Shown here: one piece after another, positions 1 to 64,000 of the stretch
How positions within the stretch are numbered: the first letter of the stretch is position 1
Layout: the number at the start of each line of letters is the position of its first letter
NCBI RefSeq assembly: GCF_014252355.1
Contig: NZ_CP059217.1
Coordinates: 475,273-539,272, forward strand
Source: Blattabacterium cuenoti
GTDB taxonomy: Bacteria; Bacteroidota; Bacteroidia; Flavobacteriales; Blattabacteriaceae
Direction: 5' to 3'
Length of the DNA stretch: 64,000 bases
The notes under the pieces: generated by a model
The model's input: only the letters and a program-made list of their open reading frames with translations
The model's database searches: none
What the model was told of the DNA's origin: nothing
Translations under genes and position numbers: made by a program

Positions 1-1
1 T

Positions 2-406
2 ATTCGAATGGATCCTATAGCAGAACCTTTTTTTAAAGACAGAGCAATTCGTCATCTAGAAAAAGGTAGAGTCGTAATTTTTGTTGCTGGTTTAGGAAAC
101 CCTTATTTTACAACAGATACAGCTGCAGTATTACGTGCCATAGAAATTCAAGCTGATGTTTTATTAAAAGGCACTAAAGTAGATGGAATTTATACTGAAG
201 ATCCAAAAAAAGATAAAAATGCAAAAAAAATAAAAAATATATCTTTTGATATGGTGTATAAAATGGGAATAAAAGTAATGGATACAACCGCTTTTATTTT
301 AGGAAATGAAAATAATTTACCTATTATTATTTTTGATATAAACCGTATAGGAAATTTTAAAAAAGCAATATCTGGAGAATCAATTGGGACCATTGTAACC
401 AACTAA
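2..406 (+). CDS. pyrH: UMP kinase, C-terminal part (cut by the window edge)
   Basis: This is the end of uridylate kinase, which phosphorylates UMP to UDP with ATP in the cytoplasm, the entry step to UTP and CTP. The frame is open back to base 2, with Ile-Arg before the first Met at base 8, so the gene starts outside the window. About 134 residues are present. Visible family features are the MDPIAEPFF stretch, the [19 protein letters not shown] loop and the segment [15 protein letters not shown], which corresponds to the usual K-x-T-K-V-D-G-V-Y-x-x-D-P of bacterial PyrH. The frr gene follows 18 bases later on the same strand, the common pyrH-frr order, so the two are probably co-transcribed. 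Confidence 0.95.
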
Positions 407-424
407 ATAATAACAAATAATATT

Positions 425-982
425 ATGGAAGATATAAATGAAATTTGTTCTTCTTGTCAAAAAGATATGAATAATATTTTAAAACAATTTAAAAATGATA
501 TTATTCGCATTAGATTGGGAAGTCAATCATTATTATCTTTTTTAGAAAAGATTAAAATTAAATATTATGATGATTTTGTAGATTTAATTAAAATTGCCAA
601 TATTTCTATTTTAGATAATATGAATTTAACTATTCGTCCATGGGATAAATCTTTAATTTCAATCATAGATAAAGCAATTATAGATTCTAATTTAGGGTTG
701 ATGCCTACAAATAAAGGAGAATATATACATATTAAAATTCCTATAATGACGGAAGAAGGTAGAAAACATTTGATCAAAAAAATTAAAACTGAAACAGAAC
801 AATCAAAAATACTGATTAGAGTTATAAGGAAAAAATATAATCAGATGATTAAAAAGAAGATAAATTTATCTCAAGATATATTAAAAAAAGGAGAACATCA
901 TATACAAAAAATAACAAATAATTATATTCAAAAAATTAATGAAATTTTTATTTTAAAGGAACAAGAAATATTACAAATATAG
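425..982 (+). CDS. frr: Ribosome recycling factor
   Basis: Ribosome recycling factor works with EF-G to split post-termination ribosomes. The 185-residue length is normal for the family. The protein is basic and predicted to be mostly helical (three-helix-bundle domain I), with the recognisable central segment around residues 66-105 containing IRPWDKSLISIIDKAI and the following NLGLMPTNKGEYIHIKIP. The usual G-R-A-S motif near residue 32 is replaced by LGSQS, a small deviation consistent with fast endosymbiont evolution. It follows pyrH by 18 bases and precedes asnS by 24 bases on the same strand. The start is the first ATG after pyrH. Confidence 0.95.
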   Translation: MEDINEICSSCQKDMNNILKQFKNDIIRIRLGSQSLLSFLEKIKIKYYDDFVDLIKIANISILDNMNLTIRPWDKSLISIIDKAIIDSNLGLMPTNKGEYIHIKIPIMTEEGRKHLIKKIKTETEQSKILIRVIRKKYNQMIKKKINLSQDILKKGEHHIQKITNNYIQKINEIFILKEQEILQI

Positions 983-1006
983 TATTATAATGAAATTTAT
1001 CCATGA

Positions 1007-2428
1007 ATGATTAAAAAATATTCAATTAAAAAATTATTGGATCAGCACAACCTTTTTTTAAACAAAAAAGTTATAGTAGAAGGGTGGGTACGTTCATTTA
1101 GAAATTATATGTTTATATCATTAAATGATGGTTCTACAATTAAAAATATTCAAATTGTTGTATCATCATCAGAAAAATTAAAAAAGAATTTTTTAAAACA
1201 AATAACAATTGGAACATCTCTTCATGTTATAGGAATTATAACTAATAGTATAGGAAAAGAACAAGTAATAGAGTTACAATCTGATTTAATTAAAATTTAC
1301 GGAAAAGTAGATCATTTATTATTTCAACAATCTATATTACAACCTAAACAACACAGTTTAGAAAAACTTAGGACACAAACACATCTAAGATTCAGAACTA
1401 AGGTCTTCAGTTGTGTTATGCGTATTCGTCATCATATAGCTTTTTCTATTCATAAATATTTTAATGAAAATGGATTTTTTTATATTCATACACCTATTAT
1501 TACTACTTCAAATGCAGAAGGTGCTGGAAATATGTTTCAAGTAACTACTTTGGATCTAAAACATATTCCATGGACACATGATAAAATAATAGATTATCAA
1601 AAAGATTTTTTTAAATGTAAAACATATCTTGGAGTATCTGGACAATTAGAAGCAGAAGCTGCATCGTTAGCATTAGGCAAAGTTTATACTTTTGGTCCAG
1701 TTTTTAGAGCAGAAAATTCAAATACTTCAAGACATTTATCGGAATTTTGGATGATAGAACCAGAAATAGCATTTTATCATTTAGAAGAAAATATGAATTT
1801 GGCAGAAGAGTTTTTAAAATATATTATTCAATATATAATTGAACATTGTGTAGATGATTTATATTTTTTAACAAATTATATGTCAAAAAATGAAGAACAA
1901 TCTTTATTAAAACAATTGGAATCTTTATTAACCATTAATTTTGAAAAAATTAGTTATACTGAATCTATAGATATTCTTAATAAATCTATACATAATAACA
2001 AAGTAAATTTTGTTCATCCTGTTGTTTGGGGAATGGATCTGCAATCTGAACATGAACAATATTTAGTGAATAAATATTTTAAAAATCCTATTATTATCTT
2101 TGATTATCCATGTGATATTAAAGCTTTTTATATGAAAATGAACAATGATGAAAAAACAGTTAGAGCTATGGATATATTATTTCCAAAAGTAGGGGAGATT
2201 ATTGGAGGATCTCAGAGAGAAGAACGTTATGATATTCTTATTACAAGAATGAAAAAACATAATATAAATAAACAATTACTTTATTGGTACTTAGATACAA
2301 GACGTTTTGGTTCAGTCCCACATAGTGGATTTGGATTAGGATTTGACAGATTAGTTCAATTTATTTCAGGAATGCAAAATATTCGTGATGTTATTCCTTT
2401 TCCAAAAACTCCAAATCATGCATCATAA
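1007..2428 (+). CDS. asnS: Asparaginyl-tRNA synthetase
   Basis: Charges tRNA-Asn with asparagine. The 473-residue protein has an N-terminal OB-fold anticodon-binding domain (about residues 10-110, including VIVEGWVRSFRNY) followed by a class II catalytic core. Motif 2 is seen as FGPVFRAENSNTSRHLSEFWMIEPE, and motif 3 as GFGLGFDRLVQFISGMQNIRDVIPFPKTP close to the C-terminus. The combination SRHLSEFWMIEPE with an NHAS ending separates AsnRS from AspRS. An ATG four bases upstream (1003) runs into a stop after two codons, so 1007 is the start. The next gene, rpoN, starts 10 bases after the stop. Confidence 0.96.
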   Translation: MIKKYSIKKLLDQHNLFLNKKVIVEGWVRSFRNYMFISLNDGSTIKNIQIVVSSSEKLKKNFLKQITIGTSLHVIGIITNSIGKEQVIELQSDLIKIYGKVDHLLFQQSILQPKQHSLEKLRTQTHLRFRTKVFSCVMRIRHHIAFSIHKYFNENGFFYIHTPIITTSNAEGAGNMFQVTTLDLKHIPWTHDKIIDYQKDFFKCKTYLGVSGQLEAEAASLALGKVYTFGPVFRAENSNTSRHLSEFWMIEPEIAFYHLEENMNLAEEFLKYIIQYIIEHCVDDLYFLTNYMSKNEEQSLLKQLESLLTINFEKISYTESIDILNKSIHNNKVNFVHPVVWGMDLQSEHEQYLVNKYFKNPIIIFDYPCDIKAFYMKMNNDEKTVRAMDILFPKVGEIIGGSQREERYDILITRMKKHNINKQLLYWYLDTRRFGSVPHSGFGLGFDRLVQFISGMQNIRDVIPFPKTPNHAS

Positions 2429-2437
2429 TTACAAACC

Positions 2438-3862
2438 ATGTTAAAACAACAATTATTTCAAAAAATACAGCATAAACTATCTCCCAAACAAATTCAATTA
2501 ATGAAATTAGTTCAATTATCTACTTTAGATTTTGAACAACGAGTAAAAAAAGAATTAGAGGAAAATCCAGCTTTAGAAAAAATAGACGAAGAAATATCAA
2601 AAGATTATGATGACAATCATTTAGATAATATTCTTAAAGACCAACTAAAAAATGAATATTTAAATAATAATGATAAAAAAATTTTACATTTTAAAAATAA
2701 TATTCAAGAAGAAAATTATCATCCTATAGTTTCTGGAATATCTTTTCAAGAATACCTAAAAAATCAATTGCACACATTTAGATTTTTGAATAAAACAGAA
2801 TTATTAATAGCAGATTTTATATTGGGAAATATCGATGAAAATGGATATATAAGAAGAAAAATGTCTTCTCTTGTTGAAGATATTTTTTTGATTCTTGAAA
2901 TATCTATTGATCTAGCACAAATAGAAAAAATAATTATTAATTACATACAAAAATTAGAGCCTATTGGTGTTGGAGCTAGAAATTTACAAGAATGTTTATT
3001 AATTCAATTATCGCAAAAAAAAACATCAAAAGAAATTTATTTTGCTAAACAAATTATAAAAAATTATTTTGAACTTTTTATAAAAAAACATTATAATAAA
3101 CTGCAAAATAAATTAGAAATAACAACAAATTTTTTACGAAAGGTTTTTCATCAAATTGAAAAACTAAATCCAAAACCAGGAAAAATTTATTCATGTAGTT
3201 CAAAAACTATCAATTATTTAATTCCAGATTTTACAATTTTAGTTGTAGATGGTAGATTAGAACTTTCTTTAAATAAAAGAAATATTCCAGAATTAAAAAT
3301 ATCGACTTTTTACTTGAACATGTTAAAATATTATAAAACTTATAATAAAAAGAAAGAAGATTACAAGAATATTCTTCTTTTTTTAAAAAACAAAATAGAT
3401 TCAGCAAAATGGTTTTTAGATGCTATTAAACAACGTAAAAATACATTAATGTTGACTATGAATGCTATCATGAATTATCAAAAAGAATATTTTTTAACTG
3501 GGGATACCTCAAATATTAAACCAATGATTTTAAAGAATATCTCTCAACAAATTGGAGTTGGAATTTCTACTGTATCTCGTGTAGCTAACAGTAAATATGT
3601 GAATACACCATATGGCACTTTTTTAATAAAAAAATTTTTTTCAGAAAAAATGATAAATATAGAAGGAGAAGAAATTTCTTCTATTGAAATAAAAAGATTA
3701 TTGAAAGAATTTGTGTATCAAGAAAATAAAAATCAACCAATTACTGATGAAGAATTATCAAATCTTTTAAAAGAAAAAGGATATATAGTAGCGAGAAGAA
3801 CTGTTGCTAAATATAGAAATCAAATGAAGATACCAGTAGCTAGATTAAGAAAAATATTATAA
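2438..3862 (+). CDS. rpoN: RNA polymerase sigma-54 factor
   Basis: Alternative sigma factor that needs an ATP-dependent enhancer-binding activator to open promoters with a -24/-12 GG/GC element. The 474-residue protein has the glutamine- and leucine-rich region I (LFQKIQHKLSPKQIQLMKLVQ, then FEQRVKKELEENPALE), a core-binding middle part with LEPIGVGARNLQECL, and the C-terminal DNA-binding RpoN box ARRTVAKYR at residues 452-460. All parts look intact, so the gene is probably functional. No sigma-54 activator (AAA+ enhancer-binding protein) is in this window. It ends the pyrH-frr-asnS-rpoN run and faces sufE across a 193-base gap. Confidence 0.95.
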   Translation: MLKQQLFQKIQHKLSPKQIQLMKLVQLSTLDFEQRVKKELEENPALEKIDEEISKDYDDNHLDNILKDQLKNEYLNNNDKKILHFKNNIQEENYHPIVSGISFQEYLKNQLHTFRFLNKTELLIADFILGNIDENGYIRRKMSSLVEDIFLILEISIDLAQIEKIIINYIQKLEPIGVGARNLQECLLIQLSQKKTSKEIYFAKQIIKNYFELFIKKHYNKLQNKLEITTNFLRKVFHQIEKLNPKPGKIYSCSSKTINYLIPDFTILVVDGRLELSLNKRNIPELKISTFYLNMLKYYKTYNKKKEDYKNILLFLKNKIDSAKWFLDAIKQRKNTLMLTMNAIMNYQKEYFLTGDTSNIKPMILKNISQQIGVGISTVSRVANSKYVNTPYGTFLIKKFFSEKMINIEGEEISSIEIKRLLKEFVYQENKNQPITDEELSNLLKEKGYIVARRTVAKYRNQMKIPVARLRKIL

Positions 3863-4055
3863 AGATAACGTGTATATTATTTTTTGATACATTACAAAAT
3901 GTACTTATGACTATAATATCCTATTTTATTTACTCCTTACTTTAATAAGTCTATTGCCTATAATCAAATAATAAAATAAAATAGAAAATTTTTTAAAAAT
4001 TTTAATATATAAAATCAGTATGTTTGTTATAATTTATTATTGTCATGATTAAACA
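3863..4055. other. Convergent intergenic region rpoN / sufE with A/T inverted repeats
   Basis: No gene is visible here. It separates the ends of rpoN (+) and sufE (-), where a bidirectional terminator would be expected. Two inverted repeats are seen: arms 3921-3931 and 3974-3984 (11 bp, loop about 42), and a nearly continuous A4T5/A5T4 palindrome around 3985-4003. Both stems are purely or almost purely A/T, so terminator function is only a guess. Confidence 0.3.
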
Positions 4056-4475
4056 TTATGAATTAGTTGAAAAATATTGTGCATAAAATTTGATTTTTTT
4101 TAAAAACAATAATAATCCATTTGATCTAATTGGAGTTAAAAAATTGTTAAATCCTATGTCACTAATAAAATTTGCCTTTGACGAAATAATTTCAAATGGA
4201 TATCTTCCTGAATACACATTAATCATAATTGCAATCAATCCTTTAGGAATTAAAGCATCACTATCAGCATCAAAAATTATTTTCATACCAATTAATTTAG
4301 CATCTAACCAAACTTTAGATTGACATCCATAAATTAATTTATCTTCAGTTCTAAATGTATTATCTTGTTTTGGCAAACTATTACCTAGATATAATATATA
4401 TTCATATTTATCTTGCCAATCATGTAATTGATCAAATTCTTGTTTAATTTTTTGTTCTTTATCTTTTAATGTCAT
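4056..4475 (-). CDS. sufE: SufE-like sulfur acceptor
   Basis: SufE accepts persulfide sulfur from the cysteine desulfurase SufS and passes it to the SufBCD scaffold during Fe-S cluster assembly. The 139-residue length is typical. The active-site cysteine is Cys51 in the context LIYGCQSKVWL, the same residue number as in E. coli SufE, followed by the expected FDADSDALIPKGLIAIM segment and a YPFEII piece. The SufS, SufB, SufC and SufD genes are not in this window. Fe-S customers nearby include the aconitase-like LeuC. The gene lies 50 bases downstream of metE on the same strand. Confidence 0.93.
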   Translation of the reverse strand: MTLKDKEQKIKQEFDQLHDWQDKYEYILYLGNSLPKQDNTFRTEDKLIYGCQSKVWLDAKLIGMKIIFDADSDALIPKGLIAIMINVYSGRYPFEIISSKANFISDIGFNNFLTPIRSNGLLLFLKKIKFYAQYFSTNS

Positions 4476-4486
4476 GTGATTTTATT

Positions 4487-4503
4487 CTATTATAGTATAA
4501 TAG
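4487..4503. other. 17-base perfect palindrome between metE and sufE
   Basis: CTATTATA, one central G, then TATAATAG forms perfect 8-bp arms. It lies between the end of metE (4526) and the start of sufE (4475), 12 bases before the sufE start codon. It could be a weak hairpin at the metE end or part of a sufE promoter. All-but-one base pairs are A/T, so chance is possible. Confidence 0.3.
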
Positions 4504-4525
4504 AAATAAAAAACAATCATTATTA

Positions 4526-6805
4526 TTATGATGATGCATGTTGTTCTCTAGCTATTTTTGTTGCTGTTGTCATATTTTTTAAAGAATTCATAACTTCATT
4601 CCAAGTTCTAGTTTTTAATCCACAATCTGGATTAATCCAAAGATTTTTAATAGGTAATTTCTTTGAAGCTTTATTAATTAAATTTAATATTTCTTTGACT
4701 CCAGGAATTCTTGGAGAATGAATATCATATACACCAGGACCTATTTCATTTTGATATGCAAAATTCGAAAACGCATTTAAAAGTTCCATTTTAGATCTTG
4801 AAGTTTCTATAGTAATGACATCAGCATCTAAATCAGAAATATATTTTAAAATATCATTTACCTCACTATAACATATATGTGTATGAATTTGTGTCTCATC
4901 TTTAACTATACTAGAAGATAATTTAAATGCTTTAATTGCCCAATCAAAGTAAAATTTCCAATTTTTCTTTTTTAATGGTAATCCTTCTCTTAGCGCTGGT
5001 TCATCTATTTGAATAATTTTAATCCCAGAATTTTCCAAAGATTTTACTTCTTCTCTAATTGCCCATGCTATTTGATAAGCAGTATCATAATATGGTTGAT
5101 CATCTCTTACAAAAGACCATTTTAAAATAGTTACCGGTCCAGTTAATATACCTTTTATTAATTTTTTTGTTTGAGATTGAGCAAATGATATCCATTTTAC
5201 AGTCATATCATCAACTCGTTTTACATCTTCATAAATCACTGGAGGTTTTACACATCTACTGCCATAACTTTGTACCCATCCGTTTTTTGTAGACACAAAT
5301 CCTTGTAATTTATCTGAAAAAAATTCTACCATATCATTTCTTTCAAATTCACCATGGACCAAAACATCTAAATTTATTTTTTCTTGTTTTTTTATAGCAT
5401 CTATTATATATTGTTGTATCAATTCTTCATATTGATGTTGGCTAATTTCATGATTTTTTAACTTTTTTCGTAAAGTTCTTATTTCTTTAGTTTGAGGAAA
5501 TGACCCTATAGTTGTAGTTGGAAATAAAGGAAGTCTAAATTTTTTTTGTTGTTTTGTTTGACGAATTTGAAAAGCATTTGTTCTTGTTATATTTTCTTTT
5601 TTTATTTGTTTAAAAATATATTTTTCTTTTTCTTTTTTTTCAAAATATTTAAAATTATTCAAAAGTATTTCTTTTTGACCATTTAAAATCTTTTCTAAAT
5701 CATTTAATTCATAAAGTTTTTGTTTAGCAAAAGCCATTTTATTGATTATATTTATAGGAATAGAGTCTTCAAATTCTAAATCAATTGGAATATGCAATAA
5801 TGAACAACTAGGAGCAATAATAATTCTTTCTTTTCCTAATTTTAATATTGCTTTTTCAATAATTTTTATAGAATGAGTATAATTGTTTTTCCATATATTT
5901 TTTCCATTAATTATTCCTAAAGAAAGCCCCATTTTTTCTTCTTTAAAAAAATCTAAAATTTTAGTTAAATTACTATTATTTTCTACTAAATCAATATGTA
6001 AGTTAAATGTTGAAGAAAAATTTTTAAATATATATAAATTATTTTCTTCAATACTATCAAAATAAGAAGTTAATATTATGTTAATGGCATTATTAGAACA
6101 AATTTTATTAATGGTTTTATAAACGTATTTCAATGCTTCTATTATTTGATCATTTAATGAATCAAAAACTAAAATTGGTTCATCTAGTTGTATCCATTTA
6201 ATATTTTTCTTGATTAACCGTTGTATAATTTCTATGTAAACAGGTAATAAATTATCTATTAAATCTAATTTATTAAAATTGGTATTTTTTTCCTTTCCTA
6301 AATATAAATAAGTTAGAGGTCCAATTAAAACAGGTTTTGGAATAGCATTTTTTATTATTTTTTTATATTCATCAATTTCATTAAATATTTTCATAGAATA
6401 AATTCCAAATTTTTGATTTTTTTCAAATTCTGGAACTATGTAATGATAATTTGTATTAAACCATTTAGTCATTTCCATAGCTTTAAAATCAAATTTATTT
6501 TTTTGAAATCCTCTAGCCATAGCAAAATAAATATCTATATCTTCCTTAAATTGAGTATAATATAATTCAGATATATTACCAAGTAAGAATGACATATCTA
6601 ATACATGATCATAAAAACTAAAATCATTACATGGAATTAAATCTAATCCACAGTTTTCTTGTGTTTTCCAATTATTTATTCTTATTTGTTTTCCAATATT
6701 AAATAAAGATTTTGAAGTAATTAGATTATTCCAGTAATCTTCACAAGCTTTTTTCAATTCTCTTTTTATTCCTATTCTAGGATAACCTAAATTATGTTTC
6801 AACAT
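4526..6805 (-). CDS. metE: Cobalamin-independent methionine synthase
   Basis: MetE transfers the methyl group from 5-methyltetrahydrofolate (polyglutamate) to homocysteine to make methionine without vitamin B12. At 759 residues it is full length, with two related barrel halves. The N-terminus LGYPRIGIKRELKKACEDYW is the family signature. The catalytic C-terminal half begins near LFPTTTIGSFPQTKEIR. Zinc ligands are visible as the His and Cys in THICYSEVND and a later Cys in WINPDCGLKTR. MetE is a slow, highly expressed enzyme, so keeping it intact in a shrinking genome suggests methionine supply matters. The next gene on the strand is sufE. Confidence 0.97.
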   Translation of the reverse strand: MLKHNLGYPRIGIKRELKKACEDYWNNLITSKSLFNIGKQIRINNWKTQENCGLDLIPCNDFSFYDHVLDMSFLLGNISELYYTQFKEDIDIYFAMARGFQKNKFDFKAMEMTKWFNTNYHYIVPEFEKNQKFGIYSMKIFNEIDEYKKIIKNAIPKPVLIGPLTYLYLGKEKNTNFNKLDLIDNLLPVYIEIIQRLIKKNIKWIQLDEPILVFDSLNDQIIEALKYVYKTINKICSNNAINIILTSYFDSIEENNLYIFKNFSSTFNLHIDLVENNSNLTKILDFFKEEKMGLSLGIINGKNIWKNNYTHSIKIIEKAILKLGKERIIIAPSCSLLHIPIDLEFEDSIPINIINKMAFAKQKLYELNDLEKILNGQKEILLNNFKYFEKKEKEKYIFKQIKKENITRTNAFQIRQTKQQKKFRLPLFPTTTIGSFPQTKEIRTLRKKLKNHEISQHQYEELIQQYIIDAIKKQEKINLDVLVHGEFERNDMVEFFSDKLQGFVSTKNGWVQSYGSRCVKPPVIYEDVKRVDDMTVKWISFAQSQTKKLIKGILTGPVTILKWSFVRDDQPYYDTAYQIAWAIREEVKSLENSGIKIIQIDEPALREGLPLKKKNWKFYFDWAIKAFKLSSSIVKDETQIHTHICYSEVNDILKYISDLDADVITIETSRSKMELLNAFSNFAYQNEIGPGVYDIHSPRIPGVKEILNLINKASKKLPIKNLWINPDCGLKTRTWNEVMNSLKNMTTATKIAREQHASS

Positions 6806-6898
6806 AATATCATAATATCATTTCAATTCAATGAACAATATATAATATTTTTTTAATAAAAAATAAATATGATTTTATTATCGATTATTGATTATATT

Positions 6899-8095
6899 TT
6901 ATGTTGAATAATACAAATATTTTAAAATAGTTTTATCTATAAATGAAAAACATACATTTCTTCTTTGCATCATTCTTTTGGCAGTTTCACACACTTGTGA
7001 AAAAGATATTTTTTTATTATAATGATTACCAAAAGAAAAAGAAGGAATATATTTTGGAGGAAATCCAATTCCAAAAATATTAGCCCCAACTCCTACTATT
7101 GTAGCTGTATTAAATTGAGTATTAATAGAAGATTTAGAGTAATCTCCCATAATCATACCAAAAAATTGAATAGGAATTATAATAAAATTATTTTTTTCAT
7201 AACTCCAAACTTTATTATTATTAGAATAATCATTTCTTAGATTAGATATATTAGTTCCTGCTCCTATATTACACCATTCTCCAATTATAGAATCTCCTAC
7301 AAAACCATCATGAGCTTTATTAGAATATGAAATAAATATAGAATTTTTTATTTCTCCACCAACTTTACATTGTGGTCCTATAGTAGTTGCTCCATATATT
7401 TTAGTTCCCATATTTAATAAAGAATTTCTACAAATGGCTGCAGGTCCACGAATCATTGATCCTTCCAAAATTTGAACTCCTTTTTCAATATAAATAGGAC
7501 CTATTTTAGCATTTAATACAACATTATAAGAATACAAATCTTCTTCAAGAAAAATATTTTTTTTATCAATAATATAATTTGGTCCTAATAAAGAAAAAGA
7601 TTTCTTTTTTTTTGTAAGAAAATCAAAATCTTGTCTTAAAACTTTATCGTTATTAACAAATAAATCCCATATATTTTTAATATAAATAACTTTATCAAGT
7701 GAATATATTTTTTTGTATTTATTATTTAATTTAGTTATAGTTTTATAACTACTACTACTTGTACTTGTACGTGTAGCCACCATTGTTTTTGTTTTGGAAC
7801 AAAAAATTGCTTCATTTTCTTTTAAATTAAATAGTAATTGTAATAATTCATCATTTGGTAAAAATGATGAATTAATCATCAATATGTTTTTTATATTTAA
7901 TTTTTTTTTCAATATATATTTCTTTGAAAGAAAATTTTTTGTACAAATTATAGATTTTCCACCAATATATTTTTCCCATCTATCTTGAATGGTTAATATT
8001 CCTATACGAATTTTTGAAATAGTTTTAGTAAATGTAATAGGAAGTAAATTAATCCATTCTATTTCTCCATCATATAATATAAAATATTCATCCAT
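6899..8095 (-). CDS. Alternative GlmU-like sugar-nucleotide transferase (Bacteroidetes type)
   Basis: The 398-residue protein resembles the Bacteroidetes alternative GlmU family, thought to combine glucosamine-1-phosphate N-acetyltransferase and UDP-GlcNAc pyrophosphorylase activity for peptidoglycan and lipid A. The N-terminal part is divergent and lacks an obvious canonical pyrophosphorylase glycine loop. From about residue 180 to 340 it shows left-handed beta-helix hexapeptide repeats (IYIEKGVQILEGSMIRGPAAI, then LNMGTKIYGATTIGPQCKVGGEI), and an SNKAHDGFVGDSIIG segment whose His may match the GlmU acetyltransferase base. A serine run (TSTSSSS, near residue 105) comes from short repeats at about 7750-7770. 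rpmE lies 1 base upstream. Confidence 0.85.
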   Translation of the reverse strand: MDEYFILYDGEIEWINLLPITFTKTISKIRIGILTIQDRWEKYIGGKSIICTKNFLSKKYILKKKLNIKNILMINSSFLPNDELLQLLFNLKENEAIFCSKTKTMVATRTSTSSSSYKTITKLNNKYKKIYSLDKVIYIKNIWDLFVNNDKVLRQDFDFLTKKKKSFSLLGPNYIIDKKNIFLEEDLYSYNVVLNAKIGPIYIEKGVQILEGSMIRGPAAICRNSLLNMGTKIYGATTIGPQCKVGGEIKNSIFISYSNKAHDGFVGDSIIGEWCNIGAGTNISNLRNDYSNNNKVWSYEKNNFIIIPIQFFGMIMGDYSKSSINTQFNTATIVGVGANIFGIGFPPKYIPSFSFGNHYNKKISFSQVCETAKRMMQRRNVCFSFIDKTILKYLYYST

Positions 8096-8096
8096 A

Positions 8097-8348
8097 TTAA
8101 ATATTATATTTTTTGTATTTATTTTTAAATTTTTCTGATGGACCTGTTTTCCTAATCAATTTTTTTTCTCCAGTATAAAATGGATGTGAATAACTAGATA
8201 TTTCCATTTTGTATAATGGATATTCTATTCCATTTAATTTTATAAATTCTTTTGTAATTACTGTGGATTTACAAATAAAAAATTTTTCATTATTAATATC
8301 TTGAAAAACAACTGGTCTATAATTTTTTGGATGTATATTTTTTTTCAT
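8097..8348 (-). CDS. rpmE2: 50S ribosomal protein L31, type B
   Basis: Large-subunit ribosomal protein L31. The 83-residue length and the start MKKNIHPKNYRPVVFQD are typical of the type B form. It lacks the zinc-binding cysteine set of the type A (C+) paralogue; only one Cys (FICKST) is present. The family core SSYSHPFYTGEKK is clear. It sits between the FabH-like gene (4 bases upstream) and the GlmU-like gene (1 base downstream) in a tightly packed minus-strand run. Confidence 0.95.
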   Translation of the reverse strand: MKKNIHPKNYRPVVFQDINNEKFFICKSTVITKEFIKLNGIEYPLYKMEISSYSHPFYTGEKKLIRKTGPSEKFKNKYKKYNI

Positions 8349-8352
8349 AATT

Positions 8353-9462
8353 TTATAATTTAAAATAAGGAAATCTATAAATCATTCCATTAATATTCAT
8401 ACCAGCTCCTAATGAGGCCATTAAAATTGTATCTCCAGGTTGAATATTATGATTAGGCATTTCTCCTTTAAGAATTAAATCTAATAAAGTAGGGACGGTA
8501 GCTACAGAAGAATTGCCAAATTTTTGAATAGTCATAGGCATTAATTTTTTATATAATCCTTTGTCTATTGAAGAATAATTATACAATTTTAACAATCTTT
8601 TGAAAATTGCATAATCCATTTTAGCATTAGCTTGATGAATTAAAATTTTTTTTATATCATTAAGATGTAAATTAACATGATCTAATATATTTTTTAACAT
8701 TTTTGGAACTTCATTTAATGCATACTCATAAATTCTTCTTCCATTCATTCTAATATTTAATAATGATTTTGTATAATTTGGATTTAAAGAAGGTCCATTA
8801 GTAAGATAATGAAATTCTTCATTAGTATTACATTGAGAATCAAAATAAAGAATTCCATAATTTTCTTCTTCTTTAGTAGTAGTATCTACTGCAGACAATA
8901 CCGCTGCTCCTGCACCATCAGAAAATATCATAGCATTTTGATCATGTGGATCTATTACTTTAGATAAAGTTTCTGAACTTGTAATTAAAATATTTTTAGC
9001 ATATTTAGATCGTATAAGCTGATCTGCTAATATCATTCCTTCTATCCAGCCTGTACAACCAAAAATCATATCATATGGACGACATTTATGATTATTGATT
9101 TTAAGTTTATTTTTTACTCTAGATGCTATAGAGGGCATTAAATCAGATTGATAAGATAATGGATGAATATCTCCATAATTGTGTGCTGATATAATATAAT
9201 CTATTTTTTCTTTGTATATTTTAGAATGAATTAACGCTTTTTTTGCGGCTATTGTTGCAATATCAGAATTTAATAATCCTTTATGTACATATCTTCTTTC
9301 CTCTATTTCTGTAATTTTTTTAAATTTATTAATAATTTCTTGATTAGATTTTTTTATTTTTAAACCTTTTTGATCGTAAAAAGAATATTTTAAAAAATAA
9401 TCACTTTTTATTATTTTTTTTGGTAAATAATGCCCAGTCCCTGTAATGATTGATCTAATCAT
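8353..9462 (-). CDS. 3-oxoacyl-ACP synthase III family protein (FabH-like)
   Basis: A 369-residue thiolase-fold condensing enzyme. The catalytic triad is visible: Cys136 in IFGCTGWIEG, His in ILIHQANAKMD and Asn in FGNSSVATVPTLLDL. The C-terminal glycine-rich LMASLGAGMNINGMIYRF fits the KAS III family. Standard FabH condenses acetyl-CoA with malonyl-ACP to start fatty-acid synthesis. This protein is longer than E. coli FabH (317 residues) and has an extended N-terminus, so it belongs to the longer ketoacyl-synthase III branch common in Bacteroidetes, and its exact substrate is not certain. FabF, FabG and AcpP are encoded elsewhere in the window. Confidence 0.85.
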   Translation of the reverse strand: MIRSIITGTGHYLPKKIIKSDYFLKYSFYDQKGLKIKKSNQEIINKFKKITEIEERRYVHKGLLNSDIATIAAKKALIHSKIYKEKIDYIISAHNYGDIHPLSYQSDLMPSIASRVKNKLKINNHKCRPYDMIFGCTGWIEGMILADQLIRSKYAKNILITSSETLSKVIDPHDQNAMIFSDGAGAAVLSAVDTTTKEEENYGILYFDSQCNTNEEFHYLTNGPSLNPNYTKSLLNIRMNGRRIYEYALNEVPKMLKNILDHVNLHLNDIKKILIHQANAKMDYAIFKRLLKLYNYSSIDKGLYKKLMPMTIQKFGNSSVATVPTLLDLILKGEMPNHNIQPGDTILMASLGAGMNINGMIYRFPYFKL

Positions 9463-9504
9463 TCAATAAAGATTGATTTTATTAATTTAAAAAAATTATC
9501 TCTC

Positions 9505-10245
9505 ATGGACAAATTTTATGAAAATATAAAATTGGTAAAAATGTTTGATCATATATCTTCAACATATGATTTATTAAATCATTTATTATCTTTTGGTATT
9601 GATATTTATTGGAGAAAAAAAATTATTCATTTAATATATAAATATACTAATAAGCAAAAATATTCCAAATTTTCCAAAAAAATGATTTTAGATTTAGCAA
9701 CTGGTACAGGCGATATAGCTATTTTACTTGCTAAAAAATTTCAAAAAGATTACATTATAGCTATAGATCCTTCTGCAAAAATGTTACAAATAGCAAAAAT
9801 GAAAATAAAAAATCATTCATTAGAAAAAAAAATAAAACTCATTCAAGGATATTCATATAATATTCCTTTTAATAATGAAACTTTTGATATCATAACTATT
9901 TCTTTTGGAGTTAGAAATTTTATAGACTTAAATATGTCTTTTAGGGAAATATTTAGAATATTAAAACCAATAGGTTTGTTAGGAATATTAGAATTTTCTT
10001 ACCCATCTAATTTTTTTATTAAAAAAATTTATCATTTTTATTCAAATTTTATATTAAAACATATAGGTAATAAAATTTCGAATAATATTTTTGCTTATGA
10101 TTATTTAAAAAATTCTATTCATACTTTTTCATTTTTTGGAAAAAAAATGAAAGATTTGTTAAAAAATCATAATATACCAATTATTTATATGCAAAAATTA
10201 ACATTTGGAATAGTTACTATTTATTTATCTAAAAAACAAAAATGA
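9505..10245 (+). CDS. ubiE: Demethylmenaquinone C-methyltransferase
   Basis: SAM-dependent methyltransferase (also called menG) that performs the last menaquinone step. The 246-residue length is normal. SAM motif I is LDLATGTGDIAILLA, followed by AIDPSAKMLQIAKMK and the typical FDIITISFGVRNFIDLNMSFREIFRILKP segment of the UbiE family. MenD, an early menaquinone enzyme, is also encoded in this window (55907-57592), so a respiratory menaquinone pathway is supported. It is divergent from the FabH-like gene and is followed 22 bases later by the GH3 gene. Confidence 0.93.
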   Translation: MDKFYENIKLVKMFDHISSTYDLLNHLLSFGIDIYWRKKIIHLIYKYTNKQKYSKFSKKMILDLATGTGDIAILLAKKFQKDYIIAIDPSAKMLQIAKMKIKNHSLEKKIKLIQGYSYNIPFNNETFDIITISFGVRNFIDLNMSFREIFRILKPIGLLGILEFSYPSNFFIKKIYHFYSNFILKHIGNKISNNIFAYDYLKNSIHTFSFFGKKMKDLLKNHNIPIIYMQKLTFGIVTIYLSKKQK

Positions 10246-10267
10246 TAAAAAGAAAACAATTTTCATT

Positions 10268-11776
10268 ATGAAGAATTTTTCTGGATATTTAATTTCGTTT
10301 TTTATTAAAAAAAGAATTCAAAATATAGAACTAACATTAAAATATCCTATAGATATTCAACATAGATTATTAAAAAAACTTATTTTTTTTTCTAAAAGAA
10401 CAGAATTTGGTAAAAAATATAAATTCCATGATATTAAAAATTATCAACAATTCTATAATAGAATTCCTTTGTCTAAATACATAGATATTTACCCTATAAT
10501 TAAACGAATTAGACAAGGTGAAAAAAACGTATTATGGCCAGGTCAAGTAAAATGGTTTGCTAAATCATCAGGAACTACACATACAAAAAGTAAATATATT
10601 CCAGTAACTCCTCTTGCAATGAAAGAATGTCATTATAAAGCAGGACAAGATATGTTATCTATATATTTACATAATCATCCAGAAACAAAAATGTTTTTTG
10701 GAAAAGCCCTTCGTTTAGGAGGTAGTCATAAATTACATAAAAATTATAATACATTTTATGGAGATTTATCTTCTATTTTAATTAAAAATCTTCCACTTTG
10801 GGCAGAATATATTAGTATTCCAAAAAAAAATATTGCATTGATGAGTGAATGGGAAGAAAAATTAAAAATTTTAATTCAAGAAACAATAAATCAAGACGTA
10901 AGAATTATGTTAGGAGTTTGTTCTTGGTTATTAATTTTTTTAAACCAATTATTAAATTTTTCTAATAAAAAAAATATTAATGAAATATGGCCAAATTTAG
11001 AAGTAATTTTTCATGGAGGTGTGAATTTTCATCCATATAGAAAACAATATAATGATATATTTTATCAACATACGCCTAATTATTATAATGTATATAGTGC
11101 ATCAGAGGGTTTTTTTGCAGTACAAGATAAAAAAGATTCTAAAGATTTATTATTATTATTAAATCATGGAATTTTTTATGAATTTATTTCTATGGATGAT
11201 TTTTATCATTCTTATCCAAAAATTATTCCTCTAGATGAAGTGGAATTAAATAAAAATTATGTTTTAGTAATATCTACTAATGCAGGTCTTTGGAGATATA
11301 TTGTAGAGGACACCATTAAATTTACTAATTTAACTCCGTATAGAATTTATATTTCCGGAAGAACAACTCATTTTATCAACTCTTTTGGAGAAGAATTAAT
11401 TATGGATAATGCGGAACAAGCTTTAAATAAAACTTGTATTAAAACTGATTCTATCATTCATGAATATACAGCTGGACCAATGTATATTAATAAAAAACAT
11501 ACTGGAGCTCATGAATGGATTATAGAATTTAAAAAACCTCCAAAAAACGTATTTAATTTTAGAGATATCTTGGATCAAGAATTAAAATATTTAAATTCTG
11601 ATTATGAAATCAAAAGATATAAAAATTTAGTTTTACAACCTCCTATTATATATATAGCAAGAAATGGATTATTTTATGATTGGTTAAAGATAAATAAAAA
11701 ATTAGGAGGTCAAAATAAGATCCCTCGTTTATCTAATAATAGAAAATATCTAGACGATTTACTTAAAATCAACTAA
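10268..11776 (+). CDS. GH3-family adenylate-forming enzyme (bacterial GH3)
   Basis: The 502-residue protein matches the GH3 auxin-responsive family found in plants and widely in Bacteroidetes. Visible features are the N-terminal KRTEFGKKYKFHDIKNYQQF, the ATP-binding loop WFAKSSGTTHTKSKYIPVT, the YNVYSASEGFFAVQD segment and YRIYISGRTTHFINSFGEEL in the C-terminal part. Plant GH3 enzymes adenylate a carboxylic acid and join it to an amino acid. The bacterial substrate is not known to me. The nucleotide-binding loop is intact, which argues for an active enzyme. It follows ubiE by 22 bases and precedes rpsO. Confidence 0.85.
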   Translation: MKNFSGYLISFFIKKRIQNIELTLKYPIDIQHRLLKKLIFFSKRTEFGKKYKFHDIKNYQQFYNRIPLSKYIDIYPIIKRIRQGEKNVLWPGQVKWFAKSSGTTHTKSKYIPVTPLAMKECHYKAGQDMLSIYLHNHPETKMFFGKALRLGGSHKLHKNYNTFYGDLSSILIKNLPLWAEYISIPKKNIALMSEWEEKLKILIQETINQDVRIMLGVCSWLLIFLNQLLNFSNKKNINEIWPNLEVIFHGGVNFHPYRKQYNDIFYQHTPNYYNVYSASEGFFAVQDKKDSKDLLLLLNHGIFYEFISMDDFYHSYPKIIPLDEVELNKNYVLVISTNAGLWRYIVEDTIKFTNLTPYRIYISGRTTHFINSFGEELIMDNAEQALNKTCIKTDSIIHEYTAGPMYINKKHTGAHEWIIEFKKPPKNVFNFRDILDQELKYLNSDYEIKRYKNLVLQPPIIYIARNGLFYDWLKINKKLGGQNKIPRLSNNRKYLDDLLKIN

Positions 11777-11830
11777 ACAACGTATAAAATCTTTTTACCT
11801 TTAATGTTCAAATTTATAAAAAATTATTTT

Positions 11831-12100
11831 ATGTCTTTAACTGTAAATAAAAAACAAAATATATTTAAAACTTATGGAAAATCAATGATTGATACTGGAT
11901 CTTCTCAATCACAAATTGCACTATTTACATATAGAATTAATCATTTAAGTAACCATTTAAAAAAAAATAAAAAGGATTTTAATACTGAAAGATCACTTGT
12001 AAAATTAGTTGTAAAAAGAAAAAAATTATTAAAATATTTAAAAAAAAATAACTTAGATAGTTATAAACAATTAATTGTTCTATTAGGGTTAAGAAAATAA
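11831..12100 (+). CDS. rpsO: 30S ribosomal protein S15
   Basis: Small-subunit protein that binds 16S rRNA helices 20-22 early in assembly. The chosen start at 11831 gives 89 residues (MSLTVNKKQNIFKTYGKS), the standard size. A longer frame from 11804 would add nine residues (MFKFIKNYF) that homologues lack. Core family residues TGSSQSQIALFTYRINHLSNHLK and the basic C-terminus KLVVKRKKLLKYLKK are present. It precedes pnp by 10 bases, the classical rpsO-pnp pair. Confidence 0.95.
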   Translation: MSLTVNKKQNIFKTYGKSMIDTGSSQSQIALFTYRINHLSNHLKKNKKDFNTERSLVKLVVKRKKLLKYLKKNNLDSYKQLIVLLGLRK

Positions 12101-12110
12101 ATAAGTTATT

Positions 12111-14255
12111 ATGTCAAAGCCAAATATAATAAAAGAAATTTGCTTTTTAGAAGATGGTCGTACTATAGTAATAGAAACTGGAGAATTGGCCAAACAAGCT
12201 GATGGATCTGCCTTGATTAGAGCAAATAATACGATTTTATTAGCAACTGTAGTTGTGTCTAAAGAAATAAGAAATGATATGAATTTTTTACCACTCACTA
12301 TTGATTATAGAGAAAAGTATTATGCAGGAGGCAAAATTCCTGGAGGGTTCATTAAAAGAGAAGGAAAACCATCTGATGAAGAAATATTGACAATGAGATT
12401 AGTAGATAGAGTATTGAGACCAACATTTTCAGATGTTTTTAGAAAAGAAATACAAATTATGATTTCTCTTTTATCTTACGATAAAACATTTTTACCATAT
12501 GAATTAGCAGCATTAGCTGCATCAGCTGCATTGTCAGTTGCAGGAATTCCATTTAATGGGCCTATATCTGAAGTACGTATTATACGTATAAATGGAAAAT
12601 TTATAATAAATCCTTGTTTAGATCAATTAGAAAAAGCAGATTTAGATTTAATAGTAGGAGCATCTAAAAAATCTATTATTATGTTAGAAGGAGAAATGAA
12701 AGAAATCAAAGAAGATGTTCTTATTCAAGCTATTTCTATAGCTCATAAAGCAATTAAAAAACAAATAGATGCTCAAATTAAATTAATGATAAAACTTAAT
12801 AAAAAAAATTATCTATTTGAATTAGATGTTAATAGAAAATCATTGTCTTTATTAGAACAATATACATTGAAAAAAAAATTATTTTCATATTCTTATAATT
12901 TAATAAAAAATATGTATAATCAATTTTTAGATAAAAAAACAAGATCTATTCAAGAAAAATTGATTTTAAATAATTTTAAAAAAAAAAATGCTTTAAATGA
13001 AAAAAATGAATTAATGATTGATCAATTTTATGAAAAAATTAAAAAAAAAATCATAACCAATATGATTTTAAAAGATAATATTAGATTAGATAATAGAACT
13101 TATAAACAAATACGACCTATATACGGTAAAGTAAACTATTTACCAGGAGTTCATGGATCTGCATTATTCTCAAGAGGAGAAACACAATCTTTAACTACAG
13201 TGACTTTAGGATCGTCTTCAGACGCTAATAAAATTGATAATGTTATCATGGAAGATCATGAAAAATTTTATATACACTATAATTTTCCTCCTTTTTCTAC
13301 TGGGGAAATACGTCAAATTAGAGGTGTTTCTAGACGTGAAATAGGTCATGGTAATTTAGCAAAAAGAGCATTAAAAAATTTAATTATAAATGATAATCCT
13401 TATACAATAAGAATTGTTTCTGATATTTTAGAATCTAATGGGTCTTCATCTATGGCAACAGTTTGTGCATCTAGTTTAGCATTAATGGATGCTGGAATTC
13501 CATTAATCAATCCAGTATCTGGAATTGCTATGGGATTGTTTATAAATCATAATAAAACTGTTATATTATCTGATATTCTTGGAGAAGAAGATGGATTTGG
13601 AGAAATGGATTTCAAAATTACTGGTACTACAAATGGAATTACTGCATGTCAAATGGATGTAAAAAAACAAGTATTATCTTTGGATATTTTATATCAAATA
13701 TTAAATCAAGCATTACAAGGTAGGAAATTTATATTAGAACAAATGAGGAAAATATTACCAACACATCGAACACAGTTAAAATCATCTGCTCCAAAAATAC
13801 ATATTATCAAAATTCCTAAAAAATTTATAGGGTCTGTCATTGGACCTGGTGGAAAAGTTATTCAAGAAATACAATCTTGTACAGAAACTAATATTATCAT
13901 TGAAGAAAAAGAAGATATTGGTTATATTGAAATTATTGGAAATGATTTAAATAAAATTTATCAAGCTATTGATAGAATTAAAGAAATTACGTTTGTTCCA
14001 AAAATAGGAACCATTTACAAAGCTACAGTAAAAAATATTAAAAATTTTGGAGTGTTTGTAGAAATATCAAAAGGAGTAGAAGGATTATTACATATTTCAG
14101 AAATATGTTGGAAAAGATTAAAAAATATAGAAGATGAATTAAATTTAGGAGACACTATTAATGTAAAATTAATTGGATTTGATAATAAAAATCACAAAAT
14201 GAAATTTTCTAGAAAAGTTTTATTACCTAAACCAACAAAAAATAATGATGAATAG
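12111..14255 (+). CDS. pnp: Polynucleotide phosphorylase
   Basis: 3'-5' phosphorolytic exoribonuclease of the RNA degradosome. The 714-residue protein has two RNase PH-like domains (first about residues 1-220, second about 325-550, with YLPGVHGSALFSRGETQSLT and LGEEDGFGEMDFKITGT), then a KH domain (IPKKFIGSVIGPGGKVIQEI) and an S1 domain (GTIYKATVKNIKNFGVFVEISKGVEGLLHISEI). All domains are intact. The stop TAG at 14253-14255 is followed in frame by TAA and then by eight more TAG triplets. Confidence 0.97.
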   Translation: MSKPNIIKEICFLEDGRTIVIETGELAKQADGSALIRANNTILLATVVVSKEIRNDMNFLPLTIDYREKYYAGGKIPGGFIKREGKPSDEEILTMRLVDRVLRPTFSDVFRKEIQIMISLLSYDKTFLPYELAALAASAALSVAGIPFNGPISEVRIIRINGKFIINPCLDQLEKADLDLIVGASKKSIIMLEGEMKEIKEDVLIQAISIAHKAIKKQIDAQIKLMIKLNKKNYLFELDVNRKSLSLLEQYTLKKKLFSYSYNLIKNMYNQFLDKKTRSIQEKLILNNFKKKNALNEKNELMIDQFYEKIKKKIITNMILKDNIRLDNRTYKQIRPIYGKVNYLPGVHGSALFSRGETQSLTTVTLGSSSDANKIDNVIMEDHEKFYIHYNFPPFSTGEIRQIRGVSRREIGHGNLAKRALKNLIINDNPYTIRIVSDILESNGSSSMATVCASSLALMDAGIPLINPVSGIAMGLFINHNKTVILSDILGEEDGFGEMDFKITGTTNGITACQMDVKKQVLSLDILYQILNQALQGRKFILEQMRKILPTHRTQLKSSAPKIHIIKIPKKFIGSVIGPGGKVIQEIQSCTETNIIIEEKEDIGYIEIIGNDLNKIYQAIDRIKEITFVPKIGTIYKATVKNIKNFGVFVEISKGVEGLLHISEICWKRLKNIEDELNLGDTINVKLIGFDNKNHKMKFSRKVLLPKPTKNNDE

Positions 14256-14258
14256 TAA

Positions 14259-14282
14259 TAGTAGTAGTAGTAGTAGTAGTAG
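14259..14282 (+). repeat. (TAG)8 trinucleotide tandem repeat between pnp and rpoD
   Basis: Eight perfect TAG units follow the pnp stop within the 57-base gap before rpoD. The tract is in the pnp frame, so with the pnp stop (14253) and a TAA (14256) it forms ten consecutive in-frame stop codons. It is most simply a replication-slippage product, but it lies in the leader of the main sigma-factor gene. Confidence 0.95.
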
Positions 14283-14312
14283 TATAAAAATACATAATTA
14301 AAATTAATTAAT

Positions 14313-15176
14313 ATGAGACAACTGAAAATAACTAAACAAGTTACAAATAGAGAATCTGAATCTTTAGATAAATATCTTCATGAAATCGGAAAAATTCCTT
14401 TATTAACACCAGAAGAAGAAGTAGAATATGCTAGACAAGCTAGAAATGGAGATGCATCGGCTATAGATAAATTAGTAAACGCTAATTTACGTTTTGTAGT
14501 ATCTGTTGCAAAACAATATCAAAATCAAGGATTAAGTCTTTGTGATTTAATAAATGAAGGAAATTTGGGATTAATCAAAGGTATATTACGTTTTGATGAA
14601 ACACGAGGATTTAAATGTATTTCTTATGTTGTTTGGTGGATCAGACAAGCTATTTTACAAGCAATAGCTGAACAATCTCGTTCTATTAGACAACCTACTA
14701 ATAAATTAGCATTATTAAATAAAATATTAAAAACTTTTTCTCAATTAGAACAAGAGCTGCATAGAAATCCAACTTCAATAGAAATTGCAGAATATTTAAA
14801 AATGAATGAAAAAGATGTTGAAGACTCTATTAAAAATTCAGGTAGACATGTTTCTATGGATGCACCGTTAGTAGAAGGAGAAGATTCTAATTTATATGAT
14901 TTAGTAAGATCTGATGAATCACCTAGACCAGATGAATATTTAGAAAAAGAATCTCTTAGAAAAGATATTAAAAGAATATTAGAAACTTTAAGTGAAAGAG
15001 AAAGACGTGTCATTGTATTACATTTTGGATTAAATGGAGCTCCTCCAATGACATTAGAAGAAGTTGGGCAATCCTGTGATTTAACTAGAGAAAGAGTAAG
15101 ACAAATTGAAAGTATAGCTTTAAAAAGATTAAAACATTCTTCTAGAAGTAAAATTTTAAAACCTTATTTAGGTTAA
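14313..15176 (+). CDS. rpoD: Primary sigma factor RpoD/SigA (short Bacteroidetes type)
   Basis: The housekeeping sigma factor, directing RNA polymerase to TTTG / TAnnTTTG promoters in Bacteroidetes. At 287 residues it is the short form without region 1.1. Region 1.2 is DKYLHEIGKIPLLTPEEEVEYA. Region 2 has NLRFVVSVAKQYQNQGLSLCDLINEGNLGL and ISYVVWWIRQAILQAIAEQS. Region 3 begins RSIRQPTNKLALLNKI, and region 4 ends with the helix-turn-helix TLEEVGQSCDLTRERVRQIESIALKRLK. Small changes from the usual core (GFKCISYVVWW for GFKFISYAVWW) are conservative. It ends 13 bases before the 3' end of the opposing tRNA-Arg. Confidence 0.96.
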   Translation: MRQLKITKQVTNRESESLDKYLHEIGKIPLLTPEEEVEYARQARNGDASAIDKLVNANLRFVVSVAKQYQNQGLSLCDLINEGNLGLIKGILRFDETRGFKCISYVVWWIRQAILQAIAEQSRSIRQPTNKLALLNKILKTFSQLEQELHRNPTSIEIAEYLKMNEKDVEDSIKNSGRHVSMDAPLVEGEDSNLYDLVRSDESPRPDEYLEKESLRKDIKRILETLSERERRVIVLHFGLNGAPPMTLEEVGQSCDLTRERVRQIESIALKRLKHSSRSKILKPYLG

Positions 15177-15188
15177 TTAAATTTAAGG

Positions 15189-15263
15189 AGACCTCGACGG
15201 GATTCGAACCCATAACCTTCTGATCCGTAATCAGATGCTCTAATTCCATTAAGCTACGAGGCC
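15189..15263 (-). tRNA. tRNA-Arg(ACG)
   Basis: A complete 75-base cloverleaf on the minus strand. The acceptor stem GGCCTCG pairs with CGAGGTC with one G-U, the D-stem is GCTT/GAGC, the anticodon stem is TCTGA/TCAGA with loop TTACGGA (anticodon ACG), and the T-arm is ATGGG-TTCGAAT-CCCGT. The discriminator is T and no CCA is encoded in full. The A at position 34 is normally edited to inosine by TadA. Its first ten bases overlap the last codons and stop of tpiA on the same strand. Confidence 0.95.
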
Positions 15264-16018
15264 TTAATAATAGATAAAAATTTATCTATTTCTAATGACG
15301 AATTACCAACTAATCCTCCATCTACATCTTTTTGTTGAAAAAAATCTTTACAATTGAATTCATTAATACTCCCTCCATATAAAATATGTATTTTATCAGA
15401 AACAAATTTACCATATTTATTTTGAAATAACAATCTAATATGATTATGCATTTTTTGAACTTCATTAGGAATTGGAAATTGCCCAGTTCCTATTGCCCAT
15501 ATAGGTTCATAAGCAATTATTAAATTTTCTATTTCTTTTATAGAACATAGAAAAATCGTTTCTTCAAGCTGTTTTTGTATTGATATAAATTGTTGATTAT
15601 TATTTTTTTCATTTAATGTTTCTCCTATACAAAAAATAATTTTTAATCTATTTTTTAATGAAATATGTATTTTTTGTAATAATGTTTTATTTGTTTCATT
15701 AAAATATATTCGTCGTTCACTATGTCCTAATATTACGTTTTGAATTCCTATAGATTTCAACATTATAGCAGATATTTCTCCAGTATAAGATCCTTTTTCT
15801 ATATGAAACATATTTTGTGAAGCAATATGAATATTAGTTCCTTGTACAATTTGATTTGAAATATGCAAAAATGGATAAGATGGTGCAATGATTATCTTTT
15901 TATTATTGTGTATTTTTTTGTCATGATTAAAAAATTTTAATAAATTTCTTAAAAAATTAGTAGTTTCATAAAAATTATAATTCATTTTCCAATTTGCAAT
16001 AATAATTTTATTCTTCAT
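15254..16018 (-). CDS. tpiA: Triosephosphate isomerase
   Basis: Interconverts dihydroxyacetone phosphate and glyceraldehyde 3-phosphate. The 254-residue length is normal. The catalytic lysine lies in ANWKMNYNF at the N-terminus, the electrophilic histidine in ILGHSERR, the catalytic glutamate in IAYEPIWAIGTGQ (loop 6), and the phosphate-binding ILYGGSIN and DGGLVGNSSL are present. The last ten bases, including the TAG stop, are shared with the 5' end of tRNA-Arg. It lies 6 bases after the DUF1599 gene, a pairing seen in free-living Bacteroidetes. Confidence 0.97.
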   Translation of the reverse strand: MKNKIIIANWKMNYNFYETTNFLRNLLKFFNHDKKIHNNKKIIIAPSYPFLHISNQIVQGTNIHIASQNMFHIEKGSYTGEISAIMLKSIGIQNVILGHSERRIYFNETNKTLLQKIHISLKNRLKIIFCIGETLNEKNNNQQFISIQKQLEETIFLCSIKEIENLIIAYEPIWAIGTGQFPIPNEVQKMHNHIRLLFQNKYGKFVSDKIHILYGGSINEFNCKDFFQQKDVDGGLVGNSSLEIDKFLSIIKAS

Positions 16019-16024
16019 TTATAT

Positions 16025-16507
16025 TTATTTATTTAAATATAATAAAATTGTTATATATAACATTTTGAAACAAATTTGTTCTAATTCATTGGATAAAATT
16101 TTATCTTTATTTTTTTTCAAATAAAAAAGTTTTTTTAACATTAAATTTAAAGAAACATATTCAAGTTTTGATTTTTTTTCTATAAAATTACAAATTTTTT
16201 CAATTTTTTTTGTATAAACATAAAGAATATCACAATATGAAATTTTGTCATTATCATTAATATTTAATTTTATCATTATAATAATAATATAATTAATAAT
16301 ATCTATATATGTATTTTCAATTCTTTCTTCTTTGATAATTTGAAATCCTTTTTTTTCAATATTAATTATTCTCATGGTTTTTGCAATAATTAAATCTATT
16401 ATAGAATAATTATCTATATATTTCCATGAAAAATTATAATGTTGTAATTTTTTTTTAAATAAGTTCTTACAACTATTAATAACAAAATTGATTGAAATTT
16501 TATTCAT
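16025..16507 (-). CDS. DUF1599-family protein
   Basis: The 160-residue protein matches the Bacteroidetes DUF1599 family (also named nucleotide modification associated domain 1). The recognisable core is CKNLFKKKLQHYNFSWKY, then DLIIAKTMRIINIEKKG and IDIINYIIIIMIKL, which parallel the family pattern of a short-chain C-x-x-L-F-x-K-K, S-W, I-K-x-x-R-I and I-x-x-x-N-Y. Its biochemical role is not established. In free-living relatives it sits between folP and tpiA. Here tpiA is kept and folP is not adjacent. The second half is highly diverged. Confidence 0.75.
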   Translation of the reverse strand: MNKISINFVINSCKNLFKKKLQHYNFSWKYIDNYSIIDLIIAKTMRIINIEKKGFQIIKEERIENTYIDIINYIIIIMIKLNINDNDKISYCDILYVYTKKIEKICNFIEKKSKLEYVSLNLMLKKLFYLKKNKDKILSNELEQICFKMLYITILLYLNK

Positions 16508-17098
16508 ATGAATTAATTTTTAACAAAAAATTAAAAAAATAAATAAGTGATCATTAATTTGTGCAGTATAGTAAGTATATTTTTATAAAAATAGTTAAAC
16601 TAATTATAGATTATTTTTTTATATGGTTAAATCAATTAAAAATAATTTTGTTATTATATAATTATATTGATTGTATTATTTTGAGATATATAAATGTAAT
16701 ATAATAATACAATAGACTTATTAAGTTAATTTCTATTATAATCGTATCATTATTATTTATTAAAAATTTTTACATATTATTTAACATCAATAATGGCGCA
16801 TTATATTATAAGCAATTGATTCAGTAGTAATATAATAAGGAAATAATGTAATAAAATGATTAAATAATAACATGTTAAATCTTTTATAAAAAAATAATTA
16901 AGTAATAATACTGTATCGTTATATAAAAATAAAGTTAAATTCTATGAATAATTCATTATTTTCAAATTTCCAATCAGCTGTATAATAATGTATTAAATGA
17001 GTTTAATATTAGTAACATATTATTAATACATTTATTTATAAGTTATAAAATAAAAATTTTGACAATTTGTTTTTCAAAACAAACAATTTTTAGATAAA
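16508..17098. other. 591-base intergenic region, no gene seen
   Basis: This gap separates the divergent DUF1599 (-) and murF (+) genes. I see no open frame above 60 codons, no tRNA-like fold and no consensus DnaA box. The only structures are an 11-bp inverted repeat (arms 16670-16680 ATTGTATTATT and 16703-16713, loop 22) and the palindrome just before murF. It probably holds the two promoters and possibly remains of a lost gene. Confidence 0.5.
17066..17083. other. 18-base palindrome upstream of murF
   Basis: TTTGTTTT, a two-base centre TC, then AAAACAAA gives perfect 8-bp arms. It lies 16 bases before the murF start codon and overlaps a TTTTGACA-like stretch. It could be an operator or a start-proximal hairpin; this is only a structural observation. 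Confidence 0.35.
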
Positions 17099-18412
17099 AT
17101 GGATGATAATTATATTCAAAATTTTTACAAATTATATTATTCTATATCTTCAGGAATAGAAATCAATAGCAAAAATGTAAAAACAAATTCTATTTTTGTT
17201 GCTATTAAAGGAAAAAATTTTAATGGTAATCAATTTGCTTACGAAGCAATTATAAATGGAGCTTTAATTTCTATAGTAGATGATAAAAAATATGCATTCA
17301 ATCATAAAAAAATTTTTTTTGTAGAAAATTCTTTAAATTTTTTACATAAATTAGCTTGTTTTCATAGAAAACAATTAAAATATATACCAATTATAGCAAT
17401 TACAGGAAGCAATGGAAAAACTACAACTAAAGAATTAGTAGCCTCTATACTTTCTAAAAAGTATCATATTGTACATTATACAAAATCTAATTTTAATAAT
17501 CATATTGGAATTCCTTTAACTATTCTTTCAATTCCTAAAAATGCAAATCTATCTGTTATAGAAATAGGAGCTAATCATGAAAAAGAAATAGAAAAAATGT
17601 GTTCTATAATTAATCCAGATTATGGATATATAACTAATTTTGGAAAAGCACATTTAGAAGGATTTGGAAATATAAATGGGGTTATTCGTAGTAAATTAGA
17701 GTTATATAATTTTTTAAGACAAAATAATAAAACAGTATTTGTTAATGGAGATGATAATATTCAACTTACTAATAGTTTAGGAATATCTAGATATATTTTT
17801 TCTGAAAAAAAATTTTTTGATGTTAATATTAAATATGATTGTACTACTATTTGTAATACTATATATGTTAAAAATAAACAATTTTTTTCAAAATATTTAA
17901 TTGGTTATCATAATGTATATAATATAGCATCTGCAATTACTATAGGCATTTATTTTAATGTTTCTTTAAAAGATATTCAAAAATCAATTATAAATTTTAT
18001 TCCAAACAATAATCGGTTTCAAATTATTAAAAAAGATAAATTCATTATTTATAATGATTGTTATAATGCTAATCCAAGTAGTATGATTAGTGTCTTGAAT
18101 TTTTTTAATACAATTAAAGGTAAAAAAATTGCTATTTTAGGAGATATGTTAGAATTAGGAAAATTTTCTATAATAGAACATACAAACATTATCAATTTTT
18201 TAAAAAAAAGTACAATTGATATATCCTTTGTAATTGGTAAACATTTTTGTAATGTTACATTAAATCTTAATTGCAAAAAAATTATTAGATTGTATAATAC
18301 AGATGAATTTATTAAATGGTGGTATAATAATAAATATTATATTAACACAGATTATATTATTATTAAAGGATCTAGAAAAAACGCTTTAGAAAATATTATT
18401 CATTTATTTTAA
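17099..18412 (+). CDS. murF: UDP-MurNAc-tripeptide--D-Ala-D-Ala ligase
   Basis: Adds D-Ala-D-Ala to the UDP-MurNAc tripeptide, the last cytoplasmic step of the peptidoglycan precursor. The 437-residue protein has an N-terminal Mur domain (SIFVAIKGKNFNGNQFAYEAIINGA), an ATP-binding P-loop ITGSNGKTTTKELVA near residue 102, the middle-domain segments YTKSNFNNHIGIPLT and VIEIGANHEKEI, and a C-terminal domain beginning about NNRFQII with YNDCYNANPSSM and ILGDMLELG. These motifs separate MurF from MurC/D/E. It is followed 66 bases later by pdhA, with a clear promoter between. Confidence 0.95.
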   Translation: MDDNYIQNFYKLYYSISSGIEINSKNVKTNSIFVAIKGKNFNGNQFAYEAIINGALISIVDDKKYAFNHKKIFFVENSLNFLHKLACFHRKQLKYIPIIAITGSNGKTTTKELVASILSKKYHIVHYTKSNFNNHIGIPLTILSIPKNANLSVIEIGANHEKEIEKMCSIINPDYGYITNFGKAHLEGFGNINGVIRSKLELYNFLRQNNKTVFVNGDDNIQLTNSLGISRYIFSEKKFFDVNIKYDCTTICNTIYVKNKQFFSKYLIGYHNVYNIASAITIGIYFNVSLKDIQKSIINFIPNNNRFQIIKKDKFIIYNDCYNANPSSMISVLNFFNTIKGKKIAILGDMLELGKFSIIEHTNIINFLKKSTIDISFVIGKHFCNVTLNLNCKKIIRLYNTDEFIKWWYNNKYYINTDYIIIKGSRKNALENIIHLF

Positions 18413-18416
18413 CATC

Positions 18417-18448
18417 TTTGCATATGACTATCTTAAATAGTACATTTG
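18417..18448 (+). promoter_or_regulatory. Bacteroidetes-type sigma-A promoter for pdhA-pdhC
   Basis: TTTG at 18417-18420 and TACATTTG at 18441-18448 are separated by 20 bases, an exact match to the Bacteroidetes consensus TTTG-N19-21-TAnnTTTG. It lies in the murF-pdhA gap, with the -7 box ending 30 bases before the pdhA start codon. This is the best promoter match seen in the window. Confidence 0.6.
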
Positions 18449-18478
18449 TTTTGTAAACTATCATAGATACATATATAT

Positions 18479-19474
18479 ATGAAAAAAATCACCAAAAATA
18501 CATACCTTCAGTGGTTTAAAAATATGTCTTTTTGGAGAAAATTTGAAGATAAATGTAGATCTCTTTATTTAAAACAAAAAATTAGAGGTTTTTTACATTT
18601 ATATAATGGACAAGAAGCTATTCCAGCTGGAATAACTCATGCTATTGATCTATCTATAGATAGAATTATATCGGCCTATAGATGTCATATTTTACCTATT
18701 TCTATGGGAGTAGATCCAAAAAAAATTATGGCAGAATTATTAGGAAAAGAAACTGGAACATCTTGTGGAATGGGGGGGTCAATGCATATTTTTAGTAAAA
18801 AATATCGTTTTTATGGAGGACATGGTATTGTAGGGGGACAAATTCCACTAGGTGCAGGAATTGCTTTTGCAGATAAATATTTTAATAGAAAATCTGTAAC
18901 AATTACATTAATGGGGGATGGTGCTATTGGACAAGGTGTTTTACATGAAACTTTCAATATGGCTATGATATGGAAATTACCAGTAGTTTTTGTATGTGAA
19001 AATAATAAATATGCTATGGGAACATCTATTCAGAGAAATAATCAAATCAAAGAACTTTATAAAATTGGGTTATTATATGAAATGCCTTCTCTTACTGTAA
19101 ATGGAATGAATCCAGAAAATATTGCAAAATCTCTGTATCCAGCAGTTGATAGGGCTAGAAATGGCCAAGGACCTAGTTTTTTAGATATTCAAACATATAG
19201 ATATAGAGGACATTCTATGTCAGATGCTGAATCATATAGAAGTAAAGATGAAATTAATTTTTATAAAAAACAAGATCCTATTTTAAAATTAAAAAAAATC
19301 ATATTAAATAATAAATGGGAAACTTTAGATAAACTGACATTAATTGAAAATAAAATAAAAGAAGAAATAGAATATTGTGTAGAATATGCAGAAAAATCAA
19401 ATTTTCCTTCTTTGAAGAAAATGTATGATGTTGTTTATAAAGAAAAAAATTATCCTTTTATAGATAAAGAATAA
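18479..19474 (+). CDS. pdhA: Pyruvate dehydrogenase E1 component, alpha subunit
   Basis: E1-alpha of the pyruvate dehydrogenase complex, decarboxylating pyruvate with thiamine diphosphate. At 331 residues it is full length. The TPP-binding motif starts at Gly146-Asp-Gly (MGDGAIGQGVLHE) and ends at CENNKYAMGT. The phosphorylation-loop region RYRGHSMSDAESYR is also present. The E1-beta gene, which normally partners it, is not in this window, while E2 follows 45 bases downstream. This pdhA-pdhC order with pdhB elsewhere is a known Bacteroidetes arrangement. Confidence 0.95.
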   Translation: MKKITKNTYLQWFKNMSFWRKFEDKCRSLYLKQKIRGFLHLYNGQEAIPAGITHAIDLSIDRIISAYRCHILPISMGVDPKKIMAELLGKETGTSCGMGGSMHIFSKKYRFYGGHGIVGGQIPLGAGIAFADKYFNRKSVTITLMGDGAIGQGVLHETFNMAMIWKLPVVFVCENNKYAMGTSIQRNNQIKELYKIGLLYEMPSLTVNGMNPENIAKSLYPAVDRARNGQGPSFLDIQTYRYRGHSMSDAESYRSKDEINFYKKQDPILKLKKIILNNKWETLDKLTLIENKIKEEIEYCVEYAEKSNFPSLKKMYDVVYKEKNYPFIDKE

Positions 19475-19519
19475 AAATTTAATATTTTATTAAACATTAA
19501 AAATAAATTTTTGAATAAA

Positions 19520-20689
19520 ATGGCAGAAATCATATTTATGCCCAAATTAAGTGACACTATGGAAGAAGGAACTCTTGTCAAATGGAATAAAAAAATAGGT
19601 GACAAAGTGTTCGAAGGAGATATTTTAGCTGAAATTGAAACAGATAAAGCTATTCAAGATTTTGAAATTGATATTAATGGAGTGTTGCTTTATTGTGGAA
19701 TCAAAGAAGGTGAAAAAGCTCGTGTTAATGATATTTTAGCAATTATTGGACAGACTGGAGAAAATATTAGTTCTTTTATCAAACATAAAAATATTAATGA
19801 ACCAGAAAAAAAACAACCAGAAAAAAAACAACCAGAAAAAAAACAAAAAGAAAGAAAATTCATTTCTCCTTTGGCAAAAAAGATGATACAAGATAAAGGA
19901 ATAAATATTAATAATATTCAACAAGGAACAGGATATAGTGGAAGAATTGTAAAAAAAGATATTGAAGATTTTTATGAAAAAAATAGATATCATAATATGA
20001 ATATGAATCAACATATTCTTGTTTCTAATATGAGAAAAGAGATAGCTAATCATTTAACGTTGTCTAAATTTACAGCACCTCATTATTATTTATTTATTGA
20101 AATAGAAATGGACAAAATAATAAAATTAAGAAAAGAATTGAATCATACATTATCTAAAACAAATCATAAAATATCTTTTAATGATATTATTGTTAAAGCA
20201 GTATCACTTATTTTAAAAGAACATCCTTATATTAATGCTACATGGAAAGAAAAAGAAATTATTTATCATTATAATATAAATATAGGGATAGCAGTTGCTA
20301 TACAAGATGGATTAATGGTTCCAGTTATACAAAATTCCGATCAAAAATCTTTATTACAAATATCAAAAGAAATAAAAGAGAAAGTAGAACGTTCAAAATT
20401 AAGAAAAATTCAAGAAAAAGAAATCCAAAATAGTACATTTACTATTTCAAATTTAGGTATGTATGGAATAGATTATTTTACTTCCATTATTAATATTCCA
20501 AATTCTTCTATTTTGTCTGTAGGTTCTATTAAGGAACAACCTATTGTCAAATATCATAAAATAAAAATTGGAAATATAATGAAAATAACATTGTCTTGTG
20601 ATCATAGAATTATAGATGGTAATAAAGGATGTCATTTTTTACTAGATTTAAAAAAAATGTTAGAGGATCCAATCACTATTTTAGTTTAG
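19520..20689 (+). CDS. pdhC: Pyruvate dehydrogenase E2, dihydrolipoyl acetyltransferase
   Basis: E2 core of pyruvate dehydrogenase, transferring acetyl from lipoamide to CoA. The ATG at 19520 gives the family start MAEIIFMPKLSDTMEEGTL; a TTG nine bases upstream is less likely. Domains in order: one lipoyl domain (lipoylated Lys43 in EIETDKAIQDFE), a linker with three PEKKQ units (residues 95-109), an E3-binding domain (FISPLAKKMIQDKGI to GRIVKKDIEDF) and the catalytic domain ending with LSCDHRIIDGNKG. The predicted 389 residues and single lipoyl domain are short compared with two-lipoyl Bacteroidetes E2 proteins. Its end overlaps terC by 14 bases. Confidence 0.95.
   Translation: MAEIIFMPKLSDTMEEGTLVKWNKKIGDKVFEGDILAEIETDKAIQDFEIDINGVLLYCGIKEGEKARVNDILAIIGQTGENISSFIKHKNINEPEKKQPEKKQPEKKQKERKFISPLAKKMIQDKGININNIQQGTGYSGRIVKKDIEDFYEKNRYHNMNMNQHILVSNMRKEIANHLTLSKFTAPHYYLFIEIEMDKIIKLRKELNHTLSKTNHKISFNDIIVKAVSLILKEHPYINATWKEKEIIYHYNINIGIAVAIQDGLMVPVIQNSDQKSLLQISKEIKEKVERSKLRKIQEKEIQNSTFTISNLGMYGIDYFTSIINIPNSSILSVGSIKEQPIVKYHKIKIGNIMKITLSCDHRIIDGNKGCHFLLDLKKMLEDPITILV
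19802..19846 (+). repeat. Three tandem copies of a 15-base unit in pdhC
   Basis: CCAGAAAAAAAACAA occurs three times without a mismatch (19802-19816, 19817-19831, 19832-19846). Each unit contains an A8 run and encodes PEKKQ. The repeat sits exactly in the flexible linker between the lipoyl and E3-binding domains, where length change should be tolerated. Confidence 0.95.
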
Positions 20690-21374
20690 TTTTTTTTATA
20701 AATGATATAAATATTGATAGTAGAAAACATGAAATTGTAATTAATGATAAAATACTTTCTGCAAAGATTGAAGAAAATGGCCATAAATTATATGTTTCTA
20801 ATATTAATTTAATACCTAATAATAAAATAATAAAAAAAGCTAATTGTTTAATAAACACATTATTATTAATAATATTAGCAAAAATTTTTGCAAAATATCT
20901 CATAGTAAAAATTCCCATAAAAGTTCCCAAAAAGATTAAAAATAAATTTTTTGAAAATGCTATAATAGCAAATAAATTATCAATTGAAAAAGATAAATCT
21001 ATAATTTCTATAGATAATATCATTTTCCAAAATGAATTATAAATTAATCTATTACTATTAAATTTTAAATATTTTTGTTCTTTTAAAAAGAAAAAACAAC
21101 TAATATATACTAAATATATTCCACCTAATAATTTCAACCACCATATATGAATTAAGATTGAAGAAAAAATGATTGCTAAACTTCTAAAAAAATACGCTCC
21201 AAATATTCCATATTTCATAGCTTTTTTTCGATATTTTTCTTCTATTTCATTGATCATAGATGCTAATATGACTACATTATCCATAGATAATATACTTTCT
21301 ATAAAAAAAATATTTGTTATTATAGATAAAGAAATTATTGGATGATTGATAATATCTATTATAAACTGTTTCAT
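20676..21374 (-). CDS. TerC-family integral membrane protein
   Basis: The 232-residue, very hydrophobic protein has about seven transmembrane segments and the TerC signature acidic residues within membrane helices: FFIESILSMDNVVILASM near the start and LSIEIIDLSFSIDNLFAI in the middle. TerC-family proteins are linked to metal (manganese, calcium or tellurite) handling, and some help load metals onto exported enzymes. The exact substrate here is unknown. It converges on pdhC with a 14-base overlap and is divergent from the small tatA gene 66 bases away. Confidence 0.85.
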   Translation of the reverse strand: MKQFIIDIINHPIISLSIITNIFFIESILSMDNVVILASMINEIEEKYRKKAMKYGIFGAYFFRSLAIIFSSILIHIWWLKLLGGIYLVYISCFFFLKEQKYLKFNSNRLIYNSFWKMILSIEIIDLSFSIDNLFAIIAFSKNLFLIFLGTFMGIFTMRYFAKIFANIINNNVFIKQLAFFIILLLGIKLILETYNLWPFSSIFAESILSLITISCFLLSIFISFIKKTKLK

Positions 21375-21440
21375 AGATTAATTATTAGATAGATAATAAA
21401 ATATATAAAAATATTAAATTGATATAATAAAATATAAAAC

Positions 21441-21614
21441 ATGAATAATATTTTATTTATAAGTTTTGAAGAAAGTTTTTTAATTATATTTATTGCAATA
21501 ATTATTTTTGGTCCTAAAAAAATACCAGAAATTGCTCGTGGTATAGGAGAAGGAGTAAAATTTTTAAAAAAAGTAAAAACAAAAATACAACAAGACATTC
21601 TTAATAAAAAATAA
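21441..21614 (+). CDS. tatA: Sec-independent protein translocase TatA/TatB-family subunit
   Basis: A short gene of 57 codons. The protein has one N-terminal transmembrane helix (SFLIIFIAIIIF), the TatA hinge signature FGPKKIPEIARGIGEG and a short lysine-rich amphipathic helix ending LKKVKTKIQQDILNKK. TatA oligomers form the pore of the twin-arginine translocon, which exports folded, cofactor-containing proteins. Its partner TatC is not in this window. It lies between divergent terC and convergent ppiD (7-base gap). A minus-strand frame over the same region is its shadow. Confidence 0.88.
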   Translation: MNNILFISFEESFLIIFIAIIIFGPKKIPEIARGIGEGVKFLKKVKTKIQQDILNKK

Positions 21615-21621
21615 AAAATCA

Positions 21622-23757
21622 TTAAAAATATTTTCTATAATCTTTTATATATGATTTTTTAATCAAAATATCTCCTAGCATTTCTATCATATTTTTTTTT
21701 AAAAAATCATTTATTTCTTGAATATTATAAGATATCTTATTATTATATGAATGTTTAATAACATTTATAATATTTTTTTTTGGTTTTATAAAAAAAATTC
21801 CATGTTGTCCAAATATTGGTTTAGAAGTGACATTTTCTTTTAATGAAAAAGCAGATCCAATAACTGTTGGTTCTTTATAATTATCTATCCAAGATTGATT
21901 AAAATTAATTTTGATATTTTTATTTATTTTTTTTTTAAATAACTTAGATAGTTGTTCTAAATCTAGACATGTATATTTAATTTGTTTATTAAAAAAATTA
22001 TTAATTTTTTGTTTTCTAATTTTAGATATTAAATTATTTTTTATTTCTAAAATAGAATATCCTGGTTGTTTTATGGTAGATAAATAAACTATTATATAAT
22101 AATCCTTATTATTATTATACATAATCTTATAATCACCTTCTTTTCTTGTTTTATCAAATGACCAATGTATAATTTTTTTATCTATTTCTGTATTTAATCC
22201 ATCTATTGTAGAATCATTTTCTTTTATATCTTTTAAAAAAATTGTTTCATATTTATTTTTTCTTGCATTATTAATAAATTGATTTAAACATTGTTTTTTA
22301 TTTTGAATTAAAAATTTTTGTACATTATTAAATAATTTGATTTTTGTTTCTTTAGATGGAACTAGATTTTTTGTTAAAAAAATAAATTGGTATGCTGAAA
22401 TTGGATTGCTTTTTTTATCTATTTTAATAATATGATATCCAAATTTAGTTTCAATAATTTTTATTGTTCCCGTTTTAATTTTTGGATCAAAAAAATTAAA
22501 TTGTCCAACATATTTTGGAATATTATAATGATATTTCATAAATCCTAATTTACCATTATATTTTTTTGCATTTAAATAATCATCAGATTGTGTTTTCACA
22601 AAACAAATAAATTTTGATGGAGTTTTTTTCAAAATTTTGTACAAATTATAAGCTTTTTTATAAGCTTGTTGTTTTGTTCTTTTATTATAATAATTAACAG
22701 CATTTTTGTGAGAAATTAATATATGACTATATGTAACATCTTCAGAAATTTTTTTTTCCCCTATTATTTTAGCTATTAAATATAAATTTCCTTTTTGAAT
22801 TATAATAGGGTTATAATGATGATTTTTTTCATTTATCAATTTCTTTAAAATATGAGGTAAATCTTTTTTTAGATAAAAATTGTTATCTAAAATGATTTCA
22901 GATTCTTTAGATAAAAAATTATTATCATGATTTATATTTTTCAGTTTAAATAAAAAATTATTTATTTTTTTCTCTAAATATTGTTTATCTGTTATGGATG
23001 GTTTAGTTTTTGCTATAATAAAACTTAAAGTTCTTATATTTTCTTTTTTATATAAAAATTTATGTTTTTTTATATAATTTATCAATTCACAATTTTTAAC
23101 AGATACAAAATGATATTTTTTTTCTATTTCTGAATAAGGAATTACAATATAATCAATGATTGATTGCCAATTTTTATTTAAATAATGTCTTTTTGCTTCT
23201 AAATAAGTAGCATTTAACCCATACATTAACATTTCTATATATTGTTTAGATAAAATTTTTTTTATGATATTATTTTTTTCATAATTCCAAAGATTTTTAT
23301 CTTGATATATTTTATAATTATTTGAGTCATGATTATCTATTTGTTGTAAATAAATTAAAAATTTTTTAATATTAAATGACCCATCAGAATTTTTAAAATC
23401 TGAAATATAACTATATATTGATTGATGATATATTGCATTCCAAAAATCTTGTGCTGTACATTTAATACCTAATTTTTTTACTTGTTGATTTAATAAAATT
23501 TCGTATACTAATAATTTCCAAGATTCTTGTTTTAATACATAATCTGGAATATTTTTACGAAATTGTTTTAATAAATACAATGTATTTATATAATGATTTA
23601 AAAAAATAGGTTCTTTATTAATTTTTCCAATAATATTAGATTTTTTTTTTAAAAAAAAAATTAATCCATTGATTTCTAAAATCATAGTACAAAAAAAACA
23701 TACTATACACAATAATATTATCCAATAATTTGTTCTAATAATTTTTAATAAATTCAT
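21622..23757 (-). CDS. ppiD: PpiD-like peptidyl-prolyl isomerase / SurA-type chaperone
   Basis: Inner-membrane-anchored periplasmic folding factor of 711 residues. A single N-terminal transmembrane segment (YWIILLCIVCFFCTMILEI) is followed by a SurA-N-like chaperone region. A parvulin (PpiC) domain spans roughly residues 340-450, with VTYSHILISHKNAV, GKLGFMKYHYNIPKYVGQF and TKFGYHIIKID. The C-terminal part is low-complexity and lysine/asparagine rich. The domain order matches PpiD rather than soluble SurA. It probably helps newly exported outer-membrane proteins reach BamA, encoded 700 bases away on the same strand. Confidence 0.88.
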   Translation of the reverse strand: MNLLKIIRTNYWIILLCIVCFFCTMILEINGLIFFLKKKSNIIGKINKEPIFLNHYINTLYLLKQFRKNIPDYVLKQESWKLLVYEILLNQQVKKLGIKCTAQDFWNAIYHQSIYSYISDFKNSDGSFNIKKFLIYLQQIDNHDSNNYKIYQDKNLWNYEKNNIIKKILSKQYIEMLMYGLNATYLEAKRHYLNKNWQSIIDYIVIPYSEIEKKYHFVSVKNCELINYIKKHKFLYKKENIRTLSFIIAKTKPSITDKQYLEKKINNFLFKLKNINHDNNFLSKESEIILDNNFYLKKDLPHILKKLINEKNHHYNPIIIQKGNLYLIAKIIGEKKISEDVTYSHILISHKNAVNYYNKRTKQQAYKKAYNLYKILKKTPSKFICFVKTQSDDYLNAKKYNGKLGFMKYHYNIPKYVGQFNFFDPKIKTGTIKIIETKFGYHIIKIDKKSNPISAYQFIFLTKNLVPSKETKIKLFNNVQKFLIQNKKQCLNQFINNARKNKYETIFLKDIKENDSTIDGLNTEIDKKIIHWSFDKTRKEGDYKIMYNNNKDYYIIVYLSTIKQPGYSILEIKNNLISKIRKQKINNFFNKQIKYTCLDLEQLSKLFKKKINKNIKINFNQSWIDNYKEPTVIGSAFSLKENVTSKPIFGQHGIFFIKPKKNIINVIKHSYNNKISYNIQEINDFLKKNMIEMLGDILIKKSYIKDYRKYF

Positions 23758-24416
23758 TTTTTTAAAAAAATTGATTTTTTTATAATTGTTATATTTTTTT
23801 TATATAAAAAATATTATCAATAATAATGTTTTTTACCATATTTATGAATATTTACGTTATGACAAACTATCAATACACTTAATGTTTTATATTTATATGA
23901 TTTAACTTAAAATAAGTTATATTTAATATTTAAACAAGAAAAGAACAAGCGTATAATAAAAAATTTTGTCAAAATCATAATATTAATTAGGAATCATACC
24001 TTTGATAATCCTTATACATACAATTAAAAATTATTCCTAATATCGATAATCATAATCTGATTTATAATTTTATAACTTATCGTATATAAAAAATTTAATT
24101 TTTTTATCCAATTTTTTTTATTTACATTCCTTAATGTAATTATTCATTAAGTAACTAATAGAAGTAGAATAAAATTTTTTATAAAAAAATATAAAATAAT
24201 ATATAATTATATAAAAAATGATAATGCTTTATAAATATGTAATATGAATTTATATAATTCAATTTTATTTTATGAAATGAACTATAATAAATCAATATTA
24301 TTTTCATACCTTCCATCGAATAAAAAAATCAATTATTATATAATAATGTTAAAACCCATAAATATGTTTTTGTTATTTATAATTGTTTTTTGTTGTAAAA
24401 ATAAAAAAATAAATCA
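23758..24416. other. 659-base intergenic region before tRNA-Phe, no gene seen
   Basis: No supported gene. Several short perfect inverted repeats occur: TAACTTA/TAAGTTA at 23903-23919 (loop 3), CTTAATG/CATTAAG at 24130-24151 (loop 8), and a distant pair ATTAGGAAT / ATTCCTAAT near 23985 and 24033. A 60-codon frame at 24244 runs into tRNA-Phe and is rejected. In free-living relatives the genes after bamA are ompH/skp-like, so this may be a decayed remnant; the sequence itself does not show it. Confidence 0.45.
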
Positions 24417-24489
24417 GGTATCTTAGCTCAGTAGGTAGAGCAAAGGACTGAAAATCCTTGTGTCCCCGGTTCGATTCCGGGAGATACCA
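24417..24489 (+). tRNA. tRNA-Phe(GAA)
   Basis: A perfect 73-base cloverleaf: acceptor GGTATCT/AGATACC, D-stem GCTC/GAGC, anticodon stem AAGGA/TCCTT with loop CTGAAAA (anticodon GAA), and T-arm CCCGG-TTCGATT-CCGGG. The discriminator is A and CCA is not encoded (CGA follows). It stands alone between the long gap and the convergent bamA end, 15 bases away. Confidence 0.97.
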
Positions 24490-24504
24490 CGATAATATTA
24501 TTTT

Positions 24505-27177
24505 TTATTCATTATTATTCTCCATTATAAAATGAATTTTCCATGTTTTATTATTTTTTTCATCTGGATATAATGGATATCCAAAATCTACACCAAATAT
24601 TCCTAATGGAATATACGAACAACGAAATCCAAATCCAATAGATTGTTTCATTTTTTTATTATATAATTGATTTGAATTTTGTGTAATCATATTTCCACCT
24701 TCTAAAAAAACATTTGCCCATAATTTATTTGATGTGTTATTAAACATATCATTAAAAATTAAATAACGCATTTCTAAAAAATATTTATTATACATTAATC
24801 CTCCTGGATTATTAAAATTTTGATTTTCTGATGCATAACCTCTTAATGGAATAAAATCAGATGGAGAAAATATTCCATATATATTTTGATGAATATCTCC
24901 CATATAAAATTTTTGAAAAGCAAATAAATCTTTTTTATTATTATAATTTCCTAAAATGCCACATTCCAATCCAGTTTTCAACACCATTTTATCAAAAATT
25001 TTTTTATATAAATAAAATAATGATTTAATTTTAAAATATTCTAACCAAGATTGATGAGAATATTCATCATTAAATATATTACTATATGGTAATGTAAATA
25101 AACCATTAATTTCCATTTTTGATCCACTTAAAGGAAATATATTTGTTAATTCTTTATTAAATTTTTTCAAAGAAATCAAATAAAATAAATTATTTAAATA
25201 TATAGGACTTTCTTCTTTATTTTTATTATTATTATTATAAATATATCTATCATAATCTATCAAAAAATCTAATTTCCAATATGGATCATGAAATGTTAAA
25301 GGTTTGCTAATTCCAATTGAATAACCTATTTTATTTAGTAATTTATTATTTGTAAGATTACAATTACGAATATTACAATTATTTTTTTCATGTAAAAGTA
25401 AAAAATCAGGATCAAAAATATTTTTAATTATTCTATTTATAAAATCTATTTTTACAAAATATGAGATATGATTTGTGTCTTTTATCCAAGGGTCAATAAA
25501 AGTCATACCATAATGTTGTACATTTTTTCCAATTTTATTATATAATAACAATTTTTGTCCATCACCTTGAGGATTTGGAAATGGATTCCATTGTTTTATA
25601 TTTAATAATTTTTTAATAGAAACATTTTTTAATAAAAAATTTAAAGATCCTAAAGAACTGTTTTTATCATAACCTTCTTCAACCATAAATTTAACAGAAT
25701 GATGATTGTCTTCAATAACTTTCCATTTTAAATCTACTAAATCATTATTATGATAAATAATTTTGGGATAGACTATCTTAAAAAGATCTAATGATTGTAA
25801 ACGTATTAAATCTTCATGAAGTTTTTTAATTGAAAGACGATCTCCTGTATTAATTTTTAATTCTCGTTGAATAACATGATTTGATGTAATTTTATTACCA
25901 GAAATATATATATTTTTAACATATACAGGATGATTTTCTTCTATATTCACCTCTAAATAAATTTTATCATCTACTATCTTTTTTTCTAAAATTAATATTT
26001 TAATCAAAAAATATCCTAAATTGAGATAATTATAAATTATACTGTTATTTATATTTTTATTTAAAATTATATTTTCTATTTCTTGTTTGTTATAAATATC
26101 TCCAGTATTATAATGTAATATTGTTTTTAAATATTTTGTATTATAAACAGTATTTCCCACAAAATTAATATTTCCTATATAATATTTTTTACCTTCTGAT
26201 ACATTAACTATTAATTCAGAATTCCCTTTATTATTTTGAATATGATTTAATGTTATTTCAATATCTCTAAATCCAAGAGATTGATATTTATATATAATAT
26301 TATTAACACCTTGATGATACAAATGATATAAATAGTTATCATTATTATTTTGATTTTGTATCATTATATTATATAATTCTTTATCAGAAAAAATTTTATT
26401 TCCATGAAAAAATATCTTTGATAAAGATATTTTTTTTCCTAAATTAACATTTACAACTAAAGAATTATTATTTTTATCTAGATCTAGATTAGTAGAAATT
26501 ACTGATACTTTAAAATATCCTTGTTTGATATAAAAATCAATAATTTCATTTTTTAATTTTTGAATAAAATCATCAGATATAATATCTGAATTATGATTCA
26601 AACAAAGAAATTTATATGTTTCTATTTCTTTAGTTACTCCTTTCAGAATAATTTTATTAAAAGATATTCTATCTTCTAATTCAAAATAGATATTAAGTTC
26701 ATTTTTATTATTTTTTTTATTTTTAATATTTTCTTTATAAATAGAAATATTTTTAAATAAATTACTATTCCATAATCTATGAATTGCATTATCTATTGTC
26801 TTTCCTTCTTGAAGATTTAAACAATCGCCTTTATGTATATTGGATATTTGTGATATTTTATAAATACTATATTGTGTTTTTCCTTTAATAAAAATATTTT
26901 TTATCACAAATACATTATTTTTATCTATGTTGTTAATTTCTATTTGTTGATCTTCCTCTTTATCATTTTTATCTTTATCTTCATCTTCATTTTTATCTTC
27001 ATCTTCATCTTCATCTTCATCTTCATCTTCATCTTCATCTTCATCTCTCTTTTCTTGATTTATTTCATTAATTTTATTAATGGTTATAGTTTTTGTTTTT
27101 ATATATGATATATTTATTAATAAAAACATACAAAATAAAAATAATATTTTCTTGAAACTATTATGCAATTTTTCCAA
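24505..27177 (-). CDS. bamA: Outer membrane protein assembly factor BamA (Omp85)
   Basis: Inserts beta-barrel proteins into the outer membrane. The 890-residue protein starts with a signal peptide (ILFLFCMFLLINISYIKTKT), then an unusual acidic Asp-Glu tract (residues 46-61 and beyond), then successive POTRA domains (IKNIFIKGKTQYSIYKI, FNKIILKGVTKEI, LSKIFFHGNKIFSDKEL, IGNINFVGNTVYNTKYL, VKNIYISGNKITSNHVI), and a C-terminal barrel with the loop-6-like LRGYASENQ. The C-terminus ends FIMENNNE rather than the classical aromatic residue. Its start overlaps the end of uppS by 17 bases. Confidence 0.93.
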   Translation of the reverse strand: MEKLHNSFKKILFLFCMFLLINISYIKTKTITINKINEINQEKRDEDEDEDEDEDEDEDEDKNEDEDKDKNDKEEDQQIEINNIDKNNVFVIKNIFIKGKTQYSIYKISQISNIHKGDCLNLQEGKTIDNAIHRLWNSNLFKNISIYKENIKNKKNNKNELNIYFELEDRISFNKIILKGVTKEIETYKFLCLNHNSDIISDDFIQKLKNEIIDFYIKQGYFKVSVISTNLDLDKNNNSLVVNVNLGKKISLSKIFFHGNKIFSDKELYNIMIQNQNNNDNYLYHLYHQGVNNIIYKYQSLGFRDIEITLNHIQNNKGNSELIVNVSEGKKYYIGNINFVGNTVYNTKYLKTILHYNTGDIYNKQEIENIILNKNINNSIIYNYLNLGYFLIKILILEKKIVDDKIYLEVNIEENHPVYVKNIYISGNKITSNHVIQRELKINTGDRLSIKKLHEDLIRLQSLDLFKIVYPKIIYHNNDLVDLKWKVIEDNHHSVKFMVEEGYDKNSSLGSLNFLLKNVSIKKLLNIKQWNPFPNPQGDGQKLLLYNKIGKNVQHYGMTFIDPWIKDTNHISYFVKIDFINRIIKNIFDPDFLLLHEKNNCNIRNCNLTNNKLLNKIGYSIGISKPLTFHDPYWKLDFLIDYDRYIYNNNNKNKEESPIYLNNLFYLISLKKFNKELTNIFPLSGSKMEINGLFTLPYSNIFNDEYSHQSWLEYFKIKSLFYLYKKIFDKMVLKTGLECGILGNYNNKKDLFAFQKFYMGDIHQNIYGIFSPSDFIPLRGYASENQNFNNPGGLMYNKYFLEMRYLIFNDMFNNTSNKLWANVFLEGGNMITQNSNQLYNKKMKQSIGFGFRCSYIPLGIFGVDFGYPLYPDEKNNKTWKIHFIMENNNE
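26995..27042 (-). repeat. Eight tandem hexanucleotides (GATGAA-type) in bamA
   Basis: On the plus strand ATCTTC is repeated eight times without error; on the coding strand this is read as alternating Asp and Glu codons. More degenerate copies flank it (about 26967-26994 and 27043-27048). It sits between the signal peptide and the first POTRA domain. The unit is a multiple of three, so copy changes keep the frame. Confidence 0.95.
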
Positions 27178-27898
27178 AACGACGTTTTCTTCTTTTATAA
27201 TTTTCTATAGCTGCAAATAAATCTTGTTTTCTAAAATCTGGCCATAATATATCTGTAAAATATAATTCAGCATAAGCTGATTGCCAAAGTAAAAAATTAC
27301 TTAATCTTTGTTCTCCACTTGTTCTAATCACTAAATCAACATCTGGTATATCTTTAGTATATAAATTTTTTTTAAAAAATGAATCATCTATTTCCTCTAT
27401 AGATAAACATCCCATACTAACTTGTTTAGCTATTTTTTTTGTAGCTTCTATAATTTCTATTCTAGATCCATAACTCAAAGCCAAAACTAAAGTAATAGAT
27501 GTATTATGTTTTGTTTGATTTACAAATAACACTAAATCTTTTTGAATATTATAAGAAAATTTTTTTAATTCGCCTATAGTAAGAATTCTAATATTACTAT
27601 CATCCATTTCTTTTAAATATTTTTTAAAATGTGAATGAAATAAATTCATTAATTGATTTATTTCTTCTTTTGGACGATTCCAATTTTCATAAGAAAAAAC
27701 ATATAATGTGATATAAGGAATTCCTAATTCTTTACATCCATTTATAGCATCTTTAATAGAATGTATAGCATTTTTATATCCACAAATTCTTAATTTTCCT
27801 CTTTTTTCAGCCCATCGCCCATTTCCATCCATAATTATAGCTATATGTCTAGGTATATTATCATTTTTATTTAAATTCTTTTCTAAACGTGTATTCAT
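27161..27898 (-). CDS. uppS: Undecaprenyl diphosphate synthase (cis-prenyltransferase)
   Basis: Makes C55 undecaprenyl diphosphate, the lipid carrier for peptidoglycan and other envelope sugars. Family motifs are clear: HIAIIMDGNGRWAEKRGK with the catalytic Asp, YVFSYENWNRPKEE, and the C-terminal DLVIRTSGEQRLSNFLLWQS and YAELYFTDILWPDF. The preferred start at 27898 (MNTRLEKN) gives 245 residues; an ATG six codons upstream at 27916 is also possible. It precedes bamA, whose start lies inside its last codons, and follows nadK with about 70 bases between. nadK-uppS-bamA is a flavobacterial gene order with intervening genes removed. Confidence 0.95.
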   Translation of the reverse strand: MNTRLEKNLNKNDNIPRHIAIIMDGNGRWAEKRGKLRICGYKNAIHSIKDAINGCKELGIPYITLYVFSYENWNRPKEEINQLMNLFHSHFKKYLKEMDDSNIRILTIGELKKFSYNIQKDLVLFVNQTKHNTSITLVLALSYGSRIEIIEATKKIAKQVSMGCLSIEEIDDSFFKKNLYTKDIPDVDLVIRTSGEQRLSNFLLWQSAYAELYFTDILWPDFRKQDLFAAIENYKRRKRRFGKIA

Positions 27899-27967
27899 TA
27901 GTTCAGCAATAAACAATAAAAATCATAATAATATACAGAAAAAATAGATTGATCTTAAAATATTGAA

Positions 27968-28861
27968 TTAATTTCTTTGATCCATACCCCATAATAATTT
28001 TTCTCTTAAAGTTTTATAATAAATATATTCTTGTTCTTGAATAAGATATATATAAAATGGAGCTTTTTTAATATATAATTCATTTTCTTCTTTTAAAGAA
28101 GTCAATCTAGTATCCATAGATAAAGAATAATATTGAACATGACCACGACTATGTATTTTCAAATGAATTCTTTTATTATCAGAAATAATTAATGGACGAG
28201 AAAATAAATTATGAGGCGAAATTGGAGTAATAACAAAATTTTTATTATCAGGAGCAATAATTGGACCTCCACAACTTAAAGAATATCCAGTAGAACCAGT
28301 TGGTGTAGAAATAATTAATCCATCTGCCCAATAAGATGTTAAAAATTTATTATCTATATAAGTATCTATAGTAATCATAGAAACTGTTTCTTTTCGTAAA
28401 ATGACTATTTCATTTAAAGCAAAATTAAAAAATTGTTTTTTTTTATCTAAAATAGAAGTTTCTAACCATAATAAACTTCGAGGACAAATATGAAATTTGT
28501 AGTTAAATATTTGATCAAGTTTTTTTATTAAAACTTCTTGATTAAAAGTAGCTAAAAATCCTAAATTGCCTGTATTGACTCCAACAATTGGAATTCCAGT
28601 ATCTCTAATCAATGTAATAGCATATAATATTGTTCCATCTCCACCAAAAGTAAACATTAAATTAAAATCTTTTGTTAATTCATTATAATTATAAAATATA
28701 GGAAACTTCAAATTTTTTAATTCATTAAATGATGATAATAAGTCAAAAAATGATTTTTCTATATATATCTCTATTGAATGTTTATATGCATAAGTTAAAA
28801 ATTTAATAAAATATGGAATATTTTTGTCGATAAATTTTTGGCCATATAAAGCTATTTTCAT
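27968..28861 (-). CDS. nadK: NAD kinase
   Basis: Phosphorylates NAD to NADP. The 297-residue protein carries the GGDGTIL motif (MFTFGGDGTILYAI) near residue 77, the NTGNLGFLATF segment, the conserved ALNEIVI region and the C-terminal substrate loop WADGLIISTPTGSTGYSLSCGGPI. All are standard for bacterial NadK. It heads a minus-strand run to uppS and bamA and is divergent from the GHMP kinase gene, with a long palindrome in the 69-base gap between them. Confidence 0.96.
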   Translation of the reverse strand: MKIALYGQKFIDKNIPYFIKFLTYAYKHSIEIYIEKSFFDLLSSFNELKNLKFPIFYNYNELTKDFNLMFTFGGDGTILYAITLIRDTGIPIVGVNTGNLGFLATFNQEVLIKKLDQIFNYKFHICPRSLLWLETSILDKKKQFFNFALNEIVILRKETVSMITIDTYIDNKFLTSYWADGLIISTPTGSTGYSLSCGGPIIAPDNKNFVITPISPHNLFSRPLIISDNKRIHLKIHSRGHVQYYSLSMDTRLTSLKEENELYIKKAPFYIYLIQEQEYIYYKTLREKLLWGMDQRN

Positions 28862-28877
28862 TTTTAAAATGTAATGT

Positions 28878-28900
28878 TAAGTAATTTGCTAAATTACTTA
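28878..28900. other. 23-base palindrome between nadK and the GHMP kinase gene
   Basis: TAAGTAATTT, loop GCT, AAATTACTTA: perfect 10-bp arms around a 3-base loop. It lies in the 69-base gap between two divergently transcribed genes, so it could be a shared operator site, or a hairpin in either leader. It is the longest close-spaced perfect palindrome I noted in a gap of this window. Confidence 0.45.
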
Positions 28901-28930
28901 TAAAAATGTATTACTACTTGGTTATGAAAC

Positions 28931-29860
28931 ATGAAAAACTATTGTTTTACTTCTAAAATACTATTATTTGGAGAATATGTAATTATAGAAAATTATAGTG
29001 GATTATCTATTCCAAATAATTTTTATACAGGATATTTAAAATTTCCATCTAATTATTATAATAACAATACAACATGTAACTATAATAATTATGAATTAAG
29101 AAAATTTGCTCATTTTTTACAACAAACAACAATAAATATTGATTTTAATAAATTATATAATGACCTTAATAAAGGTATAATTTTTTATTCTAATATACCT
29201 AAAGGATATGGAATTGGAAGTTCAGGAGCATTAGTGGCTGCTATATATCATAAATATTATATTCAAAAAAATCAAGTAAAACAACCAATGAATAATATAA
29301 TTAAATTAAAAGAAATATTTAGTAAAATGGAGTCATATTTTCATGGTATAAGTTCTGGGATGGATCCATTAAGTTGTTATTTAAAAAAACCAATTTTAAT
29401 GAAATCCAAAAACAATATTAATATTGTCAATATTCCTAAAAAATTAAATCAAAATCAAGGTAAAGGTGCTATATTTTTATTAAATTCAGGATTCCCAAAA
29501 CAAACTGATTATATGATAAAAATTTTTTTCAAAAAATTACAAAATCAAAAATTTAAAAAAATTTTCATAGAAGAATTTATACAATATAATAATAAATGCA
29601 TCACTCATTTTATACAAGGAAATTTAGAAATTTTATTACATCAAATCAAAATTCTTTCCTTTTGGATATTTAAATATTTAAATCCAATGATCCCAAAAGA
29701 AATATCTAAAATATGGATATATGGATTATTAAATAATATTTATTATTTAAAATTATGTGGATCAGGAGGTGGTGGTTTTACTCTTGGATTTACTTATGAC
29801 TATGATTTATCTAAAAAAAAATTAAATAAATATCAAACAATAGTAATTTTTAGATTTTAA
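28931..29860 (+). CDS. GHMP kinase, probable mevalonate kinase
   Basis: The 309-residue protein has the GHMP-kinase pattern: N-terminal SKILLFGEYVII, the ATP-binding motif 2 NIPKGYGIGSSGALVAAI near residue 92, and motif 3 LCGSGGGGFTLGF near the C-terminus. Mevalonate kinase phosphorylates mevalonate on the way to isopentenyl diphosphate. The assignment to mevalonate kinase rests on the HGISSGMDPLSCYLKKP segment and on the flavobacterial context, where this gene precedes the rluB-like gene and aroQ. Other mevalonate-pathway genes are not in the window, so another GHMP substrate is not excluded. Confidence 0.75.
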   Translation: MKNYCFTSKILLFGEYVIIENYSGLSIPNNFYTGYLKFPSNYYNNNTTCNYNNYELRKFAHFLQQTTINIDFNKLYNDLNKGIIFYSNIPKGYGIGSSGALVAAIYHKYYIQKNQVKQPMNNIIKLKEIFSKMESYFHGISSGMDPLSCYLKKPILMKSKNNINIVNIPKKLNQNQGKGAIFLLNSGFPKQTDYMIKIFFKKLQNQKFKKIFIEEFIQYNNKCITHFIQGNLEILLHQIKILSFWIFKYLNPMIPKEISKIWIYGLLNNIYYLKLCGSGGGGFTLGFTYDYDLSKKKLNKYQTIVIFRF

Positions 29861-29868
29861 TATAAATA

Positions 29869-30609
29869 ATGACACTAAATAATAAAATAAAATATATACG
29901 TTTAAATCGTTTTTTATCTACATCTGGTATTGCTTCTAGAAGAAATGCAGATAAATTAATTAAATCAGGAATTGTTAAAATAAATGGCAAATTAGTTCAA
30001 AAACTTGGAACTTATATTAATATTAATGATATCGTAACTGTTTATGGAAATCGTGTCTCAAGTCAAAAAAAAATATATATACTTATAAATAAACCAAAAG
30101 GTTTTATTACTTCTACACATGATCCATTACATAGAAAAACAATTATGAATTTAATTCCACCACAAATAGAAAATAATAATAAAATTTATCCAATTGGACG
30201 ATTAGATTCTTCCACTACAGGTGTTTTATTATTAACAAATGATGGATATATTACAGAAAAATTAACACATCCAAAATATAATGTAAAAAAAATTTATAAT
30301 GTAGTTTTAAATAAAATTATTAAAAATGAAGATATCAATAAAATCAAAAATGGGAAAATTTATTTAAAAGAAGGAAAAGTAATAATTGATTCTATAATAT
30401 ATGTTAAATATAATCAATTAAGAATCAAAATTCATATAGGATGGAATAGAATTATTAAAAGATTATTTAAAAAATTGCATTATCAAGTTATTAAATTAGA
30501 TAGAATCAATTTTGGAGGATTTACAAAACAAAAATTAAAAATAGGAAAATGGAAAATATTATCAGAAAAAACAGTATACAATATTTTTAAAAACAATTTT
30601 TATCAATAA
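29869..30609 (+). CDS. Pseudouridine synthase, RluB/RsuA family
   Basis: Modifies a uridine in rRNA to pseudouridine. The 246-residue protein has an N-terminal S4 RNA-binding domain (IRLNRFLSTSGIASRRNADKLIKSG), the hinge segment YILINKPKGFITSTHDP, the catalytic aspartate motif PIGRLDSSTTGVLLLTNDG and a C-terminal GWNRIIKRLFKKLHYQVIKL element, a diverged form of the family's G-x-N-R-Q-[IV]-R-R-M-F. RluB-like (23S) is more likely than RsuA (16S), but sequence alone does not decide. It starts 8 bases after the GHMP kinase gene. Confidence 0.88.
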   Translation: MTLNNKIKYIRLNRFLSTSGIASRRNADKLIKSGIVKINGKLVQKLGTYININDIVTVYGNRVSSQKKIYILINKPKGFITSTHDPLHRKTIMNLIPPQIENNNKIYPIGRLDSSTTGVLLLTNDGYITEKLTHPKYNVKKIYNVVLNKIIKNEDINKIKNGKIYLKEGKVIIDSIIYVKYNQLRIKIHIGWNRIIKRLFKKLHYQVIKLDRINFGGFTKQKLKIGKWKILSEKTVYNIFKNNFYQ

Positions 30610-30623
30610 AAGTTAAAATCTAT

Positions 30624-31043
30624 ATGAAAAAAATAAGTATAATTAATGGTCCAAATTTAAATCTTATAGGCCAACGAGAAATTGAAATATATGGAAAAGA
30701 TACTTTTATAAATTATTTTAATAAAATAAAAAAAATATTTTCAAATATTGAACTTTCTTATTATCAAAGTAATTGTGAAGGTAAAATTATAGATTGTTTA
30801 CATAAAATTGGATTTTGTATAGATGGTATACTGCTCAATGCAGGAGCATATACTCATACATCAATAGGAATTGCAGATGCTATAAAATCTATAACTACTC
30901 CAGTTATAGAAATTCATATTTCTAATATTTTTGCTAGAGAATCTTTTAGAACAAAATCTTTTTTATCACCTGTTTGTAAAGGAACTATCTTTGGTTTTGG
31001 ATTAAAAACTTATGAATTAGGTATTTTAAGTTTTTCTATATAA
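30624..31043 (+). CDS. aroQ: 3-dehydroquinate dehydratase, type II
   Basis: Third step of the shikimate pathway to aromatic amino acids. The 139-residue size is typical of the type II dodecameric enzyme. Active-site motifs are IINGPNLNLIGQREIEIYG (with the catalytic Arg/Tyr loop), YQSNCEGKIID, ILLNAGAYTHTSIGIADAI and EIHISNIFARESFR. It follows the pseudouridine synthase by 14 bases. Its last 34 bases overlap the end of engB on the opposite strand. Confidence 0.96.
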   Translation: MKKISIINGPNLNLIGQREIEIYGKDTFINYFNKIKKIFSNIELSYYQSNCEGKIIDCLHKIGFCIDGILLNAGAYTHTSIGIADAIKSITTPVIEIHISNIFARESFRTKSFLSPVCKGTIFGFGLKTYELGILSFSI

Positions 31044-31636
31044 AATTTTTTATTTAAATTTTTTATATGCTGAATAATTTTTTTTCTTCCATCTTTATTT
31101 TTTATAAAAAAAAAAATTTTATTAGAAAATTTATTAATTACATTTTTACATATATTTATATGTTTATCTAAAATTTTATAATTTAATTTATCAATTTTTG
31201 TAAATACAATACAAAAATAGATTTTATACATTATTAATTTATTTATTAAATTTAAATCAGATTTTTGAACAATTAATCTACTATCTATAATTACAAATAA
31301 ACAAACTAAATTTTTTCTATTAAAAATATAATTATTAATTAAATTATTATTTTGTTGTTTATGAAATTTTGATAATCTAGAAAATCCATATCCAGGTAAA
31401 TCTACTATCTTCCATTTATTATCTATAAAAAAAAAATTAATATATTTAGTTTTTCCAGGAAAAGAAGATACTTTAGCAATTTTTATATTACCTAAAATAA
31501 AATTAATAAAACTAGATTTTCCTACATTAGAACGCCCAATACAAGCATATTCTGGATATATTGAATTTATTAATTGATTTAAATCAGTAACGCTATATTC
31601 AAATTTAACAAAAAAATTTTTCATGATGAAAATCAA
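31010..31636 (-). CDS. engB: Ribosome-biogenesis GTPase EngB/YsxC/YihA
   Basis: Small essential GTPase that helps assemble the 50S subunit. The 208-residue protein shows G1 IGRSNVGKSSFINFILG, a conserved Thr in FPGKTKYINFF (G2), G3 IVDLPGYGFSRLS and G4 VFTKIDKL. Its C-terminal codons overlap aroQ convergently by 34 bases, and its start lies inside the upstream alpha/beta-hydrolase gene (32-base overlap). The hydrolase-engB pairing is a common flavobacterial arrangement. Confidence 0.95.
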   Translation of the reverse strand: MIFIMKNFFVKFEYSVTDLNQLINSIYPEYACIGRSNVGKSSFINFILGNIKIAKVSSFPGKTKYINFFFIDNKWKIVDLPGYGFSRLSKFHKQQNNNLINNYIFNRKNLVCLFVIIDSRLIVQKSDLNLINKLIMYKIYFCIVFTKIDKLNYKILDKHINICKNVINKFSNKIFFFIKNKDGRKKIIQHIKNLNKKFYIEKLKIPNS

Positions 31637-32381
31637 ATTTTGATAACCATTTTTCTAATATTTTTACAAATATTTTGGGATGCTCCATCATAGGAACATG
31701 TCCACATTTATCTATCCAATATAATTCAGAATGAGGTAACAATCTATGAAATTCCTTAGCAACTATTGGGGGTGTAACAGGATCTTGTTTTCCCCATATT
31801 AAACAAATAGGTTGTTGAATTATAGATAAATCTTTCGACATATTATCTTTCATTGCACTTTTAGCAATATATAAAATTTTAATTCCTTTTTTTCTATCAT
31901 TAACTACATTAAATACTTCATCTACTAATTCTTTAGTTGCTATTTTAGGGTTATAAAATACTTCTTGTGATTTTTTTTTTATATATTCATAATTTTCTCT
32001 TTTAGGAAAAGCTTCTCCAAAAGATTTTTCAAATAATCCAGAACTTCCAGTTAATACTAAAGAATGAACTAAATCATGCCTCTTTTTTGCTATAATTAAA
32101 GCAATATGTCCACCAAGAGAATTTCCTATTAATGTAGCCTTTTTAATTCCTATTTTTATTAAAAATTGTATAATATATTTTGATAAACTAAAAATATTTG
32201 TAAATAATAAAGGCATTTTATAAATAGGTAATACAGGAATAATAACTTTATATCCTTTTTTTGGAAAAACTTCTAAAAGTGCATTAAAATTGCTTAATCC
32301 ACCCATTAATCCATGAAGTAATATCAATGGATGTCCCGATCCTTTTTTTATGTAAGAAAATTTTTGTTTTTTATTAAACAT
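31605..32381 (-). CDS. Alpha/beta-fold hydrolase
   Basis: The 258-residue protein has the complete alpha/beta-hydrolase catalytic set: oxyanion region ILLHGLMGGLSNF, nucleophile Ser in LIGNSLGGHIALII, acid Asp in LIWGKQDPVTPP and His in IDKCGHVPMMEHP. A lipid, thioester or C-C bond substrate is possible; nothing in the sequence decides. It lies between rnc (one-base gap) and engB (32-base overlap) in the acpP-fabF-rnc-hydrolase-engB run. The retained triad suggests an active enzyme. Confidence 0.85.
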   Translation of the reverse strand: MFNKKQKFSYIKKGSGHPLILLHGLMGGLSNFNALLEVFPKKGYKVIIPVLPIYKMPLLFTNIFSLSKYIIQFLIKIGIKKATLIGNSLGGHIALIIAKKRHDLVHSLVLTGSSGLFEKSFGEAFPKRENYEYIKKKSQEVFYNPKIATKELVDEVFNVVNDRKKGIKILYIAKSAMKDNMSKDLSIIQQPICLIWGKQDPVTPPIVAKEFHRLLPHSELYWIDKCGHVPMMEHPKIFVKILEKWLSKFDFHHEKFFC

Positions 32382-32382
32382 A

Positions 32383-33123
32383 TTATAATGTTTGATTATC
32401 TTCTTTTTTCATAATAATATATGCAGCTTTTGCCGCATTTTCTTCAGATTTTTTTTTTGATAACCCTTTACCTATTGTTTTAATTCCATAATTAATTAAT
32501 GTTAATTTAGATAAATAATAATGCTTATTTTTAATTGATATTTGATTTTTGTCTTCTTTATAAGTTTCAAATTTTATAAAAAATTTATTTTTTTGAGACC
32601 ATTCTAAAATCCATACTTTATAACTAAAAATTTCTTTTTGTATTTTAGATAAATCAACATAATAATGTAATATTTTATCATAGACAAAACGTTTACATCC
32701 TACATATCCAAGTTCTAAATAAATAAATCCTATTAAAGCTTCTAATGTATTTCCTAATATATTATCTGATATATAATAAAATTTATGATTTAATAAAATA
32801 TTTTCAAATAATAATTTTTTTGAAATTTTATTTAAATTTTTTCTACATACTATCTTTGATCTTACTTGTGTTAGATCTCCTTCTTTTTTTTCTGGTAGCT
32901 GTTCACACAAAAAATGTGAAATAATAGAATTTAATACTGCATCTCCAAGAAATTCTAATCTATGAAAATCTAAATAATCATTATCTGAATTAATTGTTGT
33001 ATTATTAATGAAATCATATACAAATACTTTTTTTAATAGTGTTAAATTTTTTGGATAAAATCCTAATATTTTTTTTAATGAATCAATTGAAAACAATAAA
33101 TTTTCTTTTTTTTGAACAATCAT
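32383..33123 (-). CDS. rnc: Ribonuclease III
   Basis: Double-strand-specific endoribonuclease that processes rRNA precursors and some mRNAs. The 246-residue protein has the signature HRLEFLGDAVLNSIISHFL (one substitution in the usual N-E-R-L-E-F-L-G-D), the second acidic site NTLEALIGFIYLELG, and a C-terminal dsRNA-binding domain ending GKGLSKKKSEENAAKAAYIIM. In Bacteroidetes the order acpP-fabF-rnc is typical, as here (7 bases after fabF). Confidence 0.95.
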   Translation of the reverse strand: MIVQKKENLLFSIDSLKKILGFYPKNLTLLKKVFVYDFINNTTINSDNDYLDFHRLEFLGDAVLNSIISHFLCEQLPEKKEGDLTQVRSKIVCRKNLNKISKKLLFENILLNHKFYYISDNILGNTLEALIGFIYLELGYVGCKRFVYDKILHYYVDLSKIQKEIFSYKVWILEWSQKNKFFIKFETYKEDKNQISIKNKHYYLSKLTLINYGIKTIGKGLSKKKSEENAAKAAYIIMKKEDNQTL

Positions 33124-33130
33124 AATTGTA

Positions 33131-34402
33131 TTAGTATTTTACTATTTTATTAAATAAAATACAAACATTATGTCCACCAAAACCAAAAGTATTGCATATA
33201 TTTATATTTACATGTTTTTTTATTTTATTATTTGGTATAAAATTTATTTTTGAATCTATTTTTTTATCAAGTTTAAATAAATTAATAGTTGGAGGAATGT
33301 TATTTTTAGTTAATGGTAAAATAGTAGCTATAGCTTCTATAGCACCAGCTGCTCCTAATAAATGTCCAGTCATAGATTTAGTAGCATTAATATATATTTT
33401 ATAAATGTGTGATCCAAACACTTTTTGAATAGCTTTAATTTCTGCTAAATCTCCTAAAATAGTAGATGTTCCATGAGAATTAATATGATTTACTTCTTTA
33501 TATGTAATTCCTGCATCTTCCAAAGCTAATTTCATAGCTAAAATTATACCTTTTCCTTCTGGATGTGGAGTTGTAATATGATATGCATCTCCTGACATAC
33601 CAATACCTCCTATTTCTGCATAAATATTAGCGTTTCTACTCTTTGCATGTATATATTCTTCTAAGACAAGACATCCAGCCCCCTCTCCTAAAACAAATCC
33701 ATCTCTATCTTTATCAAAAGGACGAGAAGCCGTTTTATAATCTTCATTTCTAGTAGATAAAGCGTGTAAAGCATTAAATCCACCAACTCCACTTGGCGTA
33801 ATTGCTGCTTCTGAACCACCTGAGATTATAATGTCCGCTTTTCCCAAACAGATTAAATGATATGCATCAACAATAGCATTTGATGAAGACGCACAAGCAG
33901 AAACTGTTGCATAATTTGGACCATGAATGCCATATCTCATTGAGATATATCCAGAAGTTGTATCTATTAACATTTTAGGAATAAAATATGGACTAAATCT
34001 AGGATATCCATCCCCTTTAATATAATTAGAAATAGAATTTTCTAAATTAAGTAAACCTCCAATTCCAGATGCCCAAACTACACCAATTCGTTCCTTATTA
34101 ATTTTTTTATTATTCCAATTAATGGTACTATCTTTTATTGCTTCATCCGCAGCAATAAGACCATATTGAATACAAGGATCTAATTTGATACGATCCTTTG
34201 AATTAAAAAAAATACTAGCATCATAATTCTTTAATTCACAAGCAAATTTTGTTTTATATTTTTTAGTATTAAAATAAGTAATGGGTTCACATCCATTTAC
34301 TCCATTTATAAGTGAATTCCAATATTCTTTAATATTTTTGCCTATAGGAGTTATACACCCCATTCCAGTTACTACTACTCTTTTTTTTTTATACTTGATC
34401 AT
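33131..34402 (-). CDS. fabF: 3-oxoacyl-ACP synthase II
   Basis: Condensing enzyme for chain elongation in type II fatty-acid synthesis. The 423-residue protein has the nucleophile Cys in ATVSACASSSNAIVDA, the two histidines in INSHGTSTILGDLAE and KSMTGHLLGAAGAIEAI, and the N-terminal VVVTGMGCITPIGKNIKEYW. All catalytic residues are present. It lies 9 bases downstream of acpP and 7 bases upstream of rnc. Confidence 0.97.
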   Translation of the reverse strand: MIKYKKKRVVVTGMGCITPIGKNIKEYWNSLINGVNGCEPITYFNTKKYKTKFACELKNYDASIFFNSKDRIKLDPCIQYGLIAADEAIKDSTINWNNKKINKERIGVVWASGIGGLLNLENSISNYIKGDGYPRFSPYFIPKMLIDTTSGYISMRYGIHGPNYATVSACASSSNAIVDAYHLICLGKADIIISGGSEAAITPSGVGGFNALHALSTRNEDYKTASRPFDKDRDGFVLGEGAGCLVLEEYIHAKSRNANIYAEIGGIGMSGDAYHITTPHPEGKGIILAMKLALEDAGITYKEVNHINSHGTSTILGDLAEIKAIQKVFGSHIYKIYINATKSMTGHLLGAAGAIEAIATILPLTKNNIPPTINLFKLDKKIDSKINFIPNNKIKKHVNINICNTFGFGGHNVCILFNKIVKY

Positions 34403-34411
34403 ATAAAAAAT

Positions 34412-34675
34412 TCATATTTTTTTATCTTGTTTATCTTTTATAAGTTCCTTAATAGATTCTATAGCTTCTTTAACAGTAGTAATTTTTTCGGCTTTTTGAT
34501 CAGAAATACTAATGTTAAATTCTTTCTCAAATTCCATAATTAATTCAACAATATCCAAAGAATCAGCTCCTAAATCATTAGCAAAACTAGCAGAAGGAAT
34601 TACATCTTTTTCTTCTATTCCTAATTTTTCAGAAATAATAGAACTAATTTTTGATGAAATATCAGACACAGACAT
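34412..34675 (-). CDS. acpP: Acyl carrier protein
   Basis: Carries acyl chains on 4'-phosphopantetheine. The 87-residue acidic protein has the modified Ser39 in NDLGADSLDIVELIMEFEKEF. It is longer than E. coli AcpP by a short lysine-rich tail (DKQDKKI). It heads the fabF-rnc-hydrolase-engB minus-strand run. A TAATTTTG box (34698-34705, minus strand) matching TAnnTTTG lies 23 bases upstream of the start, without a clear -33 partner. Confidence 0.97.
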   Translation of the reverse strand: MSVSDISSKISSIISEKLGIEEKDVIPSASFANDLGADSLDIVELIMEFEKEFNISISDQKAEKITTVKEAIESIKELIKDKQDKKI

Positions 34676-34697
34676 AAATTAGAATTTTGATTTAATA

Positions 34698-34705
34698 CAA
34701 AATTA
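34698..34705 (-). promoter_or_regulatory. Possible -7 box (TAATTTTG) for acpP operon
   Basis: On the minus strand TAATTTTG fits the Bacteroidetes TAnnTTTG -7 element, 22 bases before the acpP start. No TTTG/TTG element is found 19-21 bases further upstream, so the match is partial and could be chance in A/T-rich DNA. Confidence 0.25.
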
Positions 34706-34790
34706 GAAAACTTTTTTAAATAAAATATTAAATATTTAAATTACTCAATATGAATATTTTATTTTAAAACCAACTAAAATATTATCATCA

Positions 34791-35026
34791 TTATAATAAA
34801 ATAATTATATTTTTATTATAAATTTGTAATACACCACCAAATATTTGAAATTGTATTTCTTTATTATCATATAATTGCATTATTTTTATTAATCCTTTTT
34901 TTAATATGGCAATCAGTGGTGCATGATTATTTAATAATTGAAAACTACCATATAATCCAGGTACAATGACTGAATTAACATTATTTTTATATAATAATTG
35001 TTCTTCATTAAGAATTTTAATTTTCA

Positions 35027-35027
<1 letters not shown>
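34791..35027 (-). CDS. atpC: ATP synthase F1 epsilon subunit (short form)
   Basis: Epsilon couples the c-ring rotor to F1. At 78 residues it contains only the N-terminal beta-sandwich domain (IKILNEEQLLYKNNVNSVIVPGLYG, then FQLLNNHAPLIAILKKGLIKI), without the C-terminal two-helix domain that inhibits ATP hydrolysis in E. coli. Short epsilon subunits are usual in Bacteroidetes. Its start overlaps the atpD stop region by one base. The other F0F1 genes are not in this window, also typical for this phylum. Confidence 0.9.
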
Positions 35028-36616
<1,589 letters not shown>

Positions 36617-36661
36617 TTAACAGATTATTAAATTATTTAAAGTTACAAAAATTAAAAAATT

Positions 36662-37597
36662 TTGAAAATTTACTCATGTATAGAGGATTTTTACTCATTT
36701 TCTCCATGTGTATTTTCACTTGGATTTTTTGATGGTGTTCATTTAGGGCATAAAAAATTAATTAATTATTTATTAAAAAAAACAAAACAACAAAAATATA
36801 CTTCTGTTTTATTAACTTTTAATCCTCATCCTAAAGAAATATTAAATCCAAAACAAAAAGTATTTTATTTAAATACTTTATCTGAAAAAATATCTTATTT
36901 AAAAAAAACTGGAATTGAACATCTTATTATTCATCCTTTTACAAAAACATTTGCACAAACTAATATGCAAGATTTTTTCAAAAAAAAATTACTTTCTTCA
37001 ATAAGAATTTCAATTTTTATCATAGGATATGATTTTCATTTAGGAAAAAATAGAATAAATGCTTATAATAATTTAAAATATTGTTCAAAATTATATGGAT
37101 TTCAATTAAAACAAATCAATCCATATAAAATAAAAAATAAAATAATATGTTCTACAAATATTAGACAATCTATTTTAAAAGGAGATATAATGTGGTCAAA
37201 TACAGCTTTAGGTTATTCATATTCTTTATCTGGGTATGTTATTAAAGGAAATGGAATAGGTAGAAAAATATTAACTTATCCTACTGCTAATATTCAAATA
37301 AATAATAAAAAAATACTTCCTAAAAAAGGAGTTTATGCAGTTAATGTTCTAATTTTAGAAAAAATATATCAAGGAATTATGAATATTGGAACTTCACCTA
37401 CTATAAATATAAATAATAAACAAATTAAAATTGAAGTTCATATTTTTAATTTTTGCACAATTTTATATGGTAAAAAAATAAATATTTTTATTATACAAAT
37501 GATTAGAGAAGAAAAAAAATTTAATTCAATTCAAGAATTACAAACACAAATTAAATTTGATCAAATAAAAGCAAAATTTTTTTTAAAAAAAAAATAA
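36662..37597 (+). CDS. ribF: Bifunctional riboflavin kinase / FAD synthetase
   Basis: Converts riboflavin to FMN and FAD. The 311-residue protein has the N-terminal nucleotidyltransferase motif SLGFFDGVHLGHKKLI, the ILLTFNPHPKEIL-like VLLTFNPHPKEIL and GYDFHLGKN segment, and the C-terminal kinase motif GNGIGRKILTYPTANIQI with MNIGTSPTI. The start is TTG at 36662: a stop lies three codons upstream in frame and the nearby ATG at about 36676 is out of frame. The N-terminus KIYSCIEDF aligns with the usual family start, supporting TTG. It is divergent from atpD and one base from the next gene. Confidence 0.93.
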   Translation: MKIYSCIEDFYSFSPCVFSLGFFDGVHLGHKKLINYLLKKTKQQKYTSVLLTFNPHPKEILNPKQKVFYLNTLSEKISYLKKTGIEHLIIHPFTKTFAQTNMQDFFKKKLLSSIRISIFIIGYDFHLGKNRINAYNNLKYCSKLYGFQLKQINPYKIKNKIICSTNIRQSILKGDIMWSNTALGYSYSLSGYVIKGNGIGRKILTYPTANIQINNKKILPKKGVYAVNVLILEKIYQGIMNIGTSPTININNKQIKIEVHIFNFCTILYGKKINIFIIQMIREEKKFNSIQELQTQIKFDQIKAKFFLKKK

Positions 37598-37598
37598 T

Positions 37599-40289
37599 TT
37601 GATAAATAATATTGATAATTTTATTAAAAATTTAAAAAAAAATTGTTTAAAAAAAATTATAAATTTAGTATCTTTTAATGAAGAAATTTCACATAATCTT
37701 AAAACAAAATACAAAGATAAACCATTTTATGATTATTTTACAATATATCAACTAATGGAACAAATATCTGGATTATCTCTTATTCCTGAATCCAATTTAT
37801 TTTTTTATTTTTTTATTTTGCTTAAACAAAAAAAATGCATTTTATCTCATACATTTAATCATTATTCAAAATGGGCTTATAATATATTAAAAGATTTTCA
37901 AATTTTAGATTTTAATTTAACTAATATAAAAAATTTTTTTTCTTATACAATTTCTATAGAACAAATTAATATATGGAATATAAATAATGGTAATACAAAA
38001 TATAATTTAAATATTACAGATAATATTCTTTTTTGGCAAGAAATTAAACAATATTATTATTATCTTAATAATGAATTATTAAAAAGAAAAAAGGGATATA
38101 CTGGAATGATTTTTAGACAAGCAATTTCTCAATTGGATAATTATTTATCTTCTAATCATCAAGAATATTTTTTATTTTTAATTCCTTCCAATTTATATTT
38201 TTTAAATGCATGTGAAAAAAAATTAATTAATAAAATAATTAAATTAAATGTAGGATCTATTTATTATTATCATACATATTCAAAATTATATCACAATATT
38301 TTTTTTTTAAAAAAAAAAAATGCTAATAATAAAATAAAAATTTTTAGTGTATCAAGAGATATTGATCAAATCAATATAATAAAAAAAATAATACATAAAC
38401 TTATCAAACAAGGATCTAAATTAGATCAAATAATTATTATTTTAGGTGATATTTCTTTAATGGAACTATTATCAAATACATTACATAAATTAAATATTCC
38501 AATACAAACATCTATTGAATTACCATTATATAATATATTAATTCATAATACATTTTATTCAATTTTACAATTAATTCTCAATCAAGAAATATACAATAAG
38601 TTTTATAAACAAGATATATTACGTGTATTATCTAATGGATATATAAAACAATTTTTGATGAAAAATAATTTTTCATGCATAGAAAAAATAAATGCAATCG
38701 ATTCTGATACTGATATAACAATACAAATTATCAATAAATATATAATAGATGATTTAAAAATTATTTTTTTTAAAAATTACAAAAATATATTTATTTGGTT
38801 TTTACAACTACTTAAAAAATTTAAAAATCTTTTATCCACATATGCTCAACAACATATATTAGAATTAAAATTTATTCTAAAATTAGAAAAATATATTACA
38901 TATATAATTAATACAAATACAACAAAAAATATTAATTTTGGCATACAAGATTTATTAATTATTTATCAACATTTTATCACAAATAATACAATACCATATC
39001 CATATAACAATACAAAAGGAGGAGGAGGATTGAAAATAATAAAATTTAATAATAATTTTCATTTAGAATACTTAGAAAATACAATTATTACATCCTTTAA
39101 TGAAGGATGTATTCCTCCAATTATTCCAAATTATATAGATAAAACATTTTTATCTAATGAGCTTAGAAAAAAATTTAAAATATATTGTATATCCAATAAT
39201 AAAAATAATAATAAGTATTATTGTCAATATTTTCAAAATATTTTGAATCATTCAAAAAATATTTTTTTATTATATAATAATGAAAAAGATGAATTTTCTT
39301 CAGGAGAAAAAAGTAGATTTATACATAAAATGGAAATAAATTACACATTATATGAAGAAAATCAAACAGAATATTGTAATACAAATAATAATGAAAAGAA
39401 TCAACAATCAATAATAATAAAAAAAACAAATTATATAATTAATAAATTACAGAAAATAGCTAATTCTGGATTTTCTCCATCATCTATTATTTTATATAAT
39501 AAAAATAAATTAGATTTTTATTACAATAAAATACTGGAATTAAAAAATTTGCACACGATTTCATTTAAACAAAAAATTGGACATATTGTTCATAAAATAT
39601 TAGATATTTTATATTCTCCCATGAAAGGAAATTTATTAAATTTAAAATCTATTCATGAAATGAAACATCAGTGTAATAATATTTCAAAAACAGTTATATC
39701 TCAATATCAAATTAAAGATCATAACAATATCTTTTTATTATCTTTAGTTACAACTTATGTCAATAATTTTCTTTCTTGGGATGAACAAGCAATTTTAAAT
39801 GGACATACAATTTTTATAAAAGAAATTGAATATAGAATTTCTACACAAATAAATCAAATGATTATGCATTATGATAAAGTTTCTTTAAAAGGAATAATTG
39901 ATCGTATAGATGAATATGACGGTATAACTAGAATTATTGATTATAAAATTGGAGTCTCAAAAGTTAAAAATATTTATATCTCTTCAAACAAGATTAAAAA
40001 TATTTTCAATAATTCATATTATGGAAATATAATGCAATTATTAATTTATATTTATTTATGGTATAATTCCCCTATAGTTAACTCAAAAATATCTCCAGTA
40101 ATAGCAATTGTATCTCCTGAAAAAGAAAAAAAAAATTCTATTTCTACTATCTATATAAATTTTTTAAAAAAACAACAAATTACATATGAATGTTATAAAA
40201 CTAAAATTTTTCCACATTTAATTAAAATAATTTCAGAAATATTAGATCCAACTATTCCAATGATAACAAATTATATTAATGATTTTTAA
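37599..40289 (+). CDS. AddB/RexB-like PD-(D/E)XK nuclease-family protein
   Basis: The 896-residue protein resembles the large Bacteroidetes PD-(D/E)XK family related to AddB/RexB, a subunit of recombination exonucleases. The C-terminal nuclease domain is recognisable: IGHIVHKILDIL (His) and GIIDRIDEYDGITRIIDYKIG (the RecB-type G-x-x-D-R-I-D ... D-Y-K motif). The N-terminal half has a degenerate helicase-like region with the family stretch YQLMEQISGLS. No ATP-binding P-loop is seen. Start is TTG one base after ribF; no in-frame ATG occurs until codon 52. It carries a T10A12 homopolymer (38299-38320) and overlaps leuB by 14 bases. A partner UvrD/AddA-like helicase is not in the window. Confidence 0.75.
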   Translation: MINNIDNFIKNLKKNCLKKIINLVSFNEEISHNLKTKYKDKPFYDYFTIYQLMEQISGLSLIPESNLFFYFFILLKQKKCILSHTFNHYSKWAYNILKDFQILDFNLTNIKNFFSYTISIEQINIWNINNGNTKYNLNITDNILFWQEIKQYYYYLNNELLKRKKGYTGMIFRQAISQLDNYLSSNHQEYFLFLIPSNLYFLNACEKKLINKIIKLNVGSIYYYHTYSKLYHNIFFLKKKNANNKIKIFSVSRDIDQINIIKKIIHKLIKQGSKLDQIIIILGDISLMELLSNTLHKLNIPIQTSIELPLYNILIHNTFYSILQLILNQEIYNKFYKQDILRVLSNGYIKQFLMKNNFSCIEKINAIDSDTDITIQIINKYIIDDLKIIFFKNYKNIFIWFLQLLKKFKNLLSTYAQQHILELKFILKLEKYITYIINTNTTKNINFGIQDLLIIYQHFITNNTIPYPYNNTKGGGGLKIIKFNNNFHLEYLENTIITSFNEGCIPPIIPNYIDKTFLSNELRKKFKIYCISNNKNNNKYYCQYFQNILNHSKNIFLLYNNEKDEFSSGEKSRFIHKMEINYTLYEENQTEYCNTNNNEKNQQSIIIKKTNYIINKLQKIANSGFSPSSIILYNKNKLDFYYNKILELKNLHTISFKQKIGHIVHKILDILYSPMKGNLLNLKSIHEMKHQCNNISKTVISQYQIKDHNNIFLLSLVTTYVNNFLSWDEQAILNGHTIFIKEIEYRISTQINQMIMHYDKVSLKGIIDRIDEYDGITRIIDYKIGVSKVKNIYISSNKIKNIFNNSYYGNIMQLLIYIYLWYNSPIVNSKISPVIAIVSPEKEKKNSISTIYINFLKKQQITYECYKTKIFPHLIKIISEILDPTIPMITNYINDF
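38299..38320 (+). repeat. T10A12 homopolymer tract inside the AddB-like gene
   Basis: Ten T followed by twelve A, read in frame as Ile-Phe-Phe-Leu-Lys-Lys-Lys-Asn. The tract is a self-complementary slippage hot spot; the open frame continues correctly on both sides in this sequence. Confidence 0.95.
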
Positions 40290-41343
40290 TATATGATTCT
40301 ATATAATTTCCTACTTGTTCAGTAGAATAATATTTTTCTAATGGATTAGCAATATCCTTAGTTATAATATGATTATGTATAGAACTTCTAACGGCTTTTT
40401 CTATAAGTTGTTGTTCTTTATATAAACTAAAATAATTAAACATCATAGCAACTGATAATATACATCCTAATGGATTTGCTATATTTTTACCAGCAGCTTG
40501 AGGATAAGATCCATGAATAGGTTCAAATAAACCCTTGTTATTTTCTCCAATAGAAGCAGATGGCATAAGTCCTAAAGAACCACTTAATAGACTAGCTTCA
40601 TCAGATAATATATCCCCAAACATATTATCTGATAATATAACATCAAAATCCATAGGATTCATAATAATTTTCATAGAAGCATTATCTATATATAAATATT
40701 CTAATTGTACATTTGGATAATCTAAGGAAATTTCTTTAATGACTTCACGCCATAATCTAGATGTTTCTAATACATTAGCTTTATCAACTAATGTTAATTT
40801 TTTTTTTCTATCATCAGCTGCTTTGAATGCAAGTTTTCCAATTCTTTTAATTTCATCTTTAGAATAAATACAATAATCATAAGCTACTTCACCATTTGTT
40901 AAACGACCTTTTTTTCCAAAATAAATTCCACTAATTAATTCACGATATATAACAAAATCTACATTTTGTAATATATTGTGTTTGATAGGAGATGAATAGT
41001 TAATATCACTATAAGAAATTATGGGTCGTATATTACAAAATAATTTCATTTCTTTTCTTAAACGTAATAATCCATCTTCTGGTCTCATTCCACGTGGATA
41101 AAATTCATATTTAGAATGACCTATTGCCCCAAATAAAACTGCGTCTGCTTGAAGACAATTTTCTATAGTATTGTCAGGCATTGGATTATTAAATTTTCTA
41201 ATAGCTAATGCTCCTGCTACAGCTTGTGTATAACAAAAATTATGATTAAATTTTTTATTTATACATAATAAAATTTTTTTACCTTGTTGTATGACTTCAG
41301 GACCAATTCCATCTCCCTCTATAATAACTATCCTTTTTTTCAT
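40276..41343 (-). CDS. leuB: 3-isopropylmalate dehydrogenase
   Basis: Third leucine-pathway enzyme, oxidising and decarboxylating 3-isopropylmalate with NAD. The 355-residue protein has the N-terminal IVIIEGDGIGPEVIQQG, the substrate-binding arginine region RPEDGLLRLRKEMKLFCNIRPI, VIYRELISGIYFGKKG, the metal-binding DNMFGDILSDEASLLSGSLGLMPSAS and GLFEPIHGSYPQAAGKNIANP. Everything expected is present. It is the last gene of the leuA-leuC-leuD-leuB run and its 3' end overlaps the convergent AddB-like gene by 14 bases. Confidence 0.97.
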   Translation of the reverse strand: MKKRIVIIEGDGIGPEVIQQGKKILLCINKKFNHNFCYTQAVAGALAIRKFNNPMPDNTIENCLQADAVLFGAIGHSKYEFYPRGMRPEDGLLRLRKEMKLFCNIRPIISYSDINYSSPIKHNILQNVDFVIYRELISGIYFGKKGRLTNGEVAYDYCIYSKDEIKRIGKLAFKAADDRKKKLTLVDKANVLETSRLWREVIKEISLDYPNVQLEYLYIDNASMKIIMNPMDFDVILSDNMFGDILSDEASLLSGSLGLMPSASIGENNKGLFEPIHGSYPQAAGKNIANPLGCILSVAMMFNYFSLYKEQQLIEKAVRSSIHNHIITKDIANPLEKYYSTEQVGNYIESYIKNH

Positions 41344-41361
41344 ATTTTATATAAGAATTAT

Positions 41362-41958
41362 TCAATTAAAATATGATGTGTTAGTTTCAAACTTTTCAAT
41401 ATCATCTTTTCTAGATCTTAAATATGATAAATTATCATATCCATTAATAAAACAATTTTTTTGATATAAATTTATTGTAAAATATTGATAGGCCTTAGTT
41501 TCTAAAATAATTATTTTTTGTTGAATTAAATTGACTAAAATTTTAGTTTTGTGATTTTTTTCTACTTGATGAAATAATTTATTTAAAAATATATTAGATA
41601 CTTCTAAAGTTAATAATCCATTATTAAATGCATTTTCTTTAAAAATATCGGCAAAAAAACTAGATATTACTACTTTAAATCCATATTGCATTATAGCCCA
41701 TACTGCATGTTCACGACTAGATCCACATCCAAAATTTCTTCCAGATAATAAAATTTTTCCTGAAAAAGAAGGGTTATTAAGAATACAATTTGTATTTAAA
41801 TCATCATTTTTATGATATCTCCAATCTCTAAAAAGATTTTTACCAAATATTTGAATACCACTTTCTTTTAAAAAACGTGCAGGAATAATTTGATCTGTAT
41901 CAATATTTTCCCTGTTTAATGGAACCACTTGACTAATTAAAATAGAAAATTTTTTCAT
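41362..41958 (-). CDS. leuD: 3-isopropylmalate dehydratase, small subunit
   Basis: Small (swivelling) subunit of isopropylmalate isomerase. The 198-residue protein shows NIDTDQIIPARFLKE, LLSGRNFGCGSSREHAVWAI and SSFFADIFKENAFNNGLL. Its start overlaps the end of leuC by four bases, so translation is probably coupled. leuB follows 18 bases later. Confidence 0.96.
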   Translation of the reverse strand: MKKFSILISQVVPLNRENIDTDQIIPARFLKESGIQIFGKNLFRDWRYHKNDDLNTNCILNNPSFSGKILLSGRNFGCGSSREHAVWAIMQYGFKVVISSFFADIFKENAFNNGLLTLEVSNIFLNKLFHQVEKNHKTKILVNLIQQKIIILETKAYQYFTINLYQKNCFINGYDNLSYLRSRKDDIEKFETNTSYFN

Positions 41959-43349
41959 AAAAAATTCTTTTTTAAATATTTATTAATATCCACAATTTTT
42001 CCTGTAATAGCTATAATAGCTGCTGTTAAAGGACTAACTAATAAAGTTTTCACATTTTTACCTTGTCTACCTTCAAAATTTCTATTAGATGTTGATACAC
42101 AATATTCTCCTTGTGGAATTTTATCTTCATTCATACCTAAACATATAGAACATCCAGGTTGACGAAACTCAAATCCTGAATTGTAAAAAATTTTATCTAA
42201 TCCTTCTTTTTTAGCTTGTTTAATAACTCTTTGTGATCCAGGAACTATAATAGCATTTACATGATTAGCGATTTTTTTGCCTTGCACTATAGAAGCAACT
42301 ACTCTAAGATCTTCTATTCTAGAATTGGTACAACTGCCAATAAAAACATAATTAATTTTTTTTTCTATTAATAATTCACCTTGCTTAAATCCCATATATT
42401 TTAAAGCTCGTTTATGATTTGGATTAGATAAATATGGAATTTTATTAGTAATTTTTATACCCATTCCAGGTGTTGTCCCATATGTAATCATAGGTTCTAT
42501 ATGTTCAATATCTATAATATATTGTTTATCAAAATTATAATTGTTATCTGTTTTTAAATTATTCCAATATAATTTCAATCTATCATTTTTATCGCTATTA
42601 AATTTATTTTTTAAATAATTAAACGTGATTTGATCAGGAGCAATTAATCCTCCCTTTGCTCCCATTTCAATACTCATATTACATATTGTCATTCTTCCTT
42701 CCATACTCATATTTTCAATTATAAATCCTGTATATTCTATAAAATACCCAACACCTGCATCCACTCCTAATTTAGATATAATATATAAAATTATATCCTT
42801 TGGAGTTACTCCTCTTTTTAATTTTTTCCCCTTTAATTGAATATTCATTTGTTTAGGCTTAGTCATTAATAAACATTGAGATGCTAATACCATAGCAACT
42901 TGACTTGTTCCAATTCCAAAAGCCAAACTGCCAAAAGCACCATGTGTAGAAGTATGACTATCGCCACATACAATTGTCATTCCAGGAAGAGTAAGACCCA
43001 ATTCTGGACCAATAACGTGTACAATCCCATGATTTTTATCTCCCATTTTATATAAATTAATTCCAAACTCTTTACAATTTTTTATTAATAAATCTATTTG
43101 TTTTTTTGATAGTGGATCTGAAATTGGAAGATGCTGATTTAATGTAGGAACATTATGATCTGCAGTTGCAACAATTTTTTTAGATCTCCAAACAGATAAA
43201 TTTCTTTTTTTCAATTCATAAAAAGCTTGAGGACTGGTAACTTCATGAATATAATGACGATCTATATATAGTATACCAACGTCCTTCGTTACATTAGATA
43301 CTATATGAGAATTCCATATTTTATCAAATAATGATTGTATTATAGGCAT
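41955..43349 (-). CDS. leuC: 3-isopropylmalate dehydratase, large subunit
   Basis: Aconitase-family [4Fe-4S] enzyme interconverting 2- and 3-isopropylmalate. The 464-residue protein has cluster cysteines in VFIGSCTNSRIEDLR and PGCSICLGMNEDKI, and the motifs VCGDSHTSTHGAFGSLAFGIGTS and TTPGMGI. Length and motifs are normal. It needs Fe-S assembly, for which SufE is encoded at 4056-4475. It follows leuA by 8 bases and overlaps leuD by 4. Confidence 0.97.
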   Translation of the reverse strand: MPIIQSLFDKIWNSHIVSNVTKDVGILYIDRHYIHEVTSPQAFYELKKRNLSVWRSKKIVATADHNVPTLNQHLPISDPLSKKQIDLLIKNCKEFGINLYKMGDKNHGIVHVIGPELGLTLPGMTIVCGDSHTSTHGAFGSLAFGIGTSQVAMVLASQCLLMTKPKQMNIQLKGKKLKRGVTPKDIILYIISKLGVDAGVGYFIEYTGFIIENMSMEGRMTICNMSIEMGAKGGLIAPDQITFNYLKNKFNSDKNDRLKLYWNNLKTDNNYNFDKQYIIDIEHIEPMITYGTTPGMGIKITNKIPYLSNPNHKRALKYMGFKQGELLIEKKINYVFIGSCTNSRIEDLRVVASIVQGKKIANHVNAIIVPGSQRVIKQAKKEGLDKIFYNSGFEFRQPGCSICLGMNEDKIPQGEYCVSTSNRNFEGRQGKNVKTLLVSPLTAAIIAITGKIVDINKYLKKNFL

Positions 43350-43357
43350 ATAATAGT

Positions 43358-44557
43358 TTAAGAATGATTAAAAATTGCTAATTGATTATTTTTTAATTGT
43401 GCTTTTTTTAATAAAAATTTTAGTTCTTTATCTTCCACTTGTTTATTTTGATCTGCATAATCTAAAAACACAGAATAAATAATATCTAATGAATTTTTTG
43501 TAAAAGAATATCCTAATTTTTTATAACGATATGCTAAAGCTGATCTTCCACTTCTAGCTGTTAGAATAATTGATGAATCATCTCCACCAACATCTTCAGG
43601 ATTAATACTTTCATAAGTTTCTCTTTTTTTAATAATTCCATCTTGATGAATACCAGATGAATGAGAAAAAGCATTTTTTCCAACAATAGCTTTATTTGCT
43701 TGAACTTTCATTCCAGTATATTGAGAAACTAAATTACTAGTATAACAAATTAATTTTGTATTAATATTAGTATATACATTTAACTTATTATTTTGTTTAA
43801 TAATCATTGCTATTTCTTCTAATGAAGTATTTCCAGCTCTTTCTCCAATTCCATTAATTGTACATTCAACTTGTTTTGCTCCATTAATAATACCATATAA
43901 AGAATTAGCTGTTGCTAATCCTAAATCATTATGACAATGAGTAGATAATGTTACTCTATGAATATTTTTTACATTTTCTTGTAGAAACCTAATTTTTTCT
44001 CCATACTCATATGGTAAACAATTGCCTGTTGTATCTGGAATATTAATTACAGTTGCTCCATTTTTTATTACTTCTTCACACACTAAAGCTAAAAATTCAT
44101 TATTTGTTCTACCAGCATCTTCTGCATAAAATTCTATATCTTCTACAAATTTTTTAGCATATTTAACCGATGAAGCCGCTATTTCTAAAATTTTCTCTTT
44201 AGTACTATTAAATTTATAACGTATATGACAATCTGATGTTCCTATTCCGGTATGAATTCTAGATTGTTTTGCAAATTTTAATGAATCTGCAGCAATTTCT
44301 ATATCTTTTTTTATTGCTCTAGATAATGCACAGATAATTGGATTATATACTGATTTACAAATCTCTTGAACAGATTTATAATCTCCTGGACTTGAAGCGG
44401 GGAACCCTGCCTCAATTATATCTACTCCTAATAATTCCAATTGTTTGGCTATTTTCACTTTTTCTACAAAATTTAATTTACATCCTGGAACCTGTTCTCC
44501 ATCACGAAGCGTTGTATCAAAAATTTGAATTTTATTTTTACCCATACCCATACCCAT
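43358..44557 (-). CDS. leuA: 2-isopropylmalate synthase, short form
   Basis: First committed leucine step, condensing acetyl-CoA with 2-oxoisovalerate. The 399-residue protein has the DRE-TIM core: [37 protein letters not shown] and [16 protein letters not shown]. It stops after the linker region ([15 protein letters not shown]) and lacks the C-terminal LeuA-dimer regulatory domain that binds leucine in longer forms. The N-terminus is Met-Gly three times over, from three CCCATA units, so the real start may be 44557, 44551 or 44545. First gene of the leuACDB run. Confidence 0.96.
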
Positions 44558-44558
44558 A
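44541..44558 (-). repeat. Triple hexanucleotide containing the leuA start codon
   Basis: CCCATA occurs three times on the plus strand (44541-44558), read on the coding strand as TATGGG units that each supply an ATG. It gives three equally spaced in-frame start codons. Confidence 0.9.
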
Positions 44559-44589
44559 ATATTTGTTGTTGGAATTTTTTAATTTTTTT

Positions 44590-44621
44590 CAAAACTATTT
44601 TTTATACAATAAATATTCACA
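44590..44621 (-). promoter_or_regulatory. Possible promoter of the leuACDB operon
   Basis: On the minus strand TAGTTTTG (44590-44597) matches the TAnnTTTG -7 box, and TGTG (44618-44621), one mismatch from TTTG, lies exactly 20 bases upstream. The -7 box is 32 bases before the leuA start. It sits in the 153-base divergent gap. No leader peptide rich in leucine codons was seen. Confidence 0.4.
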
Positions 44622-44710
44622 TACATAATACAGACATTTACAATGTTTATTGATTTTGGATTAATATACATTATACTTATTATCAATTTTAATAATAATA
44701 CAATATTACG

Positions 44711-46264
44711 ATGTCCAGAAAAAATGATAAATTATTTTTATTAATTAAATCATTATCAAAATCTGAAAAAATACATTTTAAATTATATGCAAAAAGGATA
44801 AAAACAAATAAAAAAGCTAAGTTTACTAATTTGTTTGAAAAAATGAATAAAATGAATTCTTATAATGATAAGAAAATATTAAATAATACTTCTATTTCAA
44901 AAAAACAATTATCTAATATAAAAGCTCATTTATTTAAACAAATTTTAATTAGTTTAAACTTACAAAATATTGAAAAAAATAATGATGTTAAAATATTAAA
45001 TTATATAAATTTTGCTAAAATATTATATAATAAAGGATTATACATACAAAGTTTAAAATTTTTAAAAAAATCCAAAATACTTGCTAGAAATGAATACATG
45101 AATATCATTTTATTGGAAGTAATAGAATTTGAAAAAATGATAGAATCTCAACATATAACTAGAAGTATTCATTCTAAATCTGGAGACTTATCTTTAGAAT
45201 CCAAAGAATTAATTGAACAATTAAAATGTCAAAATTCGTTTTCTAATTTATCTTTAGAATTATATGGATTATATCTTAAGGTTGGATATGTTAGAAATGA
45301 AAAAGATAAAATTTTTATAGAATCTTATTTTAGAACAAATCTTCCAAAATTTAATATTAAATATCTTAATTTTTATGAAAAATTATATTTATATCAAGCA
45401 AGAGTATGGTATCATCATATACAACAAGATTTTATAATGTGTTATCAATTTTCAAAAAAATGGGTAAAATTATTTCAAATAAATAAAAATAAAAAAAAAG
45501 TACTGCCAATTAGTTATTTAAAAGGATATCATCATTTATTAAATACTTTATTTTATTTAAATAAATATTATCAATTTATCAAAATTTTAGCAGAATTTGA
45601 AGAAGAAGTAAAAAAGAATGATTTTATTTTAAATGTAAATACTGAAGTATTAATTTTTTTATATAAATATACTAATATAATTAATAAGCACTATATGGAA
45701 GGAACTTTTTCAGAAGGAATTAATAATGTAATTCCTTCTTTATTAAAAGAATTTAATAGATTATATAATTTATTAGATATTCATTATATTATGATTATTT
45801 ATTATAAAATAGCTTGTTTATATTTTGGTAGTGGAGATAATAAAAATGCTATTTTATATCTGGTAAAAATTATGTCAAATAAACAAACTAATATACAAAA
45901 AGACTTACAATGTTCTGCAAGACTTTTATATTTAATGGCTTGTTATGACAGTGGATTAGACGATAATATGGATGGAAAAATACAATCTGCTTATAAATTT
46001 TTTATCAAAATGGATGATTGGTATATTGTACAAAAAAAAATTATTTTTTTTTTCAAAAAACTTGGCAATCTTTATCCAAATCAAATTACAATACAATTTA
46101 AAAAATTAAGAGATAAGTTATTAAAATATTCTTTTCATCCTTATGAAAAAAGAACTTTTTTATATTTAGATATTATTTCTTGGTTAACTTCTAAAATAGA
46201 AAATAAACCAATAGAACAAATTATTAAAGAAAAATTTTTATTACGTGATAGTCATATCAGATAA
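44711..46264 (+). CDS. Conserved Bacteroidetes protein of unknown function
   Basis: A 517-residue, lysine-rich, probably all-helical soluble protein. No signal peptide or membrane segment is seen. The N-terminus KNDKLFLLIKSLSKSEKIHFKLYAKR resembles an uncharacterised family I associate with Bacteroidetes genomes. Repeated helical pairs such as INFAKILYNKGLYIQSLKFLKKSK and YYKIACLYFGSGDNKNAILYLVK look like TPR-type units, suggesting a scaffold for protein-protein contact. No catalytic motif is visible. It is divergent from leuA and precedes tyrS by 76 bases. Confidence 0.7.
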   Translation: MSRKNDKLFLLIKSLSKSEKIHFKLYAKRIKTNKKAKFTNLFEKMNKMNSYNDKKILNNTSISKKQLSNIKAHLFKQILISLNLQNIEKNNDVKILNYINFAKILYNKGLYIQSLKFLKKSKILARNEYMNIILLEVIEFEKMIESQHITRSIHSKSGDLSLESKELIEQLKCQNSFSNLSLELYGLYLKVGYVRNEKDKIFIESYFRTNLPKFNIKYLNFYEKLYLYQARVWYHHIQQDFIMCYQFSKKWVKLFQINKNKKKVLPISYLKGYHHLLNTLFYLNKYYQFIKILAEFEEEVKKNDFILNVNTEVLIFLYKYTNIINKHYMEGTFSEGINNVIPSLLKEFNRLYNLLDIHYIMIIYYKIACLYFGSGDNKNAILYLVKIMSNKQTNIQKDLQCSARLLYLMACYDSGLDDNMDGKIQSAYKFFIKMDDWYIVQKKIIFFFKKLGNLYPNQITIQFKKLRDKLLKYSFHPYEKRTFLYLDIISWLTSKIENKPIEQIIKEKFLLRDSHIR

Positions 46265-46340
46265 TTTATTTTTAAAACAAAAAATTATATTTACTTTTAA
46301 TCATGATGCAAAAAGAATGTTTTTTAATAATTAAAAATTA

Positions 46341-47618
46341 ATGAAAAATATTATCGATGAACTCTCTTGGAGAGGATTAATTAAAACTACAGTTTCTGGA
46401 ATAGAAAAACAATTACAAAATCCCACTACTATATATATAGGATTCGATCCAACTTCTGATTCATTACATTTAGGAAATTTACTACCAGTAGTTTTATTAA
46501 TTCACTTTCAAAAAATGGGACATAAATCTTTAGCATTAATTGGTGGGGCTACTTCCATGATTGGAGATCCATCTGGAAAAAATGAAAAACGTATAATATC
46601 TTTTAACCAAAAAATTTTACATTATAATATAACATCTATTACAAAACAATTACATAATTTATTTACTTTTTATTTAAAAGATAAAAATATAGAAATATTA
46701 AATAATTTAAATTGGATAAAAAAATTAGATATATTATTTTTTTTACGTAAAATAGGTAAAGAAATATCTGTAAATTATTTAATGGCTAAAGAAAGTGTAA
46801 AAAATAGAATAGAAAATAATCAACATGATGGAATTTCATTTATGGAATTTTCTTATTCTCTTTTACAAGGATATGATTTTTATTATTTAAATAAAAAAAA
46901 AAATTGCTTATTACAAGCAGGTGGATCTGATCAATGGGGAAATATTATTACTGGAATAGATATTATAAGAAAAATTTCTAAAAAAAAAGTATATGGATTA
47001 ACTTTTCCATTAATTACAAATTCTTCTGGAAAAAAATTTGGAAAAAGTGAAAAAGGAGAAAATATATGGTTAGATCATAAACGAACTACTCCTTATAAAT
47101 TTTATCAATTTTTTATAAATTTATCAGATAATGAAATTGAAAAATTTGTAAAATTATATACATTCTTTTCTAAAGAAAAAATTAATCAATTAATTATAAA
47201 TCATAGAAAATGTCCTGAAAATAGATTGTTGCAAAAAACAGTTGCTTTCACAGTCACTAAATGGGTTCATGGAAAGACAATTTCTGAAGAATTAAGTGCA
47301 ATTTCAACAATATTATTTGAAAAACACAATATTAATTCTTTATTAAATGAGAAAATGTTATATTATATTTTTAAACATATTCCAAATCTCCTGATTTCTT
47401 ATGAAAAATTTAAACAAGGTATATTTTTAACAGACTTATTAAAACATTTCTTTACATCTAAAACCAATATTTTACGTGCTATAAAAAATCATTCTATTTC
47501 AATTAATAAACAAATTATTAAAAATAATATTGTAATTCAACAACAACATATCATAGGATTAAAATATATTTTATTAAAATTTGGAAAAAAAAAATTTTTT
47601 ATTATTAAAATTGTATAA
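46341..47618 (+). CDS. tyrS: Tyrosyl-tRNA synthetase
   Basis: Class I synthetase for tyrosine. The 425-residue protein has the N-terminal IYIGFDPTSDSLHLGNLLPVV (HIGH-like HLGN), the tyrosine-binding FSYSLLQGYDFYYL and AGGSDQWGNIITGIDIIRK, and the KMSKS-like loop KKFGKSEKGENIWLD. A C-terminal S4-like RNA-binding part ends the protein. Its stop is two bases from the convergent era gene. Confidence 0.96.
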   Translation: MKNIIDELSWRGLIKTTVSGIEKQLQNPTTIYIGFDPTSDSLHLGNLLPVVLLIHFQKMGHKSLALIGGATSMIGDPSGKNEKRIISFNQKILHYNITSITKQLHNLFTFYLKDKNIEILNNLNWIKKLDILFFLRKIGKEISVNYLMAKESVKNRIENNQHDGISFMEFSYSLLQGYDFYYLNKKKNCLLQAGGSDQWGNIITGIDIIRKISKKKVYGLTFPLITNSSGKKFGKSEKGENIWLDHKRTTPYKFYQFFINLSDNEIEKFVKLYTFFSKEKINQLIINHRKCPENRLLQKTVAFTVTKWVHGKTISEELSAISTILFEKHNINSLLNEKMLYYIFKHIPNLLISYEKFKQGIFLTDLLKHFFTSKTNILRAIKNHSISINKQIIKNNIVIQQQHIIGLKYILLKFGKKKFFIIKIV

Positions 47619-47620
47619 TT

Positions 47621-48523
47621 TTAGTATCCAAAATATTTTAATTGACAATAATTAGATCTCCAATTTTTTAAAACTAAAATTTTAATTGAAATATTAATTT
47701 CTTTTTTAAAAAAATTTTTTATACTTTGTTTAGATTCTCGTTTTAATCTATTCAGAGATAATTCATTATGTCCAATTAAAATAATTTTTTGAGAATATTT
47801 TTCTACATATATTATAGAAGATATATCAATGTGATCATTTTCTTCTTTAAAAAAATTAGTCATCACCTCAGAAGAATATGGAATTTCTTGATTATATAAA
47901 TAATAAATTTTTTCTCTAATTATCTCGTTTACAAAAAAACGTTGAGATTTATCACTAATCCACTCTTTTGGATAAAATGGGGGATGTGCTGATAATAAAT
48001 TAACAATTTTTTGAATTAAAAATTCTTTATTAATATTTTTTAATGCAGATATTGGTAATATATCAGACAAAGGAAATAATTGACTCCAAAAATTAATATT
48101 CTTATGAAGAATATTTTCATTATAATAATATAATCCCATTTTATCTATTTTATTAATCAAAATAATAATAGGAATATCTTGTTTTTTAAGATAAGTAACA
48201 AAATTCATAATTTTTTCGTGTAAAAAAAGATATTTTTCTACTTCTGTAAGAAGTAAAATAATATCAGCATCTTCTATAGATTTTTTGACATATTTCATCA
48301 TAATTTTTTGTATTAACATCTTTTGTTTTTTCATAATACCAGGAGTATCCGAAAATACAATTTGAAAATTTTCTTTATCTAAAATGCCTACAATTCTATG
48401 ACGAGTAGTTTGCGGTTTGTGAGTTACTATAGATATATTTTTTTCAACTAAAGAATTTATTAAAGTTGATTTTCCTGCATTTGGAAATCCAATAATATTT
48501 ACAAATCCAGATTTATATATCAT
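47621..48523 (-). CDS. era: GTPase Era
   Basis: Essential GTPase that binds the 3' end of 16S rRNA during 30S assembly. The 300-residue protein has G1 IIGFPNAGKSTLINSLV, a G2 Thr in HKPQTTRHRIVGI, G3 FSDTPGIMKKQ and G4 ILINKIDKMG, then a KH domain with RFFVNEIIREKIYYLYNQEIPYSSEV and the ending region LGHNELSLNR-like IGHNELSLNRLKRESKQSI. Its start overlaps the end of clpB by 11 bases on the same strand. Confidence 0.96.
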   Translation of the reverse strand: MIYKSGFVNIIGFPNAGKSTLINSLVEKNISIVTHKPQTTRHRIVGILDKENFQIVFSDTPGIMKKQKMLIQKIMMKYVKKSIEDADIILLLTEVEKYLFLHEKIMNFVTYLKKQDIPIIILINKIDKMGLYYYNENILHKNINFWSQLFPLSDILPISALKNINKEFLIQKIVNLLSAHPPFYPKEWISDKSQRFFVNEIIREKIYYLYNQEIPYSSEVMTNFFKEENDHIDISSIIYVEKYSQKIILIGHNELSLNRLKRESKQSIKNFFKKEINISIKILVLKNWRSNYCQLKYFGY

Positions 48524-50681
48524 GATATATATTTTTTTTTCTAAAAATTATTTCTTTTTTATTTAAACAATCTATCAATATTAGATAATTTTTATCAATA
48601 TTGCCTTTAATAAGTTCTTTAGATAATTTATTCATTATATCATTTTGAATCACTCTTTTTAATGGTCTTGCTCCAAAAATAGGATCATATCCTTTTTCTG
48701 ATAAATATAAAATAGCTTGTTCAGTAATTTCTATATGTATATTTTTTGTTAATAAAAATATTCCCAAATTTTTAATTTGTAATTTCACAATATCTTTAAT
48801 TCTTTCTCTAGAGAGAGGTTGAAAAAAAATAATTTCATCTATTCGATTAATAAATTCTATTCTTACAATATTTTTTAATAATTTAATTAAAGTTTTTTTA
48901 ATATTCTCTATTTTATTAGAATCAAAAAAATCTTCATTATTAATTATTTCTGATCCTATATTAGATGTCATTATAATAATAGTATTTGTAAAATTTATTG
49001 TATGCCCATGATTATCAGTTAATCTACCATCATCTAATACTTGTAAAAGAATATTAAAAACATCACGATGAGCTTTTTCAATTTCATCTAATAAAATTAC
49101 ACTATACGGCCTACGACGTATTGCTTCTGTTAATTGACCACTTTCCTCATACCCAATATATCCTGGAGGTGCTCCAATCAATCTACTTATAGAATGACGT
49201 TCTTGATATTCACTCATATCTATTCTAACTATATTGTTTTCATCATCAAATAAATATTCAGCTAATGCTTTAGCTAGTTCTGTTTTACCAATTCCTGTAG
49301 ATCCCATAAATAAAAAAGACCCTATAGGTTTGGTTTCATCCTGAAGTCCAGCTCGAGAACGTCTTATTGCATTTGCAACAGATTGAATTGCTTCATTTTG
49401 ACCTATCACTCTTTTATGCAATTTTTTTTCTAAATAAATTAATTTTTCTTTTTCACTTTTCAACATTGTTATAACTGGAATTCCAGTCCATTTGGATACT
49501 ACTTGAGCAATATCTTCTTGACACACTTCTTCTTGAATCATTCTTACCCCTTTATCTTCTTTATTTTTTAATTCTATTTCAAATTGTTTAATTTTGTTTT
49601 CTTCTTCTTTAATTTTTCCATATCTTAATTCAGCTACTTTTCCATAATCTCCTAATCTTTCTGCCTGTTCAGATTCAAATTTAAAATGTTCTATCTTGTC
49701 TTTAGCCTTTTGCAATCCTTCTACTAAATTTTTTTCATTTTCCCACTGAATTTGCAATTGCATCTTTTCTTGATTTAATTGTAATAATTCATTTTTTAAA
49801 ACATATAATTTTTTTTGTTGATCTTTTTCTCTTTTAATAGCTTCTATTTGTATTTCTATTTTCATAATTTTTCTATACAAAATATCTAATTTTTCTGGTT
49901 TTGAATTTATTTCCATTCTTAATTTAGAAGCAGATTCATCAATCAAATCAATAGCTTTATCTGGCAAAAATCGTTCATTAATATAACGTTTAGATAACTT
50001 TACTGCTGCAATAATTGATTCATCTTTAATCCTTACTTTATGATGACTCTCATATTTATCTTTAATTCCTCGCAATATAGAAATAGAATCTGAAATAGAT
50101 GGTTCATTAACGTATACAGGCTGAAATCTTCTTTCTAATGCTTTATCTTTAATAAAATATTTTTGATATTCATGTAACGTTGTTGCTCCAATAGCACGCA
50201 GTTCTCCTCTTGCTAATGCTGGTTTTAAAATATTGGCTGCATCTATAGCTCCTTCTCCACCACCTGTACTAATTAAAGTATGTATCTCATCAATAAACAA
50301 AATAATTTCTCCATTAGATAATGTAACTTCTTTAATAACAGATTTTAATCGTTCTTCAAATTCTCCTTTATATTTTGCTCCTGCTATTAAAGAAGCCATC
50401 TCTAAAGAAAAAACTTGTTTAGTTTTTAAATGATCTGGAATATCTCCACTAATTATTCTATGTGCTAATCCTTCAGCTATTGCTGTTTTTCCAACTCCAG
50501 GTTCTCCTATTAATAATGGATTATTTTTTTTTCTTCTACTTAATATTTGCAATACTCGTCTTATTTCTTCATCACGTCCAATAACAGGATCTAATTTTCC
50601 TTTATTTGCCCATTCATTTAAATTTTTAGCATATATTTCTAATATTCCTATTTTACCATTTGGTTTATTATTTAATTCCAT
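48513..50681 (-). CDS. clpB: ClpB disaggregase lacking the N-terminal domain
   Basis: Hexameric AAA+ chaperone that pulls proteins out of aggregates with DnaK. The 722-residue protein begins just before AAA-1 (Walker A PLLIGEPGVGKTAIAEGLA, Walker B ILFIDEIHTLIS), then the coiled-coil M-domain (about residues 260-390) that is specific to ClpB, then AAA-2 (FLFMGSTGIGKTELAKAL, Walker B VILLDEIEKAH). The usual N-domain of about 150 residues is absent: the start MELNNKPNGKIGILEIYAKNLNEWA corresponds to the linker of full ClpB (about 860 residues). No N-domain coding is seen in the 349 bases upstream. Confidence 0.94.
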   Translation of the reverse strand: MELNNKPNGKIGILEIYAKNLNEWANKGKLDPVIGRDEEIRRVLQILSRRKKNNPLLIGEPGVGKTAIAEGLAHRIISGDIPDHLKTKQVFSLEMASLIAGAKYKGEFEERLKSVIKEVTLSNGEIILFIDEIHTLISTGGGEGAIDAANILKPALARGELRAIGATTLHEYQKYFIKDKALERRFQPVYVNEPSISDSISILRGIKDKYESHHKVRIKDESIIAAVKLSKRYINERFLPDKAIDLIDESASKLRMEINSKPEKLDILYRKIMKIEIQIEAIKREKDQQKKLYVLKNELLQLNQEKMQLQIQWENEKNLVEGLQKAKDKIEHFKFESEQAERLGDYGKVAELRYGKIKEEENKIKQFEIELKNKEDKGVRMIQEEVCQEDIAQVVSKWTGIPVITMLKSEKEKLIYLEKKLHKRVIGQNEAIQSVANAIRRSRAGLQDETKPIGSFLFMGSTGIGKTELAKALAEYLFDDENNIVRIDMSEYQERHSISRLIGAPPGYIGYEESGQLTEAIRRRPYSVILLDEIEKAHRDVFNILLQVLDDGRLTDNHGHTINFTNTIIIMTSNIGSEIINNEDFFDSNKIENIKKTLIKLLKNIVRIEFINRIDEIIFFQPLSRERIKDIVKLQIKNLGIFLLTKNIHIEITEQAILYLSEKGYDPIFGARPLKRVIQNDIMNKLSKELIKGNIDKNYLILIDCLNKKEIIFRKKNIYHDI

Positions 50682-51030
50682 AATGAATTAATATTTACTT
50701 ATTTTATTCACAATTTGTTGTATGTACCCAATATAAATACATATTGTTTAGATGATAATGCTAACATCAATTCAATATTATTCAATTACATATTTTTTTT
50801 ATTATATATAATTTTATGCAAATCAATTGAATATATTAAAAATTTATTCAAAATATTTTATTTTTGATTAAAATATATGCGTAGTTTATATGTATTTTAT
50901 TTTTTTTTTTTAAAAAAAAATTAGTGATTACTAAGTAAATTGATTGAAATACATAATAATATTTACTTATGTTTAATGCAAATATTTTATGTATTAAATT
51001 GATAATTTTTGATAACAAATTCTTATACAT
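50682..51030. other. 349-base intergenic region between clpB and prfB
   Basis: Divergent promoter region of clpB (-) and prfB (+). No gene or RNA is visible; a 60-codon minus-strand frame here has no family-like features and does not resemble a ClpB N-domain. It contains a long T-run followed by an A-run near 50900-50920. No exact TAnnTTTG box was found for clpB. Confidence 0.5.
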
Positions 51031-52119
51031 ATGATAATGAAAGATGAAATATCATCAATTTCACAAAAAATCAATAAACTGGAACAGTTACTAGATATTA
51101 AAAAAATAAAAAAATCATTAAAAAATGATCAAAAAAAAATGTTAAATACTAATTTTTGGAAAGACAAAGATAAATATGAAAAATGTGTAAAAAATTTTCA
51201 AACATTAAAAATAAAAATAAAAGATTTTACACAACTTAAAAATGCTATGGAAGAACTTGAATGTCTATATTCTCTTTCAAAAGAAGAAGATGTAGAAACA
51301 AATCTTCAAGTTCAATTAAATAAAACTAAAAAATTAGTATATGATATAGAAATTAAAACATTGTTTAAGAAAGAAGATACTTGTAACGCAATAATACAGA
51401 TTTCTTCTGGTGCAGGTGGAACCGAAAGTTGTGATTGGACGGCAATGTTAATGAGAATGTATATATTATGGGGGCAACATAATAAATTTTTTGTTAAAAA
51501 AATTCATCATATACCAGGTGATATAGTTGGAACCAAAACCGTTACTTTAGAAATAAATGGAGTACATGCTTTTGGATACCTAAAAGGAGAAAATGGAGTA
51601 CATAGATTAATTAGAATTTCTCCATTTAATAATAATTCAAAACGGCATACTACTTTTTCTTCCGTATTTGTTTATCCTTTAATAGAAAAAAATATAAATA
51701 TTAATATTAATCCATCAGATATTCATTGGGATACTTTTCGTTCTAGTGGATCTGGAGGTCAAAATGTAAATAAAGTAGAAACTGGAGTAAGATTAAAACA
51801 TTTACCTACAGGTATTATTATTGAAAATACTGAATCTAGATCACAAATTAAAAATAGACAAACAGCATTACAAATTCTTAAATCTAGATTATTTGAAATA
51901 GAAATGAAAAAAAATATAGATAAAAAAAATAAAATAGAATCTAAAAAAAAAAAAATAGAATGGGGATCTCAAATAAGAAATTATATTATGCATCCTTATC
52001 AATTAGTAAAGGATTTAAGAACTGGATATGAAACTCATAAAGTACAATCTGTAATGAATGGAGAAATTAATACTTTTTTAAAACAATTTTTAATGCAAAA
52101 AAACCAAAAAATAGTTTAA
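51031..52119 (+). CDS. prfB: Peptide chain release factor 2, without recoding site
   Basis: RF2 ends translation at UAA and UGA. The 362-residue protein has the SPF stop-recognition tripeptide (HRLIRISPFNN) and the GGQ catalytic motif in SSGSGGQNVNKVETGV. In many bacteria prfB needs a +1 frameshift at a CUU-UGA site near codon 25. Here the corresponding stretch (LEQLLDIKKIKK) is read straight through with no in-frame stop. A second ATG is two codons later (51037). An A13 run occurs at 51943-51955. speA follows 19 bases later. Confidence 0.96.
   Translation: MIMKDEISSISQKINKLEQLLDIKKIKKSLKNDQKKMLNTNFWKDKDKYEKCVKNFQTLKIKIKDFTQLKNAMEELECLYSLSKEEDVETNLQVQLNKTKKLVYDIEIKTLFKKEDTCNAIIQISSGAGGTESCDWTAMLMRMYILWGQHNKFFVKKIHHIPGDIVGTKTVTLEINGVHAFGYLKGENGVHRLIRISPFNNNSKRHTTFSSVFVYPLIEKNINININPSDIHWDTFRSSGSGGQNVNKVETGVRLKHLPTGIIIENTESRSQIKNRQTALQILKSRLFEIEMKKNIDKKNKIESKKKKIEWGSQIRNYIMHPYQLVKDLRTGYETHKVQSVMNGEINTFLKQFLMQKNQKIV
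51943..51955 (+). repeat. A13 homopolymer in prfB
   Basis: Thirteen consecutive A bases encode four Lys codons plus the first base of Ile (SKKKKIEWG). It lies in the C-terminal third of the RF2 gene. The frame continues correctly on both sides. Confidence 0.95.
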
Positions 52120-52138
52120 TTAATTTTTTTATCATTTT

Positions 52139-53530
52139 ATGAAAATTAGATATAGAGATCTTATAGATCAAACTTTTGATTTTCCATCTGAGGAATTTGC
52201 TATTAAAAATAATTTTTTAGAATTTCATGGAATACCATTGATCAATCTTATAAAAAAATATGGAACACCATTAAAATTTACTTTTCTTCCAAAAATTTCT
52301 AATAATATACAAAAAGCAAAAAAATGGTTCAAAAAAGCTATTAAATCTAATCATTATAAAAAAAAATATACTTATTGTTATTGTACAAAAAGTTCTCATT
52401 TTTCCTTTGTATTAGAAGAAGCATTAAAAAATAATGTTAGTATTGAAACTTCTTATGCATATGATATAGAAATAGTCAAAAATCTATATAAAAAAGGAAA
52501 AATAAAAAAAAATATTGAAGTTATTTGTAATGGGTTTAAAACTAAAAATTATATAGAAAATATATCTGAATTAATTAATAACGGATTTTATAATACAATT
52601 CCTATATTAGATAATGTAGACGAATTGGAACAACTAAATTTAGTTATACACTCTCCATTTAAATTAGGAATACGAATAGCTTCTGAAGAAGAACCAAAAT
52701 TTGAATTTTATACATCTCGTTTAGGAATAGGATATAAAGATATTATTGTATTTTATTTAAATAAAATAAAAAATAATCCAAAAGTAGAATTAAAAATGTT
52801 ACATTTTTTTATTAATACTGGTATAAAAGATACAGCTTATTATTGGAATGAACTATTTAAATGTTTACAAATATATGCTCAATTAAAAAAAATTTCTACA
52901 GAATTAGATATTCTTAATATAGGTGGTGGATTCCCAATTAAAACCTCTATGTCCTTTAAATATAATTATGAATATATGACTAATGAAATTGTATATCAAA
53001 TTAAAAAATTTTGTAAAGAAGAAAATATTGAAGAACCCAATATATACACAGAATTTGGAACTTATACTGTAGGCGAAAGTGGTGGTATAATATATAAAAT
53101 ACTTGATCAAAAAAGACAAAATGATAGAGAAAAATGGAATATAATTGATAGTTCATTTATGACAACATTACCAGATACTTGGGCAATTAGTCAGAGATTT
53201 ATTATGATGGCTATTAATAGATGGAATGATTCTTACGAAAGAGTATTTTTAGGTGGATTAACATGTGACAGTGAAGATTATTATAATTCAGAACAACATA
53301 TTAATGCTATATATCTTCCATCTTTTCGAGCAAATACTCCACTTTATATTGGGTTTTTTAATACTGGTGCATATCAAGATACTATTAGTGGGTATGGAGG
53401 TGTTCACCATTGTTTAATTCCACAACCTATACATATTCTTATTAATTATGATGAAAAAAAAAGATTTGTATATAAACTTTTTAGACATTCACAAAAACCT
53501 GATGAAATATTACAAATATTAGGATATTAA
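52139..53530 (+). CDS. speA: Arginine decarboxylase (Bacteroidetes type)
   Basis: PLP-dependent fold-III decarboxylase turning arginine into agmatine. The 463-residue protein has the PLP-Lys region YTYCYCTKSSHFSFVLEEAL, a glycine-rich phosphate-binding segment LDILNIGGGFPIK, and the C-terminal catalytic-Cys motif GGLTCDSEDYYN followed by FFNTGAYQDTISGYGGVHHCL. It is much shorter than E. coli SpeA (about 660 residues), the normal Bacteroidetes form. Agmatinase is the next gene (13 bases), so the pair makes putrescine and urea. PdxH at 63119-63775 supplies the cofactor. Confidence 0.9.
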   Translation: MKIRYRDLIDQTFDFPSEEFAIKNNFLEFHGIPLINLIKKYGTPLKFTFLPKISNNIQKAKKWFKKAIKSNHYKKKYTYCYCTKSSHFSFVLEEALKNNVSIETSYAYDIEIVKNLYKKGKIKKNIEVICNGFKTKNYIENISELINNGFYNTIPILDNVDELEQLNLVIHSPFKLGIRIASEEEPKFEFYTSRLGIGYKDIIVFYLNKIKNNPKVELKMLHFFINTGIKDTAYYWNELFKCLQIYAQLKKISTELDILNIGGGFPIKTSMSFKYNYEYMTNEIVYQIKKFCKEENIEEPNIYTEFGTYTVGESGGIIYKILDQKRQNDREKWNIIDSSFMTTLPDTWAISQRFIMMAINRWNDSYERVFLGGLTCDSEDYYNSEQHINAIYLPSFRANTPLYIGFFNTGAYQDTISGYGGVHHCLIPQPIHILINYDEKKRFVYKLFRHSQKPDEILQILGY

Positions 53531-53543
53531 ATTTATTCTAATA

Positions 53544-54410
53544 ATGAATAAAACAACTTTTGCAGGAATTCCACAAGAATATGCTACTCTTGAAACATCT
53601 AAAATTGTTATAATTCCAATCCCTTATGATGATACAGTAACATGGAAAAAAGGAGCACAATATGGACCAAATGCTTTTTTAAAAGCCTCTCAATATTTAG
53701 AATTATATGATATAGAAACAAATTCTGAAGTTTATAAAAGAGGAATTTTTTTAGCTTCTCCTATCAATAAATTTAATAATTCACCTACTAAAATGATACA
53801 CAATATATATAGTATCACTAAAAAATATTTATTAAAAAATAAATTTGTTACTATAATAGGTGGAGAACATTCTATATCCATTGGAAGTATTCGAGCTTTT
53901 GGAGAATTGTTTGAAAATTTAAGCATTCTTCATATGGATGCTCATGCTGATTTACGTCCTATTTATAATAATAATCCTTATAATCATGCTTGCTCTATGT
54001 ATGAAGCTTCCAAAAAATACACATTAGTACAAATAGGAATTCGTAGTATGGATATACAAGAAACAAAATATGTTCAAAAAGGAAATATATTTTATAATCA
54101 TGATATTTATAATAATAAAACATGGATGGAGCAAGCAATTAATAAATTATCAAATAATATATTTATAAGTATAGATATAGATGTTTTTGATCCTGGAATT
54201 GCACCATCCACAGGAACTCCTGAACCAGGAGGGATGTTATGGTATAATACATTATTGTTTTTAAAACAAGTTTTTACTACAAAACAAGTTGTGGGATTTG
54301 ATATTGTAGAATTATCACCAAATAATAATGAATATTCTACAGATTTTTTAGTTGCAAAACTTTTTTACAAATTGTTATCCTATAAATATGAATTAAAATT
54401 AGATATATGA
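53544..54410 (+). CDS. speB: Agmatinase (ureohydrolase family)
   Basis: Binuclear manganese ureohydrolase converting agmatine to putrescine and urea. The 288-residue protein has all metal-binding motifs: TIIGGEHSISIG, LHMDAHADLRP and ISIDIDVFDPGIAPSTGTPEPGG. Arginase is the alternative, but position directly after arginine decarboxylase and the agmatinase-like PEPGG ending support agmatinase. Its stop overlaps the cmk start by four bases (ATGA), suggesting coupled translation. Confidence 0.9.
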   Translation: MNKTTFAGIPQEYATLETSKIVIIPIPYDDTVTWKKGAQYGPNAFLKASQYLELYDIETNSEVYKRGIFLASPINKFNNSPTKMIHNIYSITKKYLLKNKFVTIIGGEHSISIGSIRAFGELFENLSILHMDAHADLRPIYNNNPYNHACSMYEASKKYTLVQIGIRSMDIQETKYVQKGNIFYNHDIYNNKTWMEQAINKLSNNIFISIDIDVFDPGIAPSTGTPEPGGMLWYNTLLFLKQVFTTKQVVGFDIVELSPNNNEYSTDFLVAKLFYKLLSYKYELKLDI

Positions 54411-55120
54411 TTAATAATAAAAATAAAAAAATAATTATATCTATAGATGGATATTCTTCTTCTGGCAAAAGTTCATTATCCAAACAATTAGCTGAACACT
54501 TTAAATATTATTATATAAATACGGGCGATATGTATAGAGGTATTACTTTATTAGCTATTAGACAAAAAATGTTTAACAGTGATTTATGGAACGTAACTAA
54601 TTTTATTCATTATTTAAATAATATACATTTCACATTTAAATGGAATAAAAAAATTAATGAAATAGAAACTTTTTTAAATAATGAAAATATTAAAAATCAG
54701 ATAAAATCTAGACAAGTAACAGAAAAAGTTAGTTTATTAGCTAGTATTCCTGAAATACGTGAAAAACTTAATGTTATACAAAAAAAATTAGTATCTATAT
54801 ATAAAAACGGATTATTAATAGAAGGAAGAGATATAGGAACCACAATATTTCCACAAGCTAAAATAAAAATATTTATGAAAGGCTCTACAGAAATTCGTTC
54901 TTTTCGAAGATATAAAGAATTAAAAAAAAAAGGAGAAAAAATATCTTATGAAAAAGTAAAACAAAACATTTTATATAGAGATATGTTAGATATTTCTAGA
55001 AAATATTCTCCTTTGCAAAAACCTATACAAAATTGTATTGAAATAGATAATACTTATCTAAGTATAAATAAACAATTTAATATTATACTTCAATTCATTA
55101 AAAACAAATTATATACATGA
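54407..55120 (+). CDS. cmk: Cytidylate kinase
   Basis: Phosphorylates CMP and dCMP. The 237-residue protein has the P-loop SIDGYSSSGKSSLSKQLAEHF, the CMP-binding YYINTGDMYRGITLLA, LIEGRDIGTTIFPQAKIKIFM and the LID segment RRYKELKKKGEKISYEKVKQNILYRDMLDISRKYSPL. It overlaps speB by four bases and fabG by four bases, so this run is tightly coupled. Confidence 0.95.
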   Translation: MINNKNKKIIISIDGYSSSGKSSLSKQLAEHFKYYYINTGDMYRGITLLAIRQKMFNSDLWNVTNFIHYLNNIHFTFKWNKKINEIETFLNNENIKNQIKSRQVTEKVSLLASIPEIREKLNVIQKKLVSIYKNGLLIEGRDIGTTIFPQAKIKIFMKGSTEIRSFRRYKELKKKGEKISYEKVKQNILYRDMLDISRKYSPLQKPIQNCIEIDNTYLSINKQFNIILQFIKNKLYT

Positions 55121-55857
55121 AATTATTAGATGGAAAAATAGCAATAGTTACAGGTGGTTCTGGTGATATAGGGGCTTCTATTGTCAAGACATTTGTAAAA
55201 CATGGAGCATTCGTAATTTTTACTTTTTTATCTTCTAAAGAAAAAGCTGAGAAATTATCTATTGAATTAAAATTAACAACATTTTGTGAATCATATCAAA
55301 TAGATTTAAAAGATATAGATGCAACTAAATTCTTTATACAAAGAACCATAGAAAAATATGGACGGTTAGATATATTAGTCAACAATGCAGGAATTATAAA
55401 AGATAATTTTTTATTAAGAATGTCGAAACATAATTGGGATAAAGTAATAAAAACTAATCTTTATTCTATTTTTAATTTAACTAAATATGCTATTATGCCT
55501 ATGATAAAGCAAAAAAAAGGAAATATTATTAATATGAGTTCTATTATTGGATTTACTGGAAATTCAGGGCAATCTAATTATTCGACTTCTAAAGCTGGAA
55601 TTATTGGATTCACTAAATCGATTGCTAAAGAACTTGGAACAAAAAATATTCGTTGCAATGCTATATCTCCTGGATATATATATACTAAAATGAATGATAA
55701 TCTTCCTCAAACAATAAAAGAAAATTTTATGAGGAATATTCCCTTAAAAAGAGCTGGTACTCCTCAAGATATAGCTAATTCAAGTTTATTTCTTGCTTCT
55801 GAATTATCTGATTATATAACTGGATCTGTATTGCATGTAAATGGAGGATTATTTTAG
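55117..55857 (+). CDS. fabG: 3-oxoacyl-ACP reductase
   Basis: NADPH-dependent short-chain dehydrogenase for the first reduction in fatty-acid elongation. The 246-residue protein has the cofactor motif AIVTGGSGDIGASIV, DILVNNAGIIKDNFLLRM, active Ser in NIINMSSIIGFTGNSGQ and the YxxxK pair in SNYSTSKAGIIGFTKS, and ends DYITGSVLHVNGGLF, the FabG C-terminus. It starts within cmk (4-base overlap); menD follows. Confidence 0.95.
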   Translation: MKLLDGKIAIVTGGSGDIGASIVKTFVKHGAFVIFTFLSSKEKAEKLSIELKLTTFCESYQIDLKDIDATKFFIQRTIEKYGRLDILVNNAGIIKDNFLLRMSKHNWDKVIKTNLYSIFNLTKYAIMPMIKQKKGNIINMSSIIGFTGNSGQSNYSTSKAGIIGFTKSIAKELGTKNIRCNAISPGYIYTKMNDNLPQTIKENFMRNIPLKRAGTPQDIANSSLFLASELSDYITGSVLHVNGGLF

Positions 55858-55906
55858 TTATTTGATCCCAGACACAGAACACAGACAAGACATACACATA
55901 CAATAC

Positions 55907-57592
55907 ATGATTTACTCAAAAAAAAAAATAGTTCAAAGTTTAGGAATTATCCTAATTTCAAAATCAATTTTTCATATTGTAATATCACCAGGATCCAGAA
56001 ATGCTCCAATTATTATTCATTTTACCATTAATCCTTATTTTAAAACTTATAGTATTGTAGATGAACGTTCTGCAGGATATTTTGCGCTTGGAATGGCACA
56101 ACAAATTAATAATCCAGTATTATTAAATTGTACTTCTGGCACATCAGTTCTTAATTATTATCCTGCACTTACTGAAGCTTTTTATCAATACATTCCACTA
56201 ATTTTTATAACTGCAGATAGACCTAAAGAAACACCTTATTTATTAGAAAATCAATCTATTCATCAAGAAAATATTTTTAAAAATTATGTAGTTGCTTCTG
56301 TACAATTAACTGAAGAAGAATCTAATAACGGATTATGGTATAATGAAAAATTAATTAATGAGGCTATTAATAACTGTATTAAAAAAAATCGACCTGTACA
56401 TATTAATATTCCTTTTACAGATCCACTTTATGATACCGTAAATCATATACAAGTTAAACCTAAAATTATCAAGGATATACCAGTAGTAAATACCATCGTA
56501 AATTATTCCTATATAAAAGAAAAAAAAATATGGGAACGGTCTAAAAAAAAAATCATTTTTATTGGATTACATCCGCCAAATAAACATCTAAAAAGAATCA
56601 TCCAAAAATTCAATCAAGATTCTTCTATTGTTATATTTTCCGACACTTCTTCTCAATTATACGACAAGTTTTTATTTTCAATAGATCAATTATTCTTTAA
56701 TATGAAATTAACAGAATGGTTAAGTTTAAAACCTCAAATTTTATTAACCATTGGTGGCCATATTATATCTAATAGAATGAAATATATTATGCGAAAATAT
56801 CCTCCTAAATATCATTGGCATATAGGAGAAGAAACTAATCATTATCCAGATACTTATTATAAACTTACCATTTATTGGCCTATACAACCTGAAATATTTT
56901 TTAATATTTTAAAAAAACAAAATATAAATGATGATTATTATAATTATAAAAAAAAATGGATAAAATTAAGAAATCAAAGAAAAATAAAAAATAATTTTTT
57001 TCTAAAAAAAGAAAATAGTTTTTCAGATTTAAAAGTTTTATTTTTAATATTTAATTCAATACCAAAAACATCAATTTTACATTTAGGAAACAGTACTATT
57101 ATACGATACTATCAACTGTTTGATATAAAAAAACATTCTATAAAATATTATTGTAATAGAGGCACATCAGGAATTGATGGTAGTGTTTCTACCGCTATTG
57201 GACATTCTATAAATAGTTCAAAAATAGTAACTTTAGTAATTGGAGATATAAGTTTTTTTTATGATAGCAATGCCTTATGGAATAATTATACACCAAATAG
57301 GTTTAGAATTATATTAATTAATAATGGAGGTGGAAACATTTTTAGATTAATTACAAAAAAAAAAATTCATAAAAATACTTTTGATTTTTTTGAAACTAAA
57401 CATTCTTTAACAGCAAAACAAATTTGTGAAATGTATCATTGGAAATATAAATATGTATCTAATATTATTGTTTTGAAAAAAGTTTTATCTAGTTTTTGGA
57501 ATAAATCTAATAAACCTATATTATTAGAATTAAATACAACCAAATCAAATAATAAAAAAATATTTAATGATTATATATCTTTTATTTTTTAA
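55907..57592 (+). CDS. menD: 2-succinyl-5-enolpyruvyl-6-hydroxy-3-cyclohexene-1-carboxylate synthase
   Basis: ThDP enzyme of menaquinone synthesis, adding a 2-oxoglutarate-derived unit to isochorismate. The start at 55907 (MIYSKKKIVQSLGIILI) aligns with known MenD N-termini and gives 561 residues; the longest frame begins at 55841 inside fabG and adds 22 atypical residues. Motifs: HIVISPGSRNAPIIIHF, VDERSAGYFALGMA, the ThDP motif GDISFFYDSNALWNN and NNGGGNIFRLI. UbiE (9505-10245) does the final menaquinone step. It converges on the SanA-like gene with a two-base gap. Confidence 0.93.
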   Translation: MIYSKKKIVQSLGIILISKSIFHIVISPGSRNAPIIIHFTINPYFKTYSIVDERSAGYFALGMAQQINNPVLLNCTSGTSVLNYYPALTEAFYQYIPLIFITADRPKETPYLLENQSIHQENIFKNYVVASVQLTEEESNNGLWYNEKLINEAINNCIKKNRPVHINIPFTDPLYDTVNHIQVKPKIIKDIPVVNTIVNYSYIKEKKIWERSKKKIIFIGLHPPNKHLKRIIQKFNQDSSIVIFSDTSSQLYDKFLFSIDQLFFNMKLTEWLSLKPQILLTIGGHIISNRMKYIMRKYPPKYHWHIGEETNHYPDTYYKLTIYWPIQPEIFFNILKKQNINDDYYNYKKKWIKLRNQRKIKNNFFLKKENSFSDLKVLFLIFNSIPKTSILHLGNSTIIRYYQLFDIKKHSIKYYCNRGTSGIDGSVSTAIGHSINSSKIVTLVIGDISFFYDSNALWNNYTPNRFRIILINNGGGNIFRLITKKKIHKNTFDFFETKHSLTAKQICEMYHWKYKYVSNIIVLKKVLSSFWNKSNKPILLELNTTKSNNKKIFNDYISFIF

Positions 57593-57594
57593 AA

Positions 57595-58122
57595 TTATTG
57601 AATTATCCAAATTACTACATATATAAACACTTTTATTCTTGCTAAAATCTCTCTAATTTGTATTTTTAAATGAAATGGAATACTTTTTGCATTAAATCCA
57701 ATAACATCTAATCCTAAACAATTGCCAATAAAAATAGCTCTTTCATTATGAAATTTTTGAGAAATAATAGTAAATTTCATTTGATTATATAATTTATAAA
57801 CTCTTGATATAGAATGTAAGGTATCAATTCCATACAAATCTTCATATATAAAACGAGAAGGAACACCTTTTTTTATCAATTCTTTTTTCATCATTTTAGG
57901 TTCATTATAAGTAATATCTCTATTATCTCCACTAACAATGATATAACGTATTTTGCCATTAAAAAAAAGAAAACTTGCAGCATCTATTCTATATTTAAAA
58001 TATACATTTATTCCACCTCCATGCAAATATTTTGAAGTTCCTAAAACAACACCATATGTATTATATGGAATGTTATCAATTTTATTATAATTTTTGTTAA
58101 TTGACCAAATACTGATTCCCAA
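57595..58122 (-). CDS. SanA/YdcF-like DUF218 membrane protein, start codon unclear
   Basis: Envelope protein of the DUF218 family, like E. coli SanA (vancomycin exclusion). Motifs: YGVVLGTSKYLHGGGINVYFKYRIDAAS, YIIVSGDNRDITYNEPKMM and TIISQKFHNERAIFIG. The frame stays open 26 codons further upstream (to 58200) and there encodes a basic plus hydrophobic segment (KIKRIIIIIIFGIIFCHLG) that looks like the expected N-terminal membrane anchor. That stretch has no ATG, GTG or TTG; the only normal start is TTG at 58122, which would remove most of the anchor. Function is therefore uncertain. Confidence 0.75.
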   Translation of the reverse strand: MGISIWSINKNYNKIDNIPYNTYGVVLGTSKYLHGGGINVYFKYRIDAASFLFFNGKIRYIIVSGDNRDITYNEPKMMKKELIKKGVPSRFIYEDLYGIDTLHSISRVYKLYNQMKFTIISQKFHNERAIFIGNCLGLDVIGFNAKSIPFHLKIQIREILARIKVFIYVVIWIIQ

Positions 58123-58306
58123 ATGACAAAAAATAATACCAAAAATAATGATAATAATTATACGTTTTATTTTGACAATAATAAATAATAATATACTTTT
58201 TTATAAATCAATTTATATACATTAATTTCAAATATTAATTATTCTAATTAGTTAATTAAACTTTATAAAAAATAACATTATCTATAACTATATGTTGTAA
58301 TTTTAA

Positions 58307-61300
58307 CTAATTCACTTTTCTTTGTGAAGAAAGAACAAATACATCACTTTTTATTATAAATGATTGAAATAAAAAAGAAATAATTTTTTTATTAATATCA
58401 TCAACTATTTCTTGAAATAAATTAAAAGCATTTTGCTTATAAACAATTAAAGGATCTTTTTGTTCAAAAACTGCATTTTGTACTGAATGTCTTAAACTAT
58501 CCATTTCTCGTAAATGCTCCTTCCATTTTTCATCTAAAAAAGATAATATAGTTTTTTTTTCTAATATTGAAAATAATGCATATCCATTACTATTAATAAG
58601 ATGTGTTTTACTAGTATTTACTACTATTTTACTAGATGCCTCATAATTTGTAAAAATATATTGAATTTGATAATCATATTTTATATTAGTATTATTATAC
58701 AATATTGTATGTAAATATTTTTTAATAATTTTATCTTTCTTTTTTTCATAGTAATCAATTAATATATCGTGTAAGTAATTAATGATATATTGTTCTTTAT
58801 GAGCTACTAATTCTTTTTTCTTTATTGAAAATTCAACACCAAATATATTAAAAAATTCATATTTTATATTTTCAAAAAATGATTTATTAATTGAAATTAT
58901 AGAATGTAATATACTATACACCATATTAGAAATATCTAAATTTAACTTTTCACCACATAATGCATTTTTTCTTTTTTTATAAATAAATTCTCTTTGTTTA
59001 TTAATTACATCATCATAATCTAATAGACGTTTTCTTATACTAAAATTATTTTCTTCTATTTTTTTTTGTGCTCTTTCTATAGATTTTGTTAATAAAGGAT
59101 GTTGGATAATATCTCCATCTTTATGTCCAAATCGATCCATTAATTTTGATAATCTTTCTGAATGTAAAAATACACGTATTAAATTATCTTCTAATGATAT
59201 ATAAAATTGAGAACTTCCTGGATCTCCTTGTCTACCAGAACGTCCTCTTAATTGATTATCTACTCTTCTTGAATCATGTCTTTCTGTTCCTATGACCGCT
59301 AAACCACCAAATTCTACAACATCTTTATAAAGTTTAATATCAGTCCCTCGTCCTGCCATATTAGTTGCTATAGTAACAGAACCTGGCAATCCAGCTTTTG
59401 CAATAATATCTGCTTCTTTATGATGTAATTTCGCATTGAGTACATTATGTTTTATTTTTCTAAATTTTAATGTTCTACTTAATAATTCAGATACTTCTAC
59501 AGAAGTAGTTCCTACAAGAACAGGTCTATGTTTGTTTTTAGAAAGATATATAATTTGTTCTAAAATTGCATTATATTTTTCTCTTTGTGTTTTAAATATA
59601 ATATCTTGAAAATCATGTCGTTTAATTTGTTTATGTGTAGGAATCACAACTACATCTAGTTTATAAATATCTAAAAATTCACTAGCCTCTGTTTCTGCTG
59701 TTCCAGTCATTCCTGATATTTTTTTATACATTCTAAAATAATTTTGTAAAGTAATGCTAGCTAATGTTTGACTAGATGCTTCTATTTCTAGATTTTCCTT
59801 TGCTTCTATAGCTTGATGTAGTCCATCTGAATATCGCCTACCTTCCATAATACGACCAGTTTGTTCATCTACAATTTTTACTTGATTTTCTAAAATTATA
59901 TAATCTATATTTTTTTCAAATAAAGTATAAGCTTTTAACAGCTGATTAATAGTATGTATTCTTTGTAATTTAATAGTAAAATTTTGTATTAATTTATCTT
60001 TTTCTTTTATTTCTTTTTCTTTAGGTAAATTTTTTTTTTCTAATTCAGCAATTTCTACATTAATATCTGGAACAACAAAAAAATTGATATTTGACATATT
60101 TTTAGATAAAAATTGTATACCTAAATCAGTAAGTTCAACCGTATTATGTTTTTCATCTATAACAAAATATAAGTCTCTATCTACTGTTGTTAAATCTTTT
60201 CCATTATCTTGTAATAAATATATATTTTCTATTTTTTGTAAAATAATTCTAATTTTATCTTCATTTAAAAATTGAATTAAAGATTTTTTTTTTGGAAATC
60301 CTCTATATGATTGAAATAATTTCAATCCACCTAATTGTTTATTTCCAGATTTTATTAGATATTTAGATTCTTGCAACAATTGTTGAACTTTTTTTTTTTG
60401 TTCTTTGACAATAAGATCTACTTTTTCTTTTAAGAATTTAAATTCTTCTTTTTCCTCTTTATAAAAAATCACTGGACCGGAAATAATCAATGGAGTTCTA
60501 GCTTCATCTATTAATACTGAATCAATTTCATCTATAATAGCATAATTTAATTCTCTTTGTACTAGGTCTTCTTGTGAAGTAGCCATATTATCACGCAAAT
60601 AATCAAATCCAAATTCATTATTTGTTCCATAAGTAATATCTGCTAAATAAGCTTTTTTTCTTAAATTACATTGATAAGAATGATAATTATCTAAACAATC
60701 AACTCTTAATCCATGAAATTCCATTAAAGGTCCCATCCAATTAGCATCTCTTTTTGATAAATAATTATTAACTGTAACAATATGAACCCCTCTTCCAGAT
60801 AATGCATTTAAATAAGCAGATAAAGTAGAAACAAATGTTTTACCTTCTCCAGTCGCCATTTCAGCAATTTTTCCTTGATGTAAAACTACACCACCCATTA
60901 ATTGTACATCATAATGAACCATATCCCAAATAATCTGTTTTCCATGAGCATTCCATTCATTACTCCAAATTGAATATCCATCTTTTAACGTTACATAAGA
61001 CTTTGTTTTTGATAACTCTTCATCAAATAATGTTGATTTTACTATTAATCTTTTCTTTTCTTTGAATCGTTTAGCAGTTTCTTTAACAACTGCAAATGCT
61101 TCTGGTAAAATCTGAAGTAAGATTTGTTGTTCTATTTTATAACATTCTTTTTGTATATTTTCTTTCTCTAAAGAACTTTTTTCTAAATCATGAATAGAAC
61201 ATGATCTCATTTTTGTCTTTTCAATTAATTTTTTTTCTTTTTGACAAAGATGATAAATAGCAGATTGTATTATATTTTTAAATTCTATAGTTTTTTTTCT

Positions 61301-61435
61301 TAAGCCATTGTCTGATAAAGAAACGATTTCTTTTTCTTTTATATTAATTTTAAACAAAAACTTTTTAATCTTATTAAGATCTCTATCATTTTTATTTTTA
61401 AATAAATTTTTGAAAACTGTTGTAAAAAATTTCAT
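58307..61435 (-). CDS. secA: Preprotein translocase ATPase SecA
   Basis: Motor that drives proteins through SecYEG. The 1042-residue protein has Walker A EMATGEGKTFVSTLSAYLNALSG, the DEAD-like YAIIDEIDSVLIDEARTPLIISG, FGFDYLRDNMA, TGTAETEASEFLDIY, TNMAGRGTDI and the RGRSGRQGDPGSSQFYISLED motif. Insertions make it longer than the 901-residue E. coli protein, as usual in Bacteroidetes. It ends at VLSSQRKVN and lacks the C-terminal zinc-binding Cys-x-Cys tail. DUF2795 lies 9 bases upstream. Confidence 0.97.
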   Translation of the reverse strand: MKFFTTVFKNLFKNKNDRDLNKIKKFLFKINIKEKEIVSLSDNGLRKKTIEFKNIIQSAIYHLCQKEKKLIEKTKMRSCSIHDLEKSSLEKENIQKECYKIEQQILLQILPEAFAVVKETAKRFKEKKRLIVKSTLFDEELSKTKSYVTLKDGYSIWSNEWNAHGKQIIWDMVHYDVQLMGGVVLHQGKIAEMATGEGKTFVSTLSAYLNALSGRGVHIVTVNNYLSKRDANWMGPLMEFHGLRVDCLDNYHSYQCNLRKKAYLADITYGTNNEFGFDYLRDNMATSQEDLVQRELNYAIIDEIDSVLIDEARTPLIISGPVIFYKEEKEEFKFLKEKVDLIVKEQKKKVQQLLQESKYLIKSGNKQLGGLKLFQSYRGFPKKKSLIQFLNEDKIRIILQKIENIYLLQDNGKDLTTVDRDLYFVIDEKHNTVELTDLGIQFLSKNMSNINFFVVPDINVEIAELEKKNLPKEKEIKEKDKLIQNFTIKLQRIHTINQLLKAYTLFEKNIDYIILENQVKIVDEQTGRIMEGRRYSDGLHQAIEAKENLEIEASSQTLASITLQNYFRMYKKISGMTGTAETEASEFLDIYKLDVVVIPTHKQIKRHDFQDIIFKTQREKYNAILEQIIYLSKNKHRPVLVGTTSVEVSELLSRTLKFRKIKHNVLNAKLHHKEADIIAKAGLPGSVTIATNMAGRGTDIKLYKDVVEFGGLAVIGTERHDSRRVDNQLRGRSGRQGDPGSSQFYISLEDNLIRVFLHSERLSKLMDRFGHKDGDIIQHPLLTKSIERAQKKIEENNFSIRKRLLDYDDVINKQREFIYKKRKNALCGEKLNLDISNMVYSILHSIISINKSFFENIKYEFFNIFGVEFSIKKKELVAHKEQYIINYLHDILIDYYEKKKDKIIKKYLHTILYNNTNIKYDYQIQYIFTNYEASSKIVVNTSKTHLINSNGYALFSILEKKTILSFLDEKWKEHLREMDSLRHSVQNAVFEQKDPLIVYKQNAFNLFQEIVDDINKKIISFLFQSFIIKSDVFVLSSQRKVN

Positions 61436-61444
61436 GATTATATT

Positions 61445-61678
61445 TTATAATTCATATTCATCTCTATTCCAATAAAAATCTTCATCATCTCGTGGATAAT
61501 CAGCCCATATATCCTCTATAGATTCAAAAATTTCTCCATCAACATTTTCTAATTGTTGAAGATTTTCTACTACTTCTAATGGAGCACCAGTACGAATAGC
61601 AAAATCAATTAATTCTTCTTTGGTTGCTGGCCAAGGTGCATCTTCCAAATGAGAAGCTAATTCTAAAGTCCAATACAT
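61445..61678 (-). CDS. DUF2795 protein
   Basis: A 77-residue, very acidic protein with the DUF2795 pattern MYWTLELASHLEDAPWPATKEELIDFAIRTGAP. It is well conserved in Bacteroidetes and sits upstream of secA there too, as here (9-base gap). The role is unknown. A regulatory or secretion-related role is a guess from position. The sequence is unusually undiverged for this genome, which suggests strong selection. Confidence 0.85.
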   Translation of the reverse strand: MYWTLELASHLEDAPWPATKEELIDFAIRTGAPLEVVENLQQLENVDGEIFESIEDIWADYPRDDEDFYWNRDEYEL

Positions 61679-61680
61679 AT

Positions 61681-61711
61681 ATTGATATTTTTTGAAAAAA
61701 TTATATGTTTG
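61681..61711 (+). promoter_or_regulatory. Possible promoter of fmt
   Basis: ATTG at 61681-61684 (one mismatch from TTTG) and TATGTTTG at 61704-61711 are separated by 19 bases, fitting TTTG-N19-TAnnTTTG. The -7 box ends 58 bases before the fmt start. On the other strand, TATTTTTG at 61716-61723 could serve DUF2795-secA, but it has no good -33 partner. Confidence 0.45.
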
Positions 61712-61769
61712 ATTTTCAAAAATAAATGATTTTTAAAAAAAACATAAAATTAGCAATTTTAAATTAAAC

Positions 61770-62765
61770 ATGATTGAATATAAAAATTTAAAAATTAAAA
61801 AATACCCTAGAATAGTTTTTATCGGTGGAACATCTTTTTCTATTTTTTCATTAAAACAATTACACATGCTTAAATATAATATAATAGGAATTATCACTAA
61901 TCCCGATAAATACATAAAAAATCAAAATCTTGTATTTAATAAAATTAAACAATATGCAATAAAAAATAAAATTCCAATATTACAACCCACAAATCTTATT
62001 GATACTGCATTTATAGAAACTTTAAAATCATGGAATATTGATCTACAAATTGTTGTTTCATTTAGAATTTTACCAAAACAAATTTGGAATTTGCCAAAAA
62101 TTGGAACGTTAAATTTACATGCATCTATACTACCTAATTATAAAGGTCCATTTCCTATTCATTGGTCAATTCTCAATGGAGAAACACAAACTGGATTAAC
62201 TACCTTTTTTATAAAAAATGATGACATAGATTCTGGTAATATTATATTACAAAATAAAATAAATATTGGACAAAATGAAACATATGGAGAAGTTGAAAAT
62301 AAACTAAAACAAATTAGCGGCAATGTTATTATAAAAACTTTACACGAAGTAATAACAAAAAAAGAAATTAATAATAAACATTTTACATATACCACCACAA
62401 CATATTATAAATCTTTTTTCTATGCTAGAAAGATATATAATGAAGATTGTAGAATTAAATGGCAAACATCATGTGTAGATGTTATACATAATCAAATAAG
62501 AGGATTAAGTCCTTATCCAACAGCATGGACTTATTTATTTATAAAAAATAAATTTTATAGGTTTAAAATATTTTTATCAAAAAAAATACTATCAACTCAT
62601 TTATTTCCACTTGGATTAGTAACAATTTCTGCATTTGAAATGAAAATATCAGCAATAAAAGGATTTATATCTATTATTGAAGGACAATTAGAAGGAAGAA
62701 AAAAAATGTTTATAAAAAATATCATTAATGGAATAAAAATTAAAACAAATATATTTGTTAAATAA
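61770..62765 (+). CDS. fmt: Methionyl-tRNA formyltransferase
   Basis: Formylates Met-tRNA of the initiator. The 331-residue protein has the N-terminal VFIGGTSFSIFSLKQL, the catalytic N-x-H motif LNLHASILPNYKGPFPIHWSILNGE and the aspartate in FFIKNDDIDSGNIILQ. The C-terminal OB-like domain begins near QIRGLSPYPTAWTYL. Divergent from DUF2795-secA. The usual polypeptide deformylase partner is not in the window. Confidence 0.93.
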   Translation: MIEYKNLKIKKYPRIVFIGGTSFSIFSLKQLHMLKYNIIGIITNPDKYIKNQNLVFNKIKQYAIKNKIPILQPTNLIDTAFIETLKSWNIDLQIVVSFRILPKQIWNLPKIGTLNLHASILPNYKGPFPIHWSILNGETQTGLTTFFIKNDDIDSGNIILQNKINIGQNETYGEVENKLKQISGNVIIKTLHEVITKKEINNKHFTYTTTTYYKSFFYARKIYNEDCRIKWQTSCVDVIHNQIRGLSPYPTAWTYLFIKNKFYRFKIFLSKKILSTHLFPLGLVTISAFEMKISAIKGFISIIEGQLEGRKKMFIKNIINGIKIKTNIFVK

Positions 62766-62841
62766 ACTAAATCATTAAGATTTAATTATATTTGCTATTT
62801 TATACTTTATACTTTAAAATAAACTACAAATTATTTTATTC

Positions 62842-63108
62842 ATGAATAAAACAGAATTGGTACACTCTATTTCTGAGAAAACAGGAATTGCAAAAAACGA
62901 AGTAAAAACTGTAATAGAATCTTTTATACAAACAATCATTCAATCTTTAAAACAAGGCAATAAAGTTACTTTAATAGGATTTGGAACATTTTCTGTAATA
63001 GATAGAAATCCAAGAACTGGCGTAAACCCTAGAACAGGACAAAAAATACATATTCCTGGAAAAAAAGTAGCTAAATTTAAAATAGGATCAGAATTATCAA
63101 AATTATAG
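62842..63108 (+). CDS. hup: HU-family DNA-binding protein
   Basis: Small histone-like protein that bends DNA as a dimer. The 88-residue length and MNKTELVHSISEKTGIAKNEVK start are typical. The beta-arm RNPRTGVNPRTGQKIHIPGKKVAKFKIG carries the intercalating proline. A TATATTTG box lies upstream (about 62785-62792) without a -33 partner. It converges on pdxH with a 10-base gap. Confidence 0.96.
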   Translation: MNKTELVHSISEKTGIAKNEVKTVIESFIQTIIQSLKQGNKVTLIGFGTFSVIDRNPRTGVNPRTGQKIHIPGKKVAKFKIGSELSKL

Positions 63109-63118
63109 TAGTAGTTAG

Positions 63119-63775
63119 TTATGGAGATAATCTAAATAAATTCCATTTTTTATCTGTTTCTAATTCTAAATAATAGACTAATCTATCATGAAGTCTATAT
63201 GGTTGGCCCTGCCAAAATTCCATTTTATATGGTTTTACTATATATCCTCCCCAATCAAAAGGACGTTTGATTATTCTACATGTTTTGAAAAACATTTTCC
63301 ATTTTTTATATTTATCTAATAAATATTCTTTAGAAGAAATAATCTTACTTTGTTTAGATGCCCAACTTCCAATTTGGTGTTCTCTTGGTCTTTCATTAAA
63401 ATATCTATCTGATTGTTTAATATTTAATTTAAAAGTTTTTCCTTTAATTAATATTTGTCTATCTGTATTTGTAAAATAAAAAGATATACATGTCATTGGA
63501 TTATTTCGTATAGCTAATCCTTTTGCACTCAAGTAATTAGTATAAAATATAAATCCTTGTTCAGAATATTGTTTCAATAGTACAATTCTTGTTTCAGGTG
63601 CCCCATCTTTTCCAATTGTGGATATTGACATTGCATTTACTTCTTTATCATTAGAAGACATTTGTTTTTCTTCTTGAAACCAAGAATGAAATAAGTCAAT
63701 TGGAATTTTAGGAATATTTTTTTCTATTAAATATTTTGTTGATTCATAATTTTTTCTATAATTGCTTAAATCCAT
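63119..63775 (-). CDS. pdxH: Pyridoxine/pyridoxamine 5'-phosphate oxidase
   Basis: FMN-dependent oxidase making pyridoxal 5'-phosphate. The 218-residue protein has the N-terminal DPIDLFHSWF-like IPIDLFHSWFQEE, the FMN-binding PETRIVLLKQYSEQGFIFYTNY, RPREHQIGSWASKQSKII and the C-terminal PYKMEFWQGQPYRLHDR with W..RLSP ending. It supplies PLP for SpeA in this window and other enzymes. FMN comes from RibF (36662-37597). Confidence 0.95.
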   Translation of the reverse strand: MDLSNYRKNYESTKYLIEKNIPKIPIDLFHSWFQEEKQMSSNDKEVNAMSISTIGKDGAPETRIVLLKQYSEQGFIFYTNYLSAKGLAIRNNPMTCISFYFTNTDRQILIKGKTFKLNIKQSDRYFNERPREHQIGSWASKQSKIISSKEYLLDKYKKWKMFFKTCRIIKRPFDWGGYIVKPYKMEFWQGQPYRLHDRLVYYLELETDKKWNLFRLSP

Positions 63776-63841
63776 AACTAACTATTGTTTTAAATAAAAT
63801 TATATTAACTTAACAAAAAACTTAAGTTGATTTCATCAATA

Positions 63842-63915
63842 GGCGTGATAGCTCAGTTGGATAGAGCGTTGGTCTCATAACCCAAAGGTCGGGGGTTCAA
63901 TTCCCCCTCACGCTA
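63842..63915 (+). tRNA. tRNA with CAT anticodon (probably tRNA-Met)
   Basis: A 74-base cloverleaf: acceptor GGCGTGA/TCACGCT (G-T at 1-72), D-stem GCTC/GAGC, anticodon loop CTCATAA, T-arm GGGGG-TTCAATT-CCCCC, discriminator A. CCA is not encoded. G1 and a non-initiator stem argue against fMet. The closing pair of the anticodon stem is T31/C39, a mismatch. A CAT anticodon also fits lysidine-modified tRNA-Ile, so identity is not fully settled. A T8 run follows directly. Confidence 0.85.
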
Positions 63916-63937
63916 TTTTTTTTATTTATTAAATAAT

Positions 63938-64000
63938 ATGAAATTTTATATTCGCAGTTCTTATTTGTTAAATAGACTATATTTTTTATATAAAGTTTCA
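63938..64000 (+). CDS. dnaN: Probable start of DNA polymerase III beta clamp (cut by window edge)
   Basis: An open frame of 21 codons runs off the end of the window, starting MKFYIRSSYLLNRLYFLYKV. The pattern M-K-F-x-x-x-S-S-x-L-L-x-x-L is the usual start of Bacteroidetes DnaN, the sliding clamp. Only the N-terminus is visible, so this is a suggestion from a short match. Confidence 0.55.
   Translation, partial: MKFYIRSSYLLNRLYFLYKVS

Follow-up and report, generated by a model that had tools for sequence, protein, structure and literature searches.

The window that we analysed is a stretch of 64,000 nt from the 567,420-bp genome of Blattabacterium cuenoti (the window genome, hereafter G000), a cockroach symbiont undergoing genome reduction. 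On its minus strand lies bamA, the product of which carries an acidic repeat ahead of its first POTRA domain. The gene and its parts are arranged as follows:

24505-27177, minus strand: bamA, 890 aa, with a TTG start that overlaps the end of uppS; called from its open reading frame with POTRA (PF07244) and Omp85 (PF01103) matches
27088-27177, minus strand: hydrophobic N-terminus, a probable signal peptide of about residues 1-30, read off the translation
26914-27087, minus strand: linker from the hydrophobic N-terminus to POTRA1, with a net charge of -20 over 71 aa when counted from where the hydrophobic core ends
26998-27045, minus strand: GATGAA repeated perfectly eight times in frame 0 of bamA, encoding (Asp-Glu)8 at residues 45-60
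26950-26997, minus strand: eight more six-base units towards POTRA1, seven of them altered and one intact
25714-26913, minus strand: POTRA domains, about residues 89-488, comprising four stretches matched by PF07244, with strands and helices in the model from residue 89 on

The window protein combines POTRA repeats with an Omp85 barrel, the composition of BamA (Omp85), and the profile matches to both are clear (PF07244, E 1.2e-30; PF01103, E 2.4e-14). Judging from the hydrophobicity of its N-terminus, residues 1 to about 30 are probably a signal peptide. In the structure model, which is poor in the barrel and has a mean pLDDT of 58.9, residues 46-85 fall below a pLDDT of 50, POTRA1 reaches about 85, and from residue 89 onwards the strands and helices follow a POTRA-like order. 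The first-pass annotation had named the gene bamA and set the tract ahead of POTRA1, and this reading is borne out by the two profile matches and by the position of the array, which precedes POTRA1 in the stretch with pLDDT below 50. Reading the bamA translation by eye, we found no in-frame start codon between the acidic tract and POTRA1, and translation initiating downstream of the tract was rejected on that ground. The 747 bases 3' of bamA (23758-24504) lack a start-to-stop frame longer than 60 aa, and within them a tRNA-Phe gene occupies 24417-24490 on the plus strand.

The eight perfect hexanucleotide units that had been reported from the letters alone are indeed present in frame 0 of bamA and encode the peptide DEDEDEDEDEDEDEDE. 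Tandem Repeats Finder (TRF) delimits the array as 26963-27046 (period 6, 14 copies, 91% matches) with a score of 133, the highest among the 30 TRF rows in the window. The pattern (GATGAA)4 occurs at five overlapping positions in the window, each of them within the bamA array, and chance can be excluded as the origin of the array because the same pattern has no match in 100 dinucleotide-preserving shuffles. With more copies than chance would give and a period of 6, divisible by 3, in an open frame, the array is an in-frame microsatellite. Degenerate flanking copies had been described, and they occur on one side only: the POTRA-side units read, in order, GATAAA, AATGAA, GATGAA, GATAAA, GATAAA, AATGAT, AAAGAG and GAAGAT, the last ones doubtful as copies, and they differ from GATGAA by 11 changes (six G>A, two A>T, two T>A and one A>G), whereas the unit preceding the perfect array is AAGAGA (KR) and is not a GATGAA copy. 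In stop-to-stop frames of at least 200 aa in the window, GAT makes up 770 of the 820 Asp codons and GAA 977 of the 1033 Glu codons. Under this codon usage all 16 codons would match with a p of about 0.39, and codon identity was therefore rejected as proof of recent expansion; the strict alternation of D and E is a better sign of a 6-bp slippage unit than perfect codon identity.

We searched 68 genomes of the family, one per species, for BamA and obtained matches in 55, of which 48 fall among the 49 members of the genus; N-termini were read in all 55. Linkers differ between related genomes, ranging over the 48 genus members from 21 to 119 aa in length and from -20 to +13 in net charge. Outside the pair formed by the window genome and its sister genome (G013), the linkers of the other 46 average 32 aa (sd 12, range 21-82) with a mean charge of +0.5 (sd 2.7, range -7 to +13). 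The window genome stands at 71 aa and -20, and the sister, in which a 24-bp unit of other sequence (NEIDDERK) occupies the same place, at 119 aa and -11. A (DE) tract before POTRA1 occurs in the window genome only and is absent from all 47 remaining genus members that have a BamA match, while non-homologous repeats sit in the linkers of G013 (24 bp, 7.2 copies), G003 (21 bp, 7.8 copies), G033 (42 bp, 2.7 copies) and G024 (30 bp, 2 copies). By eye, the repeat units of these five genomes are unrelated, although an acidic seed may be common to the two sisters. Since unrelated repeats recur at the linker, the site tolerates the growth of quite different sequences.

The same picture emerges when TRF rows of any period with a score of at least 100 are counted over the 48 bamA frames: there are seven such rows in five genomes, all in the linker, which contributes 5.0 kb of the scanned sequence, and none in the remaining 118 kb. 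Seven family members outside the genus were excluded from this count, as was G022, the genus member without a BamA match. Just below that score lie one array outside the linker in G032 (97) and one inside it in G014 (95), and with the cut at 90, again at any period, linker rows are found in six genomes and one row elsewhere (G032). A binomial p of 1.4e-6 for a hot spot in the linker is not relied on, as it counts overlapping TRF rows and takes only periods that are multiples of 3. On a quick BamA tree of 53 rows, from which G054 and G055 were left out and in which G023, with a weak linker array (score 55), was unlabelled, the five genomes with linker repeats need at least four label changes on well supported branches. 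In the same tree the branch leading to the pair is very long, at 1.1 changes per site, which fits relaxed selection or a higher mutation rate. A comparison of dN/dS on both sides of the array, put forward in the first-pass annotation, was computed between G000 and G013 and gave dN 0.16 and dS 0.54 before the array, 0.09 and 0.13 in POTRA1, 0.16 and 0.26 in POTRA2-5, 0.17 and 0.24 in the barrel, and 0.54 and 0.55 in the linker, where non-homologous repeats are aligned; these figures are not trusted, because strong A/T codon bias keeps dS low.

G022 has neither a BamA match by sequence nor an Omp85 profile match, and the stretch examined there (L169, G022:C1:494000-501000) contains uppS and no bamA frame among frames of at least 150 aa. 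G014 lacks an Omp85 profile match yet has a bamA homologue by sequence, so that the profile test is not decisive.

Repeat growth is not specific to BamA: G000 and G013 also have repeats in ribosomal protein S18, a PBP1A-type protein, the pyruvate dehydrogenase (PDH) E2 homologue and a probable outer-membrane protein. Arrays outside bamA, in the window and in further stretches of the pair, include the following:

35729-35763, minus strand: the second perfect hexanucleotide array of the window, encoding (Asn-Asp)n within an ATP synthase beta loop; period 6, 5.8 copies, 100%
19800-19858, plus strand: array with a 15-bp unit (QPEKK) in the PDH E2 homologue, within its linker; period 15, 3.9 copies, 93%
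L177:10397-11560 (G000): S18 frame with repeat, 388 aa
L183:10799-11815 (G013): S18 frame with repeat, 339 aa
L178:4591-4894 (G000): PBP1A repeats, 11 copies
L184:5293-5408 (G013): PBP1A repeats, 4 copies

The arrays in ATP synthase beta and PDH E2 are events of the same kind as the bamA array. That in ATP synthase beta is in frame, in a loop that precedes the conserved DVLFFIDN strand, and this loop has a different expansion in G013 and is shorter in 28 other genomes among the 30 of 49 matches listed. The PDH E2 linker that follows the lipoyl domain holds a 7-aa unit, NEEKNEL, seven times over in G032 (L108:14577-14722) and other repeats in G000 and G013. The PBP1A-type transglycosylase/transpeptidase, identified in G000, has a C-terminal tail of 27-bp repeats; what appears by eye to be the same protein has an acidic tail in G025. 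The probable outer-membrane protein with an array in both sisters has a weak profile match (21.5 bits against a cut-off of 28.7). All five identified gene sites that hold arrays with a score of at least 90 in the G000 sample carry arrays in G013.

The S18 repeat is more surprising than the BamA tract. It lies inside the N-terminal tail and consists of a 36-bp (12-aa) unit in 22 copies in G000 and a 33-bp (11-aa) unit in 20 copies in G013, in a comparison of all 49 genomes in which the S18 frames of the 47 other genus members are 101-141 aa long (median 105). The G000 gene is flanked by genes that, by eye, resemble those for S6 and L9. The arrays of the two sisters can be aligned and differ by about one residue per unit, which is a sign of array homogenisation after their split. 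AlphaFold2 folds the repeat as a confident beta-solenoid, from which we conclude nothing, because AlphaFold2 is reported to give repeat proteins such folds, confident but unrealistic (PMC11795689).

As a long in-frame array we counted any TRF row with a score of at least 90 and a period that is a multiple of 3 within a stop-to-stop frame of at least 150 aa on either strand. There are six in 184 kb of G000, seven in 180 kb of G013, none in 180 kb of G017 and between zero and two in 60 kb of each of ten other genomes. Five of the six in G000 and six of the seven in G013 are in identified genes; one G000 row qualifies only through a frame on the opposite strand next to a run of N, and one G013 row falls in an unidentified frame of 190 aa. 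Of the six extra stretches, one was picked because S18 was known to be there, and without it the counts are five in 164 kb (G000) and five in 160 kb (G013). For the extra stretches there is a single control genome, with positions set by proportion, and G003 and G033 were picked after their bamA repeats were known. A genome-wide excess of arrays in the pair over the genus is likely on this small and partly chosen sample, although in the bamA-centred stretch alone G032 and G014 equal the pair, with two long in-frame arrays in each of G000, G013, G032 and G014.

On this evidence the bamA tract is quite probably a hexanucleotide microsatellite that arose by in-frame replication slippage or unequal exchange in a disordered and weakly constrained linker. 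A short linker rich in D, E, N and K would have supplied the GATGAA seed, and copies would then be gained and lost in six-base steps that keep the reading frame, so that such gain and loss would leave an important gene unbroken. On the POTRA side the units would degenerate, chiefly through G-to-A substitutions that turn Asp into Asn and Glu into Lys, in line with the AT-richness of the genome, and acidity would be a by-product of whichever unit happened to expand. The strict D-E alternation, the six-base steps, the changed edge units, the swap of units between the sisters and the recurrence of repeats in a tolerant place all agree with slippage or unequal exchange acting under weak selection, and the linker before POTRA1 bears no sign of a conserved functional element. 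Neutral slippage was one of the possibilities raised by the first-pass annotation, and it gains support from the wide variation in length and sequence between genomes and from the unrelated repeats at the same place. We infer the slippage mechanism, the seed, the neutrality and the absence of function alike.

MutS and RecA are matched in 49 of 49 genomes, as is the ATPase family that includes MutL; we infer MutL itself, because this family profile also matches other ATPases. Loss of repair was rejected as the cause on the strength of these matches, which cover the repair genes searched. Bacterial MutS handles loops of up to about 4 bases, and loops of at least 6 bases would escape it, so that finding MutS in these genomes does not speak against slippage in six-base steps.

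Selection could alternatively have maintained the length or disorder of tails at fixed sites in the pair while their units turned over by slippage, which we regard as unlikely. We retain this reading because the same five gene sites, in BamA, PDH E2, the probable outer-membrane protein, S18 and PBP1A, are occupied by arrays in each of the sisters, their units differing in length or sequence. These shared sites, together with long and net negative linkers in both sisters (-20 and -11), make selection for long tails possible, and such tails would perhaps buffer crowding or weak interactions in a cell with basic, fast-evolving proteins. Shared sites are, however, also expected from inheritance with turnover. 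In S18, PBP1A and E2 the units still look related between the sisters, the array hosts belong to different compartments, and the S18 frames of the 47 other genomes are 101-141 aa long.

The first-pass annotation had also suggested that the tract might be a spacer or might bind basic partners, and in its fullest form this proposal has an acidic tail that would bind unfolded clients or the adjoining SurA/PpiD-like PPIase and aid delivery to POTRA1; we consider it very unlikely. Proteins of the window are basic (the 45 stop-to-stop frames of at least 200 aa have a median charge of +4.7 per 100 aa), the neighbouring SurA/PpiD-like PPIase has a net charge of +66, and the linker of the sister is likewise net negative. 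The F. johnsoniae BAM structure places the C-terminal domain of BamP between POTRA1 and BamD, and partners therefore do lie near POTRA1 (PMC12611786). Basicity, however, is common to most window proteins and thus singles out no partner, and most of the changes in the flanking units remove charge. Acidity is not kept in relatives: the 46 others average +0.5, the most negative being -7 and one reaching +13, and only the sister is clearly negative. Over the 48 genomes, linker charge and POTRA charge are uncorrelated (Spearman -0.18, p 0.21). Neither the spacer nor the binding of basic clients or PpiD thus has comparative support, although a tail with this charge may still exert weak effects.

An artefact of assembly or base calling in the copy number is scarcely credible: tandem arrays are prone to collapse in short-read assembly, but this array keeps the reading frame and has graded units on its flank, a different one occupies the site in G013, and such an error could alter copy number and would hardly create the tract.

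Like other coding microsatellites and minisatellites, the bamA tract has a short perfect unit, a multiple of three bases long, in a disordered segment, with imperfect edge copies and a length that varies between species. What differs here is that several conserved proteins of one long-branched obligate symbiont pair have such repeats and that a ribosomal protein holds arrays of 20-22 copies. Phase-variable contingency repeats of bacterial surface genes are also slippage-prone repeats near the start of a gene, and the bamA tract shares this feature with them, but its 6-base unit cannot switch frame and its host is an assembly factor, not an antigen. Phase variation was rejected, as a six-base unit inside the coding frame shifts neither the frame nor the promoter spacing. 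POTRA domains and an Omp85 barrel are common to this BamA and to the F. johnsoniae BAM, for which the available text of the report (PMC12611786) mentions no (DE) tract, whereas here one is found in G000 alone among the 48 compared. A literature search at the level of search results, together with parts of PMC4567559, PMC9603385 and PMC12611786, returned no published report of these repeats.

The bamA tract is a real feature of an ordinary kind, an in-frame microsatellite in a tolerant linker, and it looks like tolerated slippage and not a new device. An outer-membrane assembly protein tolerates the growth of a charged linker, in a symbiont pair that has in-frame repeats in several conserved genes and one ribosomal protein at about 3-4 times its usual length, and the lineage of this pair offers a natural test case for the way in which proteins are reshaped by slippage and weak selection as genomes shrink. 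The lesson for BamA itself is modest, and the repeats elsewhere in conserved genes of the pair, most of all those in S18, merit separate attention. The longest S18 outside the pair, that of G009 at 141 aa (L156), carries a long run of lysines in this tail, which is another low-complexity expansion at this site.
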